Positions 1 through 64,000 of a stretch of DNA of 64,000 nucleotides are shown here, piece by piece. The DNA comes from Anaerolineae bacterium. GTDB taxonomy: Bacteria > Chloroflexota > Anaerolineae > UBA3071. The stretch is taken from assembly GCA_029907105.1 (NCBI GenBank), contig JARYMM010000003.1, positions 62,001-126,000 of the forward strand, read 5' to 3'. The notes under the pieces were generated by a model. The model was not told the DNA's origin and made no database searches. It saw only the letters and a program-made list of their open reading frames with translations. The position numbers and the translations under genes were made by a program. Each line of letters starts with the position of its first letter. Position 1 is the first letter of the stretch.

Positions 1-363
1 CGCTGGTGGGCCGCCCGGCTGCCAGGAGGCGATGAGACGCTGGCAGCCCTGCGCCAGGCCGAACAACGGACGAGGATTGAGGAACTGGCCACACTGGCCC
101 GGGGAGCCGTGACGCAGGTGGGCCCCGCCACCTACTGGTCGCACTGCTGCGAACCGGTGCAGCTCGCCAATGGCCATGATGCCTTCGCTGCCCGTGTGGA
201 GGTGAGACTGGAGCGAGGCGATAACGTCTACCAGATGACCTTCTACCTGGGCGACGCGGCACATGATGGCCAGGCCTGGGCCTGGGGCATGCCCTGGACC
301 CGCTGGTGGCAGCGGCCGCGAGGCCGCCAACAGTGGCGCGTCACCTCGGTCCTCGGCCTTTAG
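1..363 (+). CDS. C-terminal part of an unknown protein (cut by window edge)
   Basis: The reading frame is open from the first base of the window to TAG at 361-363, so the track ORF starting at 109 is only an internal start. About 120 residues are visible. They begin with a charged helical stretch (ALRQAEQRTRIEELATLARG) and end in a Trp-rich segment (WAWGMPWTRWWQRPRG). I recognise no family. No signal peptide, membrane segment or catalytic motif can be judged because the N-terminus is missing. It is codirectional with hpt, 128 bp downstream, and could belong to the same transcript. Confidence 0.6.
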   Translation, partial: RWWAARLPGGDETLAALRQAEQRTRIEELATLARGAVTQVGPATYWSHCCEPVQLANGHDAFAARVEVRLERGDNVYQMTFYLGDAAHDGQAWAWGMPWTRWWQRPRGRQQWRVTSVLGL

Positions 364-491
364 CCTGTTTTCTGCATCGCTCGGCGTGGACTGCCAGGTC
401 CACGTCCTGGCCGCCGGAGAAGTGAAGGATCCTCCACCTGGCTGTTGGACATGGCCGTCCAGCAGGAGCACATAATACGAGGAGATCATCT

Positions 492-1064
492 ATGCTCATT
501 GATGACATTGCCGAGGTCCTCATCACCGCCGAAGAGATCCAGAAGCGCGTGGCTGAACTGGGACGGCAGATCAGCGCCGATTACGAGGGCCGAGACCTGC
601 TGCTCATCGCCGTGCTTAAGGGCGGCGTGCTTTTCCTGAGCGACCTGATGCGCCACATCACCGTGCCCCATGCCATTGACTTCATGGCCATCTCCTCCTA
701 CGGCCTCAGCACGGAGACCACCGGCGTGGTGCGCATCCTCAAAGACCTGGATGAGCCGATTGACGGCCGCCACGTGCTCATCGTCGAGGACATTGTGGAC
801 ACCGGCCGCACCATGGATTACCTGCTGCGCATCTTGCAGGCCCGCCACCCGGCGAGCCTGCGCGTGTGCACCCTGCTCAACAAGCCCGGCCGCCGGGAGA
901 TCGAAGTTCCCCTGGATTACGTCGGCTTCGACATCCCCAACCGCTTCGTCTTCGGCTACGGCCTTGACCTGCGCGAGATCTTCCGCAACCAGACCTTCAT
1001 TGCCGCGCTGAAGCCGGAAGCCCAGCACGCGCTGTCCGAAACGGCTCAGGAGGTCAGTGAATGA
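492..1064 (+). CDS. hpt: hypoxanthine phosphoribosyltransferase
   Basis: Purine salvage enzyme of the cytoplasm that transfers phosphoribose from PRPP to hypoxanthine or guanine to give IMP or GMP. The 190-aa length fits bacterial Hpt. The PRPP-binding motif VLIVEDIVDTGRT lies near residues 95-107, preceded by AVLKGG (40-45). The purine-contacting FDIPNRFVFGYGLD region lies further on, as in the family. The ATG is preceded by GAGGAG at good spacing. Its stop overlaps the start of the next gene (ATGA), so the two are translationally coupled. Product confidence is high; whether it prefers hypoxanthine or guanine cannot be told. Confidence 0.95.
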   Translation: MLIDDIAEVLITAEEIQKRVAELGRQISADYEGRDLLLIAVLKGGVLFLSDLMRHITVPHAIDFMAISSYGLSTETTGVVRILKDLDEPIDGRHVLIVEDIVDTGRTMDYLLRILQARHPASLRVCTLLNKPGRREIEVPLDYVGFDIPNRFVFGYGLDLREIFRNQTFIAALKPEAQHALSETAQEVSE

Positions 1065-2185
1065 GACGATGGCTGCGCTACGGCGCGGCGCTGTGGCTGC
1101 TCCTGAGCCTGCTTCTATGCTTGCCCGCGCTGGCCGCGTCACGGCAACCCGATGTCCCTATCGTCCACATCGTCCGGCCTGGCGATACGCTGGGCGAGCT
1201 GGCCCGGCGCTACGCCACCTCTGTGGAAGCCATCGCCGCCGCCAACGACATCGCCAACCCTGACCTCATCCGCGTCGGCGAGCGGCTGCTGATCCCGACA
1301 TCGGTCAGCGCACTCCCGACAACGCTGCCCGGCCCGCTCACCGCGCTGCGCGTATCGCCGCAGTTGCCGGTGCAGGGAGAGACGGTGACGGTTATCGTGG
1401 AGGCCAGCGAGCCGGTGAGCCTGACGGGGAGCTTCGACGGTCGCCCGCTGCGATGGGTGGCCGAGGAGCCAGACGCAAAGGACGCCTGCCGCTTCTGGGC
1501 CCTGGCCGGAGTACACGCCCTGGCCGAGCCGGGGCTGCATCCCCTGCTCGTGGAAGCAACGGATGGTGAAGGCCAACGCTGGGCGGTCAACGTCGAGGTC
1601 TTCGTACAGGGTGGGGATTTCGAGACCGCCCGCATCGTGCTGCCGCCGGCGGCGAGCAGGCTGCTGGAGCCGGAGTTGCTGCGCGGCGAGCAGGAGCGGC
1701 TGGCGGCGGTGTGGGGGCAGAGCTCAGCGCAGCCCCTGTGGCAGGGGACATTCGTGGCGCCCGTGCGCCCGTTCTGGCCCATCACCTCTGCCTTCGGGCA
1801 GCGGCGGGCCTACAACAGCGGCCCGGCCAGCAGCTACCACGAGGGTGTGGACTACGGGGCGAAACAGGGAGCCCTGGTGCTGGCGCCGGCTGCCGGCCGC
1901 GTTGTCCTGGCCGAAGCGCTCACCGTGCGCGGCAATGCCGTCATCCTCGATCACGGTGCAGGTGTGCACACCGGCTACTGGCACCTGTGGCAGATCTTCG
2001 TCGAGGAGGGGGATGAGGTCAGACAGGGCGACCCGCTGGGCCGCGTGGGAAACACGGGGCTCTCCACCGGCGCTCACTTGCACTGGGAACTGAGGGTGGG
2101 GGATGTGGCCGTGGACCCGCTGCCTTGGACACAGGCGGCGATGCCGTGTGGCATCGCGCCCTGTCAAAAACGTGCTGTCACCTAA
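1061..2185 (+). CDS. secreted LysM / M23 family metallopeptidase
   Basis: Predicted cell-wall endopeptidase of 374 aa. A signal peptide (about 1-26, LLLSLLLCLPALA) leads to one LysM peptidoglycan-binding domain (about 36-79, VRPGDTLGELARRYATS). A beta-rich spacer follows, then a LytM/M23 domain (about 255-355). The Zn ligands expected of the family are visible as H260xxxD264 and the H339-L-H341 pair. M23 enzymes cut peptide cross-bridges. The start overlaps the hpt stop by 4 nt. A second LysM/M23 protein lies at 55296-56489 on the other strand. The short Cys-containing tail after the M23 domain is unexplained. Confidence 0.88.
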   Translation: MRRWLRYGAALWLLLSLLLCLPALAASRQPDVPIVHIVRPGDTLGELARRYATSVEAIAAANDIANPDLIRVGERLLIPTSVSALPTTLPGPLTALRVSPQLPVQGETVTVIVEASEPVSLTGSFDGRPLRWVAEEPDAKDACRFWALAGVHALAEPGLHPLLVEATDGEGQRWAVNVEVFVQGGDFETARIVLPPAASRLLEPELLRGEQERLAAVWGQSSAQPLWQGTFVAPVRPFWPITSAFGQRRAYNSGPASSYHEGVDYGAKQGALVLAPAAGRVVLAEALTVRGNAVILDHGAGVHTGYWHLWQIFVEEGDEVRQGDPLGRVGNTGLSTGAHLHWELRVGDVAVDPLPWTQAAMPCGIAPCQKRAVT

Positions 2186-2292
2186 CGCAAGAACACCACG
2201 ACGGGCGGTGGCAAGTTGTTGGCTTTGGCAAACGCGATTCCATCCGCCGACTGTTCGTGGTGCGTGTTTGGCGGCGTTCGTCTGCACCACGA

Positions 2293-2343
2293 CAACGGCG
2301 GGGCGATTGGCCATCGAAGGCATCTCCAACTCGCCCGCCGTTG
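2293..2343. terminator. imperfect hairpin between convergent genes
   Basis: CAACGGCGGG (2293-2302) is complementary to CCCGCCGTTG (2334-2343), and the outer CACCA/TGGTG can extend the stem. It lies between the convergent M23 gene and rplY. No clean T-run follows, so this is a possible bidirectional terminator rather than a textbook one. Confidence 0.4.
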
Positions 2344-2360
2344 CCTGGTGCTGAGGTGTT

Positions 2361-3020
2361 TTATGCCTCTTCTTCCTCCTCGATGCCCTTGGCGGCCTTG
2401 CCCTTGGCCACCACCTCAACCTCTTCTGCCTCAGGAACCACCGCCTCCTCTTCCACCGCCACGCGGGCGGCGGCCAGGCTGACGAGAACCGTCTCCGGGT
2501 CTTCCAGGATTTCCACCCCCGGCGGCAGGGTCAGGTCACTGACCAGGATGTTCTGGTCAGTGCGCTCCAACACGCTGATGTCTATCTCCAGAGCAGAAGG
2601 CAGGTCTCCGGGCAGGCACTCTACCTCCACGCTGTCCAGGTTCTGGATCAGGGCAGCCATGCCGCTGGCAACGGCCGGCGATTGGCCCACGAGCACCAGC
2701 GGCACAGAGGTCTGCAACTTCTCCGTCATCACCACGCGGTAGAAATCCACGTGCAGCACCTGCGGCCGCGTCGGATAGCGCTGGATCTCGCGCAACAGCA
2801 CCGTATAAGGTTCCTGGACGCCGGCGACGGAAAGAGAGATGAGGCTGTGAGCGCCGCCATGGGCCAGCAGCCGCTCCAGGGCCCGCTGCGCCACCTGCAG
2901 GTTTTGGGCGGCCAGACCATGTCCATAGAGCACGGCCGGCACATAACCCTCATCGCGTAGTTTTCTGAGCCCCCGCCCTACGGCGGTGCGCGGCTCAGCC
3001 TGTAGTTCCAATGTAGCCAT
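2361..3020 (-). CDS. rplY: 50S ribosomal protein L25 / general stress protein Ctc
   Basis: 5S rRNA-binding ribosomal protein of the long Ctc type, 219 aa from the chosen start. The N-terminal L25 domain begins LELQAEPRTAVGRGLRKLR with the typical VPAVLYG. It is followed by the TL5/Ctc C-terminal beta domain and an acidic tail (about 185-219, ending EEEEEA). The track ORF starts 37 codons upstream, but that extension comes from a repeat element. ATG at 3020 has AAGGAGA just upstream and matches the family N-terminus. A TTGCCT-17-TAGAAT promoter lies at 3237-3265, leaving a leader of about 210 nt. Confidence 0.92.
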   Translation of the reverse strand: MATLELQAEPRTAVGRGLRKLRDEGYVPAVLYGHGLAAQNLQVAQRALERLLAHGGAHSLISLSVAGVQEPYTVLLREIQRYPTRPQVLHVDFYRVVMTEKLQTSVPLVLVGQSPAVASGMAALIQNLDSVEVECLPGDLPSALEIDISVLERTDQNILVSDLTLPPGVEILEDPETVLVSLAAARVAVEEEAVVPEAEEVEVVAKGKAAKGIEEEEEA

Positions 3021-3054
3021 TCTTCTCGTTGTCTCCTTCATCACAAAGTTTGCC

Positions 3055-3175
3055 ACCTGTGCGGTTGGTAGTAGGACAACTGCGAGCAGTTGTCCTACTC
3101 CGGCGGCCGCTCCCTCTGTGCTCCGCGGCAAAAACAGAGCCGGTAGCCAGCAGCGCCCGTCGCAACCGCACAGGT
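3055..3175. repeat. MITE/REP-like element, copy 1
   Basis: It is bounded by 13-bp inverted repeats, ACCTGTGCGGTTG (3055-3067) and CAACCGCACAGGT (3163-3175). Inside is a near-perfect palindrome, AGTAGGACAACTGC-GA-GCAGTTGTCCTACT. The left end and the palindrome recur at 28916-28966. It lies in the rplY leader. The adjoining TTCGCTTCGCTCGCAGTGACAG (3183 on) looks like a separate short dispersed repeat word. Confidence 0.6.
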
Positions 3176-3236
3176 AGGACTATTTCGCTTCGCTCGCAGT
3201 GACAGGGCAGGTAGTTACCTTGCATGGCATAATCAC

Positions 3237-3265
3237 ATTCTACAAGAGGTCGCCGCTTTAGGCAA
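3237..3265 (-). promoter_or_regulatory. sigma70 promoter of rplY
   Basis: On the minus strand TTGCCT (3265-3260), 17 nt, TAGAAT (3242-3237). It is the only good match upstream of rplY. The 302-bp gap 3021-3322 otherwise holds only the repeat element; no clear plus-strand promoter for the next gene was seen. Confidence 0.6.
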
Positions 3266-3322
3266 ATGAAGGTTGCCCCTCCGTTTCCCAAAACCGCCGT
3301 TTTGTGGTAGGATTCGACCGCT

Positions 3323-6300
3323 ATGCGCGGGAGAAACGTGATCTCTAATCCCACCCGCACCAGGCCCTGGCGGCCGCTCCTGATCCTGGCCCTGCACCTC
3401 CTGCTCCTGCTGGTCCTCCTGGCCGCAGGGAGCGGGCTGTGGCTGGGCGAGCGCCGGACAAGGCGCGGCGTGAGCTACGGCCCGCCGCCGGCCCTCACCC
3501 CCGCCATCCACGAGCGGCTGGGCGTCAACGTGGCCCTGGAACGGTACGACGAGGTTGCCCTGGCCGCCGTGCTGGACAACCTGCAGGCAGCCAACCTGCG
3601 CTGGCTGCGGCAGCGTTTCCTCTGGTCGGAGATCGAGCCGCAACGAGGACAGTTCCGGTGGGCCGTCTGGGACCGCATCGTGCAGGCCGTAGCCGGGCGA
3701 GACCTGCACCTCATCGCCGTGCTGGACACCTCGCCCGCCTGGGCGCGGGGCGAAGCCGACGCTGCCAACCCCTTCGCCCCGCCGCACGAGCGGGCCGACT
3801 TCGGGCGCTTCGTCGCTGCCTTCGCCCGCCGCTACAGCGAGCAGGTGGACTTTTACCAGATCTGGGACGAGCCGAACATCGCCCCGCACTGGGGTGCCCG
3901 TCCTGCCGATCCCGCCGATTACCTGGGGCTGCTGCGGGAAGGCTACGTGCAGGTGAAAGCCGCCGACCCCACCGCCTGGGTCGTGCTGGCTGGTCTGGCC
4001 CCCACCGTGGAGAGCGGCGGCGCCAACCTCAGCGACATCGCCTACCTGGATCACCTCTACCGGCTGGGCGCGGCGGAGTGGTTCGACGTCGCCGCGGCCA
4101 AGCCTTACGGCTTCGATGCCCGCCCCGACGACCCGCGGCTGGAGGCGCAGGTGCTGAACTTCGGGCGCACCGCCCTGCTGCGGGAGGTGATGGAAGAACA
4201 TGGCGACGGGCAGACGCCGCTGTGGGCCGTGGAGTTCGGCTGGAACGCACTGCCAGCCGGGTGGACAGGCGCGCCCTCCATCTGGGGTCAGGTGGACGAG
4301 GCGACGCAGGCCGACTACGTCCTTGGGGCCTCCCAACGCGCCCGGCGCGACTGGCCCTGGTTGGAGTTATTGCTCTGGGCCAGCTACCAGCCGGCCGTGT
4401 CCCCCGACGATGCCCACTGGGGGTTTGCCCTGGCCGACGCGCAGGGCCGGCCCCGGCCGGCGCTGGCCGCGCTGCGCCAGGCAGCGGCAGAGGCCACTTC
4501 GCTCCTCCCGCCGGGCGTGCACACGCCGGACCATCCGGCGCTGCGCTACAGCGGTGGCTGGCGGGTCACCGCCGAAGCCGCCGACGTTGGCGCAAGCGGC
4601 GACAGGGTGGAGTTTGACTTCCTGGGCACGCGCCTCGACCTGGAGGTGCAGCGGGGGCCGTACTGGGCCTACCTCACGGTGACCGTGGACGGACAACCGG
4701 CCAATGCGCTGCCGGTGGATACCGACGGCCAGGCTAACCTCATCCTCTATGACCCCCTGGCCGCGCCGCAGCGGGTGACGCTGGCCCGCGGCCTGCAAGA
4801 CACCGTCCATCGCGTGCGCCTCGTCGCCACCGGCGGCTGGGGCCAGTGGGCTTTGCGGCGCGTCGTCGTCAGCCGCGAGCGGAGCGCATGGCCCCTCTGG
4901 CTCCTGGGGGCGCTGGCCGTCCTGGCCCTGCTGACCCTGGGCAACGGCCTGCGCCTGGCCCTTCGGCCCGAGGCACAGGAGAGCCTGCACCGGGCGGCGG
5001 TAGGGATGGAAACTGCCGCGGCGCGCTTCCGCCATCTCGACGAACGGGTGCAGGTGGCCTGCGTCGTCGGGGCAGCGGCGCTGTTCGCCTTCTCCCCCTG
5101 GCTGCCGCTGGACCTGCTCAGCCTGGGCCTGCTGGCCTTGCTCCTGGCCCTGCGGCTCGAGCTGATCCTGCCGCTCATCGCTTTCGCCATCCCCTTCTTC
5201 CTGCGCCCCAAGGCCATCCTGGGTCGCTATTTCTCACACCTGGAAATCCTCACCCTCCTGGGGACAGCGATTTTCGCATGGCAGACTGTGTGGTGGAAGA
5301 ACCGGGAAGCAAGAGGCAAGAAGCAAGAGGCATTTGCATCCTGCATCTTGCATCTTGCATCTTGCTTGGATTTCCCTGTATTGGCTCTTATCGCTGTATC
5401 CGCCCTATCCCTGTTGACCGCTGACAACACCGGCGTCGCCCGGCGGGAGTTCCGCGTGGTGATCGTGGAGGCGGCGCTTGCCTATCTGCTGGTGAGCCGC
5501 CTGCGGCGGGCGGACGGCCGGCCGCTTTCCCTCTGGCCCCTGGCCGACGGACTGGTGCTGGGGGCACTGATGGTAAGCCTGGTGGGCCTCTGGCAGTTGG
5601 TCACGGGGCAGGGGCGGGTGGATGTGGAGGGAGTGTGGCGGGTGCGGGCCTTTTACGGCTCGCCCAACAACCTGGGGCTGTACCTGGACCGCATCGTGCC
5701 ATTGCTGGGCGCAGTGGCCGCCTACGGCCGCACCCGTTGGCGCCGCTGGGCTTATGGCCTCTCGCTGATCCCCATCGGCCTGGCCTGTGTCTTCACCTTC
5801 AGCAAGGGTGCCCTGCTGCTGGGGCTGCCGGCGGCGCTGCTTTTCCTGGGCCTGGCGGGCTCGCTGGCCGGCGGAGGAAGGAAGCGCTGGCGGCCGCTGG
5901 TCGTGGCCCTGGGGCTTCTGCTGCTGGCCGCGCTGGCCATGATCCCGCTCTTCCGCACGGAGCGTTTCGCCGGGTTGCTCGATTTCACACGGGGCACGAG
6001 CTTCATCCGCCTGCAACTGTGGCGCGGGGCGCTGAACATGGCCCTGGATCACCCCTGGCTGGGCGTGGGGCCGGATAACTTCCTCTACGCCTACCGCACC
6101 CGCTACGTGCTGCCTGTGGCCTGGGAGGAGCTGAACCTGAGCCACCCACACAACCTCGTGCTCGACTTCTGGACGCGGCTGGGGCTGCTGGGGCTGGCTG
6201 TGGGCATCTGGCTGATGGTGGCCGGCTTCCGCGCCGGCTGGGCCGCCTGGCGGCGCACAGAGGACGCCGACCGGCGGGCGCTGCTGCTGGGCCTGCTGGC

Positions 6301-6484
6301 CAGCCTGGTGGCTATGCTGGCCCACGGGCTGATTGACAATTCGATTTTTCTGGTGGACTTAGCGTTCGTGTTCATGCTTACCCTGGGCGTTTTTCAGCGC
6401 GAGCGGGGGTCAGGGGTAGGGGTTCAGGAAGGAACAACCCCTGACCCTTACCCCTTCTACCAGGGCAGGGCATCCGAATTCTGA
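3323..6484 (+). CDS. fusion: periplasmic-type glycoside hydrolase + O-antigen ligase-like membrane protein
   Basis: 1053-aa two-part protein. A membrane anchor (about 18-40) is followed by a TIM-barrel glycosidase-like domain (about 60-390). WDEPN (181-185) and VEFGW (303-307) look like the acid/base Glu183 and nucleophile Glu304 of clan GH-A enzymes such as GH39. A beta-rich segment follows (about 400-510). The C-terminal half has many membrane helices and the Wzy_C/O-antigen ligase signature: a large loop with [11 protein letters not shown] and then SHPHN near residue 940. A 61-bp repeat hairpin is inserted in frame (5307-5367, about residues 662-682) and another encodes the extreme C-terminus. 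Likely role: polymerising or ligating a surface glycan, with a fused domain that trims or binds sugar. Substrate unknown. Confidence 0.75.
5307..5367. repeat. word-hairpin repeat inside the ligase gene (GCAAGAG / GCATCTT words)
   Basis: Tandem 7-nt words AAGCAAGAGGCAAGAAGCAAG on the left and GCATCTT repeated three times on the right form a stem of about 26 bp with three mismatches and a TTT-centred loop. The element is in frame and codes for a hydrophilic then Cys/His-containing insert between membrane helices. The same words occur in the element at 49326-49408. Confidence 0.7.
6406..6454. repeat. word-hairpin repeat at gene 3' end (GGGGTCAG words)
   Basis: GGGGTCAGGGGTAGGGGTT (6406-6424) pairs with AACCCCTGACCCTTACCCC (6436-6454) at 16 of 19 positions. 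It lies within the last codons of the ligase fusion gene and encodes its final ~20 residues. Confidence 0.65.
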
Positions 6485-6508
6485 GAAACAGAGCTTCTGG
6501 AGGAAAAT

Positions 6509-7471
6509 ATGCGTGTTCTGATCACCGGCGGGGCCGGCTTCATCGGCTCGCACCTGTGCGATCGCCTTCTGGCCGAAGGGCACGAGGTGATCGCCATGGA
6601 TAATCTGATCACCGGCACGACGGACAACATCGCTCATCTGGCCGGACACCGCCGTTTCCGCTTCATCCTCCACGACGTGACCGAGTATATCTACGTGGAC
6701 GGGCCGCTGGATGCCATCCTGCATCTGGCCTCGCTGCCCAGCCCGGTGGATTATCTGGAGAAGCCGATCCAGACGCTGAAGGTGGGGGCGCTGGGCACGC
6801 ACAAGACGCTGGGGCTGGCCGTGGCCAAGAGGGCGCGCTACCTGCTGGCCTCCACGTCGGAGGTCTACGGCGACCCGCTGGTGCATCCACAGCCGGAGAC
6901 CTACTGGGGCAACGTGAACCCCGTCGGCCCGCGCGGCGTGTACGACGAATCGAAACGCTTCGCCGAAGCCATGACCATGGCCTATCACCGTGCCCATGGC
7001 CTGGATACGCGCATTGCCAGGATCTTTAATACCTATGGCCCGCGCATGCGGCTGGACGATGGCCGGGTGGTGCCCAATTTCGTCAGGCAGGCGTTGTCGG
7101 GCGAACCGCTGACGGTCTATGACAAGGGATCGAGAACCCGTAGCTTCTGCTACATCTCCGATATGGTGGATGGCCTATACCGCCTGCTGCTCTCCGATGA
7201 GGTGTATCCGGTCAACCTGGGCAATCCCCAGGAAATGACCATCCTCGACTTCGCCCACAAGGTGCTGGAGATTTCCGGGAGCTCCTCGCAGGTCGTCTTC
7301 GTGACCCCGGAGGACGAGCGCACCAGGGACGATCCCCACGCCCGCCGGCCGGACATCCGCAAGGCGCGGCAGGTGCTGGGTTGGGAGCCAAAGGTGCCTC
7401 TGGAAGAGGGGTTGCGCTTGACTATTGACTGGTTCCGCCGCCGCCTGACCACAGCAGGCGCAAAAACGTGA
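6509..7471 (+). CDS. UDP-glucuronate decarboxylase-like NAD-dependent SDR
   Basis: Cytoplasmic nucleotide-sugar enzyme of the extended SDR family, 320 aa. It has the Rossmann GGAGFIG (7-13), the catalytic STSE (115-118) and YDESK (Tyr145, Lys149). The stretch [21 protein letters not shown] is characteristic of UDP-glucuronate decarboxylase (UXS), which makes UDP-xylose from UDP-glucuronate. A standard AGGA-type RBS precedes the ATG. It sits directly after the glycan ligase gene, consistent with supplying a sugar for a surface polysaccharide. A dTDP-glucose dehydratase-like activity is less likely given the motif. Confidence 0.85.
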
Positions 7472-7493
7472 GGCGTAAGACGAGGGGGAAACG

Positions 7494-8075
7494 ATGGCAC
7501 AACAATGGTTGACTGTCCTGTACGTGTTCGGGCTGAAGGTTTGGCTGCGCTGGGGGAAGATGGCGCTCTCCTGGCTGGCAGACCGCTTCCGTCCCCATCT
7601 CCCCTGGCAGGGACGCACCTTTGCCTCGCTGGAAGAGTACGGCCGCTGGCTGCCCGGCGCCGTGCGCTGGAAACAGGAGCCCCTGGGCGGCGTCTTCGAC
7701 ACCTTCCCCAGCCTGGAACACATCGAGTGGCAACTCCAAAAGCGCGGGCTGTTCGAAGATGATTGCGATGGGCTGGCCTACTTCTCGGCCCAAAACGTCC
7801 TTCCCTTCTGCGACGACCCGGCGGACTGCCACGTGGTCACCGTAGTCATCAACCCCTTCGAGGTGGGGGTGATGTACGCCGCCCATGTGCTGTGCATCTT
7901 CCGCAGCGGCGGCTTCTGGCGGGTGATCAGCAACGACGAGCTCTATCCGCAGCGCTGGGGCAGCTTCGAGGAAGCCTTGCAGGAAAATGGCTATTGCCGG
8001 GGACATGCCCTGCTGCACGTGGAAATCCGGGATGCCCATTTGCGCTACCAGCGCTCCTGGAAATCCCCGGCGTGA
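7494..8075 (+). CDS. putative transglutaminase-like cysteine protease-fold protein
   Basis: 193-aa protein that I cannot assign to a named gene. An N-terminal hydrophobic/Trp-rich segment is followed by FEDDCDGLAYF (Cys91), AAHVLCIFR (His131) and RVISNDEL (Asn147/Asp148). The order Cys, His, Asp/Asn and the D-C-D-x-x-A context resemble the bacterial transglutaminase-like cysteine peptidase fold. It is closely linked to the SDR and may share its transcript. There is no clear cleavable signal peptide. The triad is seen in the sequence; the function is inference. Confidence 0.5.
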   Translation: MAQQWLTVLYVFGLKVWLRWGKMALSWLADRFRPHLPWQGRTFASLEEYGRWLPGAVRWKQEPLGGVFDTFPSLEHIEWQLQKRGLFEDDCDGLAYFSAQNVLPFCDDPADCHVVTVVINPFEVGVMYAAHVLCIFRSGGFWRVISNDELYPQRWGSFEEALQENGYCRGHALLHVEIRDAHLRYQRSWKSPA

Positions 8076-8099
8076 CTTCCCGCCTGGGAGGGGCATGGT

Positions 8100-8128
8100 T
8101 TGGCCTCCCCTGGCCCTTGTGCTATAAT
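8100..8128 (+). promoter_or_regulatory. sigma70 promoter
   Basis: TTGGCC (8100-8105), 17 nt, TATAAT (8123-8128), about 60 nt upstream of the start of the secreted FG-GAP protein. Confidence 0.7.
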
Positions 8129-8187
8129 CTGTGCCAGCAAGTGCCGGCCCGCTTGCCGGCATTCACTCTGTTTCGGGAGGAAACACA

Positions 8188-10431
8188 ATGCATACCTCAA
8201 AATGGTGGACGGCCGGCCTGGTCCTGGTCGTCATCTTGACCCCGCTGATGCTTCTGTTCAGCCCCGCGGCTGAGCAGAGCGTGCAGGGCCTGGCCGTGCT
8301 GGATGACGAGTTGGTTTTGCTGGATGGCAGCGGTCGTATCAAGATAGTGGACACCAATGTCCCCAGCGGTTACGAGCCGGTCAACTGGCAATCGCCCACT
8401 ACGGGTTGGACGAAGGTGACCCTGGGTGATTTCAACGGCGATGGCGATCAGGAGATCCTGGCCACCAAGGGAGGGACGGCCAGGCTCTTCGACCCCGTAG
8501 TGCAACCAGGCTATGCCGAGGTGATCGGGGACTGGGACATCCCCTCGCCCTACGTGTGGTACGACATGGACACGGGGGACATTGACGGCGATGGCCGCGA
8601 CGAGATCGTGCTGCTGCGCACGGATGCCACCGATGGCGTCAAGTCCCGTCTCCTGGCCTACGATGGCGGCACCGCAGGAACAAGCTGGCTCAAGGTCCAG
8701 GAACTGACCTATGGTGCGCTGTGGGATGACGTGGCCCTGGGGGATGTCAACGCCGACGGCAAAGAGGATGTCGGCTTGATCCGCTCCGAGGATAAGCTGT
8801 TGCTCATCTTCAACGCCGCAGCTGGCTGGTCGAAGCTGCATGAGCAGTCCTATGACTTCACCTGGCTCGACCTGGAGATGATCAATGCGGATCAGACCAG
8901 GGGAGTACACGAAGTTGCCCTCTCCCGCAAGGTCCCGCAGGCCTATTTCAACACGGTCCTGGTCTTCTACTGGCAGAGCACCACCTCTACCCTGCAAGAC
9001 CTCTGGGGGGATAAGTTCTACCCCTACTTCAATGACATCGAAGGTGCCGACCTCAACGGCGATGGGGATGACGAGCTCATCATGTACCGGGACACCGCGG
9101 ATGTGGACGTCACCCTGGTTGCCCGCAATCCCGCGGGCGCGACCATGCGCACGTTCGAGCCCACAGGCACCAACAGCCCCCATGGCGGCTGGCTTGACCT
9201 GGAAGCCGGCGACATAGACGGCGACGGCCGAGACGAAGTGATCCTGGTGCGCAGTGACAAGTACCGCATCTACGACCGGCCAGAAGCCAGCGACAGCTTC
9301 AACGACGTGAGCGGCTCCTTCCTGGGCTCCTTTGCCGTGGGCAACGTGGACGGCCAGGGGATTGTGGCAGGGCCAGCTCTGGGCGTGACCCCCACCTCTC
9401 TCTCCTTCTCCTTCACCGGCAGCAACCCTCCTGCCCAGTCGGTGTTCGTGAGCAACGCCGGCATCGGCGGCGAGTTCTCCTGGACGGCCACGGTCACCCA
9501 GGGGGAGGAGTGGCTGCATGTCAGCCCTACCAGCGGCACCACGCCGCGCACCCTTAGCGTGTCCGTAGATGCCACCCTGTTATCCACAGGCACCTACCAG
9601 GGCCGGATTCGGATTGATGCGGCGGCGGGAGTGGCCGGCAGCCCCCGCTATGTGGACGTCACACTGTCCGTGGTCGTCACCCTGCCGCGGCTCGGCGTCG
9701 TCCCCGACACGCTGACCTTCGAGATGGATCAGGGGAAGACCAACCCCCAGCCCAAGCTGGTAGAGGTCAAGAACCTGGGCGGGGGGTCGGCGTTGAACTG
9801 GACGGCGACGGCGGATGTCGGATGGCTGAAGGTCATCCCCACGAGCGGTACCACGCCGACGCCGGTCTACATCGAGGTATACGGCACCGACCTGGTCGCG
9901 GGCACCTACGTGGGGCACGTCGTGTTCGATGCCGGCAGCGTGCTGGGCAGCCCCTTCACCTTAGCGGTGACCCTCATCGTGCGGCCACCGGTGATGCAGG
10001 TCAGCCCCAAGACCTTGCAGTTTATCGCTGCCTGTTCTTCCGCGACGATGTCCAGGTCCGTGACCATCTCGCAGCAGGGCGGAGGCAGCGACATCCAGTG
10101 GATGGCCTTCGCCGTCTTGCCGCCGGCGGGAGGAGCGGAAGCCCTCGAGGCCCTGGCCGCCGACGCCACGCCCGAGGTGACCGCTCAGGGTCTGCTCCTG
10201 GGCGGGGAGCTTTTGGCTCCTGCCGGCTGGGTCACGCTCACACCGGACAACGGCACCACGCCATCGTCCATGACCGTGCGGGCGAACCCCAGCGGGCTCG
10301 GCGCAGGCTGGCACTACGCCACGATCGTCATCGTCGGCTGGCCTGAAAATGTGACCAACCGCGTTCAGGCGGTGGACGTCAGCCTGCTGGTGGCCGATCG
10401 CTGCGTGTACGCGCCACTGGTCAGCAAGTAG
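8188..10431 (+). CDS. secreted FG-GAP/VCBS repeat protein with BACON-like domains
   Basis: Extracellular protein of 747 aa from ATG 8188, which has GGGAGGAAA upstream; the track start at 8131 lies at the promoter. A signal peptide covers about 1-30. Then come at least five FG-GAP/VCBS-type repeats with Ca-binding signatures (DFNGDGDQE, DIDGDGRDE, DVNADGKED, DLNGDGDDE, DIDGDGRDE), likely a beta-propeller. Three BACON/Ig-like modules follow, with recurring W-L-x-V-x-P-T-S-G-T-T-P. It ends RCVYAPLVSK, a short C-terminal motif. No catalytic residues are visible, so a binding or surface role is most likely. Confidence 0.8.
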   Translation: MHTSKWWTAGLVLVVILTPLMLLFSPAAEQSVQGLAVLDDELVLLDGSGRIKIVDTNVPSGYEPVNWQSPTTGWTKVTLGDFNGDGDQEILATKGGTARLFDPVVQPGYAEVIGDWDIPSPYVWYDMDTGDIDGDGRDEIVLLRTDATDGVKSRLLAYDGGTAGTSWLKVQELTYGALWDDVALGDVNADGKEDVGLIRSEDKLLLIFNAAAGWSKLHEQSYDFTWLDLEMINADQTRGVHEVALSRKVPQAYFNTVLVFYWQSTTSTLQDLWGDKFYPYFNDIEGADLNGDGDDELIMYRDTADVDVTLVARNPAGATMRTFEPTGTNSPHGGWLDLEAGDIDGDGRDEVILVRSDKYRIYDRPEASDSFNDVSGSFLGSFAVGNVDGQGIVAGPALGVTPTSLSFSFTGSNPPAQSVFVSNAGIGGEFSWTATVTQGEEWLHVSPTSGTTPRTLSVSVDATLLSTGTYQGRIRIDAAAGVAGSPRYVDVTLSVVVTLPRLGVVPDTLTFEMDQGKTNPQPKLVEVKNLGGGSALNWTATADVGWLKVIPTSGTTPTPVYIEVYGTDLVAGTYVGHVVFDAGSVLGSPFTLAVTLIVRPPVMQVSPKTLQFIAACSSATMSRSVTISQQGGGSDIQWMAFAVLPPAGGAEALEALAADATPEVTAQGLLLGGELLAPAGWVTLTPDNGTTPSSMTVRANPSGLGAGWHYATIVIVGWPENVTNRVQAVDVSLLVADRCVYAPLVSK

Positions 10432-10473
10432 GGCCTCTTCAGGCGCACCGAGGAGGGTTTGTCTGGTCAAGAA

Positions 10474-10507
10474 AACGAGCCACCTGGGTTCAGCCAGGTG
10501 GCTCGTT
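10474..10507. terminator. bidirectional rho-independent terminator
   Basis: Perfect 14-bp stem AACGAGCCACCTGG / CCAGGTGGCTCGTT with a 6-nt loop between two convergent genes. On the minus strand it is followed by TTTTC; on the plus strand by a weaker CGTTTCC. Confidence 0.85.
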
Positions 10508-10536
10508 CGTTTCCGGTCGGTGGCCGCCCTGCACGC

Positions 10537-11316
10537 TCAGCGGCCTCGCTGAAGGCGGGCCTGCCATTGCCGGCAGAACGCCGCCAGGCGGGGCAGCACG
10601 TAGGTCACGTTGGCGTGGAAGACAAAGGCAGCGCTGTCGTCCAGAGGCGTGGGTTGCTCGTTGACGATGATCAGCGTTGCGCCACGGCGCAGCGCCAGGC
10701 CGGGCAGATCGGCGGCCGGCAACACCTCCAGCGAACTGCCGGCCACCAGCATGAGGTCGCAGCACAGCGCCTCCTGCTGCGCCTGGCGCAGGATGTCGTG
10801 GGGCGGCAGCTCCCCGAAGAGAACCACATCGGGCTTGAGTATAGCCCCGCACTGAGGGCAGCGGGGCAGAGAGCCGTCGGCAAGGAAGCGGGGCCAGTGG
10901 GCGTCGGCCGGCTGCCGGGCGTGACAGGTCAGGCAGGACAGCGTGCGCAGGTGGCCGTGAACCTCCAGCACGCGGCGAGAACCCGCCCGGTGATGCAGCA
11001 GGTCCACGTTCTGGGTGATCACCGCCCGCAGGTGGCCGGCGGCCTCCAGTTGTGCCAGGGCCAGATGGGCCACGTTCGGCTGGGCCGTGATGAACCTCTG
11101 GGCCAGGGGCCGGATCCAGCGGTAGAAGGCGGCGGGGTCTTCGCGGAACGCCCAGATGGAAGCCACGCGCAGGGGGTCCACAAAACTCCAGAGCCCCGTG
11201 CCCGCGCTGCGGAAGTCGGGGATGCCCGAAGGGGTGCTGATCCCCGCGCCGGTCAGGGCCACCGCATGCCCGGCGGCGAACAACCTGTGCGCAGCCTGCC
11301 GCAGTTGATCTTTCAC
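10537..11316 (-). CDS. Sir2-family NAD-dependent protein deacylase
   Basis: Sirtuin of 259 aa that removes acyl groups from lysines, using NAD+. It has GAGIS (23-27), PDFR (33-36), TQNVDLLHHRAGS (101-113) in place of the commoner TQNIDxLHxxAG, catalytic His120 in VHGH, and two CxxC zinc-binding pairs (128/131 and 153/156). A GSS NAD-binding motif comes later. Start is GTG with AGGGGGA upstream. A TTGCCA-17-TAAAGT promoter is at 11359-11387. The gene stands alone, so its target is not indicated by context. Confidence 0.9.
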   Translation of the reverse strand: MKDQLRQAAHRLFAAGHAVALTGAGISTPSGIPDFRSAGTGLWSFVDPLRVASIWAFREDPAAFYRWIRPLAQRFITAQPNVAHLALAQLEAAGHLRAVITQNVDLLHHRAGSRRVLEVHGHLRTLSCLTCHARQPADAHWPRFLADGSLPRCPQCGAILKPDVVLFGELPPHDILRQAQQEALCCDLMLVAGSSLEVLPAADLPGLALRRGATLIIVNEQPTPLDDSAAFVFHANVTYVLPRLAAFCRQWQARLQRGR

Positions 11317-11358
11317 GACGTTATCAATCCCCCTCGCCCGTGCGATAGCGCCGCTGCC

Positions 11359-11387
11359 ACTTTATCACAGATCGGTCGCCGTGGCAA
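11359..11387 (-). promoter_or_regulatory. sigma70 promoter of the sirtuin gene
   Basis: Minus-strand TTGCCA (11387-11382), 17 nt, TAAAGT (11364-11359). Confidence 0.6.
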
Positions 11388-11428
11388 ATCAGGTCAGTGA
11401 TCATGGCCTGACAGGCCACCACGAAGCA

Positions 11429-11469
11429 CGAAAATGTCACCCTTCGCCACGCTCGGGGTAACATTTTCG
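11429..11469. promoter_or_regulatory. inverted repeat between divergent promoters
   Basis: CGAAAATGTCACCC (11429-11442) and GGGTAACATTTTCG (11456-11469) are inverted repeats with one mismatch around a 13-nt spacer. It lies between the sirtuin promoter and the promoter at 11502. It could be an operator or a hairpin; there is no T-run. Confidence 0.4.
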
Positions 11470-11501
11470 GAGCAGGGTGACTGCCACTTGACCCGACGCT
11501 T

Positions 11502-11530
11502 TTGACACTTCGCCTGTTTGCGTGTAAGAT
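11502..11530 (+). promoter_or_regulatory. sigma70 promoter
   Basis: TTGACA (11502-11507), 17 nt, TAAGAT (11525-11530), 36 nt before the CDP-alcohol phosphotransferase start. Confidence 0.75.
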
Positions 11531-11566
11531 AGTCTCGGTCTCGCACTCTCATTCCGGGAGCAATCC

Positions 11567-12157
11567 ATGATTACCAAACTTGTGCGCCGCTATACTACCT
11601 GGATCCTCGAACCCATCGCCCGCTTCTTCATCCGTCTGGGCCTGTCGCCGAACGACGTCACCATCCTCGGCCTGTTGCTGATCTCCGGCGTGGCCGCGCT
11701 GCTGGCCCTGGGCTACCTGCGCCTGGCCGGCGTCCTGATGCTCATCGGAGCGGGCGCCGACGGTGTGGATGGCACGATGGCGCGGATGCTGGGCCGCAGC
11801 AGCCGCTTCGGTGCTTTCCTGGACTCCACGCTCGACCGCTATTCGGAGGCCGTAACCCTCTTCGGGCTCTTTGTGTACTTCTTGCGCCAGGGCAATCAGG
11901 AAGCCCTGATCCTGCTCTATGTGGCCATCGTGGGCTCACTGATGGTCAGCTACACGCGGGCACGAGCGGAAGGCGTTGGCCTGGAGTGCCAGGAAGGATT
12001 CCTCACCCGCGTGGAGCGTGTCATCGTGCTGATGATCGCCCTGATCGTGGGGCAGGTGCGCATCGGCCTCTGGCTCCTGGCCATCCTCAGCCAGCTCACC
12101 GCCCTGCAGCGCATTTATGTCGTCTGGAAAGCGTCCAAAGCGCAGGAAGCAGCGTAA
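11567..12157 (+). CDS. CDP-alcohol phosphatidyltransferase family protein
   Basis: Integral membrane enzyme (196 aa, about six helices) of phospholipid synthesis that exchanges CMP of a CDP-lipid for an alcohol. The complete family signature D-x2-DG-x2-AR-x8-G-x3-D-x3-D is present (Asp65, Asp68, Gly69, Ala72, Arg73, Gly82, Asp86, Asp90). The acceptor alcohol cannot be read from the sequence; glycerol phosphate or inositol phosphate are options. It has its own promoter and precedes the ECF sigma gene by 37 bp. Confidence 0.88.
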   Translation: MITKLVRRYTTWILEPIARFFIRLGLSPNDVTILGLLLISGVAALLALGYLRLAGVLMLIGAGADGVDGTMARMLGRSSRFGAFLDSTLDRYSEAVTLFGLFVYFLRQGNQEALILLYVAIVGSLMVSYTRARAEGVGLECQEGFLTRVERVIVLMIALIVGQVRIGLWLLAILSQLTALQRIYVVWKASKAQEAA

Positions 12158-12194
12158 TTTTTCGCCGTCTTTCACGTCATAGGATTAGGAAGCC

Positions 12195-12749
12195 ATGATC
12201 GAGGCTGACGAAGCGCAGTGGCTGGAGCGAGCGAAGGAACTCGACCCGGCAGCGCTGGAAGCGATCTACGATCGCTATTCGCCCAAGATATACAACTATA
12301 TCTATCGTCGCCTGGGTCATGCCGCGCTGGCAGAGGACCTGACCGCCCAGGTCTTCCTGCGTATGCTGGAAGCGATTCAAGGCGACAGGGCCTGGAGGAC
12401 CTCCTTTTCAGGCTGGCTCTATCGCATTGCCCATAACCTGGTGGTGGATCATTTTCGGCGTCACTCACGCCGCACGCGCATCTCCCTGGAGGATGCCCCA
12501 CCCCTGCTGTCCAGCGACGGCGATCCGGCGGAGATTACCGACCAGAAGATGGCCCACGAACGGGTCTTGTGGGCCCTGCAGAAACTGACCGAGGACCAGG
12601 CGCAGGTCGTTGTTCTGCGCTTCCTGGAAGGGCTGAGCATCTCTGAGGTGTCCAGCGCCATGAACAGATCGGAAGGCGCTGTCAAGGCCCTGCAATATCG
12701 AGCGGTCGTCGCTCTACGACATCTGTTGTCGGCTTCTGAAGAGAAATGA
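12195..12749 (+). CDS. ECF-type RNA polymerase sigma factor
   Basis: 184-aa sigma-70 family regulator of the extracytoplasmic-function type. Region 2 spans about 18-90 (AIYDRYSPKIYNYIYRRLG, AEDLTAQVFLRM, LYRIAHNLVVDHFRR). Region 4 spans about 115-175 with the helix-turn-helix around LSISEVSSAMNRSEGAVKALQYRA. Regions 1.1 and 3 are missing, as usual. Its stop overlaps the next gene (ATGA), a membrane protein that may act as its regulator. Start ATG follows AGGAAG. Confidence 0.92.
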   Translation: MIEADEAQWLERAKELDPAALEAIYDRYSPKIYNYIYRRLGHAALAEDLTAQVFLRMLEAIQGDRAWRTSFSGWLYRIAHNLVVDHFRRHSRRTRISLEDAPPLLSSDGDPAEITDQKMAHERVLWALQKLTEDQAQVVVLRFLEGLSISEVSSAMNRSEGAVKALQYRAVVALRHLLSASEEK

Positions 12750-14557
12750 ACCGGTGTAAACACCTGAGCAACGTTTTCAATAATTGCCTCGACCGTCTGC
12801 TGGCCGGGAAACCGATCGCCGAGTGCCTGGAAGGTCACGAAGCACAGGGGGCCGAAATCCGGCCCCTGCTGGCCACTGTAGCTGTCGCGCGCCGGGCCGA
12901 GGCCGTGCCGCCGCGCTCGCCCCAGGCGGTCGCCGAGGCCAAAGCTGATTTCCTGGCCGCAGCCGCCGCTCGCCGCCGGGAGATGCAGCGGGCAGCAATC
13001 CGGCAACGGCGGGGGCCGCGCCTTTCCTGGCCATTGCCGCGCCGGGCCCCGGCCTGGGCAACGGTGAGTGTCACCGCCGTGCTGGTGCTGGCCCTGCTGA
13101 CCGGTACCGCCGTGGCTGCTTCCGCCCGTTCGCTGCCCGGCGACTTTCTCTATCCGGTCAAGCGCGTCGTGGAGAGTGCGCAGCTTTCGGTGATCCGGGA
13201 CCCGGCAGCCAGGGAGACGTTGCAGAAGCAATTGGAACAGCGGCGCCTGGAAGAGGTACAGGAAGTGATCAAGCTCGGCCGCGTGGTGGAACGGCTGGAC
13301 TTCAGCGGCGTGATCGAGGCCCTGGAGCCTGGGAGCTGGGTCATCGGCCACAGGGCCGTGCTCGTGGACGAACGAACCGAGGTGGAAGGGGTGCCCGCCC
13401 TGGGCGCCCGGGCCTGGGTGGAGGCCCGGGTAGAGCGCCCCGGCGAGCTGGTGGCCCTGCGTATTCGCATCCTGGCACCGCCACCTACGGCCACGCCCGT
13501 GCCCGCGCCGGCCACGGAACAGCCGCCGAGCGCCATCCCGCCCACGGCAACGTGCACGGCGACGGCAACGCCGCCCACACAAACACCCGCCGCCGTGTCC
13601 AGGCCCACCCGGCGCCCGCCCGTCCACACGCCGGAGCCGTCCGCAACGCCGGAGCCGCCGCCCACCCTGGCGCCCACGCCGACGGCAACAACCGCGCCTA
13701 CGGCCACACCCACGCCCGTGCCACCGACGCCGACACCGCCGCGGCCGGTTGCCGTGCGCATCGTGGGCCTCATCGAAAGCATGGCCGCTGATCGCTGGGT
13801 CGTGGCAGGGAGAACGATCCTGCTGACCGGCGCAACGGTCATTGACGACACGGCGGGACAGGCTCTCGTCGGGGCGCTGGTAGCGATCAGGGCCGAACCC
13901 CAGGCAGATGGCACGCTGGTGGCCTTGCACATCACCGTCCAGGAGCCGGTACGCCCAGAGGTGACGGAGTTCAGCGGCCTCATCGAAAGAATCGCCGCCG
14001 ATTCGTGGACGGTGGGCGGACAACGGGTGGAGATCGGACCGCAGACGAATATCCAGGGCGAAGCCCAGGTGGGGAGGCTGGCCCACGTCAGGGCGCTCAG
14101 CTACCCCGATGGGCGGCTGCTGGCCACCCGCATCGTCGTCGAACAGCCGGAATTGGAAGAGAGGTTCGTGGACGGGCCCATCGAAAGCCTGGGCGCCGAT
14201 ACCTGGACCGTGGCCGGCGTGACGATCGTGCTCGATGCGCAGACGGTTATCGCAGGACAGCCAGAGCTTGGCCGGCGGGCGCAGGTGCAGGGGTATCTGC
14301 AGGCCGATGGCAGCGTGCTGGCCAGGCATATCCGCGTGTTGGAGCCGACGGTTACAGCCACGGCTGAGGAGACACCCACCCAAACGCCCACGGCCGAAGC
14401 GGCTGCGGCGACGGCAACGCCCACCCCCTTGCCCGGCCCGACGCCGACGGCTGAGGCAGCGGGCATCACGCCCACGGCGACGACTGCACCCGGCCAGACG
14501 CCGACCGGCAGTGCCGAGGAGACAGCCACCAGCACGCCGACGGCTCCCTTGCGCTGA
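12746..14557 (+). CDS. membrane-anchored DUF5667/DUF5666-like protein, putative anti-sigma partner
   Basis: 603 aa. A cytoplasmic N-terminal region of about 100 residues precedes one membrane helix (about 104-126). A DUF5667-like segment follows (about 128-170, SLPGDFLYPVKRVVESAQL). The rest is extracellular: at least four DUF5666-like beta repeats (pattern FSGxIExxxxxxWxVxGxxVxIxxxTxIxG) separated by two Thr-Pro-rich linkers, with a Thr-Pro-rich C-terminus. The layout, with a short cytoplasmic part, one helix and a sensor-like exterior overlapped with an ECF sigma gene, suggests an anti-sigma or sensor role. No classical zinc anti-sigma motif is visible, so that role is inference. Confidence 0.7.
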   Translation: MNRCKHLSNVFNNCLDRLLAGKPIAECLEGHEAQGAEIRPLLATVAVARRAEAVPPRSPQAVAEAKADFLAAAAARRREMQRAAIRQRRGPRLSWPLPRRAPAWATVSVTAVLVLALLTGTAVAASARSLPGDFLYPVKRVVESAQLSVIRDPAARETLQKQLEQRRLEEVQEVIKLGRVVERLDFSGVIEALEPGSWVIGHRAVLVDERTEVEGVPALGARAWVEARVERPGELVALRIRILAPPPTATPVPAPATEQPPSAIPPTATCTATATPPTQTPAAVSRPTRRPPVHTPEPSATPEPPPTLAPTPTATTAPTATPTPVPPTPTPPRPVAVRIVGLIESMAADRWVVAGRTILLTGATVIDDTAGQALVGALVAIRAEPQADGTLVALHITVQEPVRPEVTEFSGLIERIAADSWTVGGQRVEIGPQTNIQGEAQVGRLAHVRALSYPDGRLLATRIVVEQPELEERFVDGPIESLGADTWTVAGVTIVLDAQTVIAGQPELGRRAQVQGYLQADGSVLARHIRVLEPTVTATAEETPTQTPTAEAAAATATPTPLPGPTPTAEAAGITPTATTAPGQTPTGSAEETATSTPTAPLR

Positions 14558-14647
14558 CGCAGCGGGTCCTGCCGCGTTCCGACGCGCTTCATCCATCCGG
14601 CCAGCCAACACCGCCTCTCAGCAGAAGGCATCGTTCATGGAGGAATC

Positions 14648-15811
14648 ATGCGCCGACGAAGGCATAGCACATACATTACCCTCTATCTGCTTGTAACGCT
14701 TCTTCTGTTGACTTCCTCTTCCGTTTTAGCCTCTTCCACCCGCGCCCCCGCGGGCAGCACAGTCAGGTTCGAAGGGATGATCGAGGCCATCGGCCTCAAG
14801 AAGTGGGTCATCCAGGGGGTTACCGTTTTCGTCAGCCCCTATGCGGAGATCATCGAGGAAGGCGGCCAGGCCGAGGTGGGTGCCTGGGTCACCGTTTCTG
14901 CCACCTGGCAGGCCGACGGCAATCTGTGGGCCAACTGGATTCGCGTGGAACGGCCCGCCGGCGCTGCCGGAGAGGTTATCGAGTTCACGGGGCTGATCGA
15001 ACGCATCGAAACCCAGCGTTGGGTGATCGGCGGGGTAGAGGTGTGCATTCTGCCCGACACGGTGATCGAGGGACAACCCAAGGTGGGTGTGCCCGCCCGT
15101 GTGCGTGCCCGCTGGCAGGCCGATTGCTGGCAGGCGTTGGCGATTGCCGCCTATCCCGCCATCGGCGGCGAGGGCCAGGTGCAGTTCGAGGGCACCATCG
15201 AGGCGATGGGACCTGCGCTGTGGGTCATCAGCGGCGTGGCGGTGCAGATTAGCGCGGACACAACAGTGGCCGGCGAGCCGCAGGTAGGCCGCCGCGTCGA
15301 GGTGACCGCCTACCTCCAGCCCGATGGTCGGCTGTGGGCCCAGCACATCCTCGTCATCTCCGGAAACGATGACCGCTCGCGCCAATTCGGTGGCCTCATT
15401 AACGCCATCTACACTGGCGAGCAGCCGCAGCGCTGGATGATCAGGGAGTTGGACCCCGCGGTCAGGGCCGGGGAGACGGCCGTGCTGGTGAACGGAAACA
15501 CCCTGATAGACCAGAGCCGGGCGGTGGCCGCGCCGGGGATGTGGGCAGAGGTAACAGCCTACGGCGAGGACGATGGCAGGCTCTGGGCGCAGCGCATCCG
15601 CATCGAACGGCCTGTGGCCGTGGCCATCGAGGGAACGTTGGACACCGCTCCCGTCGGTTCATCTGGCTGGTGGCTGGTGGACGATTATCGCGTGTATGTG
15701 CATGCGCAGACGGTGATCGTGGGGTCCCTTATGACGGGGATGCGCGTGTACGTCACAGGGCTGATGCTGGGCAACGGGAGCATCTGGGCCGAAAACATCT
15801 GGCCGGTGTAA
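14648..15811 (+). CDS. secreted DUF5666-repeat protein
   Basis: 387 aa with a signal peptide (about 1-27) followed by five tandem beta repeats of about 65-75 residues. Each contains F-x-G-x-I-E, W-V-I-x-G-V, a T-x-I/V-x-G turn and A-D-G-x-L-W-A-x-x-I. They resemble the extracellular repeats of the preceding gene, so the two probably arose by duplication and may interact outside the membrane. No enzyme motif is visible. It is the third gene of the sigma-factor cluster (90-bp gap) and is followed by a strong hairpin. Confidence 0.7.
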   Translation: MRRRRHSTYITLYLLVTLLLLTSSSVLASSTRAPAGSTVRFEGMIEAIGLKKWVIQGVTVFVSPYAEIIEEGGQAEVGAWVTVSATWQADGNLWANWIRVERPAGAAGEVIEFTGLIERIETQRWVIGGVEVCILPDTVIEGQPKVGVPARVRARWQADCWQALAIAAYPAIGGEGQVQFEGTIEAMGPALWVISGVAVQISADTTVAGEPQVGRRVEVTAYLQPDGRLWAQHILVISGNDDRSRQFGGLINAIYTGEQPQRWMIRELDPAVRAGETAVLVNGNTLIDQSRAVAAPGMWAEVTAYGEDDGRLWAQRIRIERPVAVAIEGTLDTAPVGSSGWWLVDDYRVYVHAQTVIVGSLMTGMRVYVTGLMLGNGSIWAENIWPV

Positions 15812-15850
15812 GCCGAATGAGCCCTGCCATCATAGCTACGCACAGAGATC

Positions 15851-15883
15851 ACGCCGCCCGGGCTGGAGAGGCCTGGGCGGCGT
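15851..15883 (+). terminator. strong GC hairpin after the DUF5666 gene
   Basis: ACGCCGCCCGGGC / GCCTGGGCGGCGT forms a stem of about 13 bp with a 7-nt loop and is followed by a weak GAACGTTT. It separates the sigma cluster from the promoter at 15900. Confidence 0.65.
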
Positions 15884-15899
15884 GAACGTTTCATGCATC

Positions 15900-15928
15900 T
15901 TGACAAACGAAGCATTCTGGCCTAAAAT
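15900..15928 (+). promoter_or_regulatory. strong sigma70 promoter for the 5'-nucleotidase gene
   Basis: TTGACA (15900-15905), 17 nt, TAAAAT (15923-15928). The start codon is about 470 nt downstream, giving a long leader. Confidence 0.75.
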
Positions 15929-15935
15929 AGAAGTG

Positions 15936-16395
15936 CTTCCCCCGCCGACGTCCCCAGGAGCCAGGAGGGCTCCGTCGGCCAACCTCAGTGGATCACAATT
16001 GCTCGCGGCGGATTGTCAAATCCGCCGCCGAGCTGCCGATCCTTCACCTTGTTCAAGACAAGTCTGGCCATCCAGCAGGAGCAGGCTGTGATGTACTGAA
16101 CCTGCCTGGAGCGGCGAAGGCCATGGCTGGGGCTGCTCTCTTCACCACTCCGAAGCAGGCCGCCCCACTCGAAACGATAAGGAGGTGATGAAACCGCCCT
16201 GAAAGTGGTCTGACGGCGCGCTCCCTGTAGCGCGCGCCCCACGATGCTCATGCGGCCAGGATCGGCGGTCCTGTGGCCCCGGAGCGAGAACATCCCAGCT
16301 TATCCGCTTTCAGGTAGTCCCTTTCAGAAATGGGTTTCCGGAAAGCGATCAACAGGCAAGAGAGGGACTGCCATTCTACGTAAGGAGCCAAGACC
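15936..16395 (+). promoter_or_regulatory. long 5' leader with hairpins and a mini-ORF (leader A)
   Basis: No gene is seen in this stretch. It contains a perfect 10-bp hairpin GCGGCGGATT-gtca-AATCCGCCGC (16005-16028). A strong SD follows (AAGGAGGTG, 16179-16187) with the mini-ORF ATG-AAA-CCG-CCC-TGA (16188-16202, peptide MKPP). A GC hairpin (GCGCGCT / AGCGCGC, 16216-16235) lies just after it. The mini-ORF block resembles that of leader B ahead of the next giant gene, which suggests a shared post-transcriptional control. Confidence 0.5.
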
Positions 16396-19300
16396 ATGAA
16401 GAAACGCTTTCTCACGATGGTGAGCCTTGTGGCCGTATTGGTTCTGCTGGCCTCGGCGCTGCCCGTCGCCGCAGTGGAGCGGCAGGCAGACAGGACGACC
16501 AGTACCTTTCTGGCAAACATGGACACCTTCGTTAACGCCTGGGCACCGGGCGCCAGCTACGGCGACGCCTTCAATTTCAGCGTGCGCCAGTCCAACGTGA
16601 TGAGGGGGCTGGTCCGGTTTGACCTTTCGCCCATCCCCCGCTACGCCCGGGTGCACGAGGCGAAGCTGAAACTGTATGCCACCTACCGCACCAACCCCGG
16701 CAGGCTGGATCTGTCCGCCTACAGGGTGCTGGGGCCCTGGGATGAAGGCGTGACCTGGACCACGGCACCGGCGGCGGCTGACACGGCGGTGGCGATGGTC
16801 ACTCTGAACGCTGTCAACATGCAGGTGACGCTGGACGTGACCGATCTGGTGCAGTCCTGGGTGAACGACCCGGCCAGCAACTTCGGCCTGATGCTCAGCG
16901 CGGCCGACCGCAATAAAGTACAATACACTTTCATCGCCTCCGAGTTCAGCCAGGAATCGGCCGGGCCGCCCTATCCCCTGCTGGAAGTCACCTATACCCC
17001 GCCGATCGAGGTGACCATCCTCCACACTAACGATGAGCATGGCTGGCTGCAACCCTATGTGGCCTACCAGTCGCCCATCACCGAGGGCGGGGCGGCCAAC
17101 CTCATGGGCCGCTTCACCCAGATCGAGGGCTACGCGCCGGATGCCGAGGGCTTCCTGCTGCTCAGCGGCGGCGACATGTGGACAGGGCCATCCATCTCCA
17201 CCTGGTTCGAGGGCAGGCCGGTGGTGGAAGTGATGAACGCTATGGGCTACGACGCTGCCGCCATCGGCAACCACGAGTTCGACTTCGGCCGTGAGGCCCT
17301 GAACGAACGGCGGGCAGAGGCTAACTTCCCCTTCCTGGCCGCCAACATCTACTACAAGGGCACCACCACCCTGGCCGATTTCGCCACGCCCTACGTGATC
17401 AAACAGGTCAATGGTGCGGACGTGGGAATCATCGGCCTGAGCACCACCGATACCCCTCTGACGACCCATCCCAAGAACATCAGCGACCTGGACTTCGGCG
17501 ATTACGAGGAAGCCCTGCGCCGCGAGGTGCCCAGGATGCGGGCCGAGGGGGCAGACCTGATCATCGTCGAATCCCACGTCTGCGCCTCGCAATTGGTGCC
17601 CCTGGCCGAGGCGGTCAGCGATCTGGATATCGCCCTGATGGAAGGGGGGCATTGTCACGATACGTTCACGGGACAGGTTAACGGCACGCTCATCGTCGAA
17701 GCCTACTGGGCCATGCGGGCCTACGGCAAGACCTGGTTGCTGCTGGACCCGCTGACCTACGAGGTGATGGACTTCACCCAGGAGGTCATCCCCAACCAGT
17801 ATGTGACCGCGCAGGGCAATCCCGTGGTGCCGGATGCGCAGGTGCAGGCCATCGTGGACTACTGGCAGGGGCAGACCAACCAGGTCATGGGGCAGGTCAT
17901 CGGCTACACGGAAACGGGCATGCCCAGGCGTTCATGGAAGCAACTGAACTATATCATGGACTCCTGGCTGTGGGCTTACCCGCAGGCCGACCTGGCCCTC
18001 AGCAACTGGGGTGGCTTCCGCGCCCCCATTGACGCCGGCGACATCACCGTGGGCGACATCGTGGGCGTGCTGCCCTTCGAGAACCGCATCGTGGATTGCG
18101 CCATCACCGGTGCCCAGTTGGTGGAGAACCTGGAATGCTGCGACGGCGCTCCGGCCGGCTTCTCCTACACCTACTACTATGAGGATGGTCGGCGGGTCGT
18201 GGACACGGTGACCCTGGCCGATGGCTCGCCGCTGGACATGAACGCCACCTATCACGTCCTGGTCAACGACTTCATGTACGCCGGCGGTGATGGCTACCTC
18301 TTCGGCCAGCAAGACCCTTACGCCTACGACACGGGCATCCAGTGGCGGCAGCCGGTCATTGACTGGACGAAAGCCCAGAACACCTCACCGGATTATCCCA
18401 TTGATCCGCTGATAGACGAGCGGCCACGGGCCGTCCAGGTCTACCCGTTGCTCATCCTGCACACCAACGACTTCCACGGCTATCTGCAGAGCGACTCCAG
18501 GGGCCGCGGGGGCTCCGCCTACATGGCCGGGGTGATCAACTGGACGCGGAATGCGGTGGGGGCGGAGAACGTGCTCCTGGCCGACGCCGGCGACGTCTAT
18601 CTGGGGGCTGCGCCCATCTCGCAGTTGCTGCTGGGCGAAAGCGCCATTGACATCTACAACATGATGGGCTACGACGTGGCAGCCTACGGCAACCACGAAT
18701 TCGACAAGGGGCAGGATGTCCTGCAGACCCGCACGGCGCAGTCCAACTTCCCCTGGGTCAGCGCCAACATCGTGCTCGAGGGGACGGAGTGGGAGCATCC
18801 GACCTGGACCGAGCCCTATGTCATCCTGGACAAGGGCGGGGCGGACATCGGCATCATCGGCGTGAGCACCGATGAGACGCCGCAGATCACCCTGAAAGGG
18901 ACGACCGAGGGGCTGGTCTTCAAAGACCCGACGGAGGCGATACTGCGCTACTACGACGAGGTCAAGGCCCAGTCCGATGCCCTGATCGTCCTGGCCCACA
19001 TAGGGACCGAGGACAGCGGGCCGTATAAGGGGCTGCGCACCGTGGCCCAGGAGTTGATAGATGCGGGCAAGCCCGTGGACCTCATGATCGGCGGCCACCA
19101 GCATCAGCCGCTCTCCAATCCGCTGTGGGTAGGGAACACGGCCATCATCGAGGCCGGCTACTACGGCCGCTGGCTGGGCGTGGCCGATGTCACCGTCAAC
19201 CCCGCCACCAAGTCCCTGCGCCTGGACGGCTACCAACTGACCACCATCAATAACACCCTCACGCCCGACCCGGACGTGGAAGCGCGGGTGGCTTACTGGG

Positions 19301-19965
19301 CCGATATGGTGGCACCGATCATCGAGGAGCCGGTAGGCACCACCAACGTCAGCCTGGTGCGCGACTACAACAACGAGTCCAATATGGGCAACCTGGTCAC
19401 CGACGGCATGAGGTGGAAGGCCGATCAGTACGACGATGGCGAGGTGAACGGTTCGGTGGACATCGCCTTCACTAACCCTGGCGGCCTGCGGGCGGACATC
19501 GTGATCCCCGCCGGGGCGCCCCTGCCCTTCCCGATCACCTGGGGCGACACCTTCAACGTCATGCCCTTCGGCAATACGCTGTTCCTCATGGACCTGACCG
19601 GGGCGCAGATCCAGACGCTCCTGAACCAGTCGGCGAGCCTGTACAAGGGCATCCTCCAGACCTCCGGGGCCACCTGGAAATGGTTCAATGATTGCCGATG
19701 CGCTACGCCCACCACCTGGGGGGCCTTCGACGTCATGGTCAACGGGCAGCCGTTGGATCCGGGCATGACCTATCGGGTGGTGACCAACAACTTCCTGGCC
19801 GGTGGTCAGGATGGCTGGGTGACCTTCGCCGAGGGCACCAACCGCTGGGATACCTACTACGACATGCAGGAAGCCGTCAACGAGTACATCCGGTGGTACA
19901 ACGCCAACGTGGGGCCCATTGAGCATCAGGTCGAGGGCAGGATCGTCTACGCCCCCGCTCCCTGA
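16396..19965 (+). CDS. secreted tandem 5'-nucleotidase / metallophosphoesterase with DNRLRE-type domain
   Basis: 1189 aa. A signal peptide (about 1-27) is followed by a DNRLRE/CBM-like beta domain (about 35-200; DTFVNAWAPG, RGLVRFDLS, W-T-T-A-P, NFGLML). Two complete copies of the UshA/5'-nucleotidase architecture follow. Copy 1 has HTNDEHG near 209, GGDMW, GNHEFDFG and GGHCH, then a 5_nucleotid_C domain. Copy 2 has HTNDFHG near 687, GDVYLG, GNHEFDKG and GGHQH, then a C-terminal domain with NPGGLRADI. Expected role: extracellular hydrolysis of nucleotides or UDP-sugars for phosphate and nucleoside scavenging. ATG follows GTAAGGAGC. Tandem duplication in one chain is unusual. Confidence 0.9.
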   Translation: MKKRFLTMVSLVAVLVLLASALPVAAVERQADRTTSTFLANMDTFVNAWAPGASYGDAFNFSVRQSNVMRGLVRFDLSPIPRYARVHEAKLKLYATYRTNPGRLDLSAYRVLGPWDEGVTWTTAPAAADTAVAMVTLNAVNMQVTLDVTDLVQSWVNDPASNFGLMLSAADRNKVQYTFIASEFSQESAGPPYPLLEVTYTPPIEVTILHTNDEHGWLQPYVAYQSPITEGGAANLMGRFTQIEGYAPDAEGFLLLSGGDMWTGPSISTWFEGRPVVEVMNAMGYDAAAIGNHEFDFGREALNERRAEANFPFLAANIYYKGTTTLADFATPYVIKQVNGADVGIIGLSTTDTPLTTHPKNISDLDFGDYEEALRREVPRMRAEGADLIIVESHVCASQLVPLAEAVSDLDIALMEGGHCHDTFTGQVNGTLIVEAYWAMRAYGKTWLLLDPLTYEVMDFTQEVIPNQYVTAQGNPVVPDAQVQAIVDYWQGQTNQVMGQVIGYTETGMPRRSWKQLNYIMDSWLWAYPQADLALSNWGGFRAPIDAGDITVGDIVGVLPFENRIVDCAITGAQLVENLECCDGAPAGFSYTYYYEDGRRVVDTVTLADGSPLDMNATYHVLVNDFMYAGGDGYLFGQQDPYAYDTGIQWRQPVIDWTKAQNTSPDYPIDPLIDERPRAVQVYPLLILHTNDFHGYLQSDSRGRGGSAYMAGVINWTRNAVGAENVLLADAGDVYLGAAPISQLLLGESAIDIYNMMGYDVAAYGNHEFDKGQDVLQTRTAQSNFPWVSANIVLEGTEWEHPTWTEPYVILDKGGADIGIIGVSTDETPQITLKGTTEGLVFKDPTEAILRYYDEVKAQSDALIVLAHIGTEDSGPYKGLRTVAQELIDAGKPVDLMIGGHQHQPLSNPLWVGNTAIIEAGYYGRWLGVADVTVNPATKSLRLDGYQLTTINNTLTPDPDVEARVAYWADMVAPIIEEPVGTTNVSLVRDYNNESNMGNLVTDGMRWKADQYDDGEVNGSVDIAFTNPGGLRADIVIPAGAPLPFPITWGDTFNVMPFGNTLFLMDLTGAQIQTLLNQSASLYKGILQTSGATWKWFNDCRCATPTTWGAFDVMVNGQPLDPGMTYRVVTNNFLAGGQDGWVTFAEGTNRWDTYYDMQEAVNEYIRWYNANVGPIEHQVEGRIVYAPAP

Positions 19966-19999
19966 CGGTCATTACGGCTGGTAACAGAAGTCATGATAT

Positions 20000-20044
20000 C
20001 CCCACCCTGACCCTCCCCCGCTGCGGGGGAGGGTTGAGGTGGGG
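20000..20044 (+). terminator. terminator-like hairpin, C/G-rich word repeat
   Basis: CCCCACCCTGACCCTCCCCC / GGGGGAGGGTTGAGGTGGGG, about 20 bp with a few mismatches around a GCTGC-type loop. It lies 35 nt after the 5'-nucleotidase stop. This kind of C-run hairpin with CCCT words also fits the word-hairpin family seen elsewhere in the window. Confidence 0.7.
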
Positions 20045-20068
20045 GGCACAAAGCACAGAGCGGGCAGT

Positions 20069-20097
20069 TTGACAAAAGCGACGTTATGCCCTACAAT
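20069..20097 (+). promoter_or_regulatory. strong sigma70 promoter for the M6 protease gene
   Basis: TTGACA (20069-20074), 17 nt, TACAAT (20092-20097). The start codon is 328 nt further on. Confidence 0.75.
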
Positions 20098-20103
20098 ATG
20101 AGT

Positions 20104-20424
20104 ATGTCTTGCCGTCTGATTCTCATCATCTCGTCGGCAATCCACGCTGCTTCTTCTATGCCGGACACAGGCCAATCGGGGAGAAACCGCTCATGTCGTG
20201 GTCTGCTGACAACCTCGGCCCCTGGTATGTACTTCTGCACACGCCCCTCTGCGCCAACGCAGGGCCTGGCGCCCTGTCGTTGGCGCTTGCTGTTTGAAAG
20301 ACAGTGCACAGCTAGCGGAAAGGAGGTGGTGGCCCGGCATCAAAACGTGGTGAAGCTGCCCTGAAGAGTTCTGCGGCGAGATCGTTGACTGTACTGAGTT
20401 CAATTCGTTCAAGGAGGGAGCACA
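20104..20424 (+). promoter_or_regulatory. long 5' leader with hairpin and a mini-ORF (leader B)
   Basis: No protein-coding gene of normal size is seen. A strong hairpin GCGCCAACG-c-AGGGC / GCCCT-gt-CGTTGGCGC spans 20251-20286. A strong SD (AAAGGAGGTG) precedes GTG at 20329, opening an 11-codon ORF that ends GTG-GTG-AAG-CTG-CCC-TGA (20329-20364, peptide MARHQNVVKLP). The final GTGAAGCTGCCCTGAA mirrors GTGATGAAACCGCCCTGAA of leader A, and both are followed by TCTG(A)CGGCG. Confidence 0.5.
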
Positions 20425-23400
20425 ATGAAATACACGATTCCAAAATGGCTGGCGCTGCTGGTGGTGTTGGCTATGGTGCTGACCCTGGCCCCGGCCGCGC
20501 TGGCCAGCCCACCGTATCCCGAAGGCTATGAACGGCCGGTACAGCTGCCAGAGGACGTGGCTGTGAAGCCCATCGCTCGCATAGCCAAGCCCATAGACCA
20601 ACCCAACATCAAGGACTACCTGCGCAACCGCGAGCGGCAGCGATTGCTGGAGGCCGGCCTGACGGCGGAGGCCAACGCGCTGGGCCTGTCGGGAACCGAC
20701 CGTGTGCTGGTGATCCTGGTCGAGTTCGCCGGCACCGACACCTTCACCTGGGAGGCGGGTGTCTCCACCTGGGACCCCTACGGCCGTGCCGATCCCAATG
20801 AAGCCGTGTATGATGAGGAGGGCAACGTCATCGTCGGCGATTGCTCCAACATCATCAACGAGACCACGACGTTCACCTACAGCGGGCCCTTGCACAACCA
20901 GATCCCGCGCCCGCTGTCGGCAGAGGACCGCTCGGGTGATACCATCTGGACGGAGGATTTCAGCCCAGAATGGTTCAACGGCTTCATGTTTGGCCAGGGC
21001 GTCATCTTCGACTACGACCGCGTGGATGGTTCTCACGTCCACGAGGACTTCACCGGCCAGTCGGTGCGAGACTACTACGAAGACCTGTCCGATGGGCAGT
21101 ATATCATCACCGGCGACATCATCGGCTGGCTGCAACTGCCGCACTCCACCTGGTGGTACGGGGCTGACCAATGCCCCGGCGCTCGTTCCGGCGGAGGGCG
21201 CTGGCATGGAGCCATTCCCGGCGCGGGCAATGCCAGGACGCTGGTGACGGATGCCCTGGACGCGGTCAATGCCGTCAAGGACACCATCCCCGGCTTCGAC
21301 TGGGCTAACTACGACCAGAATGGCGATGGCATCATTGACCGCCTGTGGATCGTGCACTCCGGCTATGGCGAAGAGGACGCCTCCACACTGCTCAACCGCA
21401 CCGACTACGGCGAATCCTCCCTGTGGTCGCACTCCAGCGCCATCAGCCCGCCCTACGAAGTGGCACCGGGCATCTTCGCCGGCCCCTACATCATGATGCC
21501 GGAGAACGGTGGCATCGGCGTCTTCGCCCATGAGTACGGCCACAACCTGGGCGCCGACGACCTGTACGCCTATGATCAGGGCGAGACCTCGGCCGGCTTC
21601 TGGACCTTGATGGCCGACGACTGGACCGGTTACCCCATCGGCTTCGAGCCGCCGGCGGTGGACCCCTGGCACCTGGATAACTGGGGCTGGCTCAACCCCA
21701 TCGTCATTGACGACATGAGCCAGTACTACGAGTTCACCCTGGGCCAGGCCAGCCGCTTCCCCGGTGGAGAAGGCATGTACCGCGGGGCCAAGATCGTGCT
21801 GCCCGATGGCGTGCTCTTCCTGCCGGTGCCTCTCTGGCAGGGGAACTACTACTGGTGGGGCGGCAAGAAAGACCTGGCCAACGCCATGATGACCACCGTC
21901 AACCCCATTGCCATCCCCGCCGGAGGGGCCACACTGTCCTTCGATCTGGTCTATGACATCGAGGATGAGTGGGACTTCCTGTGGGTCCAGGTCTCGACGG
22001 TTCCTTCGCCAGAGCCTTCCGGTGTGGCATGGGATACGCTCACCAACGAGAACACCAAGTGCGTGCATGATCCGAGCTGGATCGGCGGGCTGTATGGCTT
22101 CCCCGACGACCTGTGCGGAGCCGGATTGGGTGGCTTCTACGGCTACAATGCCAACTGGCCCGATCCTGAGACACAGGTCTTCGACCTGAGTGCCTACGCC
22201 GGCCAGGAGATCTACCTGCGCTTGTGGTTCATGACCGACTGGGCCACCACCTACACCGGCGCTTTCGTGGATAACGTCAAGGTCGAAGCCGATGGCAACG
22301 TCCTCTTCTTCGACGACGCCGAAGCCGGCGACGCCCAATGGGTCTACCAGGATCCCTGGCAGCGCAGCGACGGCACGATGGCCTTCACCCACAACTACTA
22401 CCTGCAGTGGCGTAACGTGGGCGAAAATGGCGGCTACGATAGCGCCCTGGGCGATGCGCGCTGGCGCTTCGGCCCGGCCAACAGCGGCATGTTGGTGTGG
22501 TACAATAACAACTTCTACACCGACAATGAGATCTGGCACTACCTGTTCGACGATCCGAGCTGGGGGCCCAAGGGCCGCATGCTGGTCGTGGACGCCCATC
22601 CCGAGCCATACCGCGATCCGGACCTGGTGGCCATGGGCTACAACAATGAGGGCGGCAACCTGACCTCCCGCGGGCAGATGCGCGATGCGCCGTTCAGCCT
22701 GTGGCCTTCGGTGGACTTCTGGCACACCGACCCCTACCGCGCCGGCGCTCAGAAGCACTACTACGAGGGCCGGCCGGCCGTGAGGGCCTTCCACGATGCC
22801 CTGGGCTACTATCCCGGTGCCGAGTATGTGGTCCGTGGCCCGGCCTATCCGCCAACCCAGTACCGCTGGGTGACCAAGCAGTGGGACGCCAGCGTCGTCG
22901 TTCCGGCCACGGGATTCTATCCCCTGAAGGCGCCCGGGTACAAGGGCACCGGCGGCACCAGGGATCAGGAGTTCCGCTTCAACTGCTCCATCTACCCGGG
23001 TGGCTATCTGGCCTGCTACTGGCTCGGGGCTTACACCGGCCTGGGCTACGATGGCGGCACCGGCAATCCGGGCGACTACGACGTCCAGTACGGCGTGCAT
23101 GCCTGTATCCTGGACCAGGCGCAGGACGGCTCCTGGGGCAAGGTCCTCGTCGCTAACTTCATCCTGGATGGCACCGGCTTCACCGCCAGCCCGGTGGAAG
23201 TGGTCGAGGGTAAAGAGGTGGAGTTCGTGCTGGCGCCCCATAACCTGGGCGGCAACAGCCCGGTCTTCGCCTTCGTGCCCTGGGACTACATGAACAACCA
23301 GTTGCTGGTGGACACCCTGACCAACGGCGCCTTCCCCATCTACGGTGACCTCACGGCGGAGCAGGTGGGCGCGCTGTACGCCGAGGGCGGCGCCGAGGCC

Positions 23401-24114
23401 GTGCGGGCGCTCTCCGTACAACAGGATAGCGGCATACCCCTGGCCGGCATCGGCTGGATCGGCGTCGTGCCCCCTGGCACGAACGAGCTCTTCCGCTTCA
23501 AGATGATCCCCTGGTTGGGCGGCTATCCCTTCAGCCTGCGGGCCGACTTCTACCTCTGCGGCGACCGCGTCTTCAGCGTGGACTCCGACGTGGTGAAGGT
23601 CCGTCTCTCCGGCGGCCCCTTCGAGTACAGGCTATGGCCCCAGATGGACACCTTCGTCAGCAGCCTGAGGCCGGACGCCAGCTTCGCCGATCGTCCCACC
23701 TTCAACGTGGCGCAGCCGGATACGGCGCGAGGTCTCCTGTACTTCGACACCTCGTGGATCCCGCCGCTGGCCATCGTGGACAGCGCCAAACTGAAGCTGT
23801 ATCCTCTGGAGCGCAACCGCGACCGCTGGATGCATCTGGTGGCCTATCCTATGGAAGAATTGTGGTGGGAGGACATCACCTGGAACGAGGCGCCAGATTC
23901 CGGGGCCATCCCGGCCGGCAGCGCGGCGCTGGACAGGGTCAACGTAGAGGTCGAGCTGGACATCACCGCCCTGGTACAGCAGTGGATCAGCAATCCCTCG
24001 ACCAACTTTGGCCTGATGCTCAAGGGCGAAGAGGCCCAGGCTGTGATGTACACCTTCATGGCTTCCGAGCACCGCTTCGGCGAGTGGCCGCGTCTGGAGA
24101 TCGTTGCCCACTAG
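20425..24114 (+). CDS. secreted M6-family metalloprotease (immune inhibitor A-like) with C-terminal DNRLRE-type domain
   Basis: 1229 aa. A signal peptide (about 1-27, ending ALA-S) and a pro-region with a basic helix (about 50-80) precede a long M6 peptidase domain. The zinc site is AHEYGHNLGADDLYAYD near residue 368 (HExxH with a downstream Asp), with MADDW and the DPWHLDNWGWL segment typical of immune-inhibitor-A proteases. A MAM/jelly-roll-like part and an Ig-like part follow. The C-terminal DNRLRE-type domain (about 1070-1225: DTFVSSLRPDASF, ARGLLYFD, WNEAPDSG, STNFGLML) matches the N-terminal domain of the upstream 5'-nucleotidase. Likely an exported protein-degrading enzyme. ATG follows AAGGAGGGA. 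Confidence 0.88.
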   Translation: MKYTIPKWLALLVVLAMVLTLAPAALASPPYPEGYERPVQLPEDVAVKPIARIAKPIDQPNIKDYLRNRERQRLLEAGLTAEANALGLSGTDRVLVILVEFAGTDTFTWEAGVSTWDPYGRADPNEAVYDEEGNVIVGDCSNIINETTTFTYSGPLHNQIPRPLSAEDRSGDTIWTEDFSPEWFNGFMFGQGVIFDYDRVDGSHVHEDFTGQSVRDYYEDLSDGQYIITGDIIGWLQLPHSTWWYGADQCPGARSGGGRWHGAIPGAGNARTLVTDALDAVNAVKDTIPGFDWANYDQNGDGIIDRLWIVHSGYGEEDASTLLNRTDYGESSLWSHSSAISPPYEVAPGIFAGPYIMMPENGGIGVFAHEYGHNLGADDLYAYDQGETSAGFWTLMADDWTGYPIGFEPPAVDPWHLDNWGWLNPIVIDDMSQYYEFTLGQASRFPGGEGMYRGAKIVLPDGVLFLPVPLWQGNYYWWGGKKDLANAMMTTVNPIAIPAGGATLSFDLVYDIEDEWDFLWVQVSTVPSPEPSGVAWDTLTNENTKCVHDPSWIGGLYGFPDDLCGAGLGGFYGYNANWPDPETQVFDLSAYAGQEIYLRLWFMTDWATTYTGAFVDNVKVEADGNVLFFDDAEAGDAQWVYQDPWQRSDGTMAFTHNYYLQWRNVGENGGYDSALGDARWRFGPANSGMLVWYNNNFYTDNEIWHYLFDDPSWGPKGRMLVVDAHPEPYRDPDLVAMGYNNEGGNLTSRGQMRDAPFSLWPSVDFWHTDPYRAGAQKHYYEGRPAVRAFHDALGYYPGAEYVVRGPAYPPTQYRWVTKQWDASVVVPATGFYPLKAPGYKGTGGTRDQEFRFNCSIYPGGYLACYWLGAYTGLGYDGGTGNPGDYDVQYGVHACILDQAQDGSWGKVLVANFILDGTGFTASPVEVVEGKEVEFVLAPHNLGGNSPVFAFVPWDYMNNQLLVDTLTNGAFPIYGDLTAEQVGALYAEGGAEAVRALSVQQDSGIPLAGIGWIGVVPPGTNELFRFKMIPWLGGYPFSLRADFYLCGDRVFSVDSDVVKVRLSGGPFEYRLWPQMDTFVSSLRPDASFADRPTFNVAQPDTARGLLYFDTSWIPPLAIVDSAKLKLYPLERNRDRWMHLVAYPMEELWWEDITWNEAPDSGAIPAGSAALDRVNVEVELDITALVQQWISNPSTNFGLMLKGEEAQAVMYTFMASEHRFGEWPRLEIVAH

Positions 24115-24177
24115 CCTGCTCAGGAAGGGGATAAAGCAGCCTCTGCCCATCCCCTTCCACCCGAGCTCAGAAACGAT

Positions 24178-24208
24178 AAGGCCAGGGAGGATTGTCCTCC
24201 CTGGCCTT
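24178..24208 (+). terminator. rho-independent terminator
   Basis: Perfect 14-bp stem AAGGCCAGGGAGGA / TCCTCCCTGGCCTT with a TTG loop, followed by CCTTTCC, about 65 nt after the protease stop. Confidence 0.85.
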
Positions 24209-24233
24209 CCTTTCCGATTCAGAGTATCACCCC

Positions 24234-24989
24234 ATGCCCAGAATCATCGCCCTGGGCACCTCGGCGGCGCTGCCGCACGATGCCCGCGAGAACACTTATC
24301 TGCTCCTGAACGGCACGACGCAGTCCTACCTCATTGACTGTGCAGGCAGCCCGGTGCAACGGCTACAGCAGGCGGGCCTGGCCCTGGACAGGCTGGAGGG
24401 CCTCATCGTCACCCATCATCACCCCGACCACATCTACGGCGTGCCCACGCTGCTCTCCAGCCTCTGGCTCTCCGGACGTCAGAGACCCTTCCGCATCTAC
24501 GGGCCGGAGAAAAGCATGCGCGCCCTGCAGGCCATCGGCGTCCTCATGGAGTGGGATACGTGGCCAAACTGGATGCCGGTCGTCTATCACAGTGTGCCAG
24601 CGCAAGAGAACGTCATCGTGCTCGACGAGATGGAGTTCCGCATCACCAGCAGCCCGGGAGAGCACCTGACGATGACGACGTTGGCCTTGCGGATAGAGTC
24701 CAGGCAGACAGGGGGTGTGGCGGTCTATTCCAGCGACACGGGGCCATGCGAGGCTGTAGTCAGATTGGCGCGGGGAGCCGATTTGTTGATTCACGAGGCT
24801 ACAGGGCCATACGAGGGACATTCCAGGGCCGCCCAGGCCGCTGCGGTGGCCCGCCAGGCCCAGGTCGGGCGTCTGGTGCTGGTGCACTATCCCCGCTCCG
24901 AAGACGCCCTGCGGATGATCCAGGAGGCCAGAGAACACTTTGCCGGCCCCGTGGAGGTGGCCGGGGACTTCGCCGTCTACGAATTCTGA
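24234..24989 (+). CDS. MBL-fold metallo-hydrolase (RNase Z/phosphodiesterase-like)
   Basis: 251 aa from ATG 24234; the track start at 24192 would place the N-terminus inside the terminator. The core begins PRIIALGTSAALPH, then the metal-binding THHHPDHIYG (HxHxDH-type), a later His in SSPGEHLTM, YSSDTGP and a final LVLVHYPR. This pattern is typical of beta-lactamase-fold hydrolases near RNase Z and AtsA. The substrate is uncertain. No clear SD or promoter was seen, and the gene starts only 26 nt after a strong terminator. It overlaps the convergent DUF1028 gene by 13 bp. Confidence 0.8.
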   Translation: MPRIIALGTSAALPHDARENTYLLLNGTTQSYLIDCAGSPVQRLQQAGLALDRLEGLIVTHHHPDHIYGVPTLLSSLWLSGRQRPFRIYGPEKSMRALQAIGVLMEWDTWPNWMPVVYHSVPAQENVIVLDEMEFRITSSPGEHLTMTTLALRIESRQTGGVAVYSSDTGPCEAVVRLARGADLLIHEATGPYEGHSRAAQAAAVARQAQVGRLVLVHYPRSEDALRMIQEAREHFAGPVEVAGDFAVYEF

Positions 24990-25867
24990 ACTGCGGATAC
25001 CGTATGACCTCGGTGCTGCTCTCGCAGGAAAGCCAGCACCACCGGGTCGAGGCGGGCATCCGGCAACAGCCGCTCTTCCAGGTTTTCCACGCCGGCCCAA
25101 ACCTCCAGGGCCGCCCGCGTGGCCGCGTCGTATTGCCCGTGCTGCGGCCCCGCATAGTACCCCAGCGCCTGCAGCATCCCCTGCACTTCTCGCGTCAATC
25201 CCTCGTCCAGCGGCAGCAGATCTTTCTCCGGCGTCCGGTCGAAATAGAGCCTGTACAGATCGAGCAGCCGCTGCAACTCGGCGATGGGTTGCGGGTGATC
25301 GTCCACGCGCAGGTCCAGGTAACGGTCATTGAAGCCGCCGTAACCGCCCCGCTCGCGCACGACCAGCAGCGCCGCCGACTGCTGTCCGCGGCGGTCTCCC
25401 CCGGCCGCCTGCCCGGCGACCAGAGCCGCCAGCAGCCGGTCGGCCAGCGGGCCGCTGGTCGCTTCAAACGTCGCCGCCATGGCCTCCACGGTGGCCGCGC
25501 TGACCAGGATGTTGCCCTGGCAGGCGTAGTGGGGACCCACCAGATGCCCCGCCCAGGCCAGGCATTCCCTGCCTGTAAAGGCCGCCGCCCTTCCCGCGGC
25601 ATCCACCATGCCCACCTGGCGGTGTTCCCGTCCCTCGTCAGCAGCCACCAGCCGGGCCAGGGTCTCCTCAGCCGACAGCCCCGCCGCCAACAGGCGCAGC
25701 CCCTCAGGGCCATAGCTCGTGTTGGCATAGGACTGTGTGGCGATGGCCCCTGCCCCGGCCTGCGCCCAGGGCACCACCGCGCCGACGGCCAGAAACTTGG
25801 ATTGGACGGCCACCCCCCAATCGCCCTGGATGGGGTCACAGGCCACGATAGAGAATGTTCCCATCAT
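24977..25867 (-). CDS. DUF1028 family protein with C-terminal peptidoglycan-binding-like domain
   Basis: 296 aa. The N-terminal two thirds (FSIVACDPIQGDWGVAVQSKFLAVG, GAGAIATQSYANTSYG) is the DUF1028 family, an Ntn-hydrolase-like fold of unsettled function. The last ~75 residues (LQALGYYAGPQHGQYDAATRAALEVWAG) look like a putative peptidoglycan-binding module often fused to this family. The start overlaps the upstream CBM48 gene by 4 nt (ATGA), so the two are co-translated. A second ATG follows immediately, so the true N-terminus could be one residue shorter. Confidence 0.85.
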   Translation of the reverse strand: MMGTFSIVACDPIQGDWGVAVQSKFLAVGAVVPWAQAGAGAIATQSYANTSYGPEGLRLLAAGLSAEETLARLVAADEGREHRQVGMVDAAGRAAAFTGRECLAWAGHLVGPHYACQGNILVSAATVEAMAATFEATSGPLADRLLAALVAGQAAGGDRRGQQSAALLVVRERGGYGGFNDRYLDLRVDDHPQPIAELQRLLDLYRLYFDRTPEKDLLPLDEGLTREVQGMLQALGYYAGPQHGQYDAATRAALEVWAGVENLEERLLPDARLDPVVLAFLREQHRGHTVSAVQNS

Positions 25868-26163
25868 AGGATGATCACCGAATTCTCGCTGCCGAAAGCA
25901 TTGGGGACGTATTTGTCAGCATACCAATCGTTGAGCCATTCTTTGCCGTCAATCAGGTAACGGAATTGATACTCCCGTCCCGCCTCCAGTTTCAGGGTCA
26001 CAGACCAGCCATAGTCTTCGCTATTCTGGACCATGGGCGTGGCGCGGGTGTCCCAGTCATTGAAATCGCCGACCAGATTGACCCGTTCGGCCCAGGTGGC
26101 CCCTGGCAGGCGAAAGGTGACCAGGACGTATTGGGAGTCAGGGGAAGGTCTTCTCTCGATCAT
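25864..26163 (-). CDS. small isoamylase N-terminal / CBM48-like glycogen-binding domain protein
   Basis: 99 aa, a single early-set domain as found in AMPK beta subunits and glycogen branching enzymes. It shows VTFRLPGATWAERVNLVGDFNDWD, W-x-V-T-L-K-L and REYQFRYLIDGKEWLND, ending in an N-S-V-I-L strand. With no catalytic domain it probably binds alpha-glucan or acts as an adaptor. The divergent promoter TTGCGG-17-TATAAT lies just upstream. It is co-translated with the DUF1028 protein. Confidence 0.85.
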   Translation of the reverse strand: MIERRPSPDSQYVLVTFRLPGATWAERVNLVGDFNDWDTRATPMVQNSEDYGWSVTLKLEAGREYQFRYLIDGKEWLNDWYADKYVPNAFGSENSVIIL

Positions 26164-26195
26164 GCTTCTCTATCCTCGCACTCGATACGCATGCA

Positions 26196-26224
26196 ATTAT
26201 ACACCGATTTGACGAAAACCGCAA
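26196..26224 (-). promoter_or_regulatory. sigma70 promoter of the CBM48-DUF1028 pair
   Basis: Minus-strand TTGCGG (26224-26219), 17 nt, TATAAT (26201-26196). It physically overlaps the ffh promoter on the other strand. Confidence 0.65.
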
Positions 26225-26237
26225 CATCAGGTAGAAT
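26209..26237 (+). promoter_or_regulatory. sigma70 promoter of ffh
   Basis: TTGACG (26209-26214), 17 nt, TAGAAT (26232-26237). Confidence 0.7.
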
Positions 26238-26251
26238 GGTACAATGATCTC

Positions 26252-26280
26252 CGGCGGGGAAGGAGCACTCTTCCCCGCCG
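26252..26280 (+). promoter_or_regulatory. hairpin with exposed SD in the ffh leader
   Basis: Perfect 10-bp stem CGGCGGGGAA / TTCCCCGCCG. The AAGGAG-like SD sits at the top of the stem and in the loop (26260-26265). It is about 30 nt from the chosen GTG start, so it may serve a small overlapping frame or act as a translation control element. Confidence 0.45.
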
Positions 26281-26295
26281 CATGGTGTGTGCAGC

Positions 26296-27645
26296 GTGTT
26301 CGAGAATCTGACGGATAAACTACAAGCCGTTTTCGACAGGCTGGCCGGTCGAGGCAAGCTCAGCGAGCAGGACGTGGAAGCGGCCCTGCGTGAGGTGCGG
26401 CTGGCCTTGCTGGAAGCTGACGTCAACTACAAAGTCGTCAAGGAGTTCATTGCCCGCGTCAAGGAACGGGCGGTGGGCGCCGAGGTCATGCGCAGCCTCA
26501 CCCCTGCCCAGCAGGTGGTGAAGATCGTTCACGAAGAACTCATCCGCACCCTGGGCGAGCCGAGCCGCCTCAACCTGTCCGGTCCCACGCCGCATGTGAT
26601 CATGCTGGTAGGGTTGCAGGGCTCGGGCAAGACGACCACGGCGGCCAAGCTGGCCCTCACCCTGCGCAAGTCGGGCCATCGCCCTTTGCTGGTGGCCGCC
26701 GATACCTATCGCCCGGCGGCCATCACCCAGTTGGAAGTGCTGGGCCGGCAACTGGAGATCCCGGTGCACAGCGAGGGGGCCGCGGTTGCGCCGCCCAGGA
26801 TCTGCGCCAACGCCCTCCGGCGGGCCCGGGAGAGCGCCTACGACGTCGTGATCCTGGACACCGCCGGCCGTCTGCAAATTGACGAGCGCATGATGACCGA
26901 GCTGGAACAGGTCAAGCAGCAGACGAAGCCCGACGAGGTGCTGCTGGTGGCCGATGCCATGACCGGCCAGGACGCCGTGCGGGTGGCCAGCGGCTTCCAC
27001 GAACGGGTGGGCCTCACCGGATTGATCCTGACCAAGGTAGATGGCGACGCCCGCGGCGGTGCGGCCATCTCCATGCGCGAGGTGACCGGCGTGCCCATCA
27101 AGTACCTGGGCATGGGCGAGAAGACCGAGGCGCTGGAACCTTACCATCCCGATCGGCTGGCCTCGCGCATCCTGGGCATGGGGGATATGCTCAGCCTCAT
27201 CGAGCGGGCCGAGGCCACCATGGACCAGAAGAAGGCCGAGGCTGTCGGCCGCCGCATAATCAAAGGCGAGTTCGACCTGGAGGACTTCCTGGGCCAGTTG
27301 CAGGAGGTGCGCAAGATGGGCCCGCTGAGCCAACTGCTGGACATGATACCGGGCATGTCCCGTCTGGGCGAGCAGATCGCCCCCGAGGTCACGGACCAGC
27401 AGATGAAGCGCGTGGAAGCCATCATCAACTCCATGACTGTGGAGGAGCGCCGTCATCCGGAGATTCTCAATGCCAGCCGCAAGCGGCGTATCGCCCGCGG
27501 CTCCGGCACCAGCGTGCAAGAGGTCAATCAACTCCTGAGCCAATTCCGGCAGATGCAACGGCTGATGAAGCAACTGGGTGGCATGGGCAAGCGCGGCCGC
27601 CGCCTGCCGGGACTGCCGTCACTGTTTGGCGGAATTGGCGGATGA
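26296..27645 (+). CDS. ffh: signal recognition particle protein Ffh
   Basis: SRP GTPase that binds signal peptides and delivers ribosomes to the membrane receptor; 449 aa. The N-domain spans about 1-85. The NG GTPase domain has GLQGSGKTTTAAK (about 104-116), DTYRPAA, DTAGRL and TKVDGDARGG. A Met-rich M-domain follows (MIPGM, MKRVEAIINSMT, SRKRRIARGSG, RQMQRLMKQLGGMG). The start is uncertain: GTG 26296 (MFENLTDKLQ) matches family N-termini better than GTG 26287. It heads the ffh - insert - rpsP - khpA - rimM run. The 4.5S RNA gene was not found here. Confidence 0.95.
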   Translation: MFENLTDKLQAVFDRLAGRGKLSEQDVEAALREVRLALLEADVNYKVVKEFIARVKERAVGAEVMRSLTPAQQVVKIVHEELIRTLGEPSRLNLSGPTPHVIMLVGLQGSGKTTTAAKLALTLRKSGHRPLLVAADTYRPAAITQLEVLGRQLEIPVHSEGAAVAPPRICANALRRARESAYDVVILDTAGRLQIDERMMTELEQVKQQTKPDEVLLVADAMTGQDAVRVASGFHERVGLTGLILTKVDGDARGGAAISMREVTGVPIKYLGMGEKTEALEPYHPDRLASRILGMGDMLSLIERAEATMDQKKAEAVGRRIIKGEFDLEDFLGQLQEVRKMGPLSQLLDMIPGMSRLGEQIAPEVTDQQMKRVEAIINSMTVEERRHPEILNASRKRRIARGSGTSVQEVNQLLSQFRQMQRLMKQLGGMGKRGRRLPGLPSLFGGIGG

Positions 27646-27657
27646 GAGACATACATC

Positions 27658-28107
27658 ATGGCCCGGACAGCGACAGATGTAACCGCAGAAGAAATGGCTA
27701 CATATCGGGCTACGGCGCGGCTCCGTTGGGAGCGGAAAGAACGGGAATCGGCCTTACGACGGGAGCGGGCCTGGCGCGTAGCGCATCGCGCCGCGCGGCT
27801 GCTCAAAGAACAGTTCAGCGATAGCAGCCGCAGCAGGATACTATTTGCAGGTTCGAATGCGGCGACTCGAGCAACTGGAAAAAAGCTGCTGCACAATCTG
27901 ATAGACTCCCTGAGTCTAAAGAGTCGTCGGCTGTACGAACTTAGGAAGAAACAAGCAATGATGGGTCTCAATACTCCTCCGGAAGTTCTAATCGAGATTA
28001 AAGAACTGGAGGAGGAGATCCATGAACTGGAAGAGGAGTTCCAGATTGCTGGAGAAAGAATCGAGGCCTTAAAGGAAGTGACGGCAGATGCCAAAGCCGT
28101 CCCGTAA
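27658..28107 (+). CDS. small chimeric protein of unknown function inserted between ffh and rpsP
   Basis: 149 aa with no known full-length match in my recall. Residues about 25-65 (RRERAWRVAHRAARLLKEQF, RILFAGS) look like the N-terminal helix and start of a minimal nucleotidyltransferase, but the catalytic GSxxxGxxxxxSDxD part is missing. Residues about 85-140 (RRLYELRKKQAMMGLNTPPEVLIEI followed by an acidic coiled coil) resemble the TPP-x-x-x-x-E-I helical segment seen in some STAND/TIR/FGE-type proteins. The 3' half is clearly lower in GC than its neighbours. It is probably an acquired or rearranged gene; function unknown. Confidence 0.55.
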   Translation: MARTATDVTAEEMATYRATARLRWERKERESALRRERAWRVAHRAARLLKEQFSDSSRSRILFAGSNAATRATGKKLLHNLIDSLSLKSRRLYELRKKQAMMGLNTPPEVLIEIKELEEEIHELEEEFQIAGERIEALKEVTADAKAVP

Positions 28108-28205
28108 CCAGGGCCACAGTGCCTAGAAAATGACAGCGGGTCAATTCATCGAAAAAGTGGCAAGTCTCTGACCAAAAGCACGCCAAGGGAGGCAAAAGTC
28201 AAACC

Positions 28206-28535
28206 ATGGTTCGTATTCGATTGCGCCGTCAGGGCGCCAGGAAGCAACCTACCTATCGCGTCGTCGTGGCCGACAGCCGCTCGCCGCGCGACGGCCGTTT
28301 CATCGAGAACATCGGTTTCTACGACCCGCGCAGCGAACCGCCGACAATCCGCATCGAAGCCGAGCGGGCGTTGCATTGGCTGAGAGCCGGCGCCCAGCCC
28401 AGCGACGCCGTGCTGCGCATGCTGAAGGAAACCGGCATCTGGCAGCAGTTCAAGGGAACGGAAGCCCCGCCGGAAACGGAAACCGCAGCGGCCGCCCCGG
28501 AAGGTTCAGAAGCCGTTGAAACTGAAGAAGGGTAG
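28206..28535 (+). CDS. rpsP: 30S ribosomal protein S16
   Basis: 109 aa. The core (residues 1-80: [31 protein letters not shown]) is full length for S16. It is followed by a short Ala/Glu-rich tail ending [11 protein letters not shown] lies 13 nt after GGGAGG. It is next to khpA, as in many Gram-positives and Chloroflexota, though its usual link to ffh is interrupted by the insert gene. Confidence 0.95.
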
Positions 28536-28596
28536 CACGGCCCCGGCAAAGCATGGCCGCATGCGCCATTCACTGGAGGATGGACAGGGGGAAGGC

Positions 28597-28824
28597 ATGA
28601 AGGATCTCGTCACATTCATGGCCCAAAACCTGGTGAATGACCCTTCGCAGGTGCAGGTGGAGCAGATCGAACGCCCCCACGTCACCGTGCTGCAACTGCG
28701 TGTGGCCCCGGAGGACATGGGCCGCGTGATCGGCAAGGGGGGACGGGTGGCCAACGCCATGCGCACACTGCTGCGCGTGGCCGCCGCGCGCGAGGGCAAG
28801 CGAGTGATCCTGGACATCGTGTAG
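28597..28824 (+). CDS. khpA: KH-domain RNA-binding protein (KhpA-type)
   Basis: 75 aa from ATG 28597 (SD GGGGAAGG). The track start at 28516 overlaps rpsP and adds a non-family extension. A single KH domain is present with the GxxG loop in RVIGKGGRVANAMRTLL. The N-terminal MKDLVTFMAQNLVNDPSQV matches KhpA (YlqC-like) proteins, which bind RNA and in some bacteria affect cell elongation. It lies between rpsP and rimM, as expected. Confidence 0.92.
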   Translation: MKDLVTFMAQNLVNDPSQVQVEQIERPHVTVLQLRVAPEDMGRVIGKGGRVANAMRTLLRVAAAREGKRVILDIV

Positions 28825-28855
28825 GAACACCCAGAAGCGGCAAAGACAGAGCGGG

Positions 28856-28886
28856 CGGGAGCGCGCGGTGGCGCGTGCTCCCGTTT
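28856..28886 (+). terminator. rho-independent terminator after khpA
   Basis: CGGGAGCGCGC / GCGCGTGCTCCCG, about 11 bp with a 2-nt bulge and GGTG loop, followed by TTTCTGTTG. Confidence 0.75.
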
Positions 28887-28904
28887 CTGTTGCCTGGCCA
28901 ACAT

Positions 28905-28984
28905 CGCAAAATTACCACCTGTGCGGTTGGTAGGTAGTAGTAGGACAACTGCTCGCAGTTGTCCTAACTATTGCGCAAAATTAC
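28905..28984. repeat. MITE/REP-like element, copy 2
   Basis: It contains CCACCTGTGCGGTTGGTAG and the palindrome TAGGACAACTGC-TC-GCAGTTGTCCTA (28941-28966), shared with copy 1 at 3055. It is flanked by 11-bp direct repeats CGCAAAATTAC (28905-28915 and 28974-28984), which look like a target duplication or an ancient element boundary. It sits just upstream of rimM. Confidence 0.6.
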
Positions 28985-29002
28985 ACGAGTGAGGCGGAAC
29001 GA

Positions 29003-29524
29003 ATGCCCTTATCACCACGCTATCTGGCCATCGGCCGCATCGTCGGCGCCTTCGGCATCCATGGCGAAGTCAAAGTGGAGGTGCACACCGACTATCCGCA
29101 GCGTTTCCAGCAGAAGACGCGCCTCTACGTGGGAGAGGAAGACGACGTGCAGCCCACGGCGCTGCTGGGAGCGCGTGCCCACAAAGGGCATCTCCTGCTG
29201 CGTCTGGAAGGATGCCCTGACCGGACCGCGGCCGAGCGGCTGCGCGGCCAATGGCTGTACATCCCCATCGAGGAAGCCATGCCGCTTGAGGCCGACGAGT
29301 TCTACGAGCACGAGGTGCTGGGCCTGCGCGTGGAAACGGTCAGCGAAGAATTCCTGGGATACATCCAGGAGGTGCTCTTCACCGGTGCTAACGAGGTGTT
29401 CGTCGTCAGGGGGAGCGGAGAAGAGTTACTGATCCCTGTGCTGGAAGATGTGGTGCTGGAGATTGACCGGGCTGGCCAGCGCGTGGTGGTGGCCCTGCCC
29501 CCGGGGCTGCGCCAGGGCTTGTGA
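29003..29524 (+). CDS. rimM: ribosome maturation factor RimM
   Basis: 173-aa 16S rRNA processing factor that helps form the 30S head. The N-terminal RimM domain (about 6-85: LAIGRIVGAFGIHGEVKVEVHTDYPQRF) and the PRC-barrel (about 98-170: ADEFYEHEVLGLRVET, LIPVLEDVVLEID) are both present, so it is full length. The usual downstream partner trmD is absent; dprA follows instead with its own promoter. RBS is weak (GAGGCGGA). Confidence 0.93.
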   Translation: MPLSPRYLAIGRIVGAFGIHGEVKVEVHTDYPQRFQQKTRLYVGEEDDVQPTALLGARAHKGHLLLRLEGCPDRTAAERLRGQWLYIPIEEAMPLEADEFYEHEVLGLRVETVSEEFLGYIQEVLFTGANEVFVVRGSGEELLIPVLEDVVLEIDRAGQRVVVALPPGLRQGL

Positions 29525-29548
29525 GCCCGGCGCGTATTTGCTCCAGGC

Positions 29549-29577
29549 TTGACAAAAGTGCGAAGTTCGGGTATCCT
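29549..29577 (+). promoter_or_regulatory. sigma70 promoter of dprA
   Basis: TTGACA (29549-29554), 17 nt, TATCCT (29572-29577). It overlaps the track start codon of dprA and so argues for the later GTG start. Confidence 0.7.
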
Positions 29578-29656
29578 TGTGTCACTTGGCAGGCAAGGCA
29601 TTCCCGGCAAACGGTCTCCCAAGCCGGGATCCGGCGTGCAGGGAGGGACGGCCAGG

Positions 29657-30769
29657 GTGACTACCGATCTGCGCTATTGGCTGGGCTTCAATCTGGTGAC
29701 GGGTATCGGCCCCATCCGCCTGCGGGCACTGCTGGACACCTTCGGTGACCTGGGCACAGCCTGGCACGCCTCGCCTGCGCAGTTGCGCGAGGCGGGGCTC
29801 GACCGCCGTTCGCTGGACAACCTGTTGCAGGCCAGAGCCACCCTGTCCCTGGATCGGGAACTGGAAAAGGTGCAACGGGCCGGCGTGCAACTGCTCACCT
29901 GGGACGATGAGGCCTACCCACGCCATCTGCGCAACATCTACGATCCGCCACCGCTGTTGTATGTGCGCGGCGAACTGCGGCCCGAAGACGAGTGGGCAGT
30001 GGCCCTCGTGGGCACGCGACGGGCTACCGTCTACGGCAAGGAAGCAACACGGCAACTGGCCGGCGGCCTGGCCCGCAGCGGCATTACCATCGTCAGCGGA
30101 CTGGCACGGGGCATTGACGCCCAGGCGCACCGCTCGGCGTTGGACGCTGGCGGGCGCACCATCGCCGTGCTGGGCAGCAGTGTGGACATCATCTACCCGC
30201 CTGAACATCGTCGCCTGGCGGAGGAAATCGCCCAGCACGGCGCGCTGATCTCGGAATACCCCCTGGGCACACAGCCGGAGGCCAGCAACTTCCCGCCCCG
30301 CAACCGCATCATCAGCGGCCTCTCCCTGGGCGTGGTCATCGTCGAGGCCGGGGTTGGGAGCGGCGCGCTGATCACTGCCGATTTCGCCGTCGAGCAGGGC
30401 CGCGACGTTTTCGCCGTGCCCGGCAGCATCTTCCAGCGCAGCAGCGAAGGATGCAACCAGCTCATTCGCGAGGGCGCCATCCCTGTCCTCTCCGTCAGCG
30501 ATATCCTGGAAGAACTGAACCTGACCATGGTCGAGCAGCAGGCAGAGGTACGGGCTGCCGTCCCGGCTACGGAGATGGAAGCCCGCCTGCTCAGCCACCT
30601 CTCGTCAGAGCCAACGCACGTGGACGAGCTGTGCCGCTCCGTCAACCTGCCTGTGGCCCAAATCTCCAGCACTCTGGCGCTGATGGAACTGAAAGGCCTG
30701 GTACGACAGACAGGAGGGATGAACTACGTGCTGGCCAGGGAAGGCGGCGTGGAATACAGCGTTGATTGA
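29657..30769 (+). CDS. dprA: DNA-processing protein DprA
   Basis: Loads RecA onto incoming single-stranded DNA during natural transformation. 370 aa from GTG 29657 (upstream GGGAGGGAC), which starts TTDLRYWLGFNLVTGIGPIRL. The N-terminal SAM-like helices lead to the Rossmann domain (VALVGTRRATVYGKEATRQLA, SGLARGIDAQAHRSAL, PRNRIISGLS, AVPGS). A C-terminal winged helix follows (about 310-360). No other competence gene is visible in this window. The next gene starts about 40 nt downstream. Confidence 0.94.
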   Translation: MTTDLRYWLGFNLVTGIGPIRLRALLDTFGDLGTAWHASPAQLREAGLDRRSLDNLLQARATLSLDRELEKVQRAGVQLLTWDDEAYPRHLRNIYDPPPLLYVRGELRPEDEWAVALVGTRRATVYGKEATRQLAGGLARSGITIVSGLARGIDAQAHRSALDAGGRTIAVLGSSVDIIYPPEHRRLAEEIAQHGALISEYPLGTQPEASNFPPRNRIISGLSLGVVIVEAGVGSGALITADFAVEQGRDVFAVPGSIFQRSSEGCNQLIREGAIPVLSVSDILEELNLTMVEQQAEVRAAVPATEMEARLLSHLSSEPTHVDELCRSVNLPVAQISSTLALMELKGLVRQTGGMNYVLAREGGVEYSVD

Positions 30770-30809
30770 TAAACGCCAGGAAGCTTGCTTCTTGCCGCAG
30801 GGGTTTCCA

Positions 30810-31907
30810 ATGTCCGAAGGCTCTGATATCATATACGCTGTCGTCCTGGCCGGCGGGCAGGGCACGCGGCTCTGGCCTCGCAGCCGTCAGGCCAGACCCA
30901 AACAATTTGCCGATATCGCCGGGCATGGCCGAACGATGCTGCAGGAGACCGTAGACCGCTTACAGCCGTTGATCCCGCAGGATCGGGTCATCGTCGTCAC
31001 CGGCGAGCGTTACGCACCATTGGTGCGCGAGCAGTTGCCGCAACTGCCGGCAGAAAACGTGCTGGTGGAACCCTCAGGGCGCAACACGGCCCCGGCCATC
31101 GGGCTGGCGCTCATCCATCTGGCCCGGCGAGACCCCGAAGCGGTGATGGCCATCCTGCCCGCCGACCATCTCATCGCCGATGCCGAGGGCTTCCGCCGCA
31201 CGCTGCAGACGGCCGCCGGGGTAGCCGCACAGGGCTATCTGGTCACCCTGGGCATTGAGCCGGATAGCCCGCATACCGGCTACGGCTACATCCAGCGGGC
31301 GGACCCGCTGCCCACTGCCGACGGTGCGGCAGCGTACGTCGTGCAGAGGTTCCTGGAGAAACCGGATCGCCACACGGCATTGCGTTTCCTCAGAGAGGGT
31401 GGCTACTACTGGAACGGCGGCATCTTCGTCTGCCAGTTGGCGACCATGCGGGCGGAGATCGAACGCCAGCTTCCCGCCCTGGACGCGGTATTACAGGAGA
31501 TCGCCGCCGCGCTGGGCACGGAGCAGGAGGCGGAGGTCCTGGCCCGCGCCTGGCCCCAGGCCCCGCGGGTGAGCATTGACTACGGCGTGATGGAGCACGC
31601 CCCGCGGGTGGCGGTAGTGCCTATGGATGTGGGTTGGAACGACGTGGGCGACTGGGGGGCCCTGCATCAGGTGCTGCCTGCCGACAGCAACGGCAACATC
31701 GTCGTCTCCGGCGATCACCTGGCCGTAGGCAGCCGCGACACGGTGGTCTACGGCGCTGGCGACCGCCTGATCGTCACCATCGGCGTGGAAAATCTGATCG
31801 TCGTGGACACCGGTGACGTGTTGCTGATCTGCCCCCACGACCGGGCGCAGGATGTCAAAGCCGTGGTGGAACAGCTCCAGCGCCAGCGGCGAGAAGAGTA
31901 CCTGTGA
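30810..31907 (+). CDS. manC: mannose-1-phosphate guanylyltransferase
   Basis: Makes GDP-mannose from mannose-1-phosphate and GTP. 365 aa from ATG 30810; the track start at 30762 overlaps dprA. The nucleotidyltransferase signature AVVLAGGQGTRLWPRSR, then PKQF, RNTAPAI and ADH, and the later FLEKPD and W-N-G-G-I-F are as in the family. It ends in a left-handed beta-helix-like region (VVSGDHLAVGSRDTVVYG) and lacks the fused isomerase domain of the long ManC type. It supplies sugar donors for the glycan genes in this window. A 4-nt GTGA overlap leads into a small ORF. Confidence 0.9.
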   Translation: MSEGSDIIYAVVLAGGQGTRLWPRSRQARPKQFADIAGHGRTMLQETVDRLQPLIPQDRVIVVTGERYAPLVREQLPQLPAENVLVEPSGRNTAPAIGLALIHLARRDPEAVMAILPADHLIADAEGFRRTLQTAAGVAAQGYLVTLGIEPDSPHTGYGYIQRADPLPTADGAAAYVVQRFLEKPDRHTALRFLREGGYYWNGGIFVCQLATMRAEIERQLPALDAVLQEIAAALGTEQEAEVLARAWPQAPRVSIDYGVMEHAPRVAVVPMDVGWNDVGDWGALHQVLPADSNGNIVVSGDHLAVGSRDTVVYGAGDRLIVTIGVENLIVVDTGDVLLICPHDRAQDVKAVVEQLQRQRREEYL

Positions 31908-32047
31908 CCACCCTGGCCGACTTCGATGCGGCAATTATCCAGCAGTATCACATTACCGAGCACAAGCTAGAGCAGGTGATACGCTCAGGTGATTTGAAAT
32001 TGAACGGGACGGGCAAACAACCAAAGTCAACGGAAGAGGAGGCTTAG
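31904..32047 (+). CDS. small ORF (47 aa) between manC and topA
   Basis: Too short for the ORF track. GTG at 31904 overlaps the manC stop (GTGA), and the frame runs to TAG at 32045-32047, directly abutting a GTG of the topA frame. The peptide starts MTTLADFDAAIIQQYHITEH, is helical and charged, and ends in KSTEEEA. I do not recognise it. The tight overlaps on both sides suggest it is translated; base composition is lower in GC than in manC. Confidence 0.4.
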   Translation: MTTLADFDAAIIQQYHITEHKLEQVIRSGDLKLNGTGKQPKSTEEEA

Positions 32048-32074
32048 GTGAAAGAGCTAAAGGAGCCTGAGTTC

Positions 32075-34447
32075 ATGCCTGATCCGATAAGCGATGCTTA
32101 CTGCGTGAAATGTAAAGCCAAACGCACGATGAACAACCCGCAGCCGGTGTTTACCAGCAACGGGACGCCGGCCACGCAGGGCATATGCCCCGTGTGTGGC
32201 ACGAAGATGTTCAAGATGGGCCATACCCCGGCCCACGAGGGGCTTGACCCAGATGAGCATACCGTTATCTCCAATGCCAAGGCCGAATTGGCCAATAAGC
32301 CCAAAATGGTCATTGTGGAGTCGCCGGCCAAAGCGCGCACGGTAGGCCGTTTCCTGGGCAAAGAGTACACCGTGCGGGCGTCAATTGGCCATGTGCGCGA
32401 TCTGCCCTCCAACCGCATGGGGGTGGACATCGAGAACGACTTCCAGCCGCATTACGTCATTCCCGCCAAGCGCAAGGAGGTAGTGCGCGATCTGCGGGCG
32501 CAGGTCAAGAACTCCTCTGAGGTCTATCTGGCCACCGACCCGGATCGCGAGGGGGAGGCCATCTCCTGGCACCTGGCGCAGGCGCTGGCCCCGGCCATTG
32601 GACGGCGGCCCGTGCGCCGCGTCGAATTCCATGAGATCACACCCAGCGCCATCGAACACGCCTTCGCCCACCCGCGCCCGATTGACATGCAGCGGGTGGA
32701 TGCGCAGCAGGCGCGGCGCATCCTCGACCGTATCGTCGGCTACACGCTCAGCCCCCTTCTGCGCGACAAGCTGGGGCGGCGCGGGCTCTCCGCCGGCCGC
32801 GTGCAATCGGTGGCTGTGCGGCTGATCGTGGAGCGCGAGCGGGAGATCGAAGCCTTCGTGCCCGTGGAGTACTGGTCCATCGAGGCGGAACTGGCCAAGC
32901 AGGAACCCCAACGACGCAGCTTCATCGCCAGATTGCACCGCATACGAGACCAGGAGCCGGAACTCCACAATCAGGCAGAGGCACAGGCCATCGTCGCCGA
33001 GTTGGAGAAGGCGGTGTACACGGTGGCCAGCGTGAAGGAAGGGCAACGGCGACGCAGCCCCTCGCCACCCTTCATCACCAGCACGATGCAGCAGGAGGCC
33101 TCACGCCGGCTGGGGTTCACGGCGCAACGCACCATGCGCTTCGCCCAGCAGTTGTACGAGGGCATTGACCTGGGAGATGGGCCCGTCGGCCTGATCACGT
33201 ACATGCGCACGGACAGCACCAATGTTGCCGAGCAGGCGCAGGCAGAGGCGCGGCAGTTCATCGTGCAGAAGTACGGCCAGGAATTCGTACCGCCGGAGCC
33301 ACCGACGTACAAGACGAAGGCCAAAGGGGCCCAGGAAGCCCACGAAGCCATCCGCCCCACCAGCGTGCTGCGCACGCCAGAGTCCCTCCAGCCCTACCTG
33401 GACCGTAACCAGTATCGTCTGTACGAACTGATCTGGCGGCGCTTCGTGGCCAGCCAGATGGTCGCTGCGCTGTATGACACCATCGCCGTGGAGATCCTGG
33501 CCGGCCTCCCCCCCATAGGGGGTGAGAAACCGTATCTCTTCCGGGCCAGCGGTTCCAGTCTGCGTTTCCCGGGCTTCCTGATCGTCTACGAAGAAGCCAG
33601 GGACGAAGACACCAGAGACGAAGAGGAGCGCAAACGGGAGGAGATCCCACCGCTGACGGTGGATGAGGTGCTGGACCTGGTGCGGCTGCTGCCGGCGCAG
33701 CACTTCACCCAGCCGCCCCCACGTTATAGCGAGGCAACCCTGGTGCGCGCCCTGGAGGAGTATGGCATCGGCCGCCCCAGCACCTATGCTCCCATTCTGT
33801 CCACCATCCAACAGCGGGGATACGTGGAAAGGCGCGACGGCCGACTGTATCCCTCCGAGGTGGGCATCATCGTCAACGACCTGTTGGTGAGCCACTTCCC
33901 GGATTACATTGACGTGGGCTTCACCGCCCAGATGGAGGAAGAGCTGGACCGCATCGCCCGCGGCGAGCGAGAGTGGGTGCCGGTGCTGCACGATTTTTAC
34001 GACACTTTCGCCGCCACGCTGGACCGGGCGGAGAGGAAGATGCCTGTCACGCAGATGAACAACGAGCCGACAGGTGAACTGTGCCCGCAGTGTGGCCATC
34101 CGCTGCTCTACAAGTACGGGCGGTTCGGCAAGTTCATCGGCTGCAGCAACTTCCCCCAGTGTCGCTACAGCCAGCCCATACTGGTCACGACCGGGGCCAG
34201 ATGTCCGGAATGTGGGGGCGAGCTGGTGGAGAAACGGACTCGCCGCGGGCGCACCTTCTACAGTTGTGCCAACTACAAAGGCGACGCGCCCGACTCCTGC
34301 AAATTCGCCGTTTGGAGTCGCCCCTTGCCCACGCCGTGCCCTCTCTGCGGCGGCTTGCTCGTCGAGGACAAGAAAGAGTGGGTGAAGTGTATGCAGTGCG
34401 GGGAACAGTTCGCCCGGGAAAAGGTCGCAGAGGCCGAAGTAGCTTGA
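32075..34447 (+). CDS. topA: DNA topoisomerase I with extra N-terminal zinc ribbon
   Basis: Type IA topoisomerase relaxing negative supercoils, 790 aa from ATG 32075 (AAAGGAG 8 nt upstream); GTG 32048 is an alternative. Residues about 5-50 form a DUF5679-like zinc ribbon (AYCVKCKAK ... CPVCGTKMFKMG) not found in standard TopA. The TOPRIM domain follows (KMVIVESPAKARTVGRFLG, DPDREGEAISWHLA). The active-site Tyr is in GLITYMRTDSTN. The C-terminus carries three four-Cys zinc motifs (CPQCGHPL, CPECGGEL, CPLCGGLL). Essential housekeeping gene linked to xer. Confidence 0.94.
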   Translation: MPDPISDAYCVKCKAKRTMNNPQPVFTSNGTPATQGICPVCGTKMFKMGHTPAHEGLDPDEHTVISNAKAELANKPKMVIVESPAKARTVGRFLGKEYTVRASIGHVRDLPSNRMGVDIENDFQPHYVIPAKRKEVVRDLRAQVKNSSEVYLATDPDREGEAISWHLAQALAPAIGRRPVRRVEFHEITPSAIEHAFAHPRPIDMQRVDAQQARRILDRIVGYTLSPLLRDKLGRRGLSAGRVQSVAVRLIVEREREIEAFVPVEYWSIEAELAKQEPQRRSFIARLHRIRDQEPELHNQAEAQAIVAELEKAVYTVASVKEGQRRRSPSPPFITSTMQQEASRRLGFTAQRTMRFAQQLYEGIDLGDGPVGLITYMRTDSTNVAEQAQAEARQFIVQKYGQEFVPPEPPTYKTKAKGAQEAHEAIRPTSVLRTPESLQPYLDRNQYRLYELIWRRFVASQMVAALYDTIAVEILAGLPPIGGEKPYLFRASGSSLRFPGFLIVYEEARDEDTRDEEERKREEIPPLTVDEVLDLVRLLPAQHFTQPPPRYSEATLVRALEEYGIGRPSTYAPILSTIQQRGYVERRDGRLYPSEVGIIVNDLLVSHFPDYIDVGFTAQMEEELDRIARGEREWVPVLHDFYDTFAATLDRAERKMPVTQMNNEPTGELCPQCGHPLLYKYGRFGKFIGCSNFPQCRYSQPILVTTGARCPECGGELVEKRTRRGRTFYSCANYKGDAPDSCKFAVWSRPLPTPCPLCGGLLVEDKKEWVKCMQCGEQFAREKVAEAEVA

Positions 34448-34473
34448 AAGAGGGGGACTCAGGGACAAGAGAT

Positions 34474-35382
34474 ATGAACGAGCATTTGGTTCGCTTCGTC
34501 ACTTATCTCGTTGCTGAAAAGAACGCCTCGCCCTACACGGTGCGGAACTATCGGCGGGAGATCGAGGAGTTCGCCGGGTTCGCTTGCAGCCAGGGGGTGA
34601 CGGCCTGGGAAGCTGTAGACCCATCCCTGCTGCGCCGCTGGTTGGCCTGGCTCGCCGAACAAGGACTGGCCAAGGCCAGCATCGCCCGGCGGGTGTCCGA
34701 GTTGCGCAGCTTCTACCGCTACCTGCAGCGGGAAGGCGTGGTGGAAAGCAATCCGCTGGTGGGGCTCTCATCGCCCAGGCGGCCCAGGCGGCTGCCCCGC
34801 TACCTGAACGTGCAGGAGACGGTGGCCCTGCTCGCGGCTCCGGACACCTCGACGCCCCAGGGCCTGCGGGATAGGGCTATCCTGGAACTGCTCTATGGCG
34901 CGGGCCTGCGCGTCGGCGAACTGGCCGGTCTGGACATCGGGCATCTGGACCTGGGCCGCGGCGAGGTGCGCGTGCGGGGCAAAGGGGATAAAGAGCGATT
35001 GGCGTTGATAGGAGAGCCGGCACGGGCCGCTCTGGCCCGTTACCTGGCTGCGGGACGACCGCATCTGGCCACGAAAAGGTCCAGCCAGGCGCTGTTCCTC
35101 AACCGTTTTGGCGGCCGGCTTTCCACGGTTAGCGTGACCCACATCGTGCACAAGTATTGCAAGCTGGCCGGCATCGAGCGGCGGGTCACGCCGCACACGC
35201 TGCGCCACACCTTCGCCACCCACCTGCTGGACGGTGGCGCCGACCTGCGGACCGTGCAGGAACTGCTGGGACACGAAAGCCTGGTCACGACACAGATCTA
35301 CACCCACGTGAGCCAGGAGCAGGCACGCAAAGTGTACCTGCGCACACATCCAAGGGCAGGGGGAAACGGAAACGAGGGGTAA
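34474..35382 (+). CDS. xerC: tyrosine recombinase XerC/XerD
   Basis: Site-specific recombinase, probably for chromosome dimer resolution; 302 aa from ATG 34474 (the track ORF in this frame begins far upstream inside topA). The N-terminal SAM-like core-binding domain spans about 3-85. The catalytic domain contains Arg in GAGLRVGEL, Lys in GKGDKER, HTLRH (His-x-x-Arg), the second His in LLGHESL and the nucleophile Tyr in QIYTHV. I cannot tell XerC from XerD, and no dif-like site was recognised here. A word-repeat element overlaps its last codons. Confidence 0.85.
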   Translation: MNEHLVRFVTYLVAEKNASPYTVRNYRREIEEFAGFACSQGVTAWEAVDPSLLRRWLAWLAEQGLAKASIARRVSELRSFYRYLQREGVVESNPLVGLSSPRRPRRLPRYLNVQETVALLAAPDTSTPQGLRDRAILELLYGAGLRVGELAGLDIGHLDLGRGEVRVRGKGDKERLALIGEPARAALARYLAAGRPHLATKRSSQALFLNRFGGRLSTVSVTHIVHKYCKLAGIERRVTPHTLRHTFATHLLDGGADLRTVQELLGHESLVTTQIYTHVSQEQARKVYLRTHPRAGGNGNEG

Positions 35383-35409
35383 CCCGCTTACCTCATTTCC
35401 TTTATTTCC
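35362..35409. repeat. word repeat at the xer 3' end (GGAAAC / TTTCC words)
   Basis: GGAAACGGAAACGAGG (35362-35377) is imperfectly complementary to CCTCATTTCCTTTATTTCC (35391-35409), and a polypyrimidine run continues after it. The left arm encodes the last residues of the recombinase, with the stop codon in the loop. Confidence 0.5.
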
Positions 35410-35441
35410 CTTCTTTCCTTCTTTAACCAAGGGGGGAACAC

Positions 35442-36524
35442 ATGCGAATCGGCAAACTGCGTCAAATCCTGACAGAAAATAATTTAGACGCCTTTTTCGT
35501 CTCCGACGTCACGAATGAGCGTTATCTGGCCGGCTTCACCGGCTCGCCGGGCGATGCCGGGCTGGTGATTTCCCAGGATCTGGCCCTGATCGTCACGGAC
35601 TCCCGTTACTGGGAACAGGTGCAGCGGGAATGTCCCGATTTCGAGCTGGTGAAGGTCACTACCAAATTCGACGCCGTATTGCCGGAGATTCTGCAGCGCG
35701 TCGGTGGCAAACGCATCGGCTTCGAAGCCGATCACATCACCGTGGCCCAGTACGAGCGCTGGATGAAGCCGTTTGGCCAGGTCGAATGGGTGGCTACCAA
35801 CGAATGGGTGAGGCGTCTGCGGGCAGTGAAGGATGCCGAAGAGATCGCCCTCATACGCCAGGCGGTGGCCCTGGCCGATGAGGCCCTGGCCCACGGCCTG
35901 CAGCATATCCGCCCCGGCATGACCGAGCGGGAGCTGGCCTGGATCATGGAAGTCTACATGCGCACGCATGGGGCGGAGGGCACTTCCTTTGATTTCATCG
36001 TCGCCGCCGGCCCTAACGGGGCCATGGCCCACTATCGGGCGGCAGATGTGCCGCTGCCGATGGGACAGCCTATCGTCATTGATATGGGGGCGAAGCTGAA
36101 CGGTTACTGCTCGGACCTCACCCGCACCGTCTGCCTGGGCGAGCCGGCGGAGCCGCAGCGGTTCTGGGAGATTTACCAGGCGGTGCTGGCCGCGCAGCAG
36201 AAGGCCGAGGCCGAGATCCGGGCCGGCATGAGCGGTGTGGAGGCCGACGCCATTGCCCGCCGGGTGATCGTCGAGGCCGGCTACGGCGAGCAGTTCGGCC
36301 ACGGCCTGGGCCATGGCGTGGGCCTGGAAGTGCACGAAAAACCCAGGGTGAGCTACATCTCGGAGGACACGCTGGCCGCAGGCAATCTGATCACGGTGGA
36401 ACCGGGCATCTACATCACCGGCTGGGGCGGTGTGCGCATCGAGGACATCGTCCTGGTCACCGACGATGGCGTCGAGGTGTTGACCCGGTCACCCAAGGAA
36501 CCGATCATCTACGGCGACTGGTAG
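35442..36524 (+). CDS. Xaa-Pro peptidase, M24 family
   Basis: Cytoplasmic metallopeptidase of 360 aa that cleaves dipeptides or N-terminal residues next to proline. The N-terminal creatinase-like domain (about 1-130: RIGKLRQILTENNLDAFFVSD) is followed by the pita-bread catalytic domain. The metal ligands are in VIDMGAKLNGYCSDLTRT, GHGLGHGVGL, VEPGIYI and RIEDIVLV. Strong SD AGGGGGGA. In many genomes this gene precedes efp; here a membrane protein follows 15 nt later. Confidence 0.9.
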   Translation: MRIGKLRQILTENNLDAFFVSDVTNERYLAGFTGSPGDAGLVISQDLALIVTDSRYWEQVQRECPDFELVKVTTKFDAVLPEILQRVGGKRIGFEADHITVAQYERWMKPFGQVEWVATNEWVRRLRAVKDAEEIALIRQAVALADEALAHGLQHIRPGMTERELAWIMEVYMRTHGAEGTSFDFIVAAGPNGAMAHYRAADVPLPMGQPIVIDMGAKLNGYCSDLTRTVCLGEPAEPQRFWEIYQAVLAAQQKAEAEIRAGMSGVEADAIARRVIVEAGYGEQFGHGLGHGVGLEVHEKPRVSYISEDTLAAGNLITVEPGIYITGWGGVRIEDIVLVTDDGVEVLTRSPKEPIIYGDW

Positions 36525-36539
36525 AGAAGGAGGGGGAAG

Positions 36540-37631
36540 ATGAGTGGCCGGGAAACACGGAAAGACTCACACGGGCCAATGCCGACGATTGCCGCCTTGC
36601 TGATCGGCCTGGCTCTCGGCGTGCTGATCGCCTGGCTGGTCTGGCCGGTGCACTGGATTCAATGCGACCCCGCGGATCTGCGCCAGGAAGCACGGGAAGA
36701 ATACCTGCTCCTGGTGGCTAACGACTATGCCGTCACTCGCGATGCCAATGCCGCCCTGGCCCGCCTGGAGTCATGGGATTCCCTGGCCGCAGCCGGGCGC
36801 GAGATTCGGGAACTGGCCGACTATCGGCGAGCTCAGGGCCAGTTGGACGTGGCGCAGCGATTGGATGCCCTGGCCAATGGCCTGCCTTTGCCTGCCGCTG
36901 AGGGCGGGCCAACGGGCAAAGGTGTCCATCCCTTCCTCTACGTCATCGTAGTGCTGGTGGTCATTGCCTGTCTACTGCTGTTCGGATGGCTCCTCAGACT
37001 GAGGCAAGCTGCCCCGAAGGAGCGCTTGCGCGCCGAAACGCGGCGGACGGCCAGCTCACTGCCGGCTATAGAAGAAGCCGAGGAAGAAGAGGCAGAGGAA
37101 GAAGAGGAACTGGCACTGCCAGAGGAACGGGAGCGTCATGGCATCCGGTTGCCGTGGCAAGCCAAAGAGAAGGCTCCCCCGTACCTGTGGGATTTTGAGG
37201 CCGTCTACGCCGGCGAGGGGATAGAGTTCGACCACACGTTCATTATCGAAGAGAAGAAGGACGAAGGGAAGGGCGGCGAGTACTTCGGCGAATGCGGCAT
37301 GGCTGCCGCCGCCTTCGTCGAGGGGGACACCCGACGCGTCAGTGCCCTGGAGGTCTGGCTGTTTGACAAGAGCGATATCCGTTCCGAGACCAAGGTTCTG
37401 ATAAGCCAGCACGCCTTCAACGACAAGGACACACGGGAGGAGATGGCCGGCAAGGGGGAACTCGTGCTGGCCAAGCCGGGAGCGAGGTTCTCGCTGGAAG
37501 GGCATCGCCTGCGCGCCGATGTAAGGGTCGAAGAGGTAGAATATCAGGCCAAAGAGCCAGCGGAGAGCAGTTTCGAGCGCCTGGCCGTGCGCTTGCGCGT
37601 CAGCCGTCGGGAGAGCAGTGCCAGCGAATAA
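36540..37631 (+). CDS. two-helix membrane protein of unknown function
   Basis: 363 aa, unrecognised. Membrane helix 1 is about 15-36, then an external helical domain (about 40-125; DPADLRQEAREEYLLLVANDYA). Membrane helix 2 is about 131-152, followed by a strongly acidic stretch (about 178-192) and a C-terminal cytoplasmic domain (about 215-355) rich in beta strands (YFGECGMAAAAFV, ALEVWLFDK). It is close to pepP and overlaps the rbfA RBS region, so it is probably in the same operon. It might scaffold envelope or translation factors, but nothing in the sequence proves this. Confidence 0.65.
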   Translation: MSGRETRKDSHGPMPTIAALLIGLALGVLIAWLVWPVHWIQCDPADLRQEAREEYLLLVANDYAVTRDANAALARLESWDSLAAAGREIRELADYRRAQGQLDVAQRLDALANGLPLPAAEGGPTGKGVHPFLYVIVVLVVIACLLLFGWLLRLRQAAPKERLRAETRRTASSLPAIEEAEEEEAEEEEELALPEERERHGIRLPWQAKEKAPPYLWDFEAVYAGEGIEFDHTFIIEEKKDEGKGGEYFGECGMAAAAFVEGDTRRVSALEVWLFDKSDIRSETKVLISQHAFNDKDTREEMAGKGELVLAKPGARFSLEGHRLRADVRVEEVEYQAKEPAESSFERLAVRLRVSRRESSASE

Positions 37632-37644
37632 TGAGGAGCTTGCC

Positions 37645-37986
37645 ATGACCAGCCGACGACAGCGCCGCGTGGCTGAACTGCTGTTAGAGGAAATCAGCCT
37701 GATCGTGCAGGAACTGAACGATCCCCGCCTGGCCTTCGTCAGCGTGACCGACGTCGAGGTCAGCCCCGACCTGCGCCATGCCCATGTGTTCATCAGTCAC
37801 ATGGGGGAGGCAGAGGAGACGCCGTCGGTGCTGAAGGCCCTTGAGCACGCGGCCAGCTATATCCGGCGTGAGCTGGCCCTGCGGGCCATCCTGCGCTACG
37901 TTCCCGAGCTGAGTTTCCACTGGGATACCAGCCTGGAGCAGGGAGAGCGCATCGAACGGTTGCTGCGGGAGATCGGCCTGGGATAG
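37645..37986 (+). CDS. rbfA: ribosome-binding factor A
   Basis: Small KH-type 30S maturation factor, 113 aa from ATG 37645 with GAGGAG upstream; the track start at 37618 is inside the previous gene. The family core TSRRQRRVAELLLEEISLIVQ, DPRLAFVSVTDVEVSPDLRHAHVF and the terminal VPELSFHWDTSLEQGERIERLL are complete. It is followed 4 nt later by the DHH phosphoesterase gene, the common rbfA-nrnA-truB-ribF order. Confidence 0.95.
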   Translation: MTSRRQRRVAELLLEEISLIVQELNDPRLAFVSVTDVEVSPDLRHAHVFISHMGEAEETPSVLKALEHAASYIRRELALRAILRYVPELSFHWDTSLEQGERIERLLREIGLG

Positions 37987-37990
37987 CTTC

Positions 37991-38983
37991 ATGGACAGAG
38001 CTCTGCGTGATGCCATTCTCCTCCTGATCCGCCAGGCGCGGCGTATCCTGCTTATCGCCCACGTGGCGCCGGACGGCGATTGCATCGGCTCGTTGCTGGC
38101 GCTGGGACAGGCGCTGCGCGCCCTGGGCAAACAGGCCGTGCTGGCCTGCCCCGACCCGGTGCCGCAGCCTTACCACTTCCTGCCCGGCCAGGAAGCCATC
38201 ACACGCGACCCGGTGGGGGAATTCCAGTTGCTCATCAGCCTCGACAGCAGCGACATCAGCCGCCTGGGCGATATCTACCGCCCAGCAGCCTTTGCCTCCG
38301 TGCCCCTGATCAACATTGACCATCACACCACCAACGTCCACTTCGGGACGGTGAATTGGGTGGACAGCGATGCCGCGTCCACAGCGGAGATGGTCTACGA
38401 ACTGATTGGAGAACTGGGGGTGCCCTTGAACCCCAACATGGCGCTGTGCCTGCTCACCGGCCTGGTCTCCGACACGCGTGGTTTCCGCACCCCCACGACG
38501 ACGATCAGGACGATGACCATCGCCACCCGCCTGATGGAGGCTGGCGCCTCGCTGACCCTGATCACTGAGCAGGTGCTGAACCGCCGCCCGCTGGCGGTGA
38601 TTCGCCTGTGGGGGGAGGCGCTGAGCACCCTGCAATGGCGAGGACGGGTGATCTGGGCGGAGATCACCCAGGCCATGCGCCAGCGGGCAGGCGTTCAGGA
38701 CAACGACGCCGCCGGTGGCCTGGCCAGCTTCCTGGCCTCGGCCCACGAAGCGGATGTGGCCGTTGTCTTCAGCGAGAAGCCGGACAACAAGGTGGAAGTG
38801 GGTTTCCGTTCTGTGCCCGGGGTGGACGTTTCCGCCATAGCTTTCCAGCTCGGCGGTGGTGGCCATCCGCAGGCCTCCGGTTGCACCTTGAACGGCACGC
38901 TGGAAGCGGCGCGCCAGCGCGTGCTGGCGGCACTGGATGCCGCCTTGGCCCGGCAGCGAGGCGAGAGGGTAAGTGGACCTTGA
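37991..38983 (+). CDS. nrnA: DHH/DHHA1 phosphoesterase, NrnA-like
   Basis: 330-aa cytoplasmic phosphoesterase that degrades nano-RNA and may dephosphorylate pAp. Motifs of the DHH domain: APDGDCIGS, LDSSD, INIDHHTTN and a later TGLVSDTRGF. The DHHA1 domain ends with the Gly-rich GGGGHPQASGCTL substrate loop. It lies in the rbfA-nrnA-truB cluster, where this family is commonly found. The 68-bp gap after it may hold a tiny frame (38995-39054), which I do not call. Confidence 0.9.
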   Translation: MDRALRDAILLLIRQARRILLIAHVAPDGDCIGSLLALGQALRALGKQAVLACPDPVPQPYHFLPGQEAITRDPVGEFQLLISLDSSDISRLGDIYRPAAFASVPLINIDHHTTNVHFGTVNWVDSDAASTAEMVYELIGELGVPLNPNMALCLLTGLVSDTRGFRTPTTTIRTMTIATRLMEAGASLTLITEQVLNRRPLAVIRLWGEALSTLQWRGRVIWAEITQAMRQRAGVQDNDAAGGLASFLASAHEADVAVVFSEKPDNKVEVGFRSVPGVDVSAIAFQLGGGGHPQASGCTLNGTLEAARQRVLAALDAALARQRGERVSGP

Positions 38984-39051
38984 GGTGAGGAAGAGATGTC
39001 CGAGTTGAAGGAACTTACACCTGGTAGTGCCAAGAGCAGCCAAAGAGCGAG

Positions 39052-39978
39052 GTGAGCCTGAACAGCAAAGGACGTGAGCTGATCTCCGGCATTCTAAACA
39101 TAGATAAGCCTCAGGGCTGGACTTCCCACGACGTAGTAGCCAGGGTGCGCCGCCTGACGGGGCAGCGCCGCGTCGGCCATGCCGGCACGCTGGACCCGCT
39201 GGCCACAGGCGTGCTCCTCATTTGCCTGGGCCAGGCGACACGGGTGGCCGAGTACCTGATGGGCGGCCAGAAGCGCTACCGGGCCACGCTGCGGCTGGGC
39301 ATCAGCACCGATACCTACGACGCCGACGGCCAGGTGACCCGGGACGTAGGACCGGTGGACGTGTCCCTTGAGGATGTCGAGGCAGCCCTTTCCACCTTTG
39401 TGGGGGAGATCGAGCAAGTGCCGCCGCTGTATTCGGCGCTCAAGCGGGACGGCCAGCCGCTGTACAGGCTGGCGCGGCGGGGTCAGGCGATGGAGCCGCA
39501 GCCCCGGCGGGTGACCATCGAAACGGTGGAGATTGTGCATTGGGCCTCGCCGGAGCTGACGCTGGAGATTGTATGCTCCCCTGGCACCTACGTCCGCTCG
39601 CTGGCCCACGATCTGGGCAAGCGGCTGGGCTGTGGCGCGCACGTGACGGCGCTCAGGCGGCTGGCCAGTGGCCGCTTCACGGCAGCCGAGGCCATCTCCC
39701 TGGACGTCCTGGCCGAGGCCGCAGCCTGTGGCCAGTGGACGAGCCTGCTTCACCCCCTGGAGGCCGCTCTGCTAGACTTCGAGGCTGTGGAGGTGGATGC
39801 GGTGGAGGCTCAGCGGCTGCTTCACGGCCAGTCCATCCCCTGCCCCAAACCGCCGACGACGGCGCTGGGTCGCGCCTATGATCCTGCTGGCCATCTGATC
39901 GCCATCGTCGCCCACGACGCCAGGGGCTCTGTCTGGCGGCCAGGGAAGGTGTTCGGACGAACGACGAACGACGAATGA
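39052..39978 (+). CDS. truB: tRNA pseudouridine(55) synthase TruB
   Basis: Makes the universal pseudouridine 55 in the T-loop of tRNAs; 308 aa. The catalytic Asp is in GHAGTLDPLATGVLL. Other family blocks are ILNIDKPQGWTSHDVVARVR, KRYRATLRLG, QVPPLYSALKRDG and SPGTYVRSLAHDLG. A C-terminal PUA-like region follows. GTG start with only a weak SD. The last codons (GRTTNDE) are encoded by a tandem ACGACGA word repeat. Confidence 0.94.
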   Translation: MSLNSKGRELISGILNIDKPQGWTSHDVVARVRRLTGQRRVGHAGTLDPLATGVLLICLGQATRVAEYLMGGQKRYRATLRLGISTDTYDADGQVTRDVGPVDVSLEDVEAALSTFVGEIEQVPPLYSALKRDGQPLYRLARRGQAMEPQPRRVTIETVEIVHWASPELTLEIVCSPGTYVRSLAHDLGKRLGCGAHVTALRRLASGRFTAAEAISLDVLAEAAACGQWTSLLHPLEAALLDFEAVEVDAVEAQRLLHGQSIPCPKPPTTALGRAYDPAGHLIAIVAHDARGSVWRPGKVFGRTTNDE

Positions 39979-40009
39979 CCAACGGACTTCCGTCCTTCGT
40001 CCCTGGTCA
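39955..40009. repeat. word-hairpin repeat at the truB 3' end (ACGACGA words)
   Basis: GGACGAACGACGAACGACGA tandem words run into a hairpin TGACCA-ac-GGAC-ttcc-GTCC-ttcgtccc-TGGTCA (39976-40009). The truB stop codon TGA is the first base triplet of the hairpin. Confidence 0.6.
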
Positions 40010-40075
40010 CGATGCTCGTCAGCGACGATAGGCGCACTCAACAGCAACCTCCTGAAGCACGCTCTTTCGACAGCC

Positions 40076-41005
40076 ATGCACGTCTTCCACGGTCTTCCTT
40101 CCCATCCCCCGCCCCATCCTATATTGCTCACCATCGGCAATTTCGACGGCCTGCACCTTGGGCATCAGGCGTTGATCGGTGAGATGGTGAAGGCTGCCCG
40201 CAACCAGCAGCGCTGGGCCGGCGTGCTCACCTTCGATCCCCACCCGCTTACCGTGCTCGAGCCGGAGCATCCGCTGTCTTTCCTCACCAGCCTGGAGGAG
40301 CGGCTGGAACTCCTCGCTGCCCTGGGCCTCGACGTGGCCATCATCCACCCCTTCGACCTGACTGTGGCCCGCATGTCGGCGCGGGCGTTCGTCACCGCCC
40401 TGTGCCAGCATCTGCGGCTGGCGGAGCTGTGGGTGGGGCCCGACTTCAGCCTGGGCTATCGGCAGCAGGGGGATGTGAGCACACTGCGGCGGCTGGGGGA
40501 GGAGCTGGGGTTTGTGCTGCGTGTGGTGCCGCATTTCTGTCGGGACGGGCAATCGGTGCGCAGCACGCGCATCCGGGCGCTCTTGCAGGAGGGGGACGTG
40601 CAGGAGGCCGCCGAGTTGCTGGGCCGGCCGTATCGCCTGAGGGGAGAGGTCGTCGCCGGCGCTGGCCGGGGGCGGAGGCTCGGCTTCCCCACAATCAACC
40701 TGGCGGTGGAGCCCGGCCGCGTGTTGCCCGGCGATGGCATCTACGCCGGCTGGGCGGAGGTGGCCGGTCAGCGGTACGCAGCGGCGATCAACGTCGGCCG
40801 GCGCCCGACCTTTGCCGACGAGGAAGCGCAGCGCACCGTGGAAGCCTACCTGCTGGATTTCGGGGGCCAGCTCTACGGGCAGGTGGTGACGCTGACCTTT
40901 GTCGAGCGCTTGCGGCCGGAGCAGCGCTTCGGGAGCGCCGACGAGCTGGTCGAACAGATGGCCCGGGACGTGGCCGCTACCCGCCGCGTGTTGGGCCTCG
41001 GCTAG
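40076..41005 (+). CDS. ribF: bifunctional riboflavin kinase / FAD synthetase
   Basis: Converts riboflavin to FMN and FAD; 309 aa. The N-terminal FAD synthetase nucleotidyl-transfer domain has LLTIGNFDGLHLGHQALI (HxGH-type) and VLTFDPHP, then GPDFSLGYRQQGD and SVRSTRIRALL. The C-terminal riboflavin kinase domain has GRGRRLGFPTINLAV, GIYAGWAEV and AAINVGRRPTF. It follows truB by 97 bp in the usual order. Confidence 0.95.
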   Translation: MHVFHGLPSHPPPHPILLTIGNFDGLHLGHQALIGEMVKAARNQQRWAGVLTFDPHPLTVLEPEHPLSFLTSLEERLELLAALGLDVAIIHPFDLTVARMSARAFVTALCQHLRLAELWVGPDFSLGYRQQGDVSTLRRLGEELGFVLRVVPHFCRDGQSVRSTRIRALLQEGDVQEAAELLGRPYRLRGEVVAGAGRGRRLGFPTINLAVEPGRVLPGDGIYAGWAEVAGQRYAAAINVGRRPTFADEEAQRTVEAYLLDFGGQLYGQVVTLTFVERLRPEQRFGSADELVEQMARDVAATRRVLGLG

Positions 41006-41012
41006 AAGAGCC

Positions 41013-41678
41013 ATGCCCACATGGAATGAGCTGTTCAAGCGAGAGGAGTTCCGCTGGCGAGAGCCGCACCGCACTGTGGTCGCTTTCGCCGAGGCGTTGG
41101 AGTCACGCCGGGCCCGGCGGGTGCTCGACCTGGGCTGCGGCACCGGCCGTCACGTGGTCTACCTGGCCCAACGTGGCTTCCAGGTGTGCGGCACCGATAT
41201 CTCCGAGACCGGCCTGGCGGCGACCCGGCAATGGCTGGCCGCCGAACATCTCGCCGCCCACCTGCACCTGGCCGACATGACCGCCCTGCCCTACCCCGAG
41301 GCGCGCTTCGATGCCGTGATCAGCATATACGTCATCTACCACAATACGCTGGGCAACATCCAGCGCACGGTGGCAGAGATCGGGCGGGTGCTGCGGCCCA
41401 GCGGACAGGCCCTGCTCACGCTCATGTCTACCCGCGGCCACCGCTACGGCCAGGGCCAGGAGATCGAACCCGGCACCTTCCTGCCCGAAAGCGGCCCCGA
41501 CGCCGGCTTGCCCCATCACTTCTTCGACGAATCGGGCGCGCGGGCACTGCTGGCCGCCTTTCATCTGATCGAGCTTCACCTGGACGAACACGAGGAAACA
41601 GAAGAAGACGGCAGCACACACCGCCACAGTCACTGGGTGGCCGTCGTGGAGAAGAAGACAAGTGAACTGGCGAGGTGA
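41013..41678 (+). CDS. class I SAM-dependent methyltransferase
   Basis: 221 aa from ATG 41013, 7 nt after ribF; the track start at 40899 lies inside ribF. SAM-binding motif I is VLDLGCGTGRHVVYLAQRG, motif II is around CGTDISETGL, and post-motifs are ALPYPEARFDAVIS and IGRVLRPSGQALLTLMS. It is related to TehB/UbiE-like small-molecule methyltransferases; substrate unknown. The tail has a Glu/His-rich patch (EHEETEEDGSTHRHSH) that might bind metal. It overlaps the next membrane gene by 17 bp. Confidence 0.85.
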   Translation: MPTWNELFKREEFRWREPHRTVVAFAEALESRRARRVLDLGCGTGRHVVYLAQRGFQVCGTDISETGLAATRQWLAAEHLAAHLHLADMTALPYPEARFDAVISIYVIYHNTLGNIQRTVAEIGRVLRPSGQALLTLMSTRGHRYGQGQEIEPGTFLPESGPDAGLPHHFFDESGARALLAAFHLIELHLDEHEETEEDGSTHRHSHWVAVVEKKTSELAR

Positions 41679-42360
41679 ACCCGGCCCGTGGCTTTGGGGC
41701 TCGTTCCTGCTCTACGTGCTGGCCAGCAGCGGCTCCTGGATGCTGCGCCGCCGGCATCTCGCAGTCCGCCTGCAAGCGTGGCCCGGCGGCCGCTGGCTGG
41801 CCCTGCTCCTGCGCTGGGCCTATTTCGTGGCACCGCCCTACGCTCTACTCATCCTGGGGATTATCTCGCCCCGCTGGCTGGGGTTAAGCGAGGTGGACTG
41901 GGTGGGCAGCCTGGGGGTGGGAGGAGCCATCGCCGCCGCGGCCCTGGGGTTGCTGGGGCTGAGCTGGTGGAGCTACCGCCGCGCGCGGCCAGGCAGGGGA
42001 CAACCACTAGGGTTGCCCGACCTGCCCCGACCGTTGCGCTGGCTGCTGGCCATCGTGGAAGCCGCCGCCCTCCAGGCCCACTGGGCCTTCTACCGCAGCG
42101 CCTTCATCGTCTGGCTGGAGGATCTGTACTGGGGGAGTTGGGCCGGCCTGGCCCTCATCTTCCTGGAATGGGCGCTGAACCCCTGGCTGCGGCATGGGTT
42201 GCGCCAGCCTGCTCAGGCCGAAGCCATCCTGCGCCGCGCCGTCCTGGCCCTGGTCACCACCACCCTCTTCATCCTCGCCCGCAACTTCTGGCTGTGCTGG
42301 GCCTGCCATGGCCTGTTCGAGGCCTGGATAGAGTACGCAAGGAAGCAAGGAAACAAGTAG
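41662..42360 (+). CDS. polytopic membrane protein of unknown function
   Basis: 232 aa with about five hydrophobic helices (near 10-25, 46-65, 84-104, 150-172 and 192-212). It contains Trp-rich segments and a conserved-looking RRARPG loop, but no motif I recognise. GTG start overlapping the methyltransferase gene, so the two may be co-translated. The C-terminus (ARKQGNK) and its TAG stop are part of a word-hairpin repeat. Confidence 0.6.
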   Translation: MNWRGEPGPWLWGSFLLYVLASSGSWMLRRRHLAVRLQAWPGGRWLALLLRWAYFVAPPYALLILGIISPRWLGLSEVDWVGSLGVGGAIAAAALGLLGLSWWSYRRARPGRGQPLGLPDLPRPLRWLLAIVEAAALQAHWAFYRSAFIVWLEDLYWGSWAGLALIFLEWALNPWLRHGLRQPAQAEAILRRAVLALVTTTLFILARNFWLCWACHGLFEAWIEYARKQGNK

Positions 42361-42396
42361 ACAAGGAAAGGGTGTCCTTGTCTACTTGTCTACTTC
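42343..42396. repeat. word-hairpin repeat (GTAGACAA words), terminator-like
   Basis: ACAAGTAGACAAGGA (42353-42367) pairs perfectly with TCCTTGTCTACTTGT (42375-42389), and the outer AGGAA / TTCCT extends the stem with a 4-nt bulge. The 8-nt word GTAGACAA is repeated. The stop codon TAG at 42358-42360 is inside the left arm. It lies between two convergent genes and could terminate both. Confidence 0.75.
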
Positions 42397-42397
42397 C

Positions 42398-42676
42398 TCA
42401 CGTGATGACGAAAGCCAGGATAACCAACAGAACCAGCATGGCGGCGGCGATGATGCCCACCCGCTTCAGGTCGGAGTAGACGTAGCCGTACTCTCTGGCG
42501 AAATCCAGCTTAGGTTCCGCCGTGCGGACGGGTGCTTTTGTCTGCCGCGTCGTCACCGGCTGTGGCGTCTCCACTGCCACATCGGTCACCGGCCGGGTCG
42601 CCGCCGGTCGCTGCTGTGGCGGTCGGGCCGTCTTTCTCTTCTTCTTACCGCCTCGTGCTTTGGATTTCTTAGCCAT
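42398..42676 (-). CDS. small basic single-pass membrane protein
   Basis: 92 aa from ATG 42676 (AGGGAGAG upstream); the track start is 4 codons earlier. The N-terminal half is Lys/Arg-rich (AKKSKARGGKKKRKTARPP) with a disordered Pro/Thr linker. The C-terminal half is LDFAREYGYVYSDLKRVG followed by one membrane helix (about 70-92). The layout (basic cytoplasmic head, C-terminal anchor) is SecE-like in outline but I do not claim homology. It has its own TTGACG-17-TACAAT promoter. Confidence 0.7.
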   Translation of the reverse strand: MAKKSKARGGKKKRKTARPPQQRPAATRPVTDVAVETPQPVTTRQTKAPVRTAEPKLDFAREYGYVYSDLKRVGIIAAAMLVLLVILAFVIT

Positions 42677-42747
42677 ATAACTTATCACTCTCCCTGCTAC
42701 GGGGTAGTCTCCCTCTTGGGTACAGTGAAAGCATCTCTAACAATCAC

Positions 42748-42776
42748 ATTGTAGCACATCATGCATTAGGCGTCAA
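42748..42776 (-). promoter_or_regulatory. sigma70 promoter for the small membrane protein
   Basis: Minus-strand TTGACG (42776-42771), 17 nt, TACAAT (42753-42748). The -35 box overlaps the stop codon of murJ. Confidence 0.7.
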
Positions 42777-44359
42777 TCGGCGCTCCGCCGTCGTGCAGCG
42801 ATGTCCCGCAGCAAGCCCAACTCTTCCACCCGCAGCAGAGCGAGCAGGCCGCCATAAACCACAAGGCCGAGCCCGCCCGCCGCGACGACCAGCAACAACT
42901 CGCTCCACGCGCTGCCCGTGCCCAGCCCGTTGCGCAGCAGCGGCAGGGCCAGCCAGATCACCCCGCCCATCACCGCCGAGGCCAGCAGTGCCTTGAACGC
43001 CGTGCTTACCACCCGCTGTCCGCCCAGATGGCCTACGTCCCGGCGCAGCAGCGTGAGCATGGCAAGGGCATGAAAAACGTGCTTGGCCGAATCGGCCAGC
43101 ACCAGGCCGATCATCCCCAGCGGCCGCAGCAGGGCCAAAGCCACCACCAGATACACACCCACCGCGGCGATACCCACCAGCGTCGGCGTGCGCGTGTCCT
43201 GCCGGGCGTAGCAGGCATAGTTCAGCGGCCAATCCACGGCGGCGAAGAGCAGCCCCGGAATGTACCCCCACAGCGCCCGGCTCGTCCATACGGTATCGAA
43301 GGGAGTGAACTCGCCATGCTCGAAGATGAGCTGCACCGCCGGCTGGGCCAGGACGAAGAGGCCAAAGGCTGCCGGCAGGGTCAACACCAACACCAGCCGC
43401 AGCCCACGGGCCAACGTGCGCCTGTAGCCCGGCCAGTCCCCTTCGGCAGCGAAACGGGAGAGCGTAGGCAAGGCGGCCAGGGAAATGGCCACACTGACCA
43501 GCCCCAGCGGAAACTCGCGCAGCGTGGTGGCGTTCTGCATCCAGGCCACCGACCGCTCGCCTGTGCGCGTGGCCAGGTTGCCGTCAACGACCACCTGAAG
43601 CTGACCCACCACCAGCCCCACGGCCACGGGCAGGTAGAGCCTGCCGATGCGCCGCAACGCCGGATGATGCAGGTTCCAGCCCAGGCGCAGGCGGGCGTCC
43701 CGCAAGCCCGGCAGTTGGATCAGGAGCTGCGCCAGGCTGCCGCCCAGGACGCCTACGGCCAGGCTGTAGATGTCCAGCCGCCCGGCCAGCAGCGGCGCGG
43801 CGACGACAATGCCCAGATTGAACACCGCCGCGGCGATGGCAGGGAAGGTGAAACGGTTCAGCGCGTACAGCAGCGCGGTCACCAGGCCCGCACAGCCGAA
43901 GATGAGCACGGTCGGGGCAATGATGCGCAGCGAGCGCGCCGTGACGGCCTGCAATTCGGGCGTCAGCCCCGTGCCCAGGAGATAGGCCAGAGGCCCGGCC
44001 AGCAACTCAACGGCCAGGACGATGACGGCCAGCACGACGGCCAGGAAGCTGAACACCGCGCCCGCCGCCTGCCAGAGCTCCTCCCGACGGCTGGGACGGG
44101 CGTAGTCGCTGAGCACGGGCACCAGCGCCGCGCTGAGCATGCCCCCCACCAGCAGGTCGTAGATCATCGTCGGCACGCGGGCGGCCAGGCGGAAAGCGCT
44201 CACCGCGCCGGTGGCCCCGAAAATGCCGGCGATGACCGTCTCCCGCACCAGCCCCAGGACGCGGCTGGCGACGTTGCCCAGGGAGAGGATGGTGGCAGAG
44301 CGGGCCAGACCTGTGGCCACCCGATCGGCAGGTTGGGCAAACTCGGCTGTTGGGGTCAT
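42773..44359 (-). CDS. murJ: lipid II flippase MurJ (MviN)
   Basis: Polytopic membrane protein of the MOP superfamily that flips lipid II for peptidoglycan synthesis; 528 aa, about 14 helices, full length. The start is ATG 44359, which overlaps the hldE2 stop by ATGA; the longer track ORF is read-through from another frame. The N-terminus has TILSLGNVASRVLGLVRETVIAGIFG and PTMIYDLLVGGMLSAALVPVLS, with QNATTLREFPLGLVSVAI and FEHGEFTPFDT further on, all MurJ hallmarks. It is at the end of the glycan/heptose cluster. Confidence 0.93.
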   Translation of the reverse strand: MTPTAEFAQPADRVATGLARSATILSLGNVASRVLGLVRETVIAGIFGATGAVSAFRLAARVPTMIYDLLVGGMLSAALVPVLSDYARPSRREELWQAAGAVFSFLAVVLAVIVLAVELLAGPLAYLLGTGLTPELQAVTARSLRIIAPTVLIFGCAGLVTALLYALNRFTFPAIAAAVFNLGIVVAAPLLAGRLDIYSLAVGVLGGSLAQLLIQLPGLRDARLRLGWNLHHPALRRIGRLYLPVAVGLVVGQLQVVVDGNLATRTGERSVAWMQNATTLREFPLGLVSVAISLAALPTLSRFAAEGDWPGYRRTLARGLRLVLVLTLPAAFGLFVLAQPAVQLIFEHGEFTPFDTVWTSRALWGYIPGLLFAAVDWPLNYACYARQDTRTPTLVGIAAVGVYLVVALALLRPLGMIGLVLADSAKHVFHALAMLTLLRRDVGHLGGQRVVSTAFKALLASAVMGGVIWLALPLLRNGLGTGSAWSELLLVVAAGGLGLVVYGGLLALLRVEELGLLRDIAARRRSAD

Positions 44360-44877
44360 GATGCGTCCAAAGGATCTGAGGGGGCCCGTGGGGCAAAGCG
44401 GTCGAGGATCGTCTGGATGAGATCGGAGGTGGAATGGCCCGGCAGATAGGGCAGGAAGCGCACCTGGCCGCCGTAGCTGTGCACCACCGCCGCTTCCGGC
44501 GGGCCGGCCCTGTCCCCATCGGGTTGCCAATCCCCACCCTTCACGTATATGTCAGGACGGAGGGCGGCCACCAGCCGGTTGGCCGTCAGCTCATCGAAGA
44601 TGACCACCAGGTCCACGCAGGCCAGCGCAGCCAACATCGCCGCCCGCTCCGCCTGCGGCATGATAGGGCGCAGCGGCCCCTTGAGCTGCCGCGTGGAAGC
44701 GTCGCTGTTCAGCCCCACCACCAGCACATCGCCCAGGGCGCGGGCGCGCTGCAACAGGTCCACGTGACCCAGGTGCAGCAGGTCGAAGTGACCGTTGGTG
44801 AAGACGACAGTGCGGCCGGCGGCCCGCCATTCAGCACAACGGTGCTCGGCCTCCGCCAATGTCACTACTTCTCCCAA
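44356..44877 (-). CDS. rfaE2: D-glycero-beta-D-manno-heptose 1-phosphate adenylyltransferase (HldE C-domain type)
   Basis: 173-aa cytidylyltransferase-fold enzyme forming ADP-heptose. The nucleotide-binding VVFTNGHFDLLHLGHVDLLQRAR (HxGH), VGLNSDASTRQLKGPLRPI, RAAMLAALACVD and the later GGDW match the C-terminal half of HldE. Here it is a separate protein, with the kinase half encoded just upstream. Unusual surface heptoses or S-layer glycans are the probable use, as there is no LPS core gene set in view. Confidence 0.9.
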   Translation of the reverse strand: MGEVVTLAEAEHRCAEWRAAGRTVVFTNGHFDLLHLGHVDLLQRARALGDVLVVGLNSDASTRQLKGPLRPIMPQAERAAMLAALACVDLVVIFDELTANRLVAALRPDIYVKGGDWQPDGDRAGPPEAAVVHSYGGQVRFLPYLPGHSTSDLIQTILDRFAPRAPSDPLDAS

Positions 44878-44908
44878 ACCTCACCTCTCAGGAGTGGATA
44901 CCCACCGA

Positions 44909-45021
44909 AGGGGGACAAGGAGACAAGGGAACAGGGAGACAAGGGGACCAGAAGACAAGGAGACCAGTCTCCCAGTCTCCCCCTCTCCCCGTCTCCCCGT
45001 CACCTTGTCTTCCCCTCCTCC
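44909..45021. repeat. word-hairpin repeat (GGAGACAA / TCTCCCCG words)
   Basis: A run of GGAGACAAGG-like words on the left faces GTCTCCCC-like words on the right, centred on the perfect GGAGAC-CA-GTCTCC (44959-44972). It fills the gap between the two heptose genes and overlaps the last ~20 bases of the kinase gene, encoding its EEGKTR end and stop. Confidence 0.7.
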
Positions 45022-46025
45022 GACCTTAGTGCCTCCACTAACTCCGCCGGGGTGACAACGGCGTTGCCCAGGCGGCGCACGACGAGGCCGGCAGCAGCAT
45101 TGGCCAGCCGCGCCGCCGTGCCCAGGTCTATCCCTGCTACCAGGGCCAGAGTCAGCACCGCCACCACCGTGTCCCCCGCGCCGGTGACATCGTACACATC
45201 GCTGACCCGGCTGGCCGGCGCATGGATGACCGTCCCGCCCCGTTCCAACAGCGACATGCCTTCCGCGCCGCGCGTGATGGCCAGCCGCACCATGCCCAGC
45301 CGCGCCAGAAGCTCGCCCAGAGCTGCCTCGAAGTTCACATCATCGGTCAGGGGCCGACCCAGCTCGGCCTCGGCCTCGGCGCGGTTGCACTTCACCAGAT
45401 CGAAGCCGGCGAAGCGCCTCAGGTCCGCCTGGGCATCGGCCACAGTTAACGCGCTGTACTGCCTGGCCACACCGCGCACCGCCTCTACCAGCCCCGAGGT
45501 GACCACCCCCGTGCGGTAGTGGGAGACGAGCACGGCATCGGATTGCGCCGCCAGCGCAGCGATATGTTGACCAAGAACCCGCTCAATGGCCAGCGAGATA
45601 GGCCGCCGCTCCAGATGATCCAGCCGCACCAGATGCTGCGGCACGCGCAGGGTGCTCTCGGCCACGATGCGCGTCTTGGTCGTCGTCGGGCGGCTGGGGT
45701 CGCTGACCACCCCGCGACGGTCAATGCCCGCCTCGTCGAGCTGGGCCAGAAGCATCTGCCCGGCTTCGTCCTGGCCGATCACGCCGACGACGGCGGCCTT
45801 GCCGCCCAGGGCGACGACGTTATGGGCCGGATTGGCCGCGCCGCCCAGGCGGGTGAAGCGGTGCTGCTGCTCCAGCACCGGCACGGGCGCTTCCCGGCTC
45901 AGCCGCGTGGCCCGCCCAATGAGATATTCGTCCAGGATCAGATCGCCGACCACCAGCACCCGCCCGCCGGAAAGAGAAGCGATGAGATTTGCGATCTCGC
46001 TTGTCGAGTTCATGAAATCTCCCAT
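45000..46025 (-). CDS. rfaE1: D-glycero-beta-D-manno-heptose-7-phosphate kinase (HldE N-domain type)
   Basis: 341-aa PfkB-family sugar kinase phosphorylating heptose-7-phosphate at C1. It contains GRVLVVGDLILDEYLIGRATRLSREAPVPVLE, RLGGAANPAHNVVALGG and the C-terminal GAGDTVVAVLTLAL with the catalytic Asp. These match the N-terminal half of HldE. An upstream ATG (M5) is an alternative start. Together with rfaE2 it gives ADP-heptose from heptose-7-phosphate; gmhA and gmhB are not in the window. Confidence 0.9.
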   Translation of the reverse strand: MGDFMNSTSEIANLIASLSGGRVLVVGDLILDEYLIGRATRLSREAPVPVLEQQHRFTRLGGAANPAHNVVALGGKAAVVGVIGQDEAGQMLLAQLDEAGIDRRGVVSDPSRPTTTKTRIVAESTLRVPQHLVRLDHLERRPISLAIERVLGQHIAALAAQSDAVLVSHYRTGVVTSGLVEAVRGVARQYSALTVADAQADLRRFAGFDLVKCNRAEAEAELGRPLTDDVNFEAALGELLARLGMVRLAITRGAEGMSLLERGGTVIHAPASRVSDVYDVTGAGDTVVAVLTLALVAGIDLGTAARLANAAAGLVVRRLGNAVVTPAELVEALRSEEGKTR

Positions 46026-46033
46026 GACTCACT

Positions 46034-46471
46034 CTAACCCTCTATCAATTCCCGCAAGAAATCACCAGGCGTAGCTATCTTCAACCCCAACCCGGCATCC
46101 CGCACCTTCTCGGTCATGAAATGCCTTCGATCCAATGTGAGGAGGACATCGGCTTCACTCCTCAAAGCCGCCGCCAAGACATGGGCGTCCTTCTTGCCAA
46201 CGATGGGCTCGCAAGCCGCCATCTCCTCAGATGTAGGTGGCGCTTCGATGGTCGGATCGAGCCTGGCAAGGCCTTGGTAAAACCGTAGCAGGGCTTCTGC
46301 TCCCAGCTTGCGATGGATGTTCCTCTCCGCCTCCAAGAGAACAAGCTTTGTGCATACGGCGCGGAAGCGCCCTCGCTTGCAAAGCTCCAGCACAAAAGAA
46401 GAGCTGCCCTCGGGTGAACCGGCGGCAGCGATGAGGACGCTGGCATCAATGAAAAGCTTGCTTATGTCCAT
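46034..46471 (-). CDS. PIN-domain toxin (VapC-like)
   Basis: 145-aa PIN-fold ribonuclease, the expected toxin of the pair with the AbrB-type gene upstream. Acidic residues of the family are visible: Asp in LFIDASVLIAA, Glu in LLEAERNI, KKDAHVLAAA and LLTLDRRHF. Such toxins cleave tRNA or rRNA. It lies 10 bp after the antitoxin gene. The pair is inserted between the heptose kinase and a glycosyltransferase gene. Confidence 0.85.
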   Translation of the reverse strand: MDISKLFIDASVLIAAAGSPEGSSSFVLELCKRGRFRAVCTKLVLLEAERNIHRKLGAEALLRFYQGLARLDPTIEAPPTSEEMAACEPIVGKKDAHVLAAALRSEADVLLTLDRRHFMTEKVRDAGLGLKIATPGDFLRELIEG

Positions 46472-46481
46472 GAACTCCCTT

Positions 46482-46754
46482 TCACCCTAAGAGCTGGCGA
46501 ACTTTAGCTAGGGTCTCGGAGTCCAGCCTGTCCTCCTCCAAAAAGCGTTGGATTTCCTCATCCGTGTATTCCCGCAGCGAGGCTCCCCCTTCTGGTACCA
46601 GCCGCAGGGGAATGATTTCGATCTCCCCCTCCTTCAAGGCGAGTTGAAGGAAGGTATCCGCGCCGATGTTCAGACGCCGTCGGAACTCCACAGGGATGGT
46701 GATCTGCCCTTTGGACGATGGTTTTACAATCCTGGTCAACTCCTTCTCAGCCAT
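46482..46754 (-). CDS. AbrB/MazE-type antitoxin (SpoVT-AbrB fold)
   Basis: 90 aa from ATG 46754 (AGGGG upstream); the track GTG is 2 codons earlier. The N-terminal SpoVT-AbrB swapped-hairpin DNA-binding domain has VKPSSKGQITIPVEFRRRLN. The acidic C-terminus (TDEEIQRFLEEDRL) probably binds the toxin. Its start overlaps the 3' end of the upstream glycosyltransferase. A promoter and a palindromic candidate operator lie inside that gene's end, which fits autoregulation by the antitoxin. Confidence 0.88.
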   Translation of the reverse strand: MAEKELTRIVKPSSKGQITIPVEFRRRLNIGADTFLQLALKEGEIEIIPLRLVPEGGASLREYTDEEIQRFLEEDRLDSETLAKVRQLLG

Positions 46755-47550
46755 TATCACCCCTATCTCGCTTCTGAAAGTAGGAATTTCTAAAAGTTAG
46801 AATAGCACACATTTGGTCTTTCGTCAAACGCTCCCGCAGCACCAGTCCCACGAACTTCACCAGCGCCAACTGGCGCCGCCACCTCCATGGCTGATGGATG
46901 AGCCGGTGCAGCCACTCTAACCCCAGCCGCTGCACCCACGGGGGGGCCCGCCTGGTCACCCCGGCGATGAAGTCGAAGGTGCCCCCCACCCCCATGCAGA
47001 GCGGCACGCCCAGCCGCTCCAGGTTGCGGGCAATCCACAGGTCCTGCGCCGGCGCACCATAGGCCACGAAGAGGATGTCCGGCCGCGCCGCCCGCACGCG
47101 GGCCACGATCTCGTCCTCCTCGGCGGCAGCGGGAGACCCGGCGTAGGTCCCTGCCACCGTCAGGCCCGGATACTGGGCCGCCAGCCGCATCGCCGCCCGC
47201 TCGGCCACGCCCGGTGCGGCGCCCAGGAAGAAAAGCCGCCAGCCCCGTCCCGCCGCCCGCTCGGCGATGCGGGGCACGATGTCCGACCCCGCCACCCGCT
47301 CCGGCAGCCGCTGGCCGAGAATGCGCGCCGCCCACACGAGGCCGATGCCGTCGGGCAGAGCCAGCGTCGCGGCGTTGAGCACACGGCGGAAGGCTTCGTT
47401 CGTCTGCGCCGCCATGACGAACTCCGGATTGACCGTGACCACCTGCCGCGGGCGGCCCTCCCGCACAATCTGTTCGATGATGTCGAGCGCCTCGGCAGCG
47501 GTGACCGCGTCCACGCGCACGCCCAGGATGAGCACCTGCTCGCAGCCCAT
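46747..47550 (-). CDS. WecG/TagA/CpsF family glycosyltransferase
   Basis: 267 aa from ATG 47550 (TTGGGGAT upstream); the track start lies in a repeat element. The GT26 family transfers N-acetylmannosamine or similar sugars to lipid-linked acceptors in surface polymers. It shows VVTVNPEFVMAAQ, ATLALPDGIGLVWAAR, FFLGAAPGVAE, PDILFVAYGAPAQDLWI and GVGGTFDFIAG, all family blocks. The C-terminal ~25 residues (KDQMCAILTFRNSYFQKRDRG) read through the toxin-antitoxin promoter and may not be native. Confidence 0.9.
   Translation of the reverse strand: MGCEQVLILGVRVDAVTAAEALDIIEQIVREGRPRQVVTVNPEFVMAAQTNEAFRRVLNAATLALPDGIGLVWAARILGQRLPERVAGSDIVPRIAERAAGRGWRLFFLGAAPGVAERAAMRLAAQYPGLTVAGTYAGSPAAAEEDEIVARVRAARPDILFVAYGAPAQDLWIARNLERLGVPLCMGVGGTFDFIAGVTRRAPPWVQRLGLEWLHRLIHQPWRWRRQLALVKFVGLVLRERLTKDQMCAILTFRNSYFQKRDRGDNG
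46788..46802. promoter_or_regulatory. candidate operator for the AbrB-type antitoxin
   Basis: Perfect inverted repeat TTCTAA-AAG-TTAGAA, overlapping the -10 box of the toxin-antitoxin promoter. Confidence 0.5.
46799..46827 (-). promoter_or_regulatory. sigma70 promoter of the toxin-antitoxin pair
   Basis: Minus-strand TTGACG (46827-46822), 17 nt, TATTCT (46804-46799). It is located within the last codons of the wecG-like gene. Confidence 0.65.
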
Positions 47551-47564
47551 GTTGATCCCCAACA

Positions 47565-47680
47565 GGTTCGAAGGTTGCAAGTTCGAAAGTTCCAGGTTTC
47601 AAGTTCGGGGTTCGACGCTGAACACCGAACTCCGAATGCTGAATGCTGAACCTTCGAACTTTTGAACCTGCAACCTGGAA
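47565..47680. repeat. word-hairpin repeat (TTCGAAC / GTTGCAA words)
   Basis: It consists of 7-9 nt words such as GGTTCGAA, GTTGCAAG, GTTCCAGG and GAATGCTGA. The outer arms are complementary at roughly 85% over more than 30 nt, with further internal pairing. It fills the space between the GT4 gene stop (minus strand) and the wecG-like start. Confidence 0.7.
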
Positions 47681-48787
47681 CTACCTCTGACTACCCACCC
47701 TCTCCAGTACCGCCAACGTCTGTTCGGCGCAGCGACGCCAGGAGAAGCGCTGCACGTTGGCCAGGCCGCGGGCGATGAGTTCGGCGCGCAGCGTTTCATC
47801 GCTCAGGACACGAGCCATCGCCTGAGCCAGCGCCGCGGTATCGTGCGGGTCCACGAGCAGCGCACCATCGCCGGCCACCTCGGGGATGGAGGAGACGTTG
47901 GAAGCCACCACCGGCGCGCCGCAGGCCTGCGCCTCCAGCACGGGAAAGCCGAACCCCTCGTACAGCGAGGGGAAAGCGAAGCAAGCCGCCCCCGAGAGGA
48001 GGGCCGGCAGGTCCGCCTCCTCCACGTAGCCGAGAAAACGCACCGCCTGGCTCAGCCCCAGTTCCTCCACCCGCCGGAAGAGCGGTTCGGCCAGCCAGCC
48101 CCGTTTCCCGGCCAGCACAAGCTGCACCCCCTTATCCCCGATCCGGGCGAAGGCCTCCACCAGCCGCAGCAGGTTCTTGCGCGGCTGCAGCGTGCCCACG
48201 TGCAAGATGTACCGCTCGCCCAGGCCGTAGCGGACGCGCACGGCGGCCAGCATGGCCGGATCGGCCACCGGGCGCAGCGTTTCGTCCCGGCCGGGATAGA
48301 CGACGGCCATTTTCTCCGGCGGCACACGGTAGCGTTCCGCCAAATCGGCTTTGGTTGCTTCCGAATCGACCACGATGTGGGTGGATTGGCGGACATTCCA
48401 GCGCGTTGACCAGTGCAGGTAGGCACGTTGCCAGCGGGTGTGCGCCTCGGGGTAATACAGATACCCCAGATCGTGCACTGTGACCACCGAGCGGTGCGGG
48501 TGGATCAGCGGCAGCACATGAGCGGGGATAAAGAGCACATCTGGCGGCCGGCGTAACATCTCCCAACTCAAACGGATGTGCGTCCACAGCCGCGGGAAAG
48601 GGATCACCCGTAACTCCGGGCACACCTCCGTGCCGAACAGCCCGGCCGGGGGCACCCGGTCGCTGTACAGCCAAAAGCGGTGATCGCTGCCCAAGGCCAA
48701 AAGATGGCGGATAAGCTGCAGCGAGTAATTCTCGGTGCCCGTGCGCTGCGCCCGCATCGCCCGGCTGGCGTCAATGCCCACCAACAC
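47681..48787 (-). CDS. GT4-type glycosyltransferase
   Basis: About 368 aa. The start is ambiguous because the first codons of the longer track ORF (TTG 48802) fall in a repeat element; GTG 48787 or 48781 (MGIDASRAM) is more natural. The GT-B fold's C-terminal UDP-sugar-binding region has [38 protein letters not shown] and the E-x7-E motif around [24 protein letters not shown]. It probably builds a mannose- or hexose-containing surface glycan with the adjacent wecG-like enzyme. Confidence 0.9.
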
Positions 48788-48875
48788 AACTTCAAACTCC
48801 AAACCACAAACTTCAAACCCGTTGCGTCGAGCTGGCCTCAGCCTTTTTGAGCTTTGAGCTTTGAAGTTTGAGCTT
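48787..48875. repeat. word-hairpin repeat (CAAACTTCAAA / GAGCTTTGA words)
   Basis: CAACTTCAAACTCCAAACCACAA (from 48787) is roughly complementary to TTGAGCTTTGAGCTTTGAAG (from 48847). The repeat encodes the last ~12 residues of RpiB ([12 protein letters not shown]) and would also encode the first residues of the GT4 protein if the earliest start were used. Confidence 0.65.
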
Positions 48876-49308
48876 CCAGAAGCTCGTACTTGGCCACGCG
48901 GCGGGCGTGTCGGCCCCCTTCGAACGCCGCGGCCAGCCAGGCGGCGACGATGTCCAGGGCCAGGCCGACGCCCAGCACCCGTCCGCCCAGGCAGAGCACG
49001 TTGGCGTCGTTATGCTGCCGGCTCATGCGCGCCATATAGGTGTCGGTGCACACGGCCGCCCGCACGCCTGGCACCTTGTTGGCCGTGATGCTCACGCCGA
49101 TGCCTGTGCCGCAGAGGGCGATGCCCAGGTCGCATTCCCCTGCCGCCACGGCCTGGGCCACGGCGCGGGCGAAATCGGGGTAATCCACGCTATCCTCGGC
49201 ATTGTCCGTGCCCAAATCCCGCACCTCGTAGCCCTGGGCCACCAGCCAGCGGGCGATTTCGGTTTTCAGCATGTAGCCAGCGTGATCCGAACCGATAGCG
49301 ATGCGCAT
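48838..49308 (-). CDS. rpiB: ribose 5-phosphate isomerase B
   Basis: 156-aa RpiB/LacAB isomerase interconverting ribose-5-phosphate and ribulose-5-phosphate. It has [20 protein letters not shown], the active-site Cys region [24 protein letters not shown] and [12 protein letters not shown]. The family core ends near residue 143; the remaining tail is encoded by a repeat element. The start region overlaps the 3' end of the tsaC frame by 43 bp, which is also abnormal. Confidence 0.93.
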
Positions 49309-50015
49309 GTTCCAGGCTCCTCAGTGCAGGATGCAGGATGCAGGATGCGATGAGGCAATGAGGCAACCAGGCAATGAGGGCCTTGCCCCTTGCTTCTTGC
49401 CTCTTGCTCGATCTCTTCGGCAGAAACCGGGCCAGGCCGCAGCACGGCGGGTGGGCTGACCGTCAGGTCGAGCACCGTGGACGGCACGCCGCCAGGGCAA
49501 GGGCCGCCGTCCAGGATCAGGTCCACGCGTCCGCCAAGCTGCGTCAGCACCTCCTCGGCAGTGACCGGATCGGGCTGGCCAGAGCGGTTGGCGCTGGTGG
49601 CTGCCAGCGGCGCGCCCAGGGCGGCGATGAGCCCTCGCGCCACCGGGTGATCGGGCACGCGCACGGCCACGCTGTCGCCGCCGGCGGTGACCACGTCGGG
49701 CACGACAGGGCGCTTGCGCAGCACCAACGTCAGCGGCCCCGGCCAGAAACGGGCCGCCAGCCGCTCGGCCAGCAGCGGGATGCTCTCAACCACGGCGGGG
49801 AGATCGGCAACGTCGGCCAGCAGGAGGGGGATGGCTTTGTCGCCCGGTCGCTCCTTGGCCTGGTAGAGCCGCGTCACAGCCTGCGCGTCGAAGGCCGGCG
49901 CGCCAACGCCATAGACGGTATCGGTGGGAAAGGCCACCAGCCCGCCCCGCCGCAGCACCTCGACGGCCTTCTCCACAGCCTCTGGATGGTCAGCAGGAAT
50001 GATCGCCGTGTTCAT
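49266..50015 (-). CDS. tsaC: threonylcarbamoyl-AMP synthase (with repeat-derived C-terminus)
   Basis: Makes threonylcarbamoyl-AMP for the t6A37 modification of tRNA. 249 aa from ATG 50015; the track TTG start is 6 codons earlier. Family blocks: RRGGLVAFPTDTVYGVGAPAF, KERPGDKAIPLLL, ARFWPGPLTLVLR, ATSANRSGQPDPVT, GGVPSTVLDL, and RPGPVSAEEIE near 205, where short TsaC proteins normally end. The last ~43 residues come from a word-repeat and from rpiB sequence in another frame, so the native stop seems to have been lost. It lacks the SUA5 domain. Confidence 0.9.
   Translation of the reverse strand: MNTAIIPADHPEAVEKAVEVLRRGGLVAFPTDTVYGVGAPAFDAQAVTRLYQAKERPGDKAIPLLLADVADLPAVVESIPLLAERLAARFWPGPLTLVLRKRPVVPDVVTAGGDSVAVRVPDHPVARGLIAALGAPLAATSANRSGQPDPVTAEEVLTQLGGRVDLILDGGPCPGGVPSTVLDLTVSPPAVLRPGPVSAEEIEQEARSKGQGPHCLVASLPHRILHPASCTEEPGTCASLSVRITLATC
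49326..49408. repeat. word-hairpin repeat at the tsaC 3' end (GCAGGAT / TTGCTTC words)
   Basis: GCAGGAT is repeated three times, then GATGAGGCAA-like words, then CCTTGCCCCTTGCTTCTTGCC. The GCAAGAGGCAAGAAGCAAG and GCATCCTGCATC words (reverse strand) are the same as those of the element inside the ligase gene at 5307-5367. Confidence 0.7.
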
Positions 50016-50958
50016 TGAGGATAAACCGCTCAATTACCGCTACCACGCCGTCTTCGGCTACGGAGGGGGCGATCCAGTCGGCAGCGGCCTTGACCTCCGG
50101 CGTGGCGTTGCCCATGGCCACCCCCAGCCCGGCCCATTGCACCATAGACAGGTCGTTTTCGTTATCCCCGACGGCGATGGTGGCCGCCTGAGGGATGCCC
50201 AGATGGGCTGCCAGGCGGGCCACCCCTCGCCCTTTGGAGACTCCCGGCGGCGTGGCCTCCACGAAGAGGGGATGGGAGCGCACAATCTGCAGCCGGCCGG
50301 AGAAAGCTGCCTTCAGTTCGGGCAGGATCTCGTCGCCCGTGGCCGGATGGGCGATGAGCATGGCCTTGCTGGGCCTGGCGTGCAGGGCGGCGGCCAGGTC
50401 GGCCACCAACTGGACGCGCTGGCCAAAGTAACGATAGTAAAAATCGCTCTCCTGCTGTAACCCTTCGAGATACATCACCCCGTCCAGGAACAGGGCCATC
50501 TCTATACGTCCCACCTGGAACGAGAAGTCGCCGGGGATCTCCGGAACCTGGTGGGCTTCCGACGACAGGCGAAAAGGCTGCCCCTGGCGGGCGGCGACCC
50601 AGCCGATGAGCTCACGGGCCAGGGCCTGGGAAAAGGTCTCCTCGTGCAGCACCGTGCCATCTACGGGGCTTTTGATCAGGCCGCCCTGATAGCAGATCAG
50701 GGGCACGGTAATGCCCAGTTGGCGGGCATAGGAGAGCGCGGCGTCGAAGCCGCGGCCGGTGGCCAGGGTCACGGCCACGCCGGCAGCCTGGGCGCGGCGC
50801 ACCGCCTCGCGCACCGCCGGGCGGATGCGCTGGTCATCGCCCATCACCGTGCCATCGAGGTCCAGAACCAGCAGACGATAGCTCAAGTTACTTTCCACAC
50901 TTGACTCCACTTTGGCCCTTTCGGCGATGGCCACAAAACTACCGTCTCTTGTAGACAT
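49990..50958 (-). CDS. Cof-type HAD-IIB family phosphatase
   Basis: 322-aa haloacid-dehalogenase hydrolase. Motif I LLVLDLDGTVMGDD begins only near residue 29, so a later start is possible, but ATG 50958 has GAGG just upstream. Motif II is TLATGRGF, motif III the Lys region VSKGRGVARLAAHLGI, and motif IV GDNENDLSMVQWAG. The large C2B cap lies between them. Typical substrates are sugar phosphates or flavin nucleotides; none can be assigned. Its end overlaps tsaC by 26 bp and its start overlaps the broken relE. Confidence 0.88.
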   Translation of the reverse strand: MSTRDGSFVAIAERAKVESSVESNLSYRLLVLDLDGTVMGDDQRIRPAVREAVRRAQAAGVAVTLATGRGFDAALSYARQLGITVPLICYQGGLIKSPVDGTVLHEETFSQALARELIGWVAARQGQPFRLSSEAHQVPEIPGDFSFQVGRIEMALFLDGVMYLEGLQQESDFYYRYFGQRVQLVADLAAALHARPSKAMLIAHPATGDEILPELKAAFSGRLQIVRSHPLFVEATPPGVSKGRGVARLAAHLGIPQAATIAVGDNENDLSMVQWAGLGVAMGNATPEVKAAADWIAPSVAEDGVVAVIERFILNEHGDHSC

Positions 50959-51201
50959 CGCCTCGGTGCTTGATGAGGTGGACGATGAGCCGCCGCTCAG
51001 CCTGATTGACAGTGTAAAGAGCTCGATAGCTGCCTATCCGCAACTCGAACAGACCCTTCCACTCGCCAGTCAGCGGCTCCGGCATACGGCATCGAAACTC
51101 TCCGACAGCCAACGGAGCTTGCTGAGAATCCTCTGAGCTATAGGCTTGTCCAGGCTGACCAAGTCATCCCTGGCTTCAGGCATCAACTCCAGGCTGTACA
51201 C
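50939..51201 (-). pseudogene. RelE/ParE-type toxin, frameshifted
   Basis: Not in the ORF track. Frame 1 from GTG 51201 reads YSLELMPEARDDLVSLDKP and AQRILSKLRWLSESFDAV, then hits a stop. The next frame continues with MPEPLTGEWKGLFELRIG and YRALYTVNQAERRLIVHLIK, then HRGDVYKRR and a stop at 50939. The two halves join into a normal RelE toxin if one base is added near 51080, so this is a one-base deletion. The gene is probably inactive, unless the shift is a sequencing error. Confidence 0.75.
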
Positions 51202-51202
51202 A

Positions 51203-51280
51203 TCACCACTCCAGGCCAGGTTGAGCAGCAACTTCTTGGGCAGGGATGGTTTCAGCCCCCTCCCGCACCTTTGTGCTCAT
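51203..51280 (-). CDS. possible remnant antitoxin ORF upstream of the broken relE
   Basis: ATG 51280 with a good SD (GGAGGG, 7 nt) opens a 25-codon frame (starts MSTKVREGAETIPAQEV) that stops just before the relE start. Position and spacing are those of an antitoxin gene, but it is far too short, so it is probably a truncated or frameshifted antitoxin. The stretch 51281-51432 upstream of it shows no feature I can support. Confidence 0.35.
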   Translation of the reverse strand: MSTKVREGAETIPAQEVAAQPGLEW

Positions 51281-51432
51281 GATCAATCCCTCCAGATATA
51301 GTTCAAGGAAACAACCACGCCCGCTGCCTGAGCGCGATATGCACTGCCGACCGGATGCGCATGTCCTCGATGTCTGAAAGGGCGGGTAAGGACGACGTTA
51401 TAGCTCATCGAGTTCCCGCTCCCTCCTGCCTC

Positions 51433-51819
51433 TCAATGCCTCCGTTTCTTGCGCGGACGAATCGAAAAAGAGGACGGTTTCACCGGGCCGCCCGAATGAG
51501 CGATCTTTATCGTCCGCTCCCTCTGGTAATCGCGGATCTCCCGCGCCAACGGATGGCTTGGGTCAACCTGCAGATGAGTGATGGAGACAATGACCTGATC
51601 CCTGGCCTTGATGAGCTCTGGCGGTGTCACGTCGCAGACAATACCGCCTTCGTCACCCAGGTAGAATACCCGCCGGATTTGCAGTCCCTGGTCGCGGGCC
51701 ACCCGGATGCCTTGCTTGCGCATCGTCCGGAAACATGCACTTGTCGGTCGAACAGGGATGGGAAGCTGGGCTTCCATCTTGCGCATCAGTTCCTTCGCTT
51801 TGGCGTAATCATCAATCAT
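51433..51819 (-). CDS. small protein of unknown function
   Basis: 128 aa, probably cytoplasmic and basic. It contains IDDYAKAKELMRKMEAQL at the start, a central beta region (YLGDEGGIVCDVTPPE, QVIVSITHLQVDP), then HPLAREIRDYQRERTIKIA and a Lys/Arg-rich end (RPRKKRRH). I do not recognise the family. ATG 51819 has GGAGGGGA upstream and a near-consensus TTGACA-17-TAGAAT promoter, so it is certainly a real gene. It is divergent from the PBP gene. Confidence 0.75.
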   Translation of the reverse strand: MIDDYAKAKELMRKMEAQLPIPVRPTSACFRTMRKQGIRVARDQGLQIRRVFYLGDEGGIVCDVTPPELIKARDQVIVSITHLQVDPSHPLAREIRDYQRERTIKIAHSGGPVKPSSFSIRPRKKRRH

Positions 51820-51849
51820 GACATCTCCCCTCCAGTGTGTCTTATCAGC

Positions 51850-51878
51850 ATTCTACACCACGTCCCTGCTTGTGTCAA
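51850..51878 (-). promoter_or_regulatory. sigma70 promoter of the 128-aa protein gene
   Basis: Minus-strand TTGACA (51878-51873), 17 nt, TAGAAT (51855-51850). Confidence 0.75.
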
Positions 51879-51894
51879 GCAGCGGAAGCGCAAC

Positions 51895-51922
51895 TTGACG
51901 CCACAGGCCGGTGCGCTATAAT
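51895..51922 (+). promoter_or_regulatory. sigma70 promoter of the PBP1A gene
   Basis: TTGACG (51895-51900), 16 nt, TATAAT (51917-51922), about 105 nt before the start codon. Confidence 0.7.
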
Positions 51923-52030
51923 CTGTCGCAGCGGCAGGGGAACCGCGACGGCACCCTGTTCGTCTGAGATGTGACCATTCATCCATCATCCTGGTCTAAT
52001 CAAGCATAAACCCAACGGGATCAAAGGCCC

Positions 52031-55000
52031 ATGTCATCATCACGACGTTATCCTACTCCCAGTTATCGTCAATATCCTGGCTATCCGCCGACACAGTCAT
52101 CCTATCCACGGCCAGCGCCACCGCCGTTGCCGCCGCAGCGGCGGCCATTGTTCTCAGGCCTGCTGGCCGTGGGCCTGTTGCTGCTCGCCTTGCTTTTCTT
52201 TCTCTTCGCCGGGGCCATGCTCGCCTATGCCTCCGTCGCCCGCGAGCTGCCCCTGCCGGGCGAACTGGAAACACGCGTGGCCAGCTTCGCCACCACGCAG
52301 ATTTACGACCGCCAGGGCAACCTGCTCAACGAGATCTTCGACCCACTCAGCGGGCGGCGCACCCGTGTGCCCCTCGACCAGATCTCGCCCTACCTGATCC
52401 AGGCCACCATCGCCACCGAGGATGCCAACTTCTACCAGCACCACGGCGTGGACCCCGTTGCCCTGCTGCGTATCATCATCCACGCCGTGCGGGAACGAGA
52501 GGTCATCGGCGGCAGCACCATCCCCCAGCAACTGGTCAAGCTGACCTTCCTCAGCCCCGAACGCACCCTGGAGCGCAAACTCAAGGAAGGCATCCTGGCC
52601 GCGGAGATCACCCGCCGCTACCCCAAGGACACCATCCTAGAGCTGTACCTGAACGAGATCCCCTACGGCAACTTGGCCGTGGGCATCGAGGCGGCGTCCG
52701 AGACCTACTTCGGCAAGCCGGCTTCCGACCTGACGCTGGCCGAGGCGGCGCTGCTGGCCGGGCTGCCGCAAGCTCCCAGCTACTACGACCCTTATACCAA
52801 TCTCTGGAACCCCGACGGCACCCCCGGCCCCGCCAAGCAACGACAGGGCATCGTGCTGGGGCTGATGGTCAAGCAGGGCTACATCACGCCGGAAGAAGCC
52901 AACGCCGCCTGGTTCCAGGAACTGAAGCTCACGCCACCCCGCTATGCCCTGAATGCTCCCCACTTCGTCATGTACGTGCGCGAACTGCTGGAAGCCGAAT
53001 ACGGCCCGGAGATTGTGCACAAGGGCGGCCTGCGCGTCTACACCACTCTCGATCCCCAACTGCAGGAGCTGGCCCAGCGGGCGGCGCGGGAGCACATCGA
53101 GCGCCTGCGCGACCGCAACGTCAGCAACGCCGCCGTGGTGGCCCTGCGACCGCAGACCGGCGAGATCCTGGCCATGGTGGGCAGCGTGGACTTCAACGAT
53201 CCCACCATTGACGGTCAGGTGAACGTGGCGCTGCGCCCGCGGCAGCCCGGCTCGGCCATCAAGCCGCTCACCTACCTGGCCACCTTCGAGAAGCAAGACG
53301 ACTGGTGGACGCCGGCCACGCTCATCGAAGACGTGCGCACGGAGTTCCCCGACGGGGCCAACCCGCCCTACGTGCCGGTCAACTACGACGGCCAGTACCA
53401 CGGCTGGGTCACCGTGCGCTCGGCGCTGGCCAACTCCTACAACATCCCGGCGGTGAAAGCGCTGCAACATGTGGGCCTGCCGGCCCTGCGCGATGTGGCC
53501 TACCGGCTGGGCATCACCACGCTCACCCGCCCCGACTACGGCCTCTCCCTCACCCTCGGCGGCGGCGAGGTCACCCTGCTGGAATTGACCGGAGCGTACG
53601 CCGTCTTTGCCAATGGCGGCGTGCGCGTGCCTCCAGTGGCCATCCTGCACGTGACCAGCGAGGACGGGAAGGTGCTGAAAGAATACGTACCTCCGGCTGG
53701 CGTGCAGGTCATCTCCCCCCAGCACGCTTACCTCATCACCTCCATCCTGTCCGACAACCGGGCGCGCACGCCGGCCTTTGGAGCCAACAGCCCCTTGCGC
53801 CTGTCCCGCCCGGCGGCGGCCAAGACGGGCACGACAGATGACTTCCGCGACAACTGGACCATCGGTTATACGCCAGACCTGGCAGTCGGCGTCTGGGTGG
53901 GCAACAACGACAACTCGGAGATGAAGAACGTCTCGGGCATCACCGGCGCGGCGCCCATCTGGCACGAGGTTATGGAAGGGGCACTGGCCGGCACAGAGGA
54001 GCGTGACTTCCCCATGCCGGAAGGCATCCGCATCATCGAAATCTGCGAGCTCACCGGTGCGGTGCCCGATTCCACCTGCCCGCCGGACAAACGCCGCTCC
54101 GAGGTCTTCGCCGCCTGGCAATTGCCGCCCGGGGCCGACCGCGAGAACTACCGCGTATTGCTCCTGCAACCCAGCGACGGCGAGGTCGTGCAAGGTATCG
54201 TGCCCGTCGTTGGCCGGGTGCAGATCCCCGATTTCCATCACTACATCGTGGAATACGGCGAGACGCATGCGCCAGAGGCCTGGGGTCAGGTAGGGGAGCC
54301 GGGCTACACCCCTGTGGAAGCGGGGTTGCTGGCCGAATGGGACACCCGTCAGTTGAGCAAGGAGGGGCCACACGTGCTGCGCGTGGTGGCCGTGGACACC
54401 CGTGGACGGCGCTACGAATCGGACATCGTCCGCCTGCAGGTGATCATCCCCACGCCGACGCCGGAGCCCTCGGCCACCCCGACGCTGACGCCGACGCTCA
54501 CCCCCACACCCACGAGCACGGCGACAGCCACGCTGAGTCCGACGCCGCCCATCACGCCCACGGCGACGGCCACGGTCACCCCGGAGCCGACCGGCACGCC
54601 CACCCTGACTCCCACACCGACGGCCATGCCCTCGCCCGCTGGGCCCACACCAACCCCCACGGCGACGATCGCCCTTCGGGCGCGCGTCGAAAAGCCGGCC
54701 GCAGGCAGCACCGTCAGCGGGGAAGTGGCCGTACACGGGGATGCGGCCGGCAGCGGCTTTGCCGGCTACCGCCTGGAGTTCGGCGAAAGCGGAGCGCCCA
54801 CGACCTGGCAGTTCATCGCTGAAGGAACGGCCCCTGTCATCGGCGGGGTGCTGGGCCGCTGGCCCACGCTGGGCCTGGCCGATGGAGTCTACACACTGCG
54901 GCTGACCGTGTTCGACACGGCCGGCAGCCAGGCCGCAGCCCTGGTCTCCGTCAAAGTGGACAACACACCACCATCGGTGCGGCTGATAGAGCCTGCGGAG

Positions 55001-55228
55001 GGGGCCGTGCTCAGCGCGGGGCCGGTGCGCTTGCGGGCAGAAGCGTCGGACAACCTGGGGCTGGCGCAGGTGGACTTTTTCGTAGACGAGGAACTGGCAG
55101 GCAGCGTCGGCGCGCCGCCGTTTGAGGTGGACTGGCTGGCCACGGCCGGCAAACATCAGTTGAAAGCGCAGGCCACCGATCGGGCGGGCAGCGTGGCCAT
55201 CCATGTCGTGGAAGTGACGATACAGTAA
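52031..55228 (+). CDS. bifunctional penicillin-binding protein 1A (GT51 + transpeptidase) with Ig-like tail
   Basis: 1065-aa peptidoglycan polymerase anchored in the membrane. A Pro/Tyr-rich cytoplasmic head (about 1-40) precedes a membrane helix (about 45-68). The GT51 glycosyltransferase has ATEDANFYQHHGVDPVALLR, GGSTIPQQLVK and YLNEIPYGN. The transpeptidase has SxxK in RQPGSAIKPLTYLA, SxN in SALANSYNIPA and KTG in AAKTGTTDDFRDNW. After about residue 700 come an Ig-like segment, a Thr-Pro-rich linker (about 808-880) and two more Ig-like domains (about 880-1065), probably wall- or glycan-binding. The start has no strong SD. Confidence 0.93.
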   Translation: MSSSRRYPTPSYRQYPGYPPTQSSYPRPAPPPLPPQRRPLFSGLLAVGLLLLALLFFLFAGAMLAYASVARELPLPGELETRVASFATTQIYDRQGNLLNEIFDPLSGRRTRVPLDQISPYLIQATIATEDANFYQHHGVDPVALLRIIIHAVREREVIGGSTIPQQLVKLTFLSPERTLERKLKEGILAAEITRRYPKDTILELYLNEIPYGNLAVGIEAASETYFGKPASDLTLAEAALLAGLPQAPSYYDPYTNLWNPDGTPGPAKQRQGIVLGLMVKQGYITPEEANAAWFQELKLTPPRYALNAPHFVMYVRELLEAEYGPEIVHKGGLRVYTTLDPQLQELAQRAAREHIERLRDRNVSNAAVVALRPQTGEILAMVGSVDFNDPTIDGQVNVALRPRQPGSAIKPLTYLATFEKQDDWWTPATLIEDVRTEFPDGANPPYVPVNYDGQYHGWVTVRSALANSYNIPAVKALQHVGLPALRDVAYRLGITTLTRPDYGLSLTLGGGEVTLLELTGAYAVFANGGVRVPPVAILHVTSEDGKVLKEYVPPAGVQVISPQHAYLITSILSDNRARTPAFGANSPLRLSRPAAAKTGTTDDFRDNWTIGYTPDLAVGVWVGNNDNSEMKNVSGITGAAPIWHEVMEGALAGTEERDFPMPEGIRIIEICELTGAVPDSTCPPDKRRSEVFAAWQLPPGADRENYRVLLLQPSDGEVVQGIVPVVGRVQIPDFHHYIVEYGETHAPEAWGQVGEPGYTPVEAGLLAEWDTRQLSKEGPHVLRVVAVDTRGRRYESDIVRLQVIIPTPTPEPSATPTLTPTLTPTPTSTATATLSPTPPITPTATATVTPEPTGTPTLTPTPTAMPSPAGPTPTPTATIALRARVEKPAAGSTVSGEVAVHGDAAGSGFAGYRLEFGESGAPTTWQFIAEGTAPVIGGVLGRWPTLGLADGVYTLRLTVFDTAGSQAAALVSVKVDNTPPSVRLIEPAEGAVLSAGPVRLRAEASDNLGLAQVDFFVDEELAGSVGAPPFEVDWLATAGKHQLKAQATDRAGSVAIHVVEVTIQ

Positions 55229-55236
55229 GCGATGCG

Positions 55237-55276
55237 AAGGCCCCCGGTCTCTTCGAGAGAGCGGGGGCCTTTTCTT
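55237..55276 (+). terminator. rho-independent terminator
   Basis: AAGGCCCCCG / CGGGGGCCTT stem with an internal CTCT-tcg-AGAG, followed by TTTCTTT, 8 nt after the PBP stop. The other strand can also serve the convergent M23 gene. Confidence 0.9.
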
Positions 55277-55295
55277 TCAGCATCGGCACCGCTGG

Positions 55296-56489
55296 TCATT
55301 GCGCCGACAGGAAACACAAAGGGTTGCGCGGCACGTTGTTGTAGCGGATCTCGAAGTGCAGATGCGCTCCCTCGGCCATGCCTGTGGCCCCTGCCGAGCC
55401 GATGCGCTGGCCCTTGGCCACCACCGTGCCCTGCTGCACCGAAACGGCGCTCAGGTGAGCATACAGCGTGCTGAACCCGTTGTTGTGATTGATGACGATG
55501 TAGTTGCCGTAGCCGCCGTTGTAGCCCCCCGTCCGGACCACGGACACGACGCCCGAATCGGCGGCCAGCACCGCCCCACCCAGGGGGATGCCGATGTCTA
55601 TGCCCTTGTGCGGCCATGACCGTGGTCGGCCGTAAATCGTTGTGGAACCGAAGATATCCATGATCCTCCCCCGGCCCGGCCACGAGAACTGGCCTGTGCC
55701 CACCCGGCTTGGCTCCGACACCGCGCCCGTGTAGCCACTTGCACTCACGTAGATGTCTTCCTTCTTGCCTCCGGGGATGATGAGCACCTGGCCGGGCACC
55801 AGCGGCGAGTTTTCATCCTTCAGCCCGTTCGGCTCCAAGCCGACGATAGCCTTTGGTTCCACCTTGTACAGGCGGGCAATGTCGCTGAGGGTATCCCCCT
55901 CCTCCACCACGTGATGCACGCCGTCCACCGGCAAGATCACCAACTGCTGTCCCACCCGCAGCAACTGCGGGCACAGCTCCAACCCGCTGGCCCACATCAC
56001 GGTGTTCAGGCTCAGCTTATACTTGCTGGCGATACCGGAGAGCGTATCCCCTGCCTCCACAGTATGGGTGATGATCTCCAGGCGCGGGCGTTCAGGGATG
56101 ATGGTGAAGGGCACAGCCATCCGCATCAGCGAGTCGCTGGATTCCAGCCCGCTGCCGCCCCGCCGCGGCCAGAAGGAGATCAGAGGTAGCGACTCATCGG
56201 CTGTTGCCTCCGGCTGAGGTGACTCAAGGCGAGGCAACTCCCAGCGCGGCAGCTCCACCTGGCTGAAGATCAGCACCAGCGCCGCAACCAGGATCATGGC
56301 GGCGTGGGAGGCCCAGCGCATAGGAGTGAAACCGCTGAAATAATCCCTGGCGAAAGCGGCCAGCCGGACCCAGAGACCCTGATCGAGGCCGGTCTCTTCC
56401 TCGTCGCCCTCAGCGGCTTCCAGGTCGGCCGTAGTATCGGACGGAGGTCGCCTATCGTCTTCGTCGGGAATGGATTGCGCTTCAGACAT
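55296..56489 (-). CDS. membrane-anchored LysM / M23 family metallopeptidase
   Basis: 397-aa cell-wall endopeptidase. A cytoplasmic acidic head (about 1-55) is followed by one membrane helix (about 61-80). Two LysM domains come next (about 140-185: VEAGDTLSGIASKYKLS; about 190-238: VEEGDTLSDIARLYKVE). The M23 domain (about 280-395) has the zinc motifs HKGIDIGIP (HxxxD-type) and GAHLHFEI. It sits convergently opposite the PBP and next to rho. Likely works with PBP1A in wall remodelling. Confidence 0.9.
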   Translation of the reverse strand: MSEAQSIPDEDDRRPPSDTTADLEAAEGDEEETGLDQGLWVRLAAFARDYFSGFTPMRWASHAAMILVAALVLIFSQVELPRWELPRLESPQPEATADESLPLISFWPRRGGSGLESSDSLMRMAVPFTIIPERPRLEIITHTVEAGDTLSGIASKYKLSLNTVMWASGLELCPQLLRVGQQLVILPVDGVHHVVEEGDTLSDIARLYKVEPKAIVGLEPNGLKDENSPLVPGQVLIIPGGKKEDIYVSASGYTGAVSEPSRVGTGQFSWPGRGRIMDIFGSTTIYGRPRSWPHKGIDIGIPLGGAVLAADSGVVSVVRTGGYNGGYGNYIVINHNNGFSTLYAHLSAVSVQQGTVVAKGQRIGSAGATGMAEGAHLHFEIRYNNVPRNPLCFLSAQ

Positions 56490-56506
56490 CTCCTGTCTCC
56501 AGCGCC

Positions 56507-57778
56507 CTAGATTCCGCCTGTGGTCAGGGAGGCCAGGAACTCCCGGTTGCTGCGCGTGCGCCGCAGTTGATCGAGCAGCGGGACGATGGCTTCCTCGCCG
56601 CCGCCCAGGGCGTCCACCATGCGCCGCATGGTCCAGACCCTCTTCAGGACCTCCGGCTCCAGCAACAGCTCCTCCCGCCGCGTGCCGGAGCGCTCGATGT
56701 CGAAAGCCGGGAAAATGCGCCGCTCGGCCAACTTGCGGTTCAGGTGCAACTCCATGTTCCCCGTGCCCTTGAACTCCTCGTAGATCACATCATCCATGCG
56801 GCTGCCCGTATCCACCAGACAGGTGGCGATGATGGTCAGGCTGCCGCCGCCTTCGATGTTGCGCGCCGCGCCGAAGAAGCGCTTGGGAGGATACAACGCG
56901 GCGGGGTCAATGCCGCCCGACAGCGTGCGGCCACTGGGAGGCACCACCAGGTTGTAGGCACGGGCCAGACGGGTGATGGAATCGGCCAGGATGACCACGT
57001 CCTTGCCCGCTTCCACCAACCGCTTGGCCCGCTCCAGTGCCATCTCCGCCACCCGCGTGTGATCCTGCACGGGGGCATCGAAGGTGGCCGCCACCACTTC
57101 CGCCTCCACCGAGCGGTCCACATCGGTCACTTCCTCCGGCCGTTCGCCGATGAGCACAACCATCAGGTGTACGTCGTCATAGTTGCCGGTGATGCCATTG
57201 GCGATGTGCTTGAGGACGGTGGTCTTGCCGGCCTTGGGCGGGGAGACGATAAGGCCACGCTGCCCGCGGCCGATGGGGGCCAGCAAATCGAGCAGACGGG
57301 TGACCAGAATATCCGGCGTGGTCTCCAGCCGAAACTGCTGGTCGGGGAAAACGGGGGTCAGCGTATCGAAATGGGGACGTTCTTTGGCCTCCTCCGGGTC
57401 CTGGCCATTGACCGTTTCCACTTTCAACAGGCTGAAGTACTTCTCCGATTCCTTCGGCGGGCGCACCTGCCCGATGACGTGATCGCCCGTGCGCAGGCCG
57501 AAGCGGCGGATTTGGGATTGCGAGACATAGACATCCTCCGGGCCGGGCAGCAGGTGGGCCGAGCGCAGGAAGCCGATGCCTTCGGCCACGATCTCCAACA
57601 CGCCACCGCCGAGGAAAAAGCCCATGTCCTGGGCCTGGGCGGCCAGAATGCGCAGGATGAGATCGTCCTTCTTCAGCCGCGTGTAGCCGGTGATGTTCAT
57701 GTCGCGGGCAATGTTACGCAGCTCTTCCACAGTATACTTTTCCAGTTCGGCAACGTTCATATTGCTTTTATCGTTCAT
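56507..57778 (-). CDS. rho: transcription termination factor Rho
   Basis: Hexameric RNA helicase ending transcription; 423 aa from ATG 57778 (GGGAGTGA upstream). The track start 60 codons earlier is in the leader and not conserved. The N-terminal helical domain ([22 protein letters not shown]) leads to the cold-shock RNA-binding domain ([28 protein letters not shown]). The ATPase core has Walker [17 protein letters not shown], Walker [17 protein letters not shown] and the Q/R-loop regions [14 protein letters not shown]. No Thr/Asn-rich insertion. It is transcribed from a promoter about 500 nt upstream. Confidence 0.96.
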
Positions 57779-58270
57779 GGTTAGTTCACTCCCAAGCCAG
57801 GGATCAGATGCCACTTCTGCGCCCGTCACCCGCTGGTGTACAAGGCTGGCAGCCCCTGCGCCGAATGTCTCCGAGGGGATCACAGGGCCTCCAGCCATGC
57901 AAGGCGGCGGGTGCTGCTCACCCTGGACCGATGACGGCCTTTGCAGCCGCATCGGCACGCCGCTGAGGGTTTCTGGCCTCCCAACGTCGGGTCCAGCCGG
58001 CCCGACTGCCGCATCGCCGATCCGACGGGAGCAACTGAGCGGTCACAGGTAGCGAAGGAACAGGCGAGAGAAGATTAACGGGACATGATAACCCGATTGT
58101 CTATCCACTCAACGGTGTGAATAAGGGCCAGAGAAAAAAGATGGGAACATCCGCGAGGAATGTGCCAGCACAGCCAGGCAAGGATCAGGATGACCAATGA
58201 AAGGGCCTGCTGGCCAGGTGGTATCAGTTCGCAATGCTTCTGGCATGGCCCACCATGCCTCTTTCAATTT
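57779..58270 (-). promoter_or_regulatory. long rho leader (about 490 nt)
   Basis: No gene is visible on either strand. Near its 5' end is a small hairpin GGCATGG-tgg-GCCATGCC (58243-58260), and a TTTTTT run (58139-58134 in transcript sense) follows a weak stem, which could attenuate. The rest is C-rich in places and might bind Rho itself. Autoregulation of rho by its own leader is known in other bacteria; here it is inference. Confidence 0.5.
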
Positions 58271-58276
58271 ACGTTC

Positions 58277-58305
58277 ATTATAACACCATTTGTCCAGAAT
58301 GGCAA
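58277..58305 (-). promoter_or_regulatory. sigma70 promoter of rho
   Basis: Minus-strand TTGCCA (58305-58300), 17 nt, TATAAT (58282-58277). Confidence 0.75.
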
Positions 58306-58313
58306 ATGTGAAA

Positions 58314-58586
58314 TCACACCTCCCTCAGGCAGAAAGGCTTCTTGCCGCGCATTACGTCGGAGATGGTGCCCAGGATGGGCGAGAGCACGGCGACGATGAG
58401 CAGGCTGAGGCTCAGACCCAGGCTCCAGTAGGCAGTCGCCCGGGCCTCGCTGGGCAATGTCGCCCCGGCCACCTGACTATAGTAGATAGGCAAGACGGCG
58501 GCCAGGATAGTCGTGGCAAAGGCGGAATTAGCCCAGTCGTACATACACCAGGCGTTAATGATGCGGCGATAACGTTTGTCATTCAT
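58314..58586 (-). pseudogene. truncated MFS transporter, UMF1/Atg22-like
   Basis: 90 aa only: DKRYRRIINAWCMYDWANSAFATTILAAVLPIYY is the distinctive N-terminus of UMF1-type major-facilitator proteins. A second membrane helix and the helix 2-3 loop GTISDVMRGKKPF follow, then the frame ends in an unrelated CLREV and stop. A full protein would have over 400 residues. The break coincides with the start of the rho promoter region, suggesting a deletion or rearrangement joined the two. Confidence 0.75.
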
Positions 58587-58649
58587 GAGTGCGCCTCACC
58601 GGTGCGAGATAGAGGGAGACCATGCCAGCCCCAAAGCTGGAACGAACCC

Positions 58650-59513
58650 CTAGGCGATAAAGAGGGCCCAGTAGTACACCAGGGGAATGGTGGAGAGGAG
58701 ACTGTCAATGCGGTCCAGCATGCCGCCATGACCAGGGATCAGAAGACCGGAGTCCTTGACCTGAGCCCGGCGCTTGAACATGGAGACGGCCAGATCGCCA
58801 CCCAGGGCGAGGGGGCCGAGCAGCGCGCCCAACAGAAGCGCCTGCGCCCATCCTATCGCGGCGACGGAGACCCCGGGCACCCACCGGCGGCAGGCGGCAA
58901 CGAAACCCGCAACGCCCAGTATGGTGAAGACGAAGCCGCCCACAGAGCCTTCCCACGTCTTCTTGGGACTGAGCCGCGGCCACAGCTTGTGGCGGCCCAG
59001 CGTCATTCCAACAAGAAAGGCCCCTCCGTCGCCAATCCAGACGGCAACCATGCCCAGAAGCAGCCACCAGAGGCCATCGGGCCGCTCGCGCAAAAGCACG
59101 AAATGGGCCAGCAACCCCCCGATGTAGGTCGCCCCGGCCAGGGTCAATGCCCAGTCAACGATGGCCGTTTCCCGCTTCTGGGACATCGCCCAGCCCAGCG
59201 TGGAAAGAAGGCCCAAGGCCAGCAGCGGACGCAGAGCGCCGGCCGCGGGCCTGAAGCCCTCCCCAATAAACAGCACGATGCACAGCAAATTGAGCAGTAG
59301 ATTGGGACGATAGCCAGCCCGCTCCATCAGCAGGCAAAACTCGCGCCCGGCCAGGACACCCACGACCAGGACGGTAGCCAGCCAGGCGGTGCCGCCGAGA
59401 ACGATGAGGGCCACCACGAGGGGGGCCAGAAAGACGATGCTGAGAATACGAAGGCGCAGCGTTGCGCCTTCTTCAAGGAGAGAGGCCAGGGGGAAAGGGC
59501 GCTTGCCTAACAT
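58650..59513 (-). CDS. cdsA: phosphatidate cytidylyltransferase
   Basis: Makes CDP-diacylglycerol from phosphatidic acid and CTP in the membrane; 287 aa with about eight helices. The C-terminal family signature S-x-x-KR-x4-KD-x-G-x2-L/I-P-x-HGG-x-x-DR-x-D is complete (SMFKRRAQVKDSGLLIPGHG, then GMLDRIDS). It is the last gene of the rpsB-tsf-pyrH-frr-uppS-cdsA operon. It supplies substrate for the CDP-alcohol phosphotransferase at 11567. Confidence 0.95.
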   Translation of the reverse strand: MLGKRPFPLASLLEEGATLRLRILSIVFLAPLVVALIVLGGTAWLATVLVVGVLAGREFCLLMERAGYRPNLLLNLLCIVLFIGEGFRPAAGALRPLLALGLLSTLGWAMSQKRETAIVDWALTLAGATYIGGLLAHFVLLRERPDGLWWLLLGMVAVWIGDGGAFLVGMTLGRHKLWPRLSPKKTWEGSVGGFVFTILGVAGFVAACRRWVPGVSVAAIGWAQALLLGALLGPLALGGDLAVSMFKRRAQVKDSGLLIPGHGGMLDRIDSLLSTIPLVYYWALFIA

Positions 59514-59555
59514 ATCGTTTCTTGATGGACGACAGGCACACCAGAGAGCGAGAGG

Positions 59556-60275
59556 TCAACGGTTTTCGAGGCGGCCAAAGCGCCGCTCGCGGGCCGCATA
59601 GGCTTGCAAGGCCCTGTACAGCTCAGCCCTGTCGAAATCGGGCCAGTATGTAGGGGTGGAGTAGTACTCGGCGTAGGCGCTCTGCCAGATCAGGAAATTG
59701 GACAGGCGCATCTCGCCCGCCGTGCGGATGATCAGGTCGGGATCGGGCAGGCCGGCGGTGTAGAGATAGCGGGTGAAAAGCTCCTCGTCCACTTCTTCAG
59801 CCGGGATGCCGTCGGCGATGATGCGGCGCACAGCTTGCAGGATCTCGGCCCGTCCGCCGTAGTTGAAGGCCACGTTGAGGATGATACGCTGGTTCGCTTT
59901 GGTGAGCTCCAGCGCTTCCTGGATTTTGTTCTTCAGCGACCTGGACACCCGTTCCAGACTGCCGCTGTGGCGAATCTGCACGCCTTTGGCATGCAGTTCC
60001 GGCAATTGCTCGGTGATGGTCTGCTCCAACAAGCGCATGAGGCCGCGCACTTCCTGATTGGGCCGGCCCCAGTTCTCGGTGGAGAAGGCATAGATGGTCA
60101 GCACCTCGATGCCGTATTCCACACAGGCTTCCAGCACGGGGCGGATGTTCTGCGTCCCCGCCTTGTGGCCGGCCGCACGAGGCAGGCCCCGAGCCCTGGC
60201 CCAGCGGCCATTGCCATCCATGATGATGGCGACATGACGAGGGATACGCGCCAGTGTACTCGCTTCATCAGCCAT
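59556..60275 (-). CDS. uppS: isoprenyl (undecaprenyl) diphosphate synthase
   Basis: Cis-prenyltransferase building the C55 lipid carrier for wall and surface glycans; 239 aa. Family blocks: [27 protein letters not shown] with the catalytic Asp, [26 protein letters not shown], and [27 protein letters not shown] with a weak SD. It is placed between frr and cdsA, as is standard. Confidence 0.96.
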
Positions 60276-60305
60276 TGCCAGTGCCCCCCATGCCTATGTG
60301 GGGGA

Positions 60306-60863
60306 TCAGACCTCCATCACTTCTTCTTCCTTGCGCTCCCCCAGCCTGTCCATTTCCTCGATGAAGCGGTCCGCCAATTCCTGGATGTCGTCCCTGAAGC
60401 GGTAGAAATCATCCTCGGAGATCAACTTCTCCTTTTCCAGCTCGCGCAGGTCTTCGATGGCATTGCGCCGCTGGTTGCGCACGGCCACCCGGCCCTGCTC
60501 CACCCGTCGCTTCACGATTTTGACCAGTTCCCGCCGCCGCTCCTCGGTCAGGCGAGGGATGCTCAGGCGGATCAGCTTGCCATCGTTGTTGGGAGTGAGG
60601 CCCAGATCGGAGGTGAGGATGGCCCGTTCAATGGCGCCGATGTCTCCCGGGTTGAAGGGGCGGATGAGCAGCAAGCGCGGCTCCGGGGCGGAGATCACCG
60701 CCAGTTGGTTGAGGGGCGTAAGGGAGCCATAGTATTCCACCGGCAGCCGCTCGACCAGGGCCGGCGAGGCGCGGCCCGTGCGGATGGTCATCAGATCGAG
60801 GCGCAAGGCCTCGACGGCCTTCTGCATGGCCTCTTCCGTCTCTCGGAGCAGATCGTTGATCAT
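60306..60863 (-). CDS. frr: ribosome recycling factor
   Basis: 185 aa from ATG 60863, which aligns with the family N-terminus ([17 protein letters not shown]). The track start 15 codons earlier (60908) overlaps pyrH by 8 bp and is possible but adds a non-conserved head. Core blocks [44 protein letters not shown] and [28 protein letters not shown] are intact. Splits post-termination ribosomes together with EF-G. Confidence 0.95.
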
Positions 60864-60900
60864 GTCACGTGACCTTATTGCCTGTGCACTGTCTTTGCCG

Positions 60901-61650
<750 letters not shown>

Positions 61651-62244
61651 TTATTTCCCTAATTCGTACCGCACGAAACGCCGGACGACGATGTTCTCGC
61701 CCAGGGTAGCGTTGAGGCGGTCAATCAGTTCGCCCACAGTGATGTCCGGATCCCTGATGTAGGGCTGTTCCAACAGACAGGACTCTTTGTAGAACTTCTC
61801 CATCTTGCCGGAGATGATGCGTTCCACAATGTGGGGTGGCTTGTTCTCCGCCCCCATCTCGGCTCTATAAGCTTCTTCCTGTCGGGCAATGACCTCGCCG
61901 GGAATATCGGCCCGGCACACGTAGAGCGGATTGCTGGCCGCGACCTGCATGGTCAGCTCCTTGGCCAGGTTGCGGAACTCGTTGGTGTGCGCCACAAAGT
62001 CTGTCTCGCAGTTCAATTCCACCATGGCCCCCAGACGATCGCCCGTGTGGATGTAGGCAGCGATGAGCCCTTCGTTGGCCTCTCGCTCCTTTCTCTCCTC
62101 GGCCTCGGCCATGCCCTGCCGGCGCAGGATCTCCGCGGCCTTCTCGAAGTCTCCGGCAGCCGCCAGGAGAGCATTGCGACAATCCAGGACGCCGGCACCG
62201 GTGATGGTGCGCAGCTCCTTGACCATATCAGCGGTGATGTTCAA
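61651..62244 (-). CDS. tsf: elongation factor Ts (short form)
   Basis: Nucleotide exchange factor for EF-Tu; 197 aa, the short form found in Chloroflexota, Thermus and cyanobacteria. The UBA-like N-domain is NITADMVKELRTITGAGVLDCRNAL, the core has ELNCETDFVAHTNEF, and the end is TVGELIDRLNATLGENIVVRRFVRYELG. Start is TTG (62244) with a strong GAGGAG 8 nt upstream; this matches the conserved N-terminus exactly. Confidence 0.95.
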   Translation of the reverse strand: MNITADMVKELRTITGAGVLDCRNALLAAAGDFEKAAEILRRQGMAEAEERKEREANEGLIAAYIHTGDRLGAMVELNCETDFVAHTNEFRNLAKELTMQVAASNPLYVCRADIPGEVIARQEEAYRAEMGAENKPPHIVERIISGKMEKFYKESCLLEQPYIRDPDITVGELIDRLNATLGENIVVRRFVRYELGK

Positions 62245-62299
62245 CTTCGTTGCTCCTCGATGGGATTACCCTAACCCGGACAAGCCGGGACCAAAAGGT

Positions 62300-62360
62300 T
62301 TCACCGCCGAGACGCCGAGGACGCAGAGGCTTTGAATTTCTCGGCGTTCTCTGTGGTGAA
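62300..62360. repeat. word-hairpin repeat between rpsB and tsf (GACGCAGAG / CGCCGAGA words)
   Basis: TTCACCGCCGAGACGCCGAG (62300-62319) pairs with CTCGGCGTTCTCTGTGGTGAA (62340-62360) with few mismatches. GACGCCGAG and GACGCAGAG are tandem words. It lies 8 nt after the rpsB stop (minus sense) and may act as a processing or attenuating hairpin inside the operon. Confidence 0.7.
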
Positions 62361-62367
62361 TTTTAGC

Positions 62368-63264
62368 CTAATCCTCTTCGTCCTCATCGCCGAATTCATA
62401 CTCCTCATCGGCGACTTCTTCCTCCTCTTCCCCGGCTTCCTCCTCTGCCTCCAGCTCCCCGGCTATGGCCTCTTCTTCCTCAAAGGGCAAACCGGAGCGC
62501 AGCTTGGCCAGCACAGAGGGGCCCAGCAACTCCTCAATGGGCGTCTCTTCAAACTCCTCCGCCTTCGCTTCCACCACCTCCCGCATACGCTGGCCCTCGA
62601 TGACCGCATCGGCGATCTTGGAAGCCATCAGGCGAATGGAGCGAATGGCGTCGTCGTTGCCGGGAATGCAGTAGTCAATGGGGTCCGGATCAGAGTTCGT
62701 GTCCACCAGCCCGACGATGGGGATATTCAGCCTCTTGGCTTCACTCACCGCCAGGGCCTCCCGTCGCACATCGGCGATGAACAGCATGTCCGGCAGCCGG
62801 CGCAGGTCGCGGATGCCCCCCAGACGCCGGTTCAGTTTCTCGATCAGGCGGCGCAACTGAAGCGCCTCCTTCTTGGGCAGGTTCTCGAACTCCCCCCGTT
62901 CCGCCTGCTGTTCCAGGTCAATCAGGTAGTCGGCACGCTGGCGAATGGTGCGGAAGTTGGTGAGCATGCCGCCCAGCCAGCGCTGGTTGACGTAGGGCAT
63001 GCCACAGCGTTGCGCTTCTTCCTGAATGCTCTGCTGGGCCTGCTTCTTGGTGCCGACGAAGAGGACGATGCCTCCCTGGCTCACCCGGTCGCGCACTGCC
63101 TCGTATGCCTCCTCGAGGCGGCGCATCGTCTGTTGCAGGTCAATGATGTGAATGCCGTTCCGCTCCCGGAAGATGTAGCGCCTCATCTTGGGGTTCCAGC
63201 GCTGGGCTCGATGCCCGAAGTGCGTGCCCGCCTCCAGGAGCTCCCTCATCGTTACTACTGCCAC
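62368..63264 (-). CDS. rpsB: 30S ribosomal protein S2 with acidic C-terminal extension
   Basis: 298 aa. The N-terminal [31 protein letters not shown] and the blocks [35 protein letters not shown] and [28 protein letters not shown] are full S2. From about residue 235 there is an extra segment, ending in a very acidic tail ([15 protein letters not shown]) not present in most S2 proteins. GTG start with GGAGA about 12 nt upstream. First gene of the operon. Confidence 0.95.
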
Positions 63265-63462
63265 GTTCTCATGTCTCCTTCCAGATGTGTTGTATCCTCC
63301 ACCGCTCGCATCCCATGCACAGGACCGTCTTTCACCGGGTCACTTCCACGAGACAGCGGGCGCTGACCGTCTCTGTCGTTGCTTCGGACTCCCTTTGAAA
63401 AACGGCACACCTGCCACAGTTGAGCGGTGTGCGTAGTAGGAACCTCTGCGCCCAGGGGCAAA

Positions 63463-63491
63463 GTATAGCACAGGGCTGCACATACGGCAAG
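63463..63491 (-). promoter_or_regulatory. sigma70 promoter of the rpsB operon
   Basis: Minus-strand TTGCCG (63491-63486), 17 nt, TATACT (63468-63463). The leader of ~190 nt (63265-63456) holds no gene; the track ORFs there are not conserved. Confidence 0.7.
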
Positions 63492-63492
63492 T

Positions 63493-63521
63493 TGGCGATG
63501 TGACTTTCTTGTGTTATACTG
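63493..63521 (+). promoter_or_regulatory. divergent sigma70 promoter for the Trm112-like gene
   Basis: TTGGCG (63493-63498), 17 nt, TATACT (63516-63521). Its -35 box is adjacent to that of the rpsB promoter (1 nt apart). Confidence 0.65.
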
Positions 63522-63566
63522 GGGCAACGAACGAGGACCGCCTCTGACCGCATTCATAAACTCAAC

Positions 63567-63652
63567 GGATGGAAATTTGCTCTGAGGGGATCGTCAGATC
63601 CCCGGTTTTCGCCAGGATCTGACGATCCTGGCGGAGCGATTTTCCATCCACT
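63567..63652 (+). promoter_or_regulatory. three-way-junction leader with alternative pairing
   Basis: Outer arms GGATGGAAAtttGCTC / GAGCgATTTTCCATCC enclose two hairpins, GGGGATC-gtca-GATCCCC and CGCCAGGATC-tgac-GATCCTGGCG. GGATCGTCAGATCC of the first is also fully complementary to GGATCTGACGATCC of the second, so either two small hairpins (with complementary gtca/tgac loops) or one long hairpin can form. It is in the leader of the Trm112-like gene. Confidence 0.6.
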
Positions 63653-63682
63653 GATGAAACTCGCAAATGGAGGAAGTCACTC

Positions 63683-63934
63683 ATGATCAGTCAGGAATTG
63701 TTGGATATTCTGCGCTGCCCTGCTTGCGTCAGCGGCCCCGGCCGCAAGCCCGGCGTAGACCCCGGCCGTCTGGAGTTGGTGCGCGAGGGCACATGGCTCG
63801 TCTGTCAGGAAGCCGACTGCGGCCGCAAGTACCCGATCAAAGAAGACATCCCCGTGATGCTCATCGAAGAAGGCAACAAATGGGTCCAGACAGCCATCGA
63901 AGACCTGCCGGAGCCCGGCCCCCTGGTGGGATAG
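63683..63934 (+). CDS. Trm112-like zinc-ribbon protein
   Basis: 83 aa. It begins MISQELLDILRCPAC, the start of the Trm112/UPF0434 family, with a second cysteine pair split as LVCQEADCGRKYPIKEDIPVML. Trm112 proteins are small activating partners of methyltransferases in eukaryotes and archaea; the bacterial relatives are less defined. A longer insert than usual separates the Cys pairs (SGPGRKPGVDPGRLELV). SD GGAGGAAG. The window ends 66 bp later with no further feature visible. Confidence 0.85.
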   Translation: MISQELLDILRCPACVSGPGRKPGVDPGRLELVREGTWLVCQEADCGRKYPIKEDIPVMLIEEGNKWVQTAIEDLPEPGPLVG

Positions 63935-64000
63935 GCGAAGGACATCTCACGACCCGATGGAGCCTGGAAGCGGAGATCGGCCAGGCACTGCTCGGCCGGG

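Follow-up and report, generated by a model that had tools for sequence, protein, structure and literature searches.

Many polysaccharide operons encode a hydrolase directed against their own product, PslG being one example, and the reason for this is an open question. The window analysed here, a stretch of 64,000 nucleotides from an Anaerolineae bacterium (contig JARYMM010000003.1), raises it in a particular form. Such a hydrolase is tied to a glycan-transferring enzyme, and its cutting residues then decay in one large clade. A single ATG-to-stop open reading frame on the forward strand (3323-6484, 1053 amino acids) encodes both parts. What does a hydrolase-like barrel do on the chain of a ligase-like membrane protein, and does it still cut?

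Layout, spread and origin of the fusion

The original prediction placed a GH39/GH-A-like barrel and a Wzy_C/WaaL-type polytopic domain on one chain, which Pfam, phmmer and Foldseek bear out (Table 1).

Table 1. Features of the fusion gene and of its downstream neighbour, in window coordinates.
Feature	Position	Strand	Basis
Fusion gene, 1053 aa: anchor helix, PslG-like GH-A barrel, beta-sandwich, return helix, O-ligase-type GT-C module	3323..6484	+	ORF, Pfam, AlphaFold2
Transmembrane anchor at the N-terminus, residues 16-46, with the N-terminus inside and the barrel outside	3368..3460	+	AlphaFold2 helix, hydropathy 1.20, positive N-terminus
GH-A barrel, residues 62-400	3506..4522	+	phmmer, profile and Foldseek matches to PslG
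Val133 codon, aligned with PslG Tyr114 (-2 sugar contact)	3719..3721	+	alignment
Asp182-Glu183: Glu183, acid/base equivalent (PslG Glu165); Asp182 in place of Asn (PslG Asn164)	3866..3871	+	alignment
Glu304, nucleophile equivalent (PslG Glu276)	4232..4234	+	alignment
Beta-sandwich (jelly-roll-like), residues 405-520	4535..4882	+	beta strands in AlphaFold2 model; weak CE2_N match
Return transmembrane helix, residues 525-546	4895..4960	+	AlphaFold2 model and hydropathy
O-ligase-type (WaaL/GT121-like) polytopic module, residues 574-1030	5042..6412	+	PF04932, AlphaFold2, Foldseek, HMM match to 7tpg
Lys828, WaaL Arg191 equivalent	5804..5806	+	alignment with WaaL
Arg896, WaaL Arg265 equivalent (Und-PP phosphate binding)	6008..6010	+	invariant, 83/83
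His943, WaaL His313 equivalent (proposed acceptor activator)	6149..6151	+	invariant, 83/83
SDR dehydratase/epimerase of nucleotide sugars, following the fusion gene after about 27 bp	6509..7471	+	Pfam; same family after the fusion in many relatives

The N-terminal half yields only sub-threshold Pfam matches. Among PDB sequences, PslG alone matches the barrel with phmmer (2e-17, residues 65-414), and PslG (5bx9) also ranks first when the whole model is compared by Foldseek (1.5e-17). A profile of the orthologues matches solved structures at 3e-31 over the barrel; it also retrieves GH39 beta-xylosidases and, in the other half, the WaaL ligase. The N-terminal domain is assigned as a GH39/PslG-like member of the GH-A barrels, homologous to PslG. 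GH42 or GH35 identities, suggested by weak Pfam and NCBIfam matches, were rejected as these fall below the cut-offs and PslG ranks higher. The CE2_N match of the beta-sandwich (PF17996, 6e-5) is likewise below its cut-off.

The full-length AlphaFold2 model, computed with 39 orthologues as input, has a mean pLDDT of 88.3 and a pTM of 0.72, a value at which the placement of the barrel against the ligase is unreliable. In the topology predicted from the helices of this model, the barrel lies between the anchor and return helices, and the catalytic loop 879-944 is on the same outer side. The prediction thus puts the barrel and the O-antigen-ligase-like domain at the same, outer membrane face. Most short loops rich in lysine and arginine are predicted on the inner side (547-573, 660-682, 725-737, 850-856 and 975-981), but three basic residues are also found in each of two short loops predicted outside, 626-638 and 762-780. 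The predicted cytoplasmic loop around residues 660-682 of the ligase half also harbours an in-frame hairpin of 7-bp repeats (GCAAGAN / NTCTTGC; 5297-5367, arms of 26 nt, 88% complementary). The motif occurs in 56 copies in the host genome, in none in a reversed-sequence control, and is absent from three relatives. It is a dispersed repeat element tolerated within the gene.

The original prediction had called for a search of this domain combination across genomes, and the fusion proved widespread in Chloroflexota, hence not restricted to one assembly. A match was found in 59 of 60 relatives from the same class, mostly as one long frame spanning both halves, and in 254 of 400 genomes across the phylum, where full-length fusions of other groups are 35-43% identical. 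Overall, full-length orthologues are 35-76% identical; since many independent assemblies carry them, an assembly artefact or a private fusion is ruled out. Named relatives are metagenome assemblies of Chloroflexota/Anaerolineae, the nearest being Anaerolineales bacterium UBA3071 (75-76% identical). The systematic survey covered Chloroflexota; beyond this phylum, plasmid records gave matches to part of the barrel only, spanning under a third of the query, and none reached 80% coverage.

In a tree of 132 barrels, one branch (SH-aLRT 87) separates 87 fused barrels, three of them incomplete, from 45 standalone ones. The window protein belongs to a clade of 55 rows with an SH-aLRT of 100, SH-aLRT being the only support measure for these branches. 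In the tree of the ligase half, all fused ligases group together (SH-aLRT 99), separate from the 18 ligases that have no barrel; six duplicate loci bear a wrong clade label in this tree, which does not alter that grouping. Taken together, the two sequence trees are consistent with a fusion that is old and probably single. Two exceptions were noted. Locus L141 (contig C3 of G077) carries an intact standalone-type glycoside hydrolase, one TGA, and then in the same frame a barrel-less ligase of the fused-ligase clade; it is an unfused or split version of the hydrolase-ligase pair. L023/L060 is a broken copy of the fusion.

In relatives, the fusion is found in a glycan operon that also encodes GtrA, a GT4 glycosyltransferase and a second Wzy_C protein, and the SDR gene lies downstream of the fusion. 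The window keeps the SDR gene only: an L25 gene on the opposite strand lies upstream of the fusion, and the G5 gene of the host is elsewhere (contig C56). In 17 loci, a gene for a G5-domain lipoprotein-like protein directly precedes the fusion, mostly with an overlap of a few bases or within 12 bp (L040, L041, L044-L047, L049-L051, L054, L059, L062, L065, L071, L072, L074 and L142). This protein is propeller-like with a lipobox-like start and is a possible partner of the fusion. In other Chloroflexota groups, an intact standalone glycoside hydrolase gene is often found in the directly upstream position.

Several other genes deserve mention. Downstream of the SDR gene, 8131-10431 encodes a protein of 766 aa that contains BACON domains and FG-GAP repeats and also adjoins the fusion in the nearest relative (L039). 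A CDP-alcohol phosphatidyltransferase (11567-12157) is near the archaetidylinositol/phosphatidylinositol phosphate synthases, at 160 bits against a cut-off of 180. Elsewhere in the host genome, a second unusual Wzy_C protein of 1895 aa (L055:686-6370, G000 contig C65) has a ligase domain followed by FG-GAP repeats, ASPIC/UnbV and a match to DUF3604, and another of 1066 aa (L056:1856-5056, G000 contig C54) ends in a long C-terminal TPR array.

The ligase half and its acceptor

The C-terminal half contains Wzy_C (PF04932, 5e-18, residues 815-960). Modelled on its own from 83 sequences, it reaches an AlphaFold2 pLDDT of 92.6 and a pTM of 0.91. Its best Foldseek match is WaaL (7tpg, 2.5e-9, TMt 0.65), followed by SEDS proteins of the same clan, and an HMM comparison matches it to 7tpg at 6e-13. 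It shows the traits which define the GT121 fold, namely the WaaL fold and a long outer loop near the C-terminus, here of 66 residues. The GT121 pair Arg265 and His313 (WaaL numbering) is represented by Arg896 and His943. The position of WaaL Arg191 is more variable, with arginine in 55, lysine in 15 and other residues in 13 of the 83 sequences. A match to the bicarbonate transporter IctB (TIGR00947), which at 69 bits falls far short of the cut-off of 366, was set aside in favour of the WaaL fold and residues. A viral fold search with the ligase half returned no match at E < 0.001.

The original prediction left open whether the module is a polymerase or a ligase. Wzy_C spans both, and one of the two Wzy_C proteins in the operon of relatives could be a polymerase. 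The C-terminal half might accordingly be a Wzy-type polymerase, with the barrel gripping the chain as it grows and so serving processivity or the control of length. Wzy families of the clan (BP-Pol, clan GT-C1) carry Asp or Glu at the acceptor-activating position, however, whereas GT121 O-ligases carry His (PMC10920833), as does the fusion at His943 in all 83 sequences. A ligase is favoured over a polymerase because of this histidine; WaaL is moreover the best fold match. We regard the polymerase as quite unlikely, and the choice narrows to the O-ligase type.

A further question is what serves as the acceptor of an O-ligase in bacteria that lack lipid A. Neither LpxC nor Omp85 was matched in the host genome (assembly about 93% complete), and control genomes gave the expected matches. 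The acceptor of the fusion ligase is therefore probably not lipid A; a protein, a lipid or the wall may serve instead.

Catalytic residues of the barrel

Glu183 of the WDEPN motif and Glu304 of the VEFGW motif align with Glu165 and Glu276 of PslG, so that the window protein has both the acid/base and the nucleophile glutamate. The original prediction had called these motifs intact. As far as the two glutamates are concerned this is accurate, but the surrounding pocket has changed: Asp182 replaces the Asn which precedes the acid/base, and Val133 replaces an Arg. In PslG, Asn164 hydrogen-bonds the -1 sugar and Tyr114 contacts the -2 sugar (PMC11912335). The alignment of residue 133 with Tyr114 is less certain than that of residue 182 with Asn164. 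Not all GH-A enzymes have Asn in front of the acid/base; in GH26, for instance, it is His.

Both changes are features of the clade. Among the 77 barrels outside it, Asn occupies position 182 in 76 and Arg occupies position 133 in all; within it, Asn is found in 1 of 55 sequences (Asp in 51) and Arg in none. The window protein thus already has the two pocket changes of its clade despite retaining both glutamates. The clade has gone further at the glutamates themselves. Glu183 is kept in 45 of 55 members, Glu304 in 20, and the two together in 14, while Pro184, Asn185, Trp190, Gly306 and Trp307 are present in all 55. In an alignment of 39 fusions, positions 183 and 304 both fall below 90% conservation. 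Across the fusions, Glu304 is replaced by Ala, His, Asn, Ser or Arg, and Glu183 by Gln, Asn, Asp or Ala. An alignment artefact was dismissed as the cause of the loss since the motifs were read directly (WASHFGWN and WAVAFGWN are examples). Outside the clade, all 32 fusions have WNEPN and the nucleophile, as do 44 of the 45 standalone hydrolases; the sole catalytic loss there is in the standalone protein of L081. Parsimony on the barrel tree counts seven nucleophile changes, six in the window clade and one in a standalone protein, and four acid/base changes. When the loci were compared by eye, catalytic loss showed no clear relation to the presence of the G5 lipoprotein gene upstream.

Could the barrel of the window protein nonetheless be an active PslG-like endo-glycosidase, coupled to the ligase or polymerase, whose cleavage releases or trims the chain and sets its length? 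It keeps both glutamates, therefore some hydrolysis is possible, and a quarter or so of its clade keeps them as well. Normal Psl production requires the hydrolytic residues of PslG and its location at the inner membrane (PMC6813494), and the fusions of other groups are catalytically complete. Against this, the residues which Asp182 and Val133 replace vary hardly or not at all among intact relatives. Furthermore, L011, L013 and L019, which are close to the window protein and belong to its subclade of six sequences, have Ala at the nucleophile position, and the host encodes a separate, intact PslG-like hydrolase of 447 aa (C92). An active glycosidase is thus possible but, in our view, rather unlikely. 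The working hydrolase of the original prediction is not supported as it stands for this protein, given a clade in which the pocket is altered and a glutamate repeatedly lost while the ligase residues stay invariant. The idea fits the fusions of the other phylum groups better.

Members without the nucleophile suggest another role. Changes to Ala, Ser or Asn at this position are the classic ones of engineered glycosynthases, and in the window clade they are common with the acid/base kept. Such barrels could be natural glycosynthases: Glu183 would act as the base, and a sugar in alpha linkage to a lipid diphosphate would be the donor for new beta-bonds. Members which lack the acid/base (Gln, Asn, Ala or Asp) do not fit this, and neither does the window protein with its two glutamates; the pocket also lacks Asn182 and Arg133. 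We consider it highly improbable. In a broader form, the nucleophile-less barrels of the clade would act with the ligase on the lipid-linked donor, either as a natural glycosynthase or as a chain-length ruler. This remains a long shot. If true, one protein family would span every stage from a trimming enzyme to a non-hydrolytic partner.

Proposed function and known systems

We favour, with about even confidence, an O-ligase to which a glycan-binding domain derived from PslG is tethered, a domain which is degenerating as a hydrolase. The protein would be an outward-facing membrane enzyme of glycan assembly with two modules. Its C-terminal half would take a glycan from a donor of the lipid diphosphate type and transfer it to an acceptor, and two membrane helices would keep the PslG-like barrel and beta-sandwich beside the ligase loop. 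The fusion probably arose once, with a catalytically complete barrel able to release the chain or trim it, the role envisaged for PslG in the case of Psl. In the Anaerolineae clade of the window protein, the barrel subsequently lost Asn182 (to Asp) and Arg133 (to Val), and a catalytic glutamate disappeared many times independently. Hydrolysis by the window protein would accordingly be low or absent.

Within this clade the fold, the tether and the ligase residues outlast the catalytic residues of the barrel, which suggests glycan binding or positioning, and not cutting, as the lasting role of the barrel. Most likely it feeds or measures the chain for the ligase, or presents the acceptor. The natural series of complete, half-lost and lost catalytic sites offers a means to test binding over cutting.

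Hydrolases in exopolysaccharide operons and bimodular O-ligases such as WadA (GT121 + GT25; PMC10920833) are already known. In the literature searched, of which coverage is incomplete, we found no published O-ligase that bears a PslG-like barrel whose catalytic residues have repeatedly been lost. With WaaL (GT121, PDB 7tpg) the fusion has in common the fold, the outer C-terminal loop and the equivalents of Arg265 and His313. It differs by its N-terminal GH39-like barrel and, in the window protein, by Lys in place of Arg191.

WadA provides the precedent of an O-ligase that carries a further carbohydrate-active domain. Its partner is a GT25 glycosyltransferase, whereas the partner here is a glycoside hydrolase barrel; a search for a GT25 domain in the fusion of the window gave no match, which sets it apart from the WadA type.

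The standalone PslG-like hydrolases of Chloroflexota (375-716 aa) have a homologous barrel, often with a beta-sandwich, but form a separate branch from the fused barrels and retain Asn-Glu and the nucleophile in all but one case. Lastly, PslG of Pseudomonas aeruginosa (GH39; PDB 4zn2, 5bx9 and 9g17) is the nearest solved relative in both sequence and fold, and shares the GH-A barrel and beta-sandwich with the fusion. It is membrane-anchored and linked to exopolysaccharide synthesis (PMC6813494), and the fusion barrel is likewise predicted to be membrane-tethered. PslG however stands alone as a protein and has Asn164, whereas the fusion joins its barrel to an O-ligase-type module, with Asp at this position in the window clade and the nucleophile often lost there.
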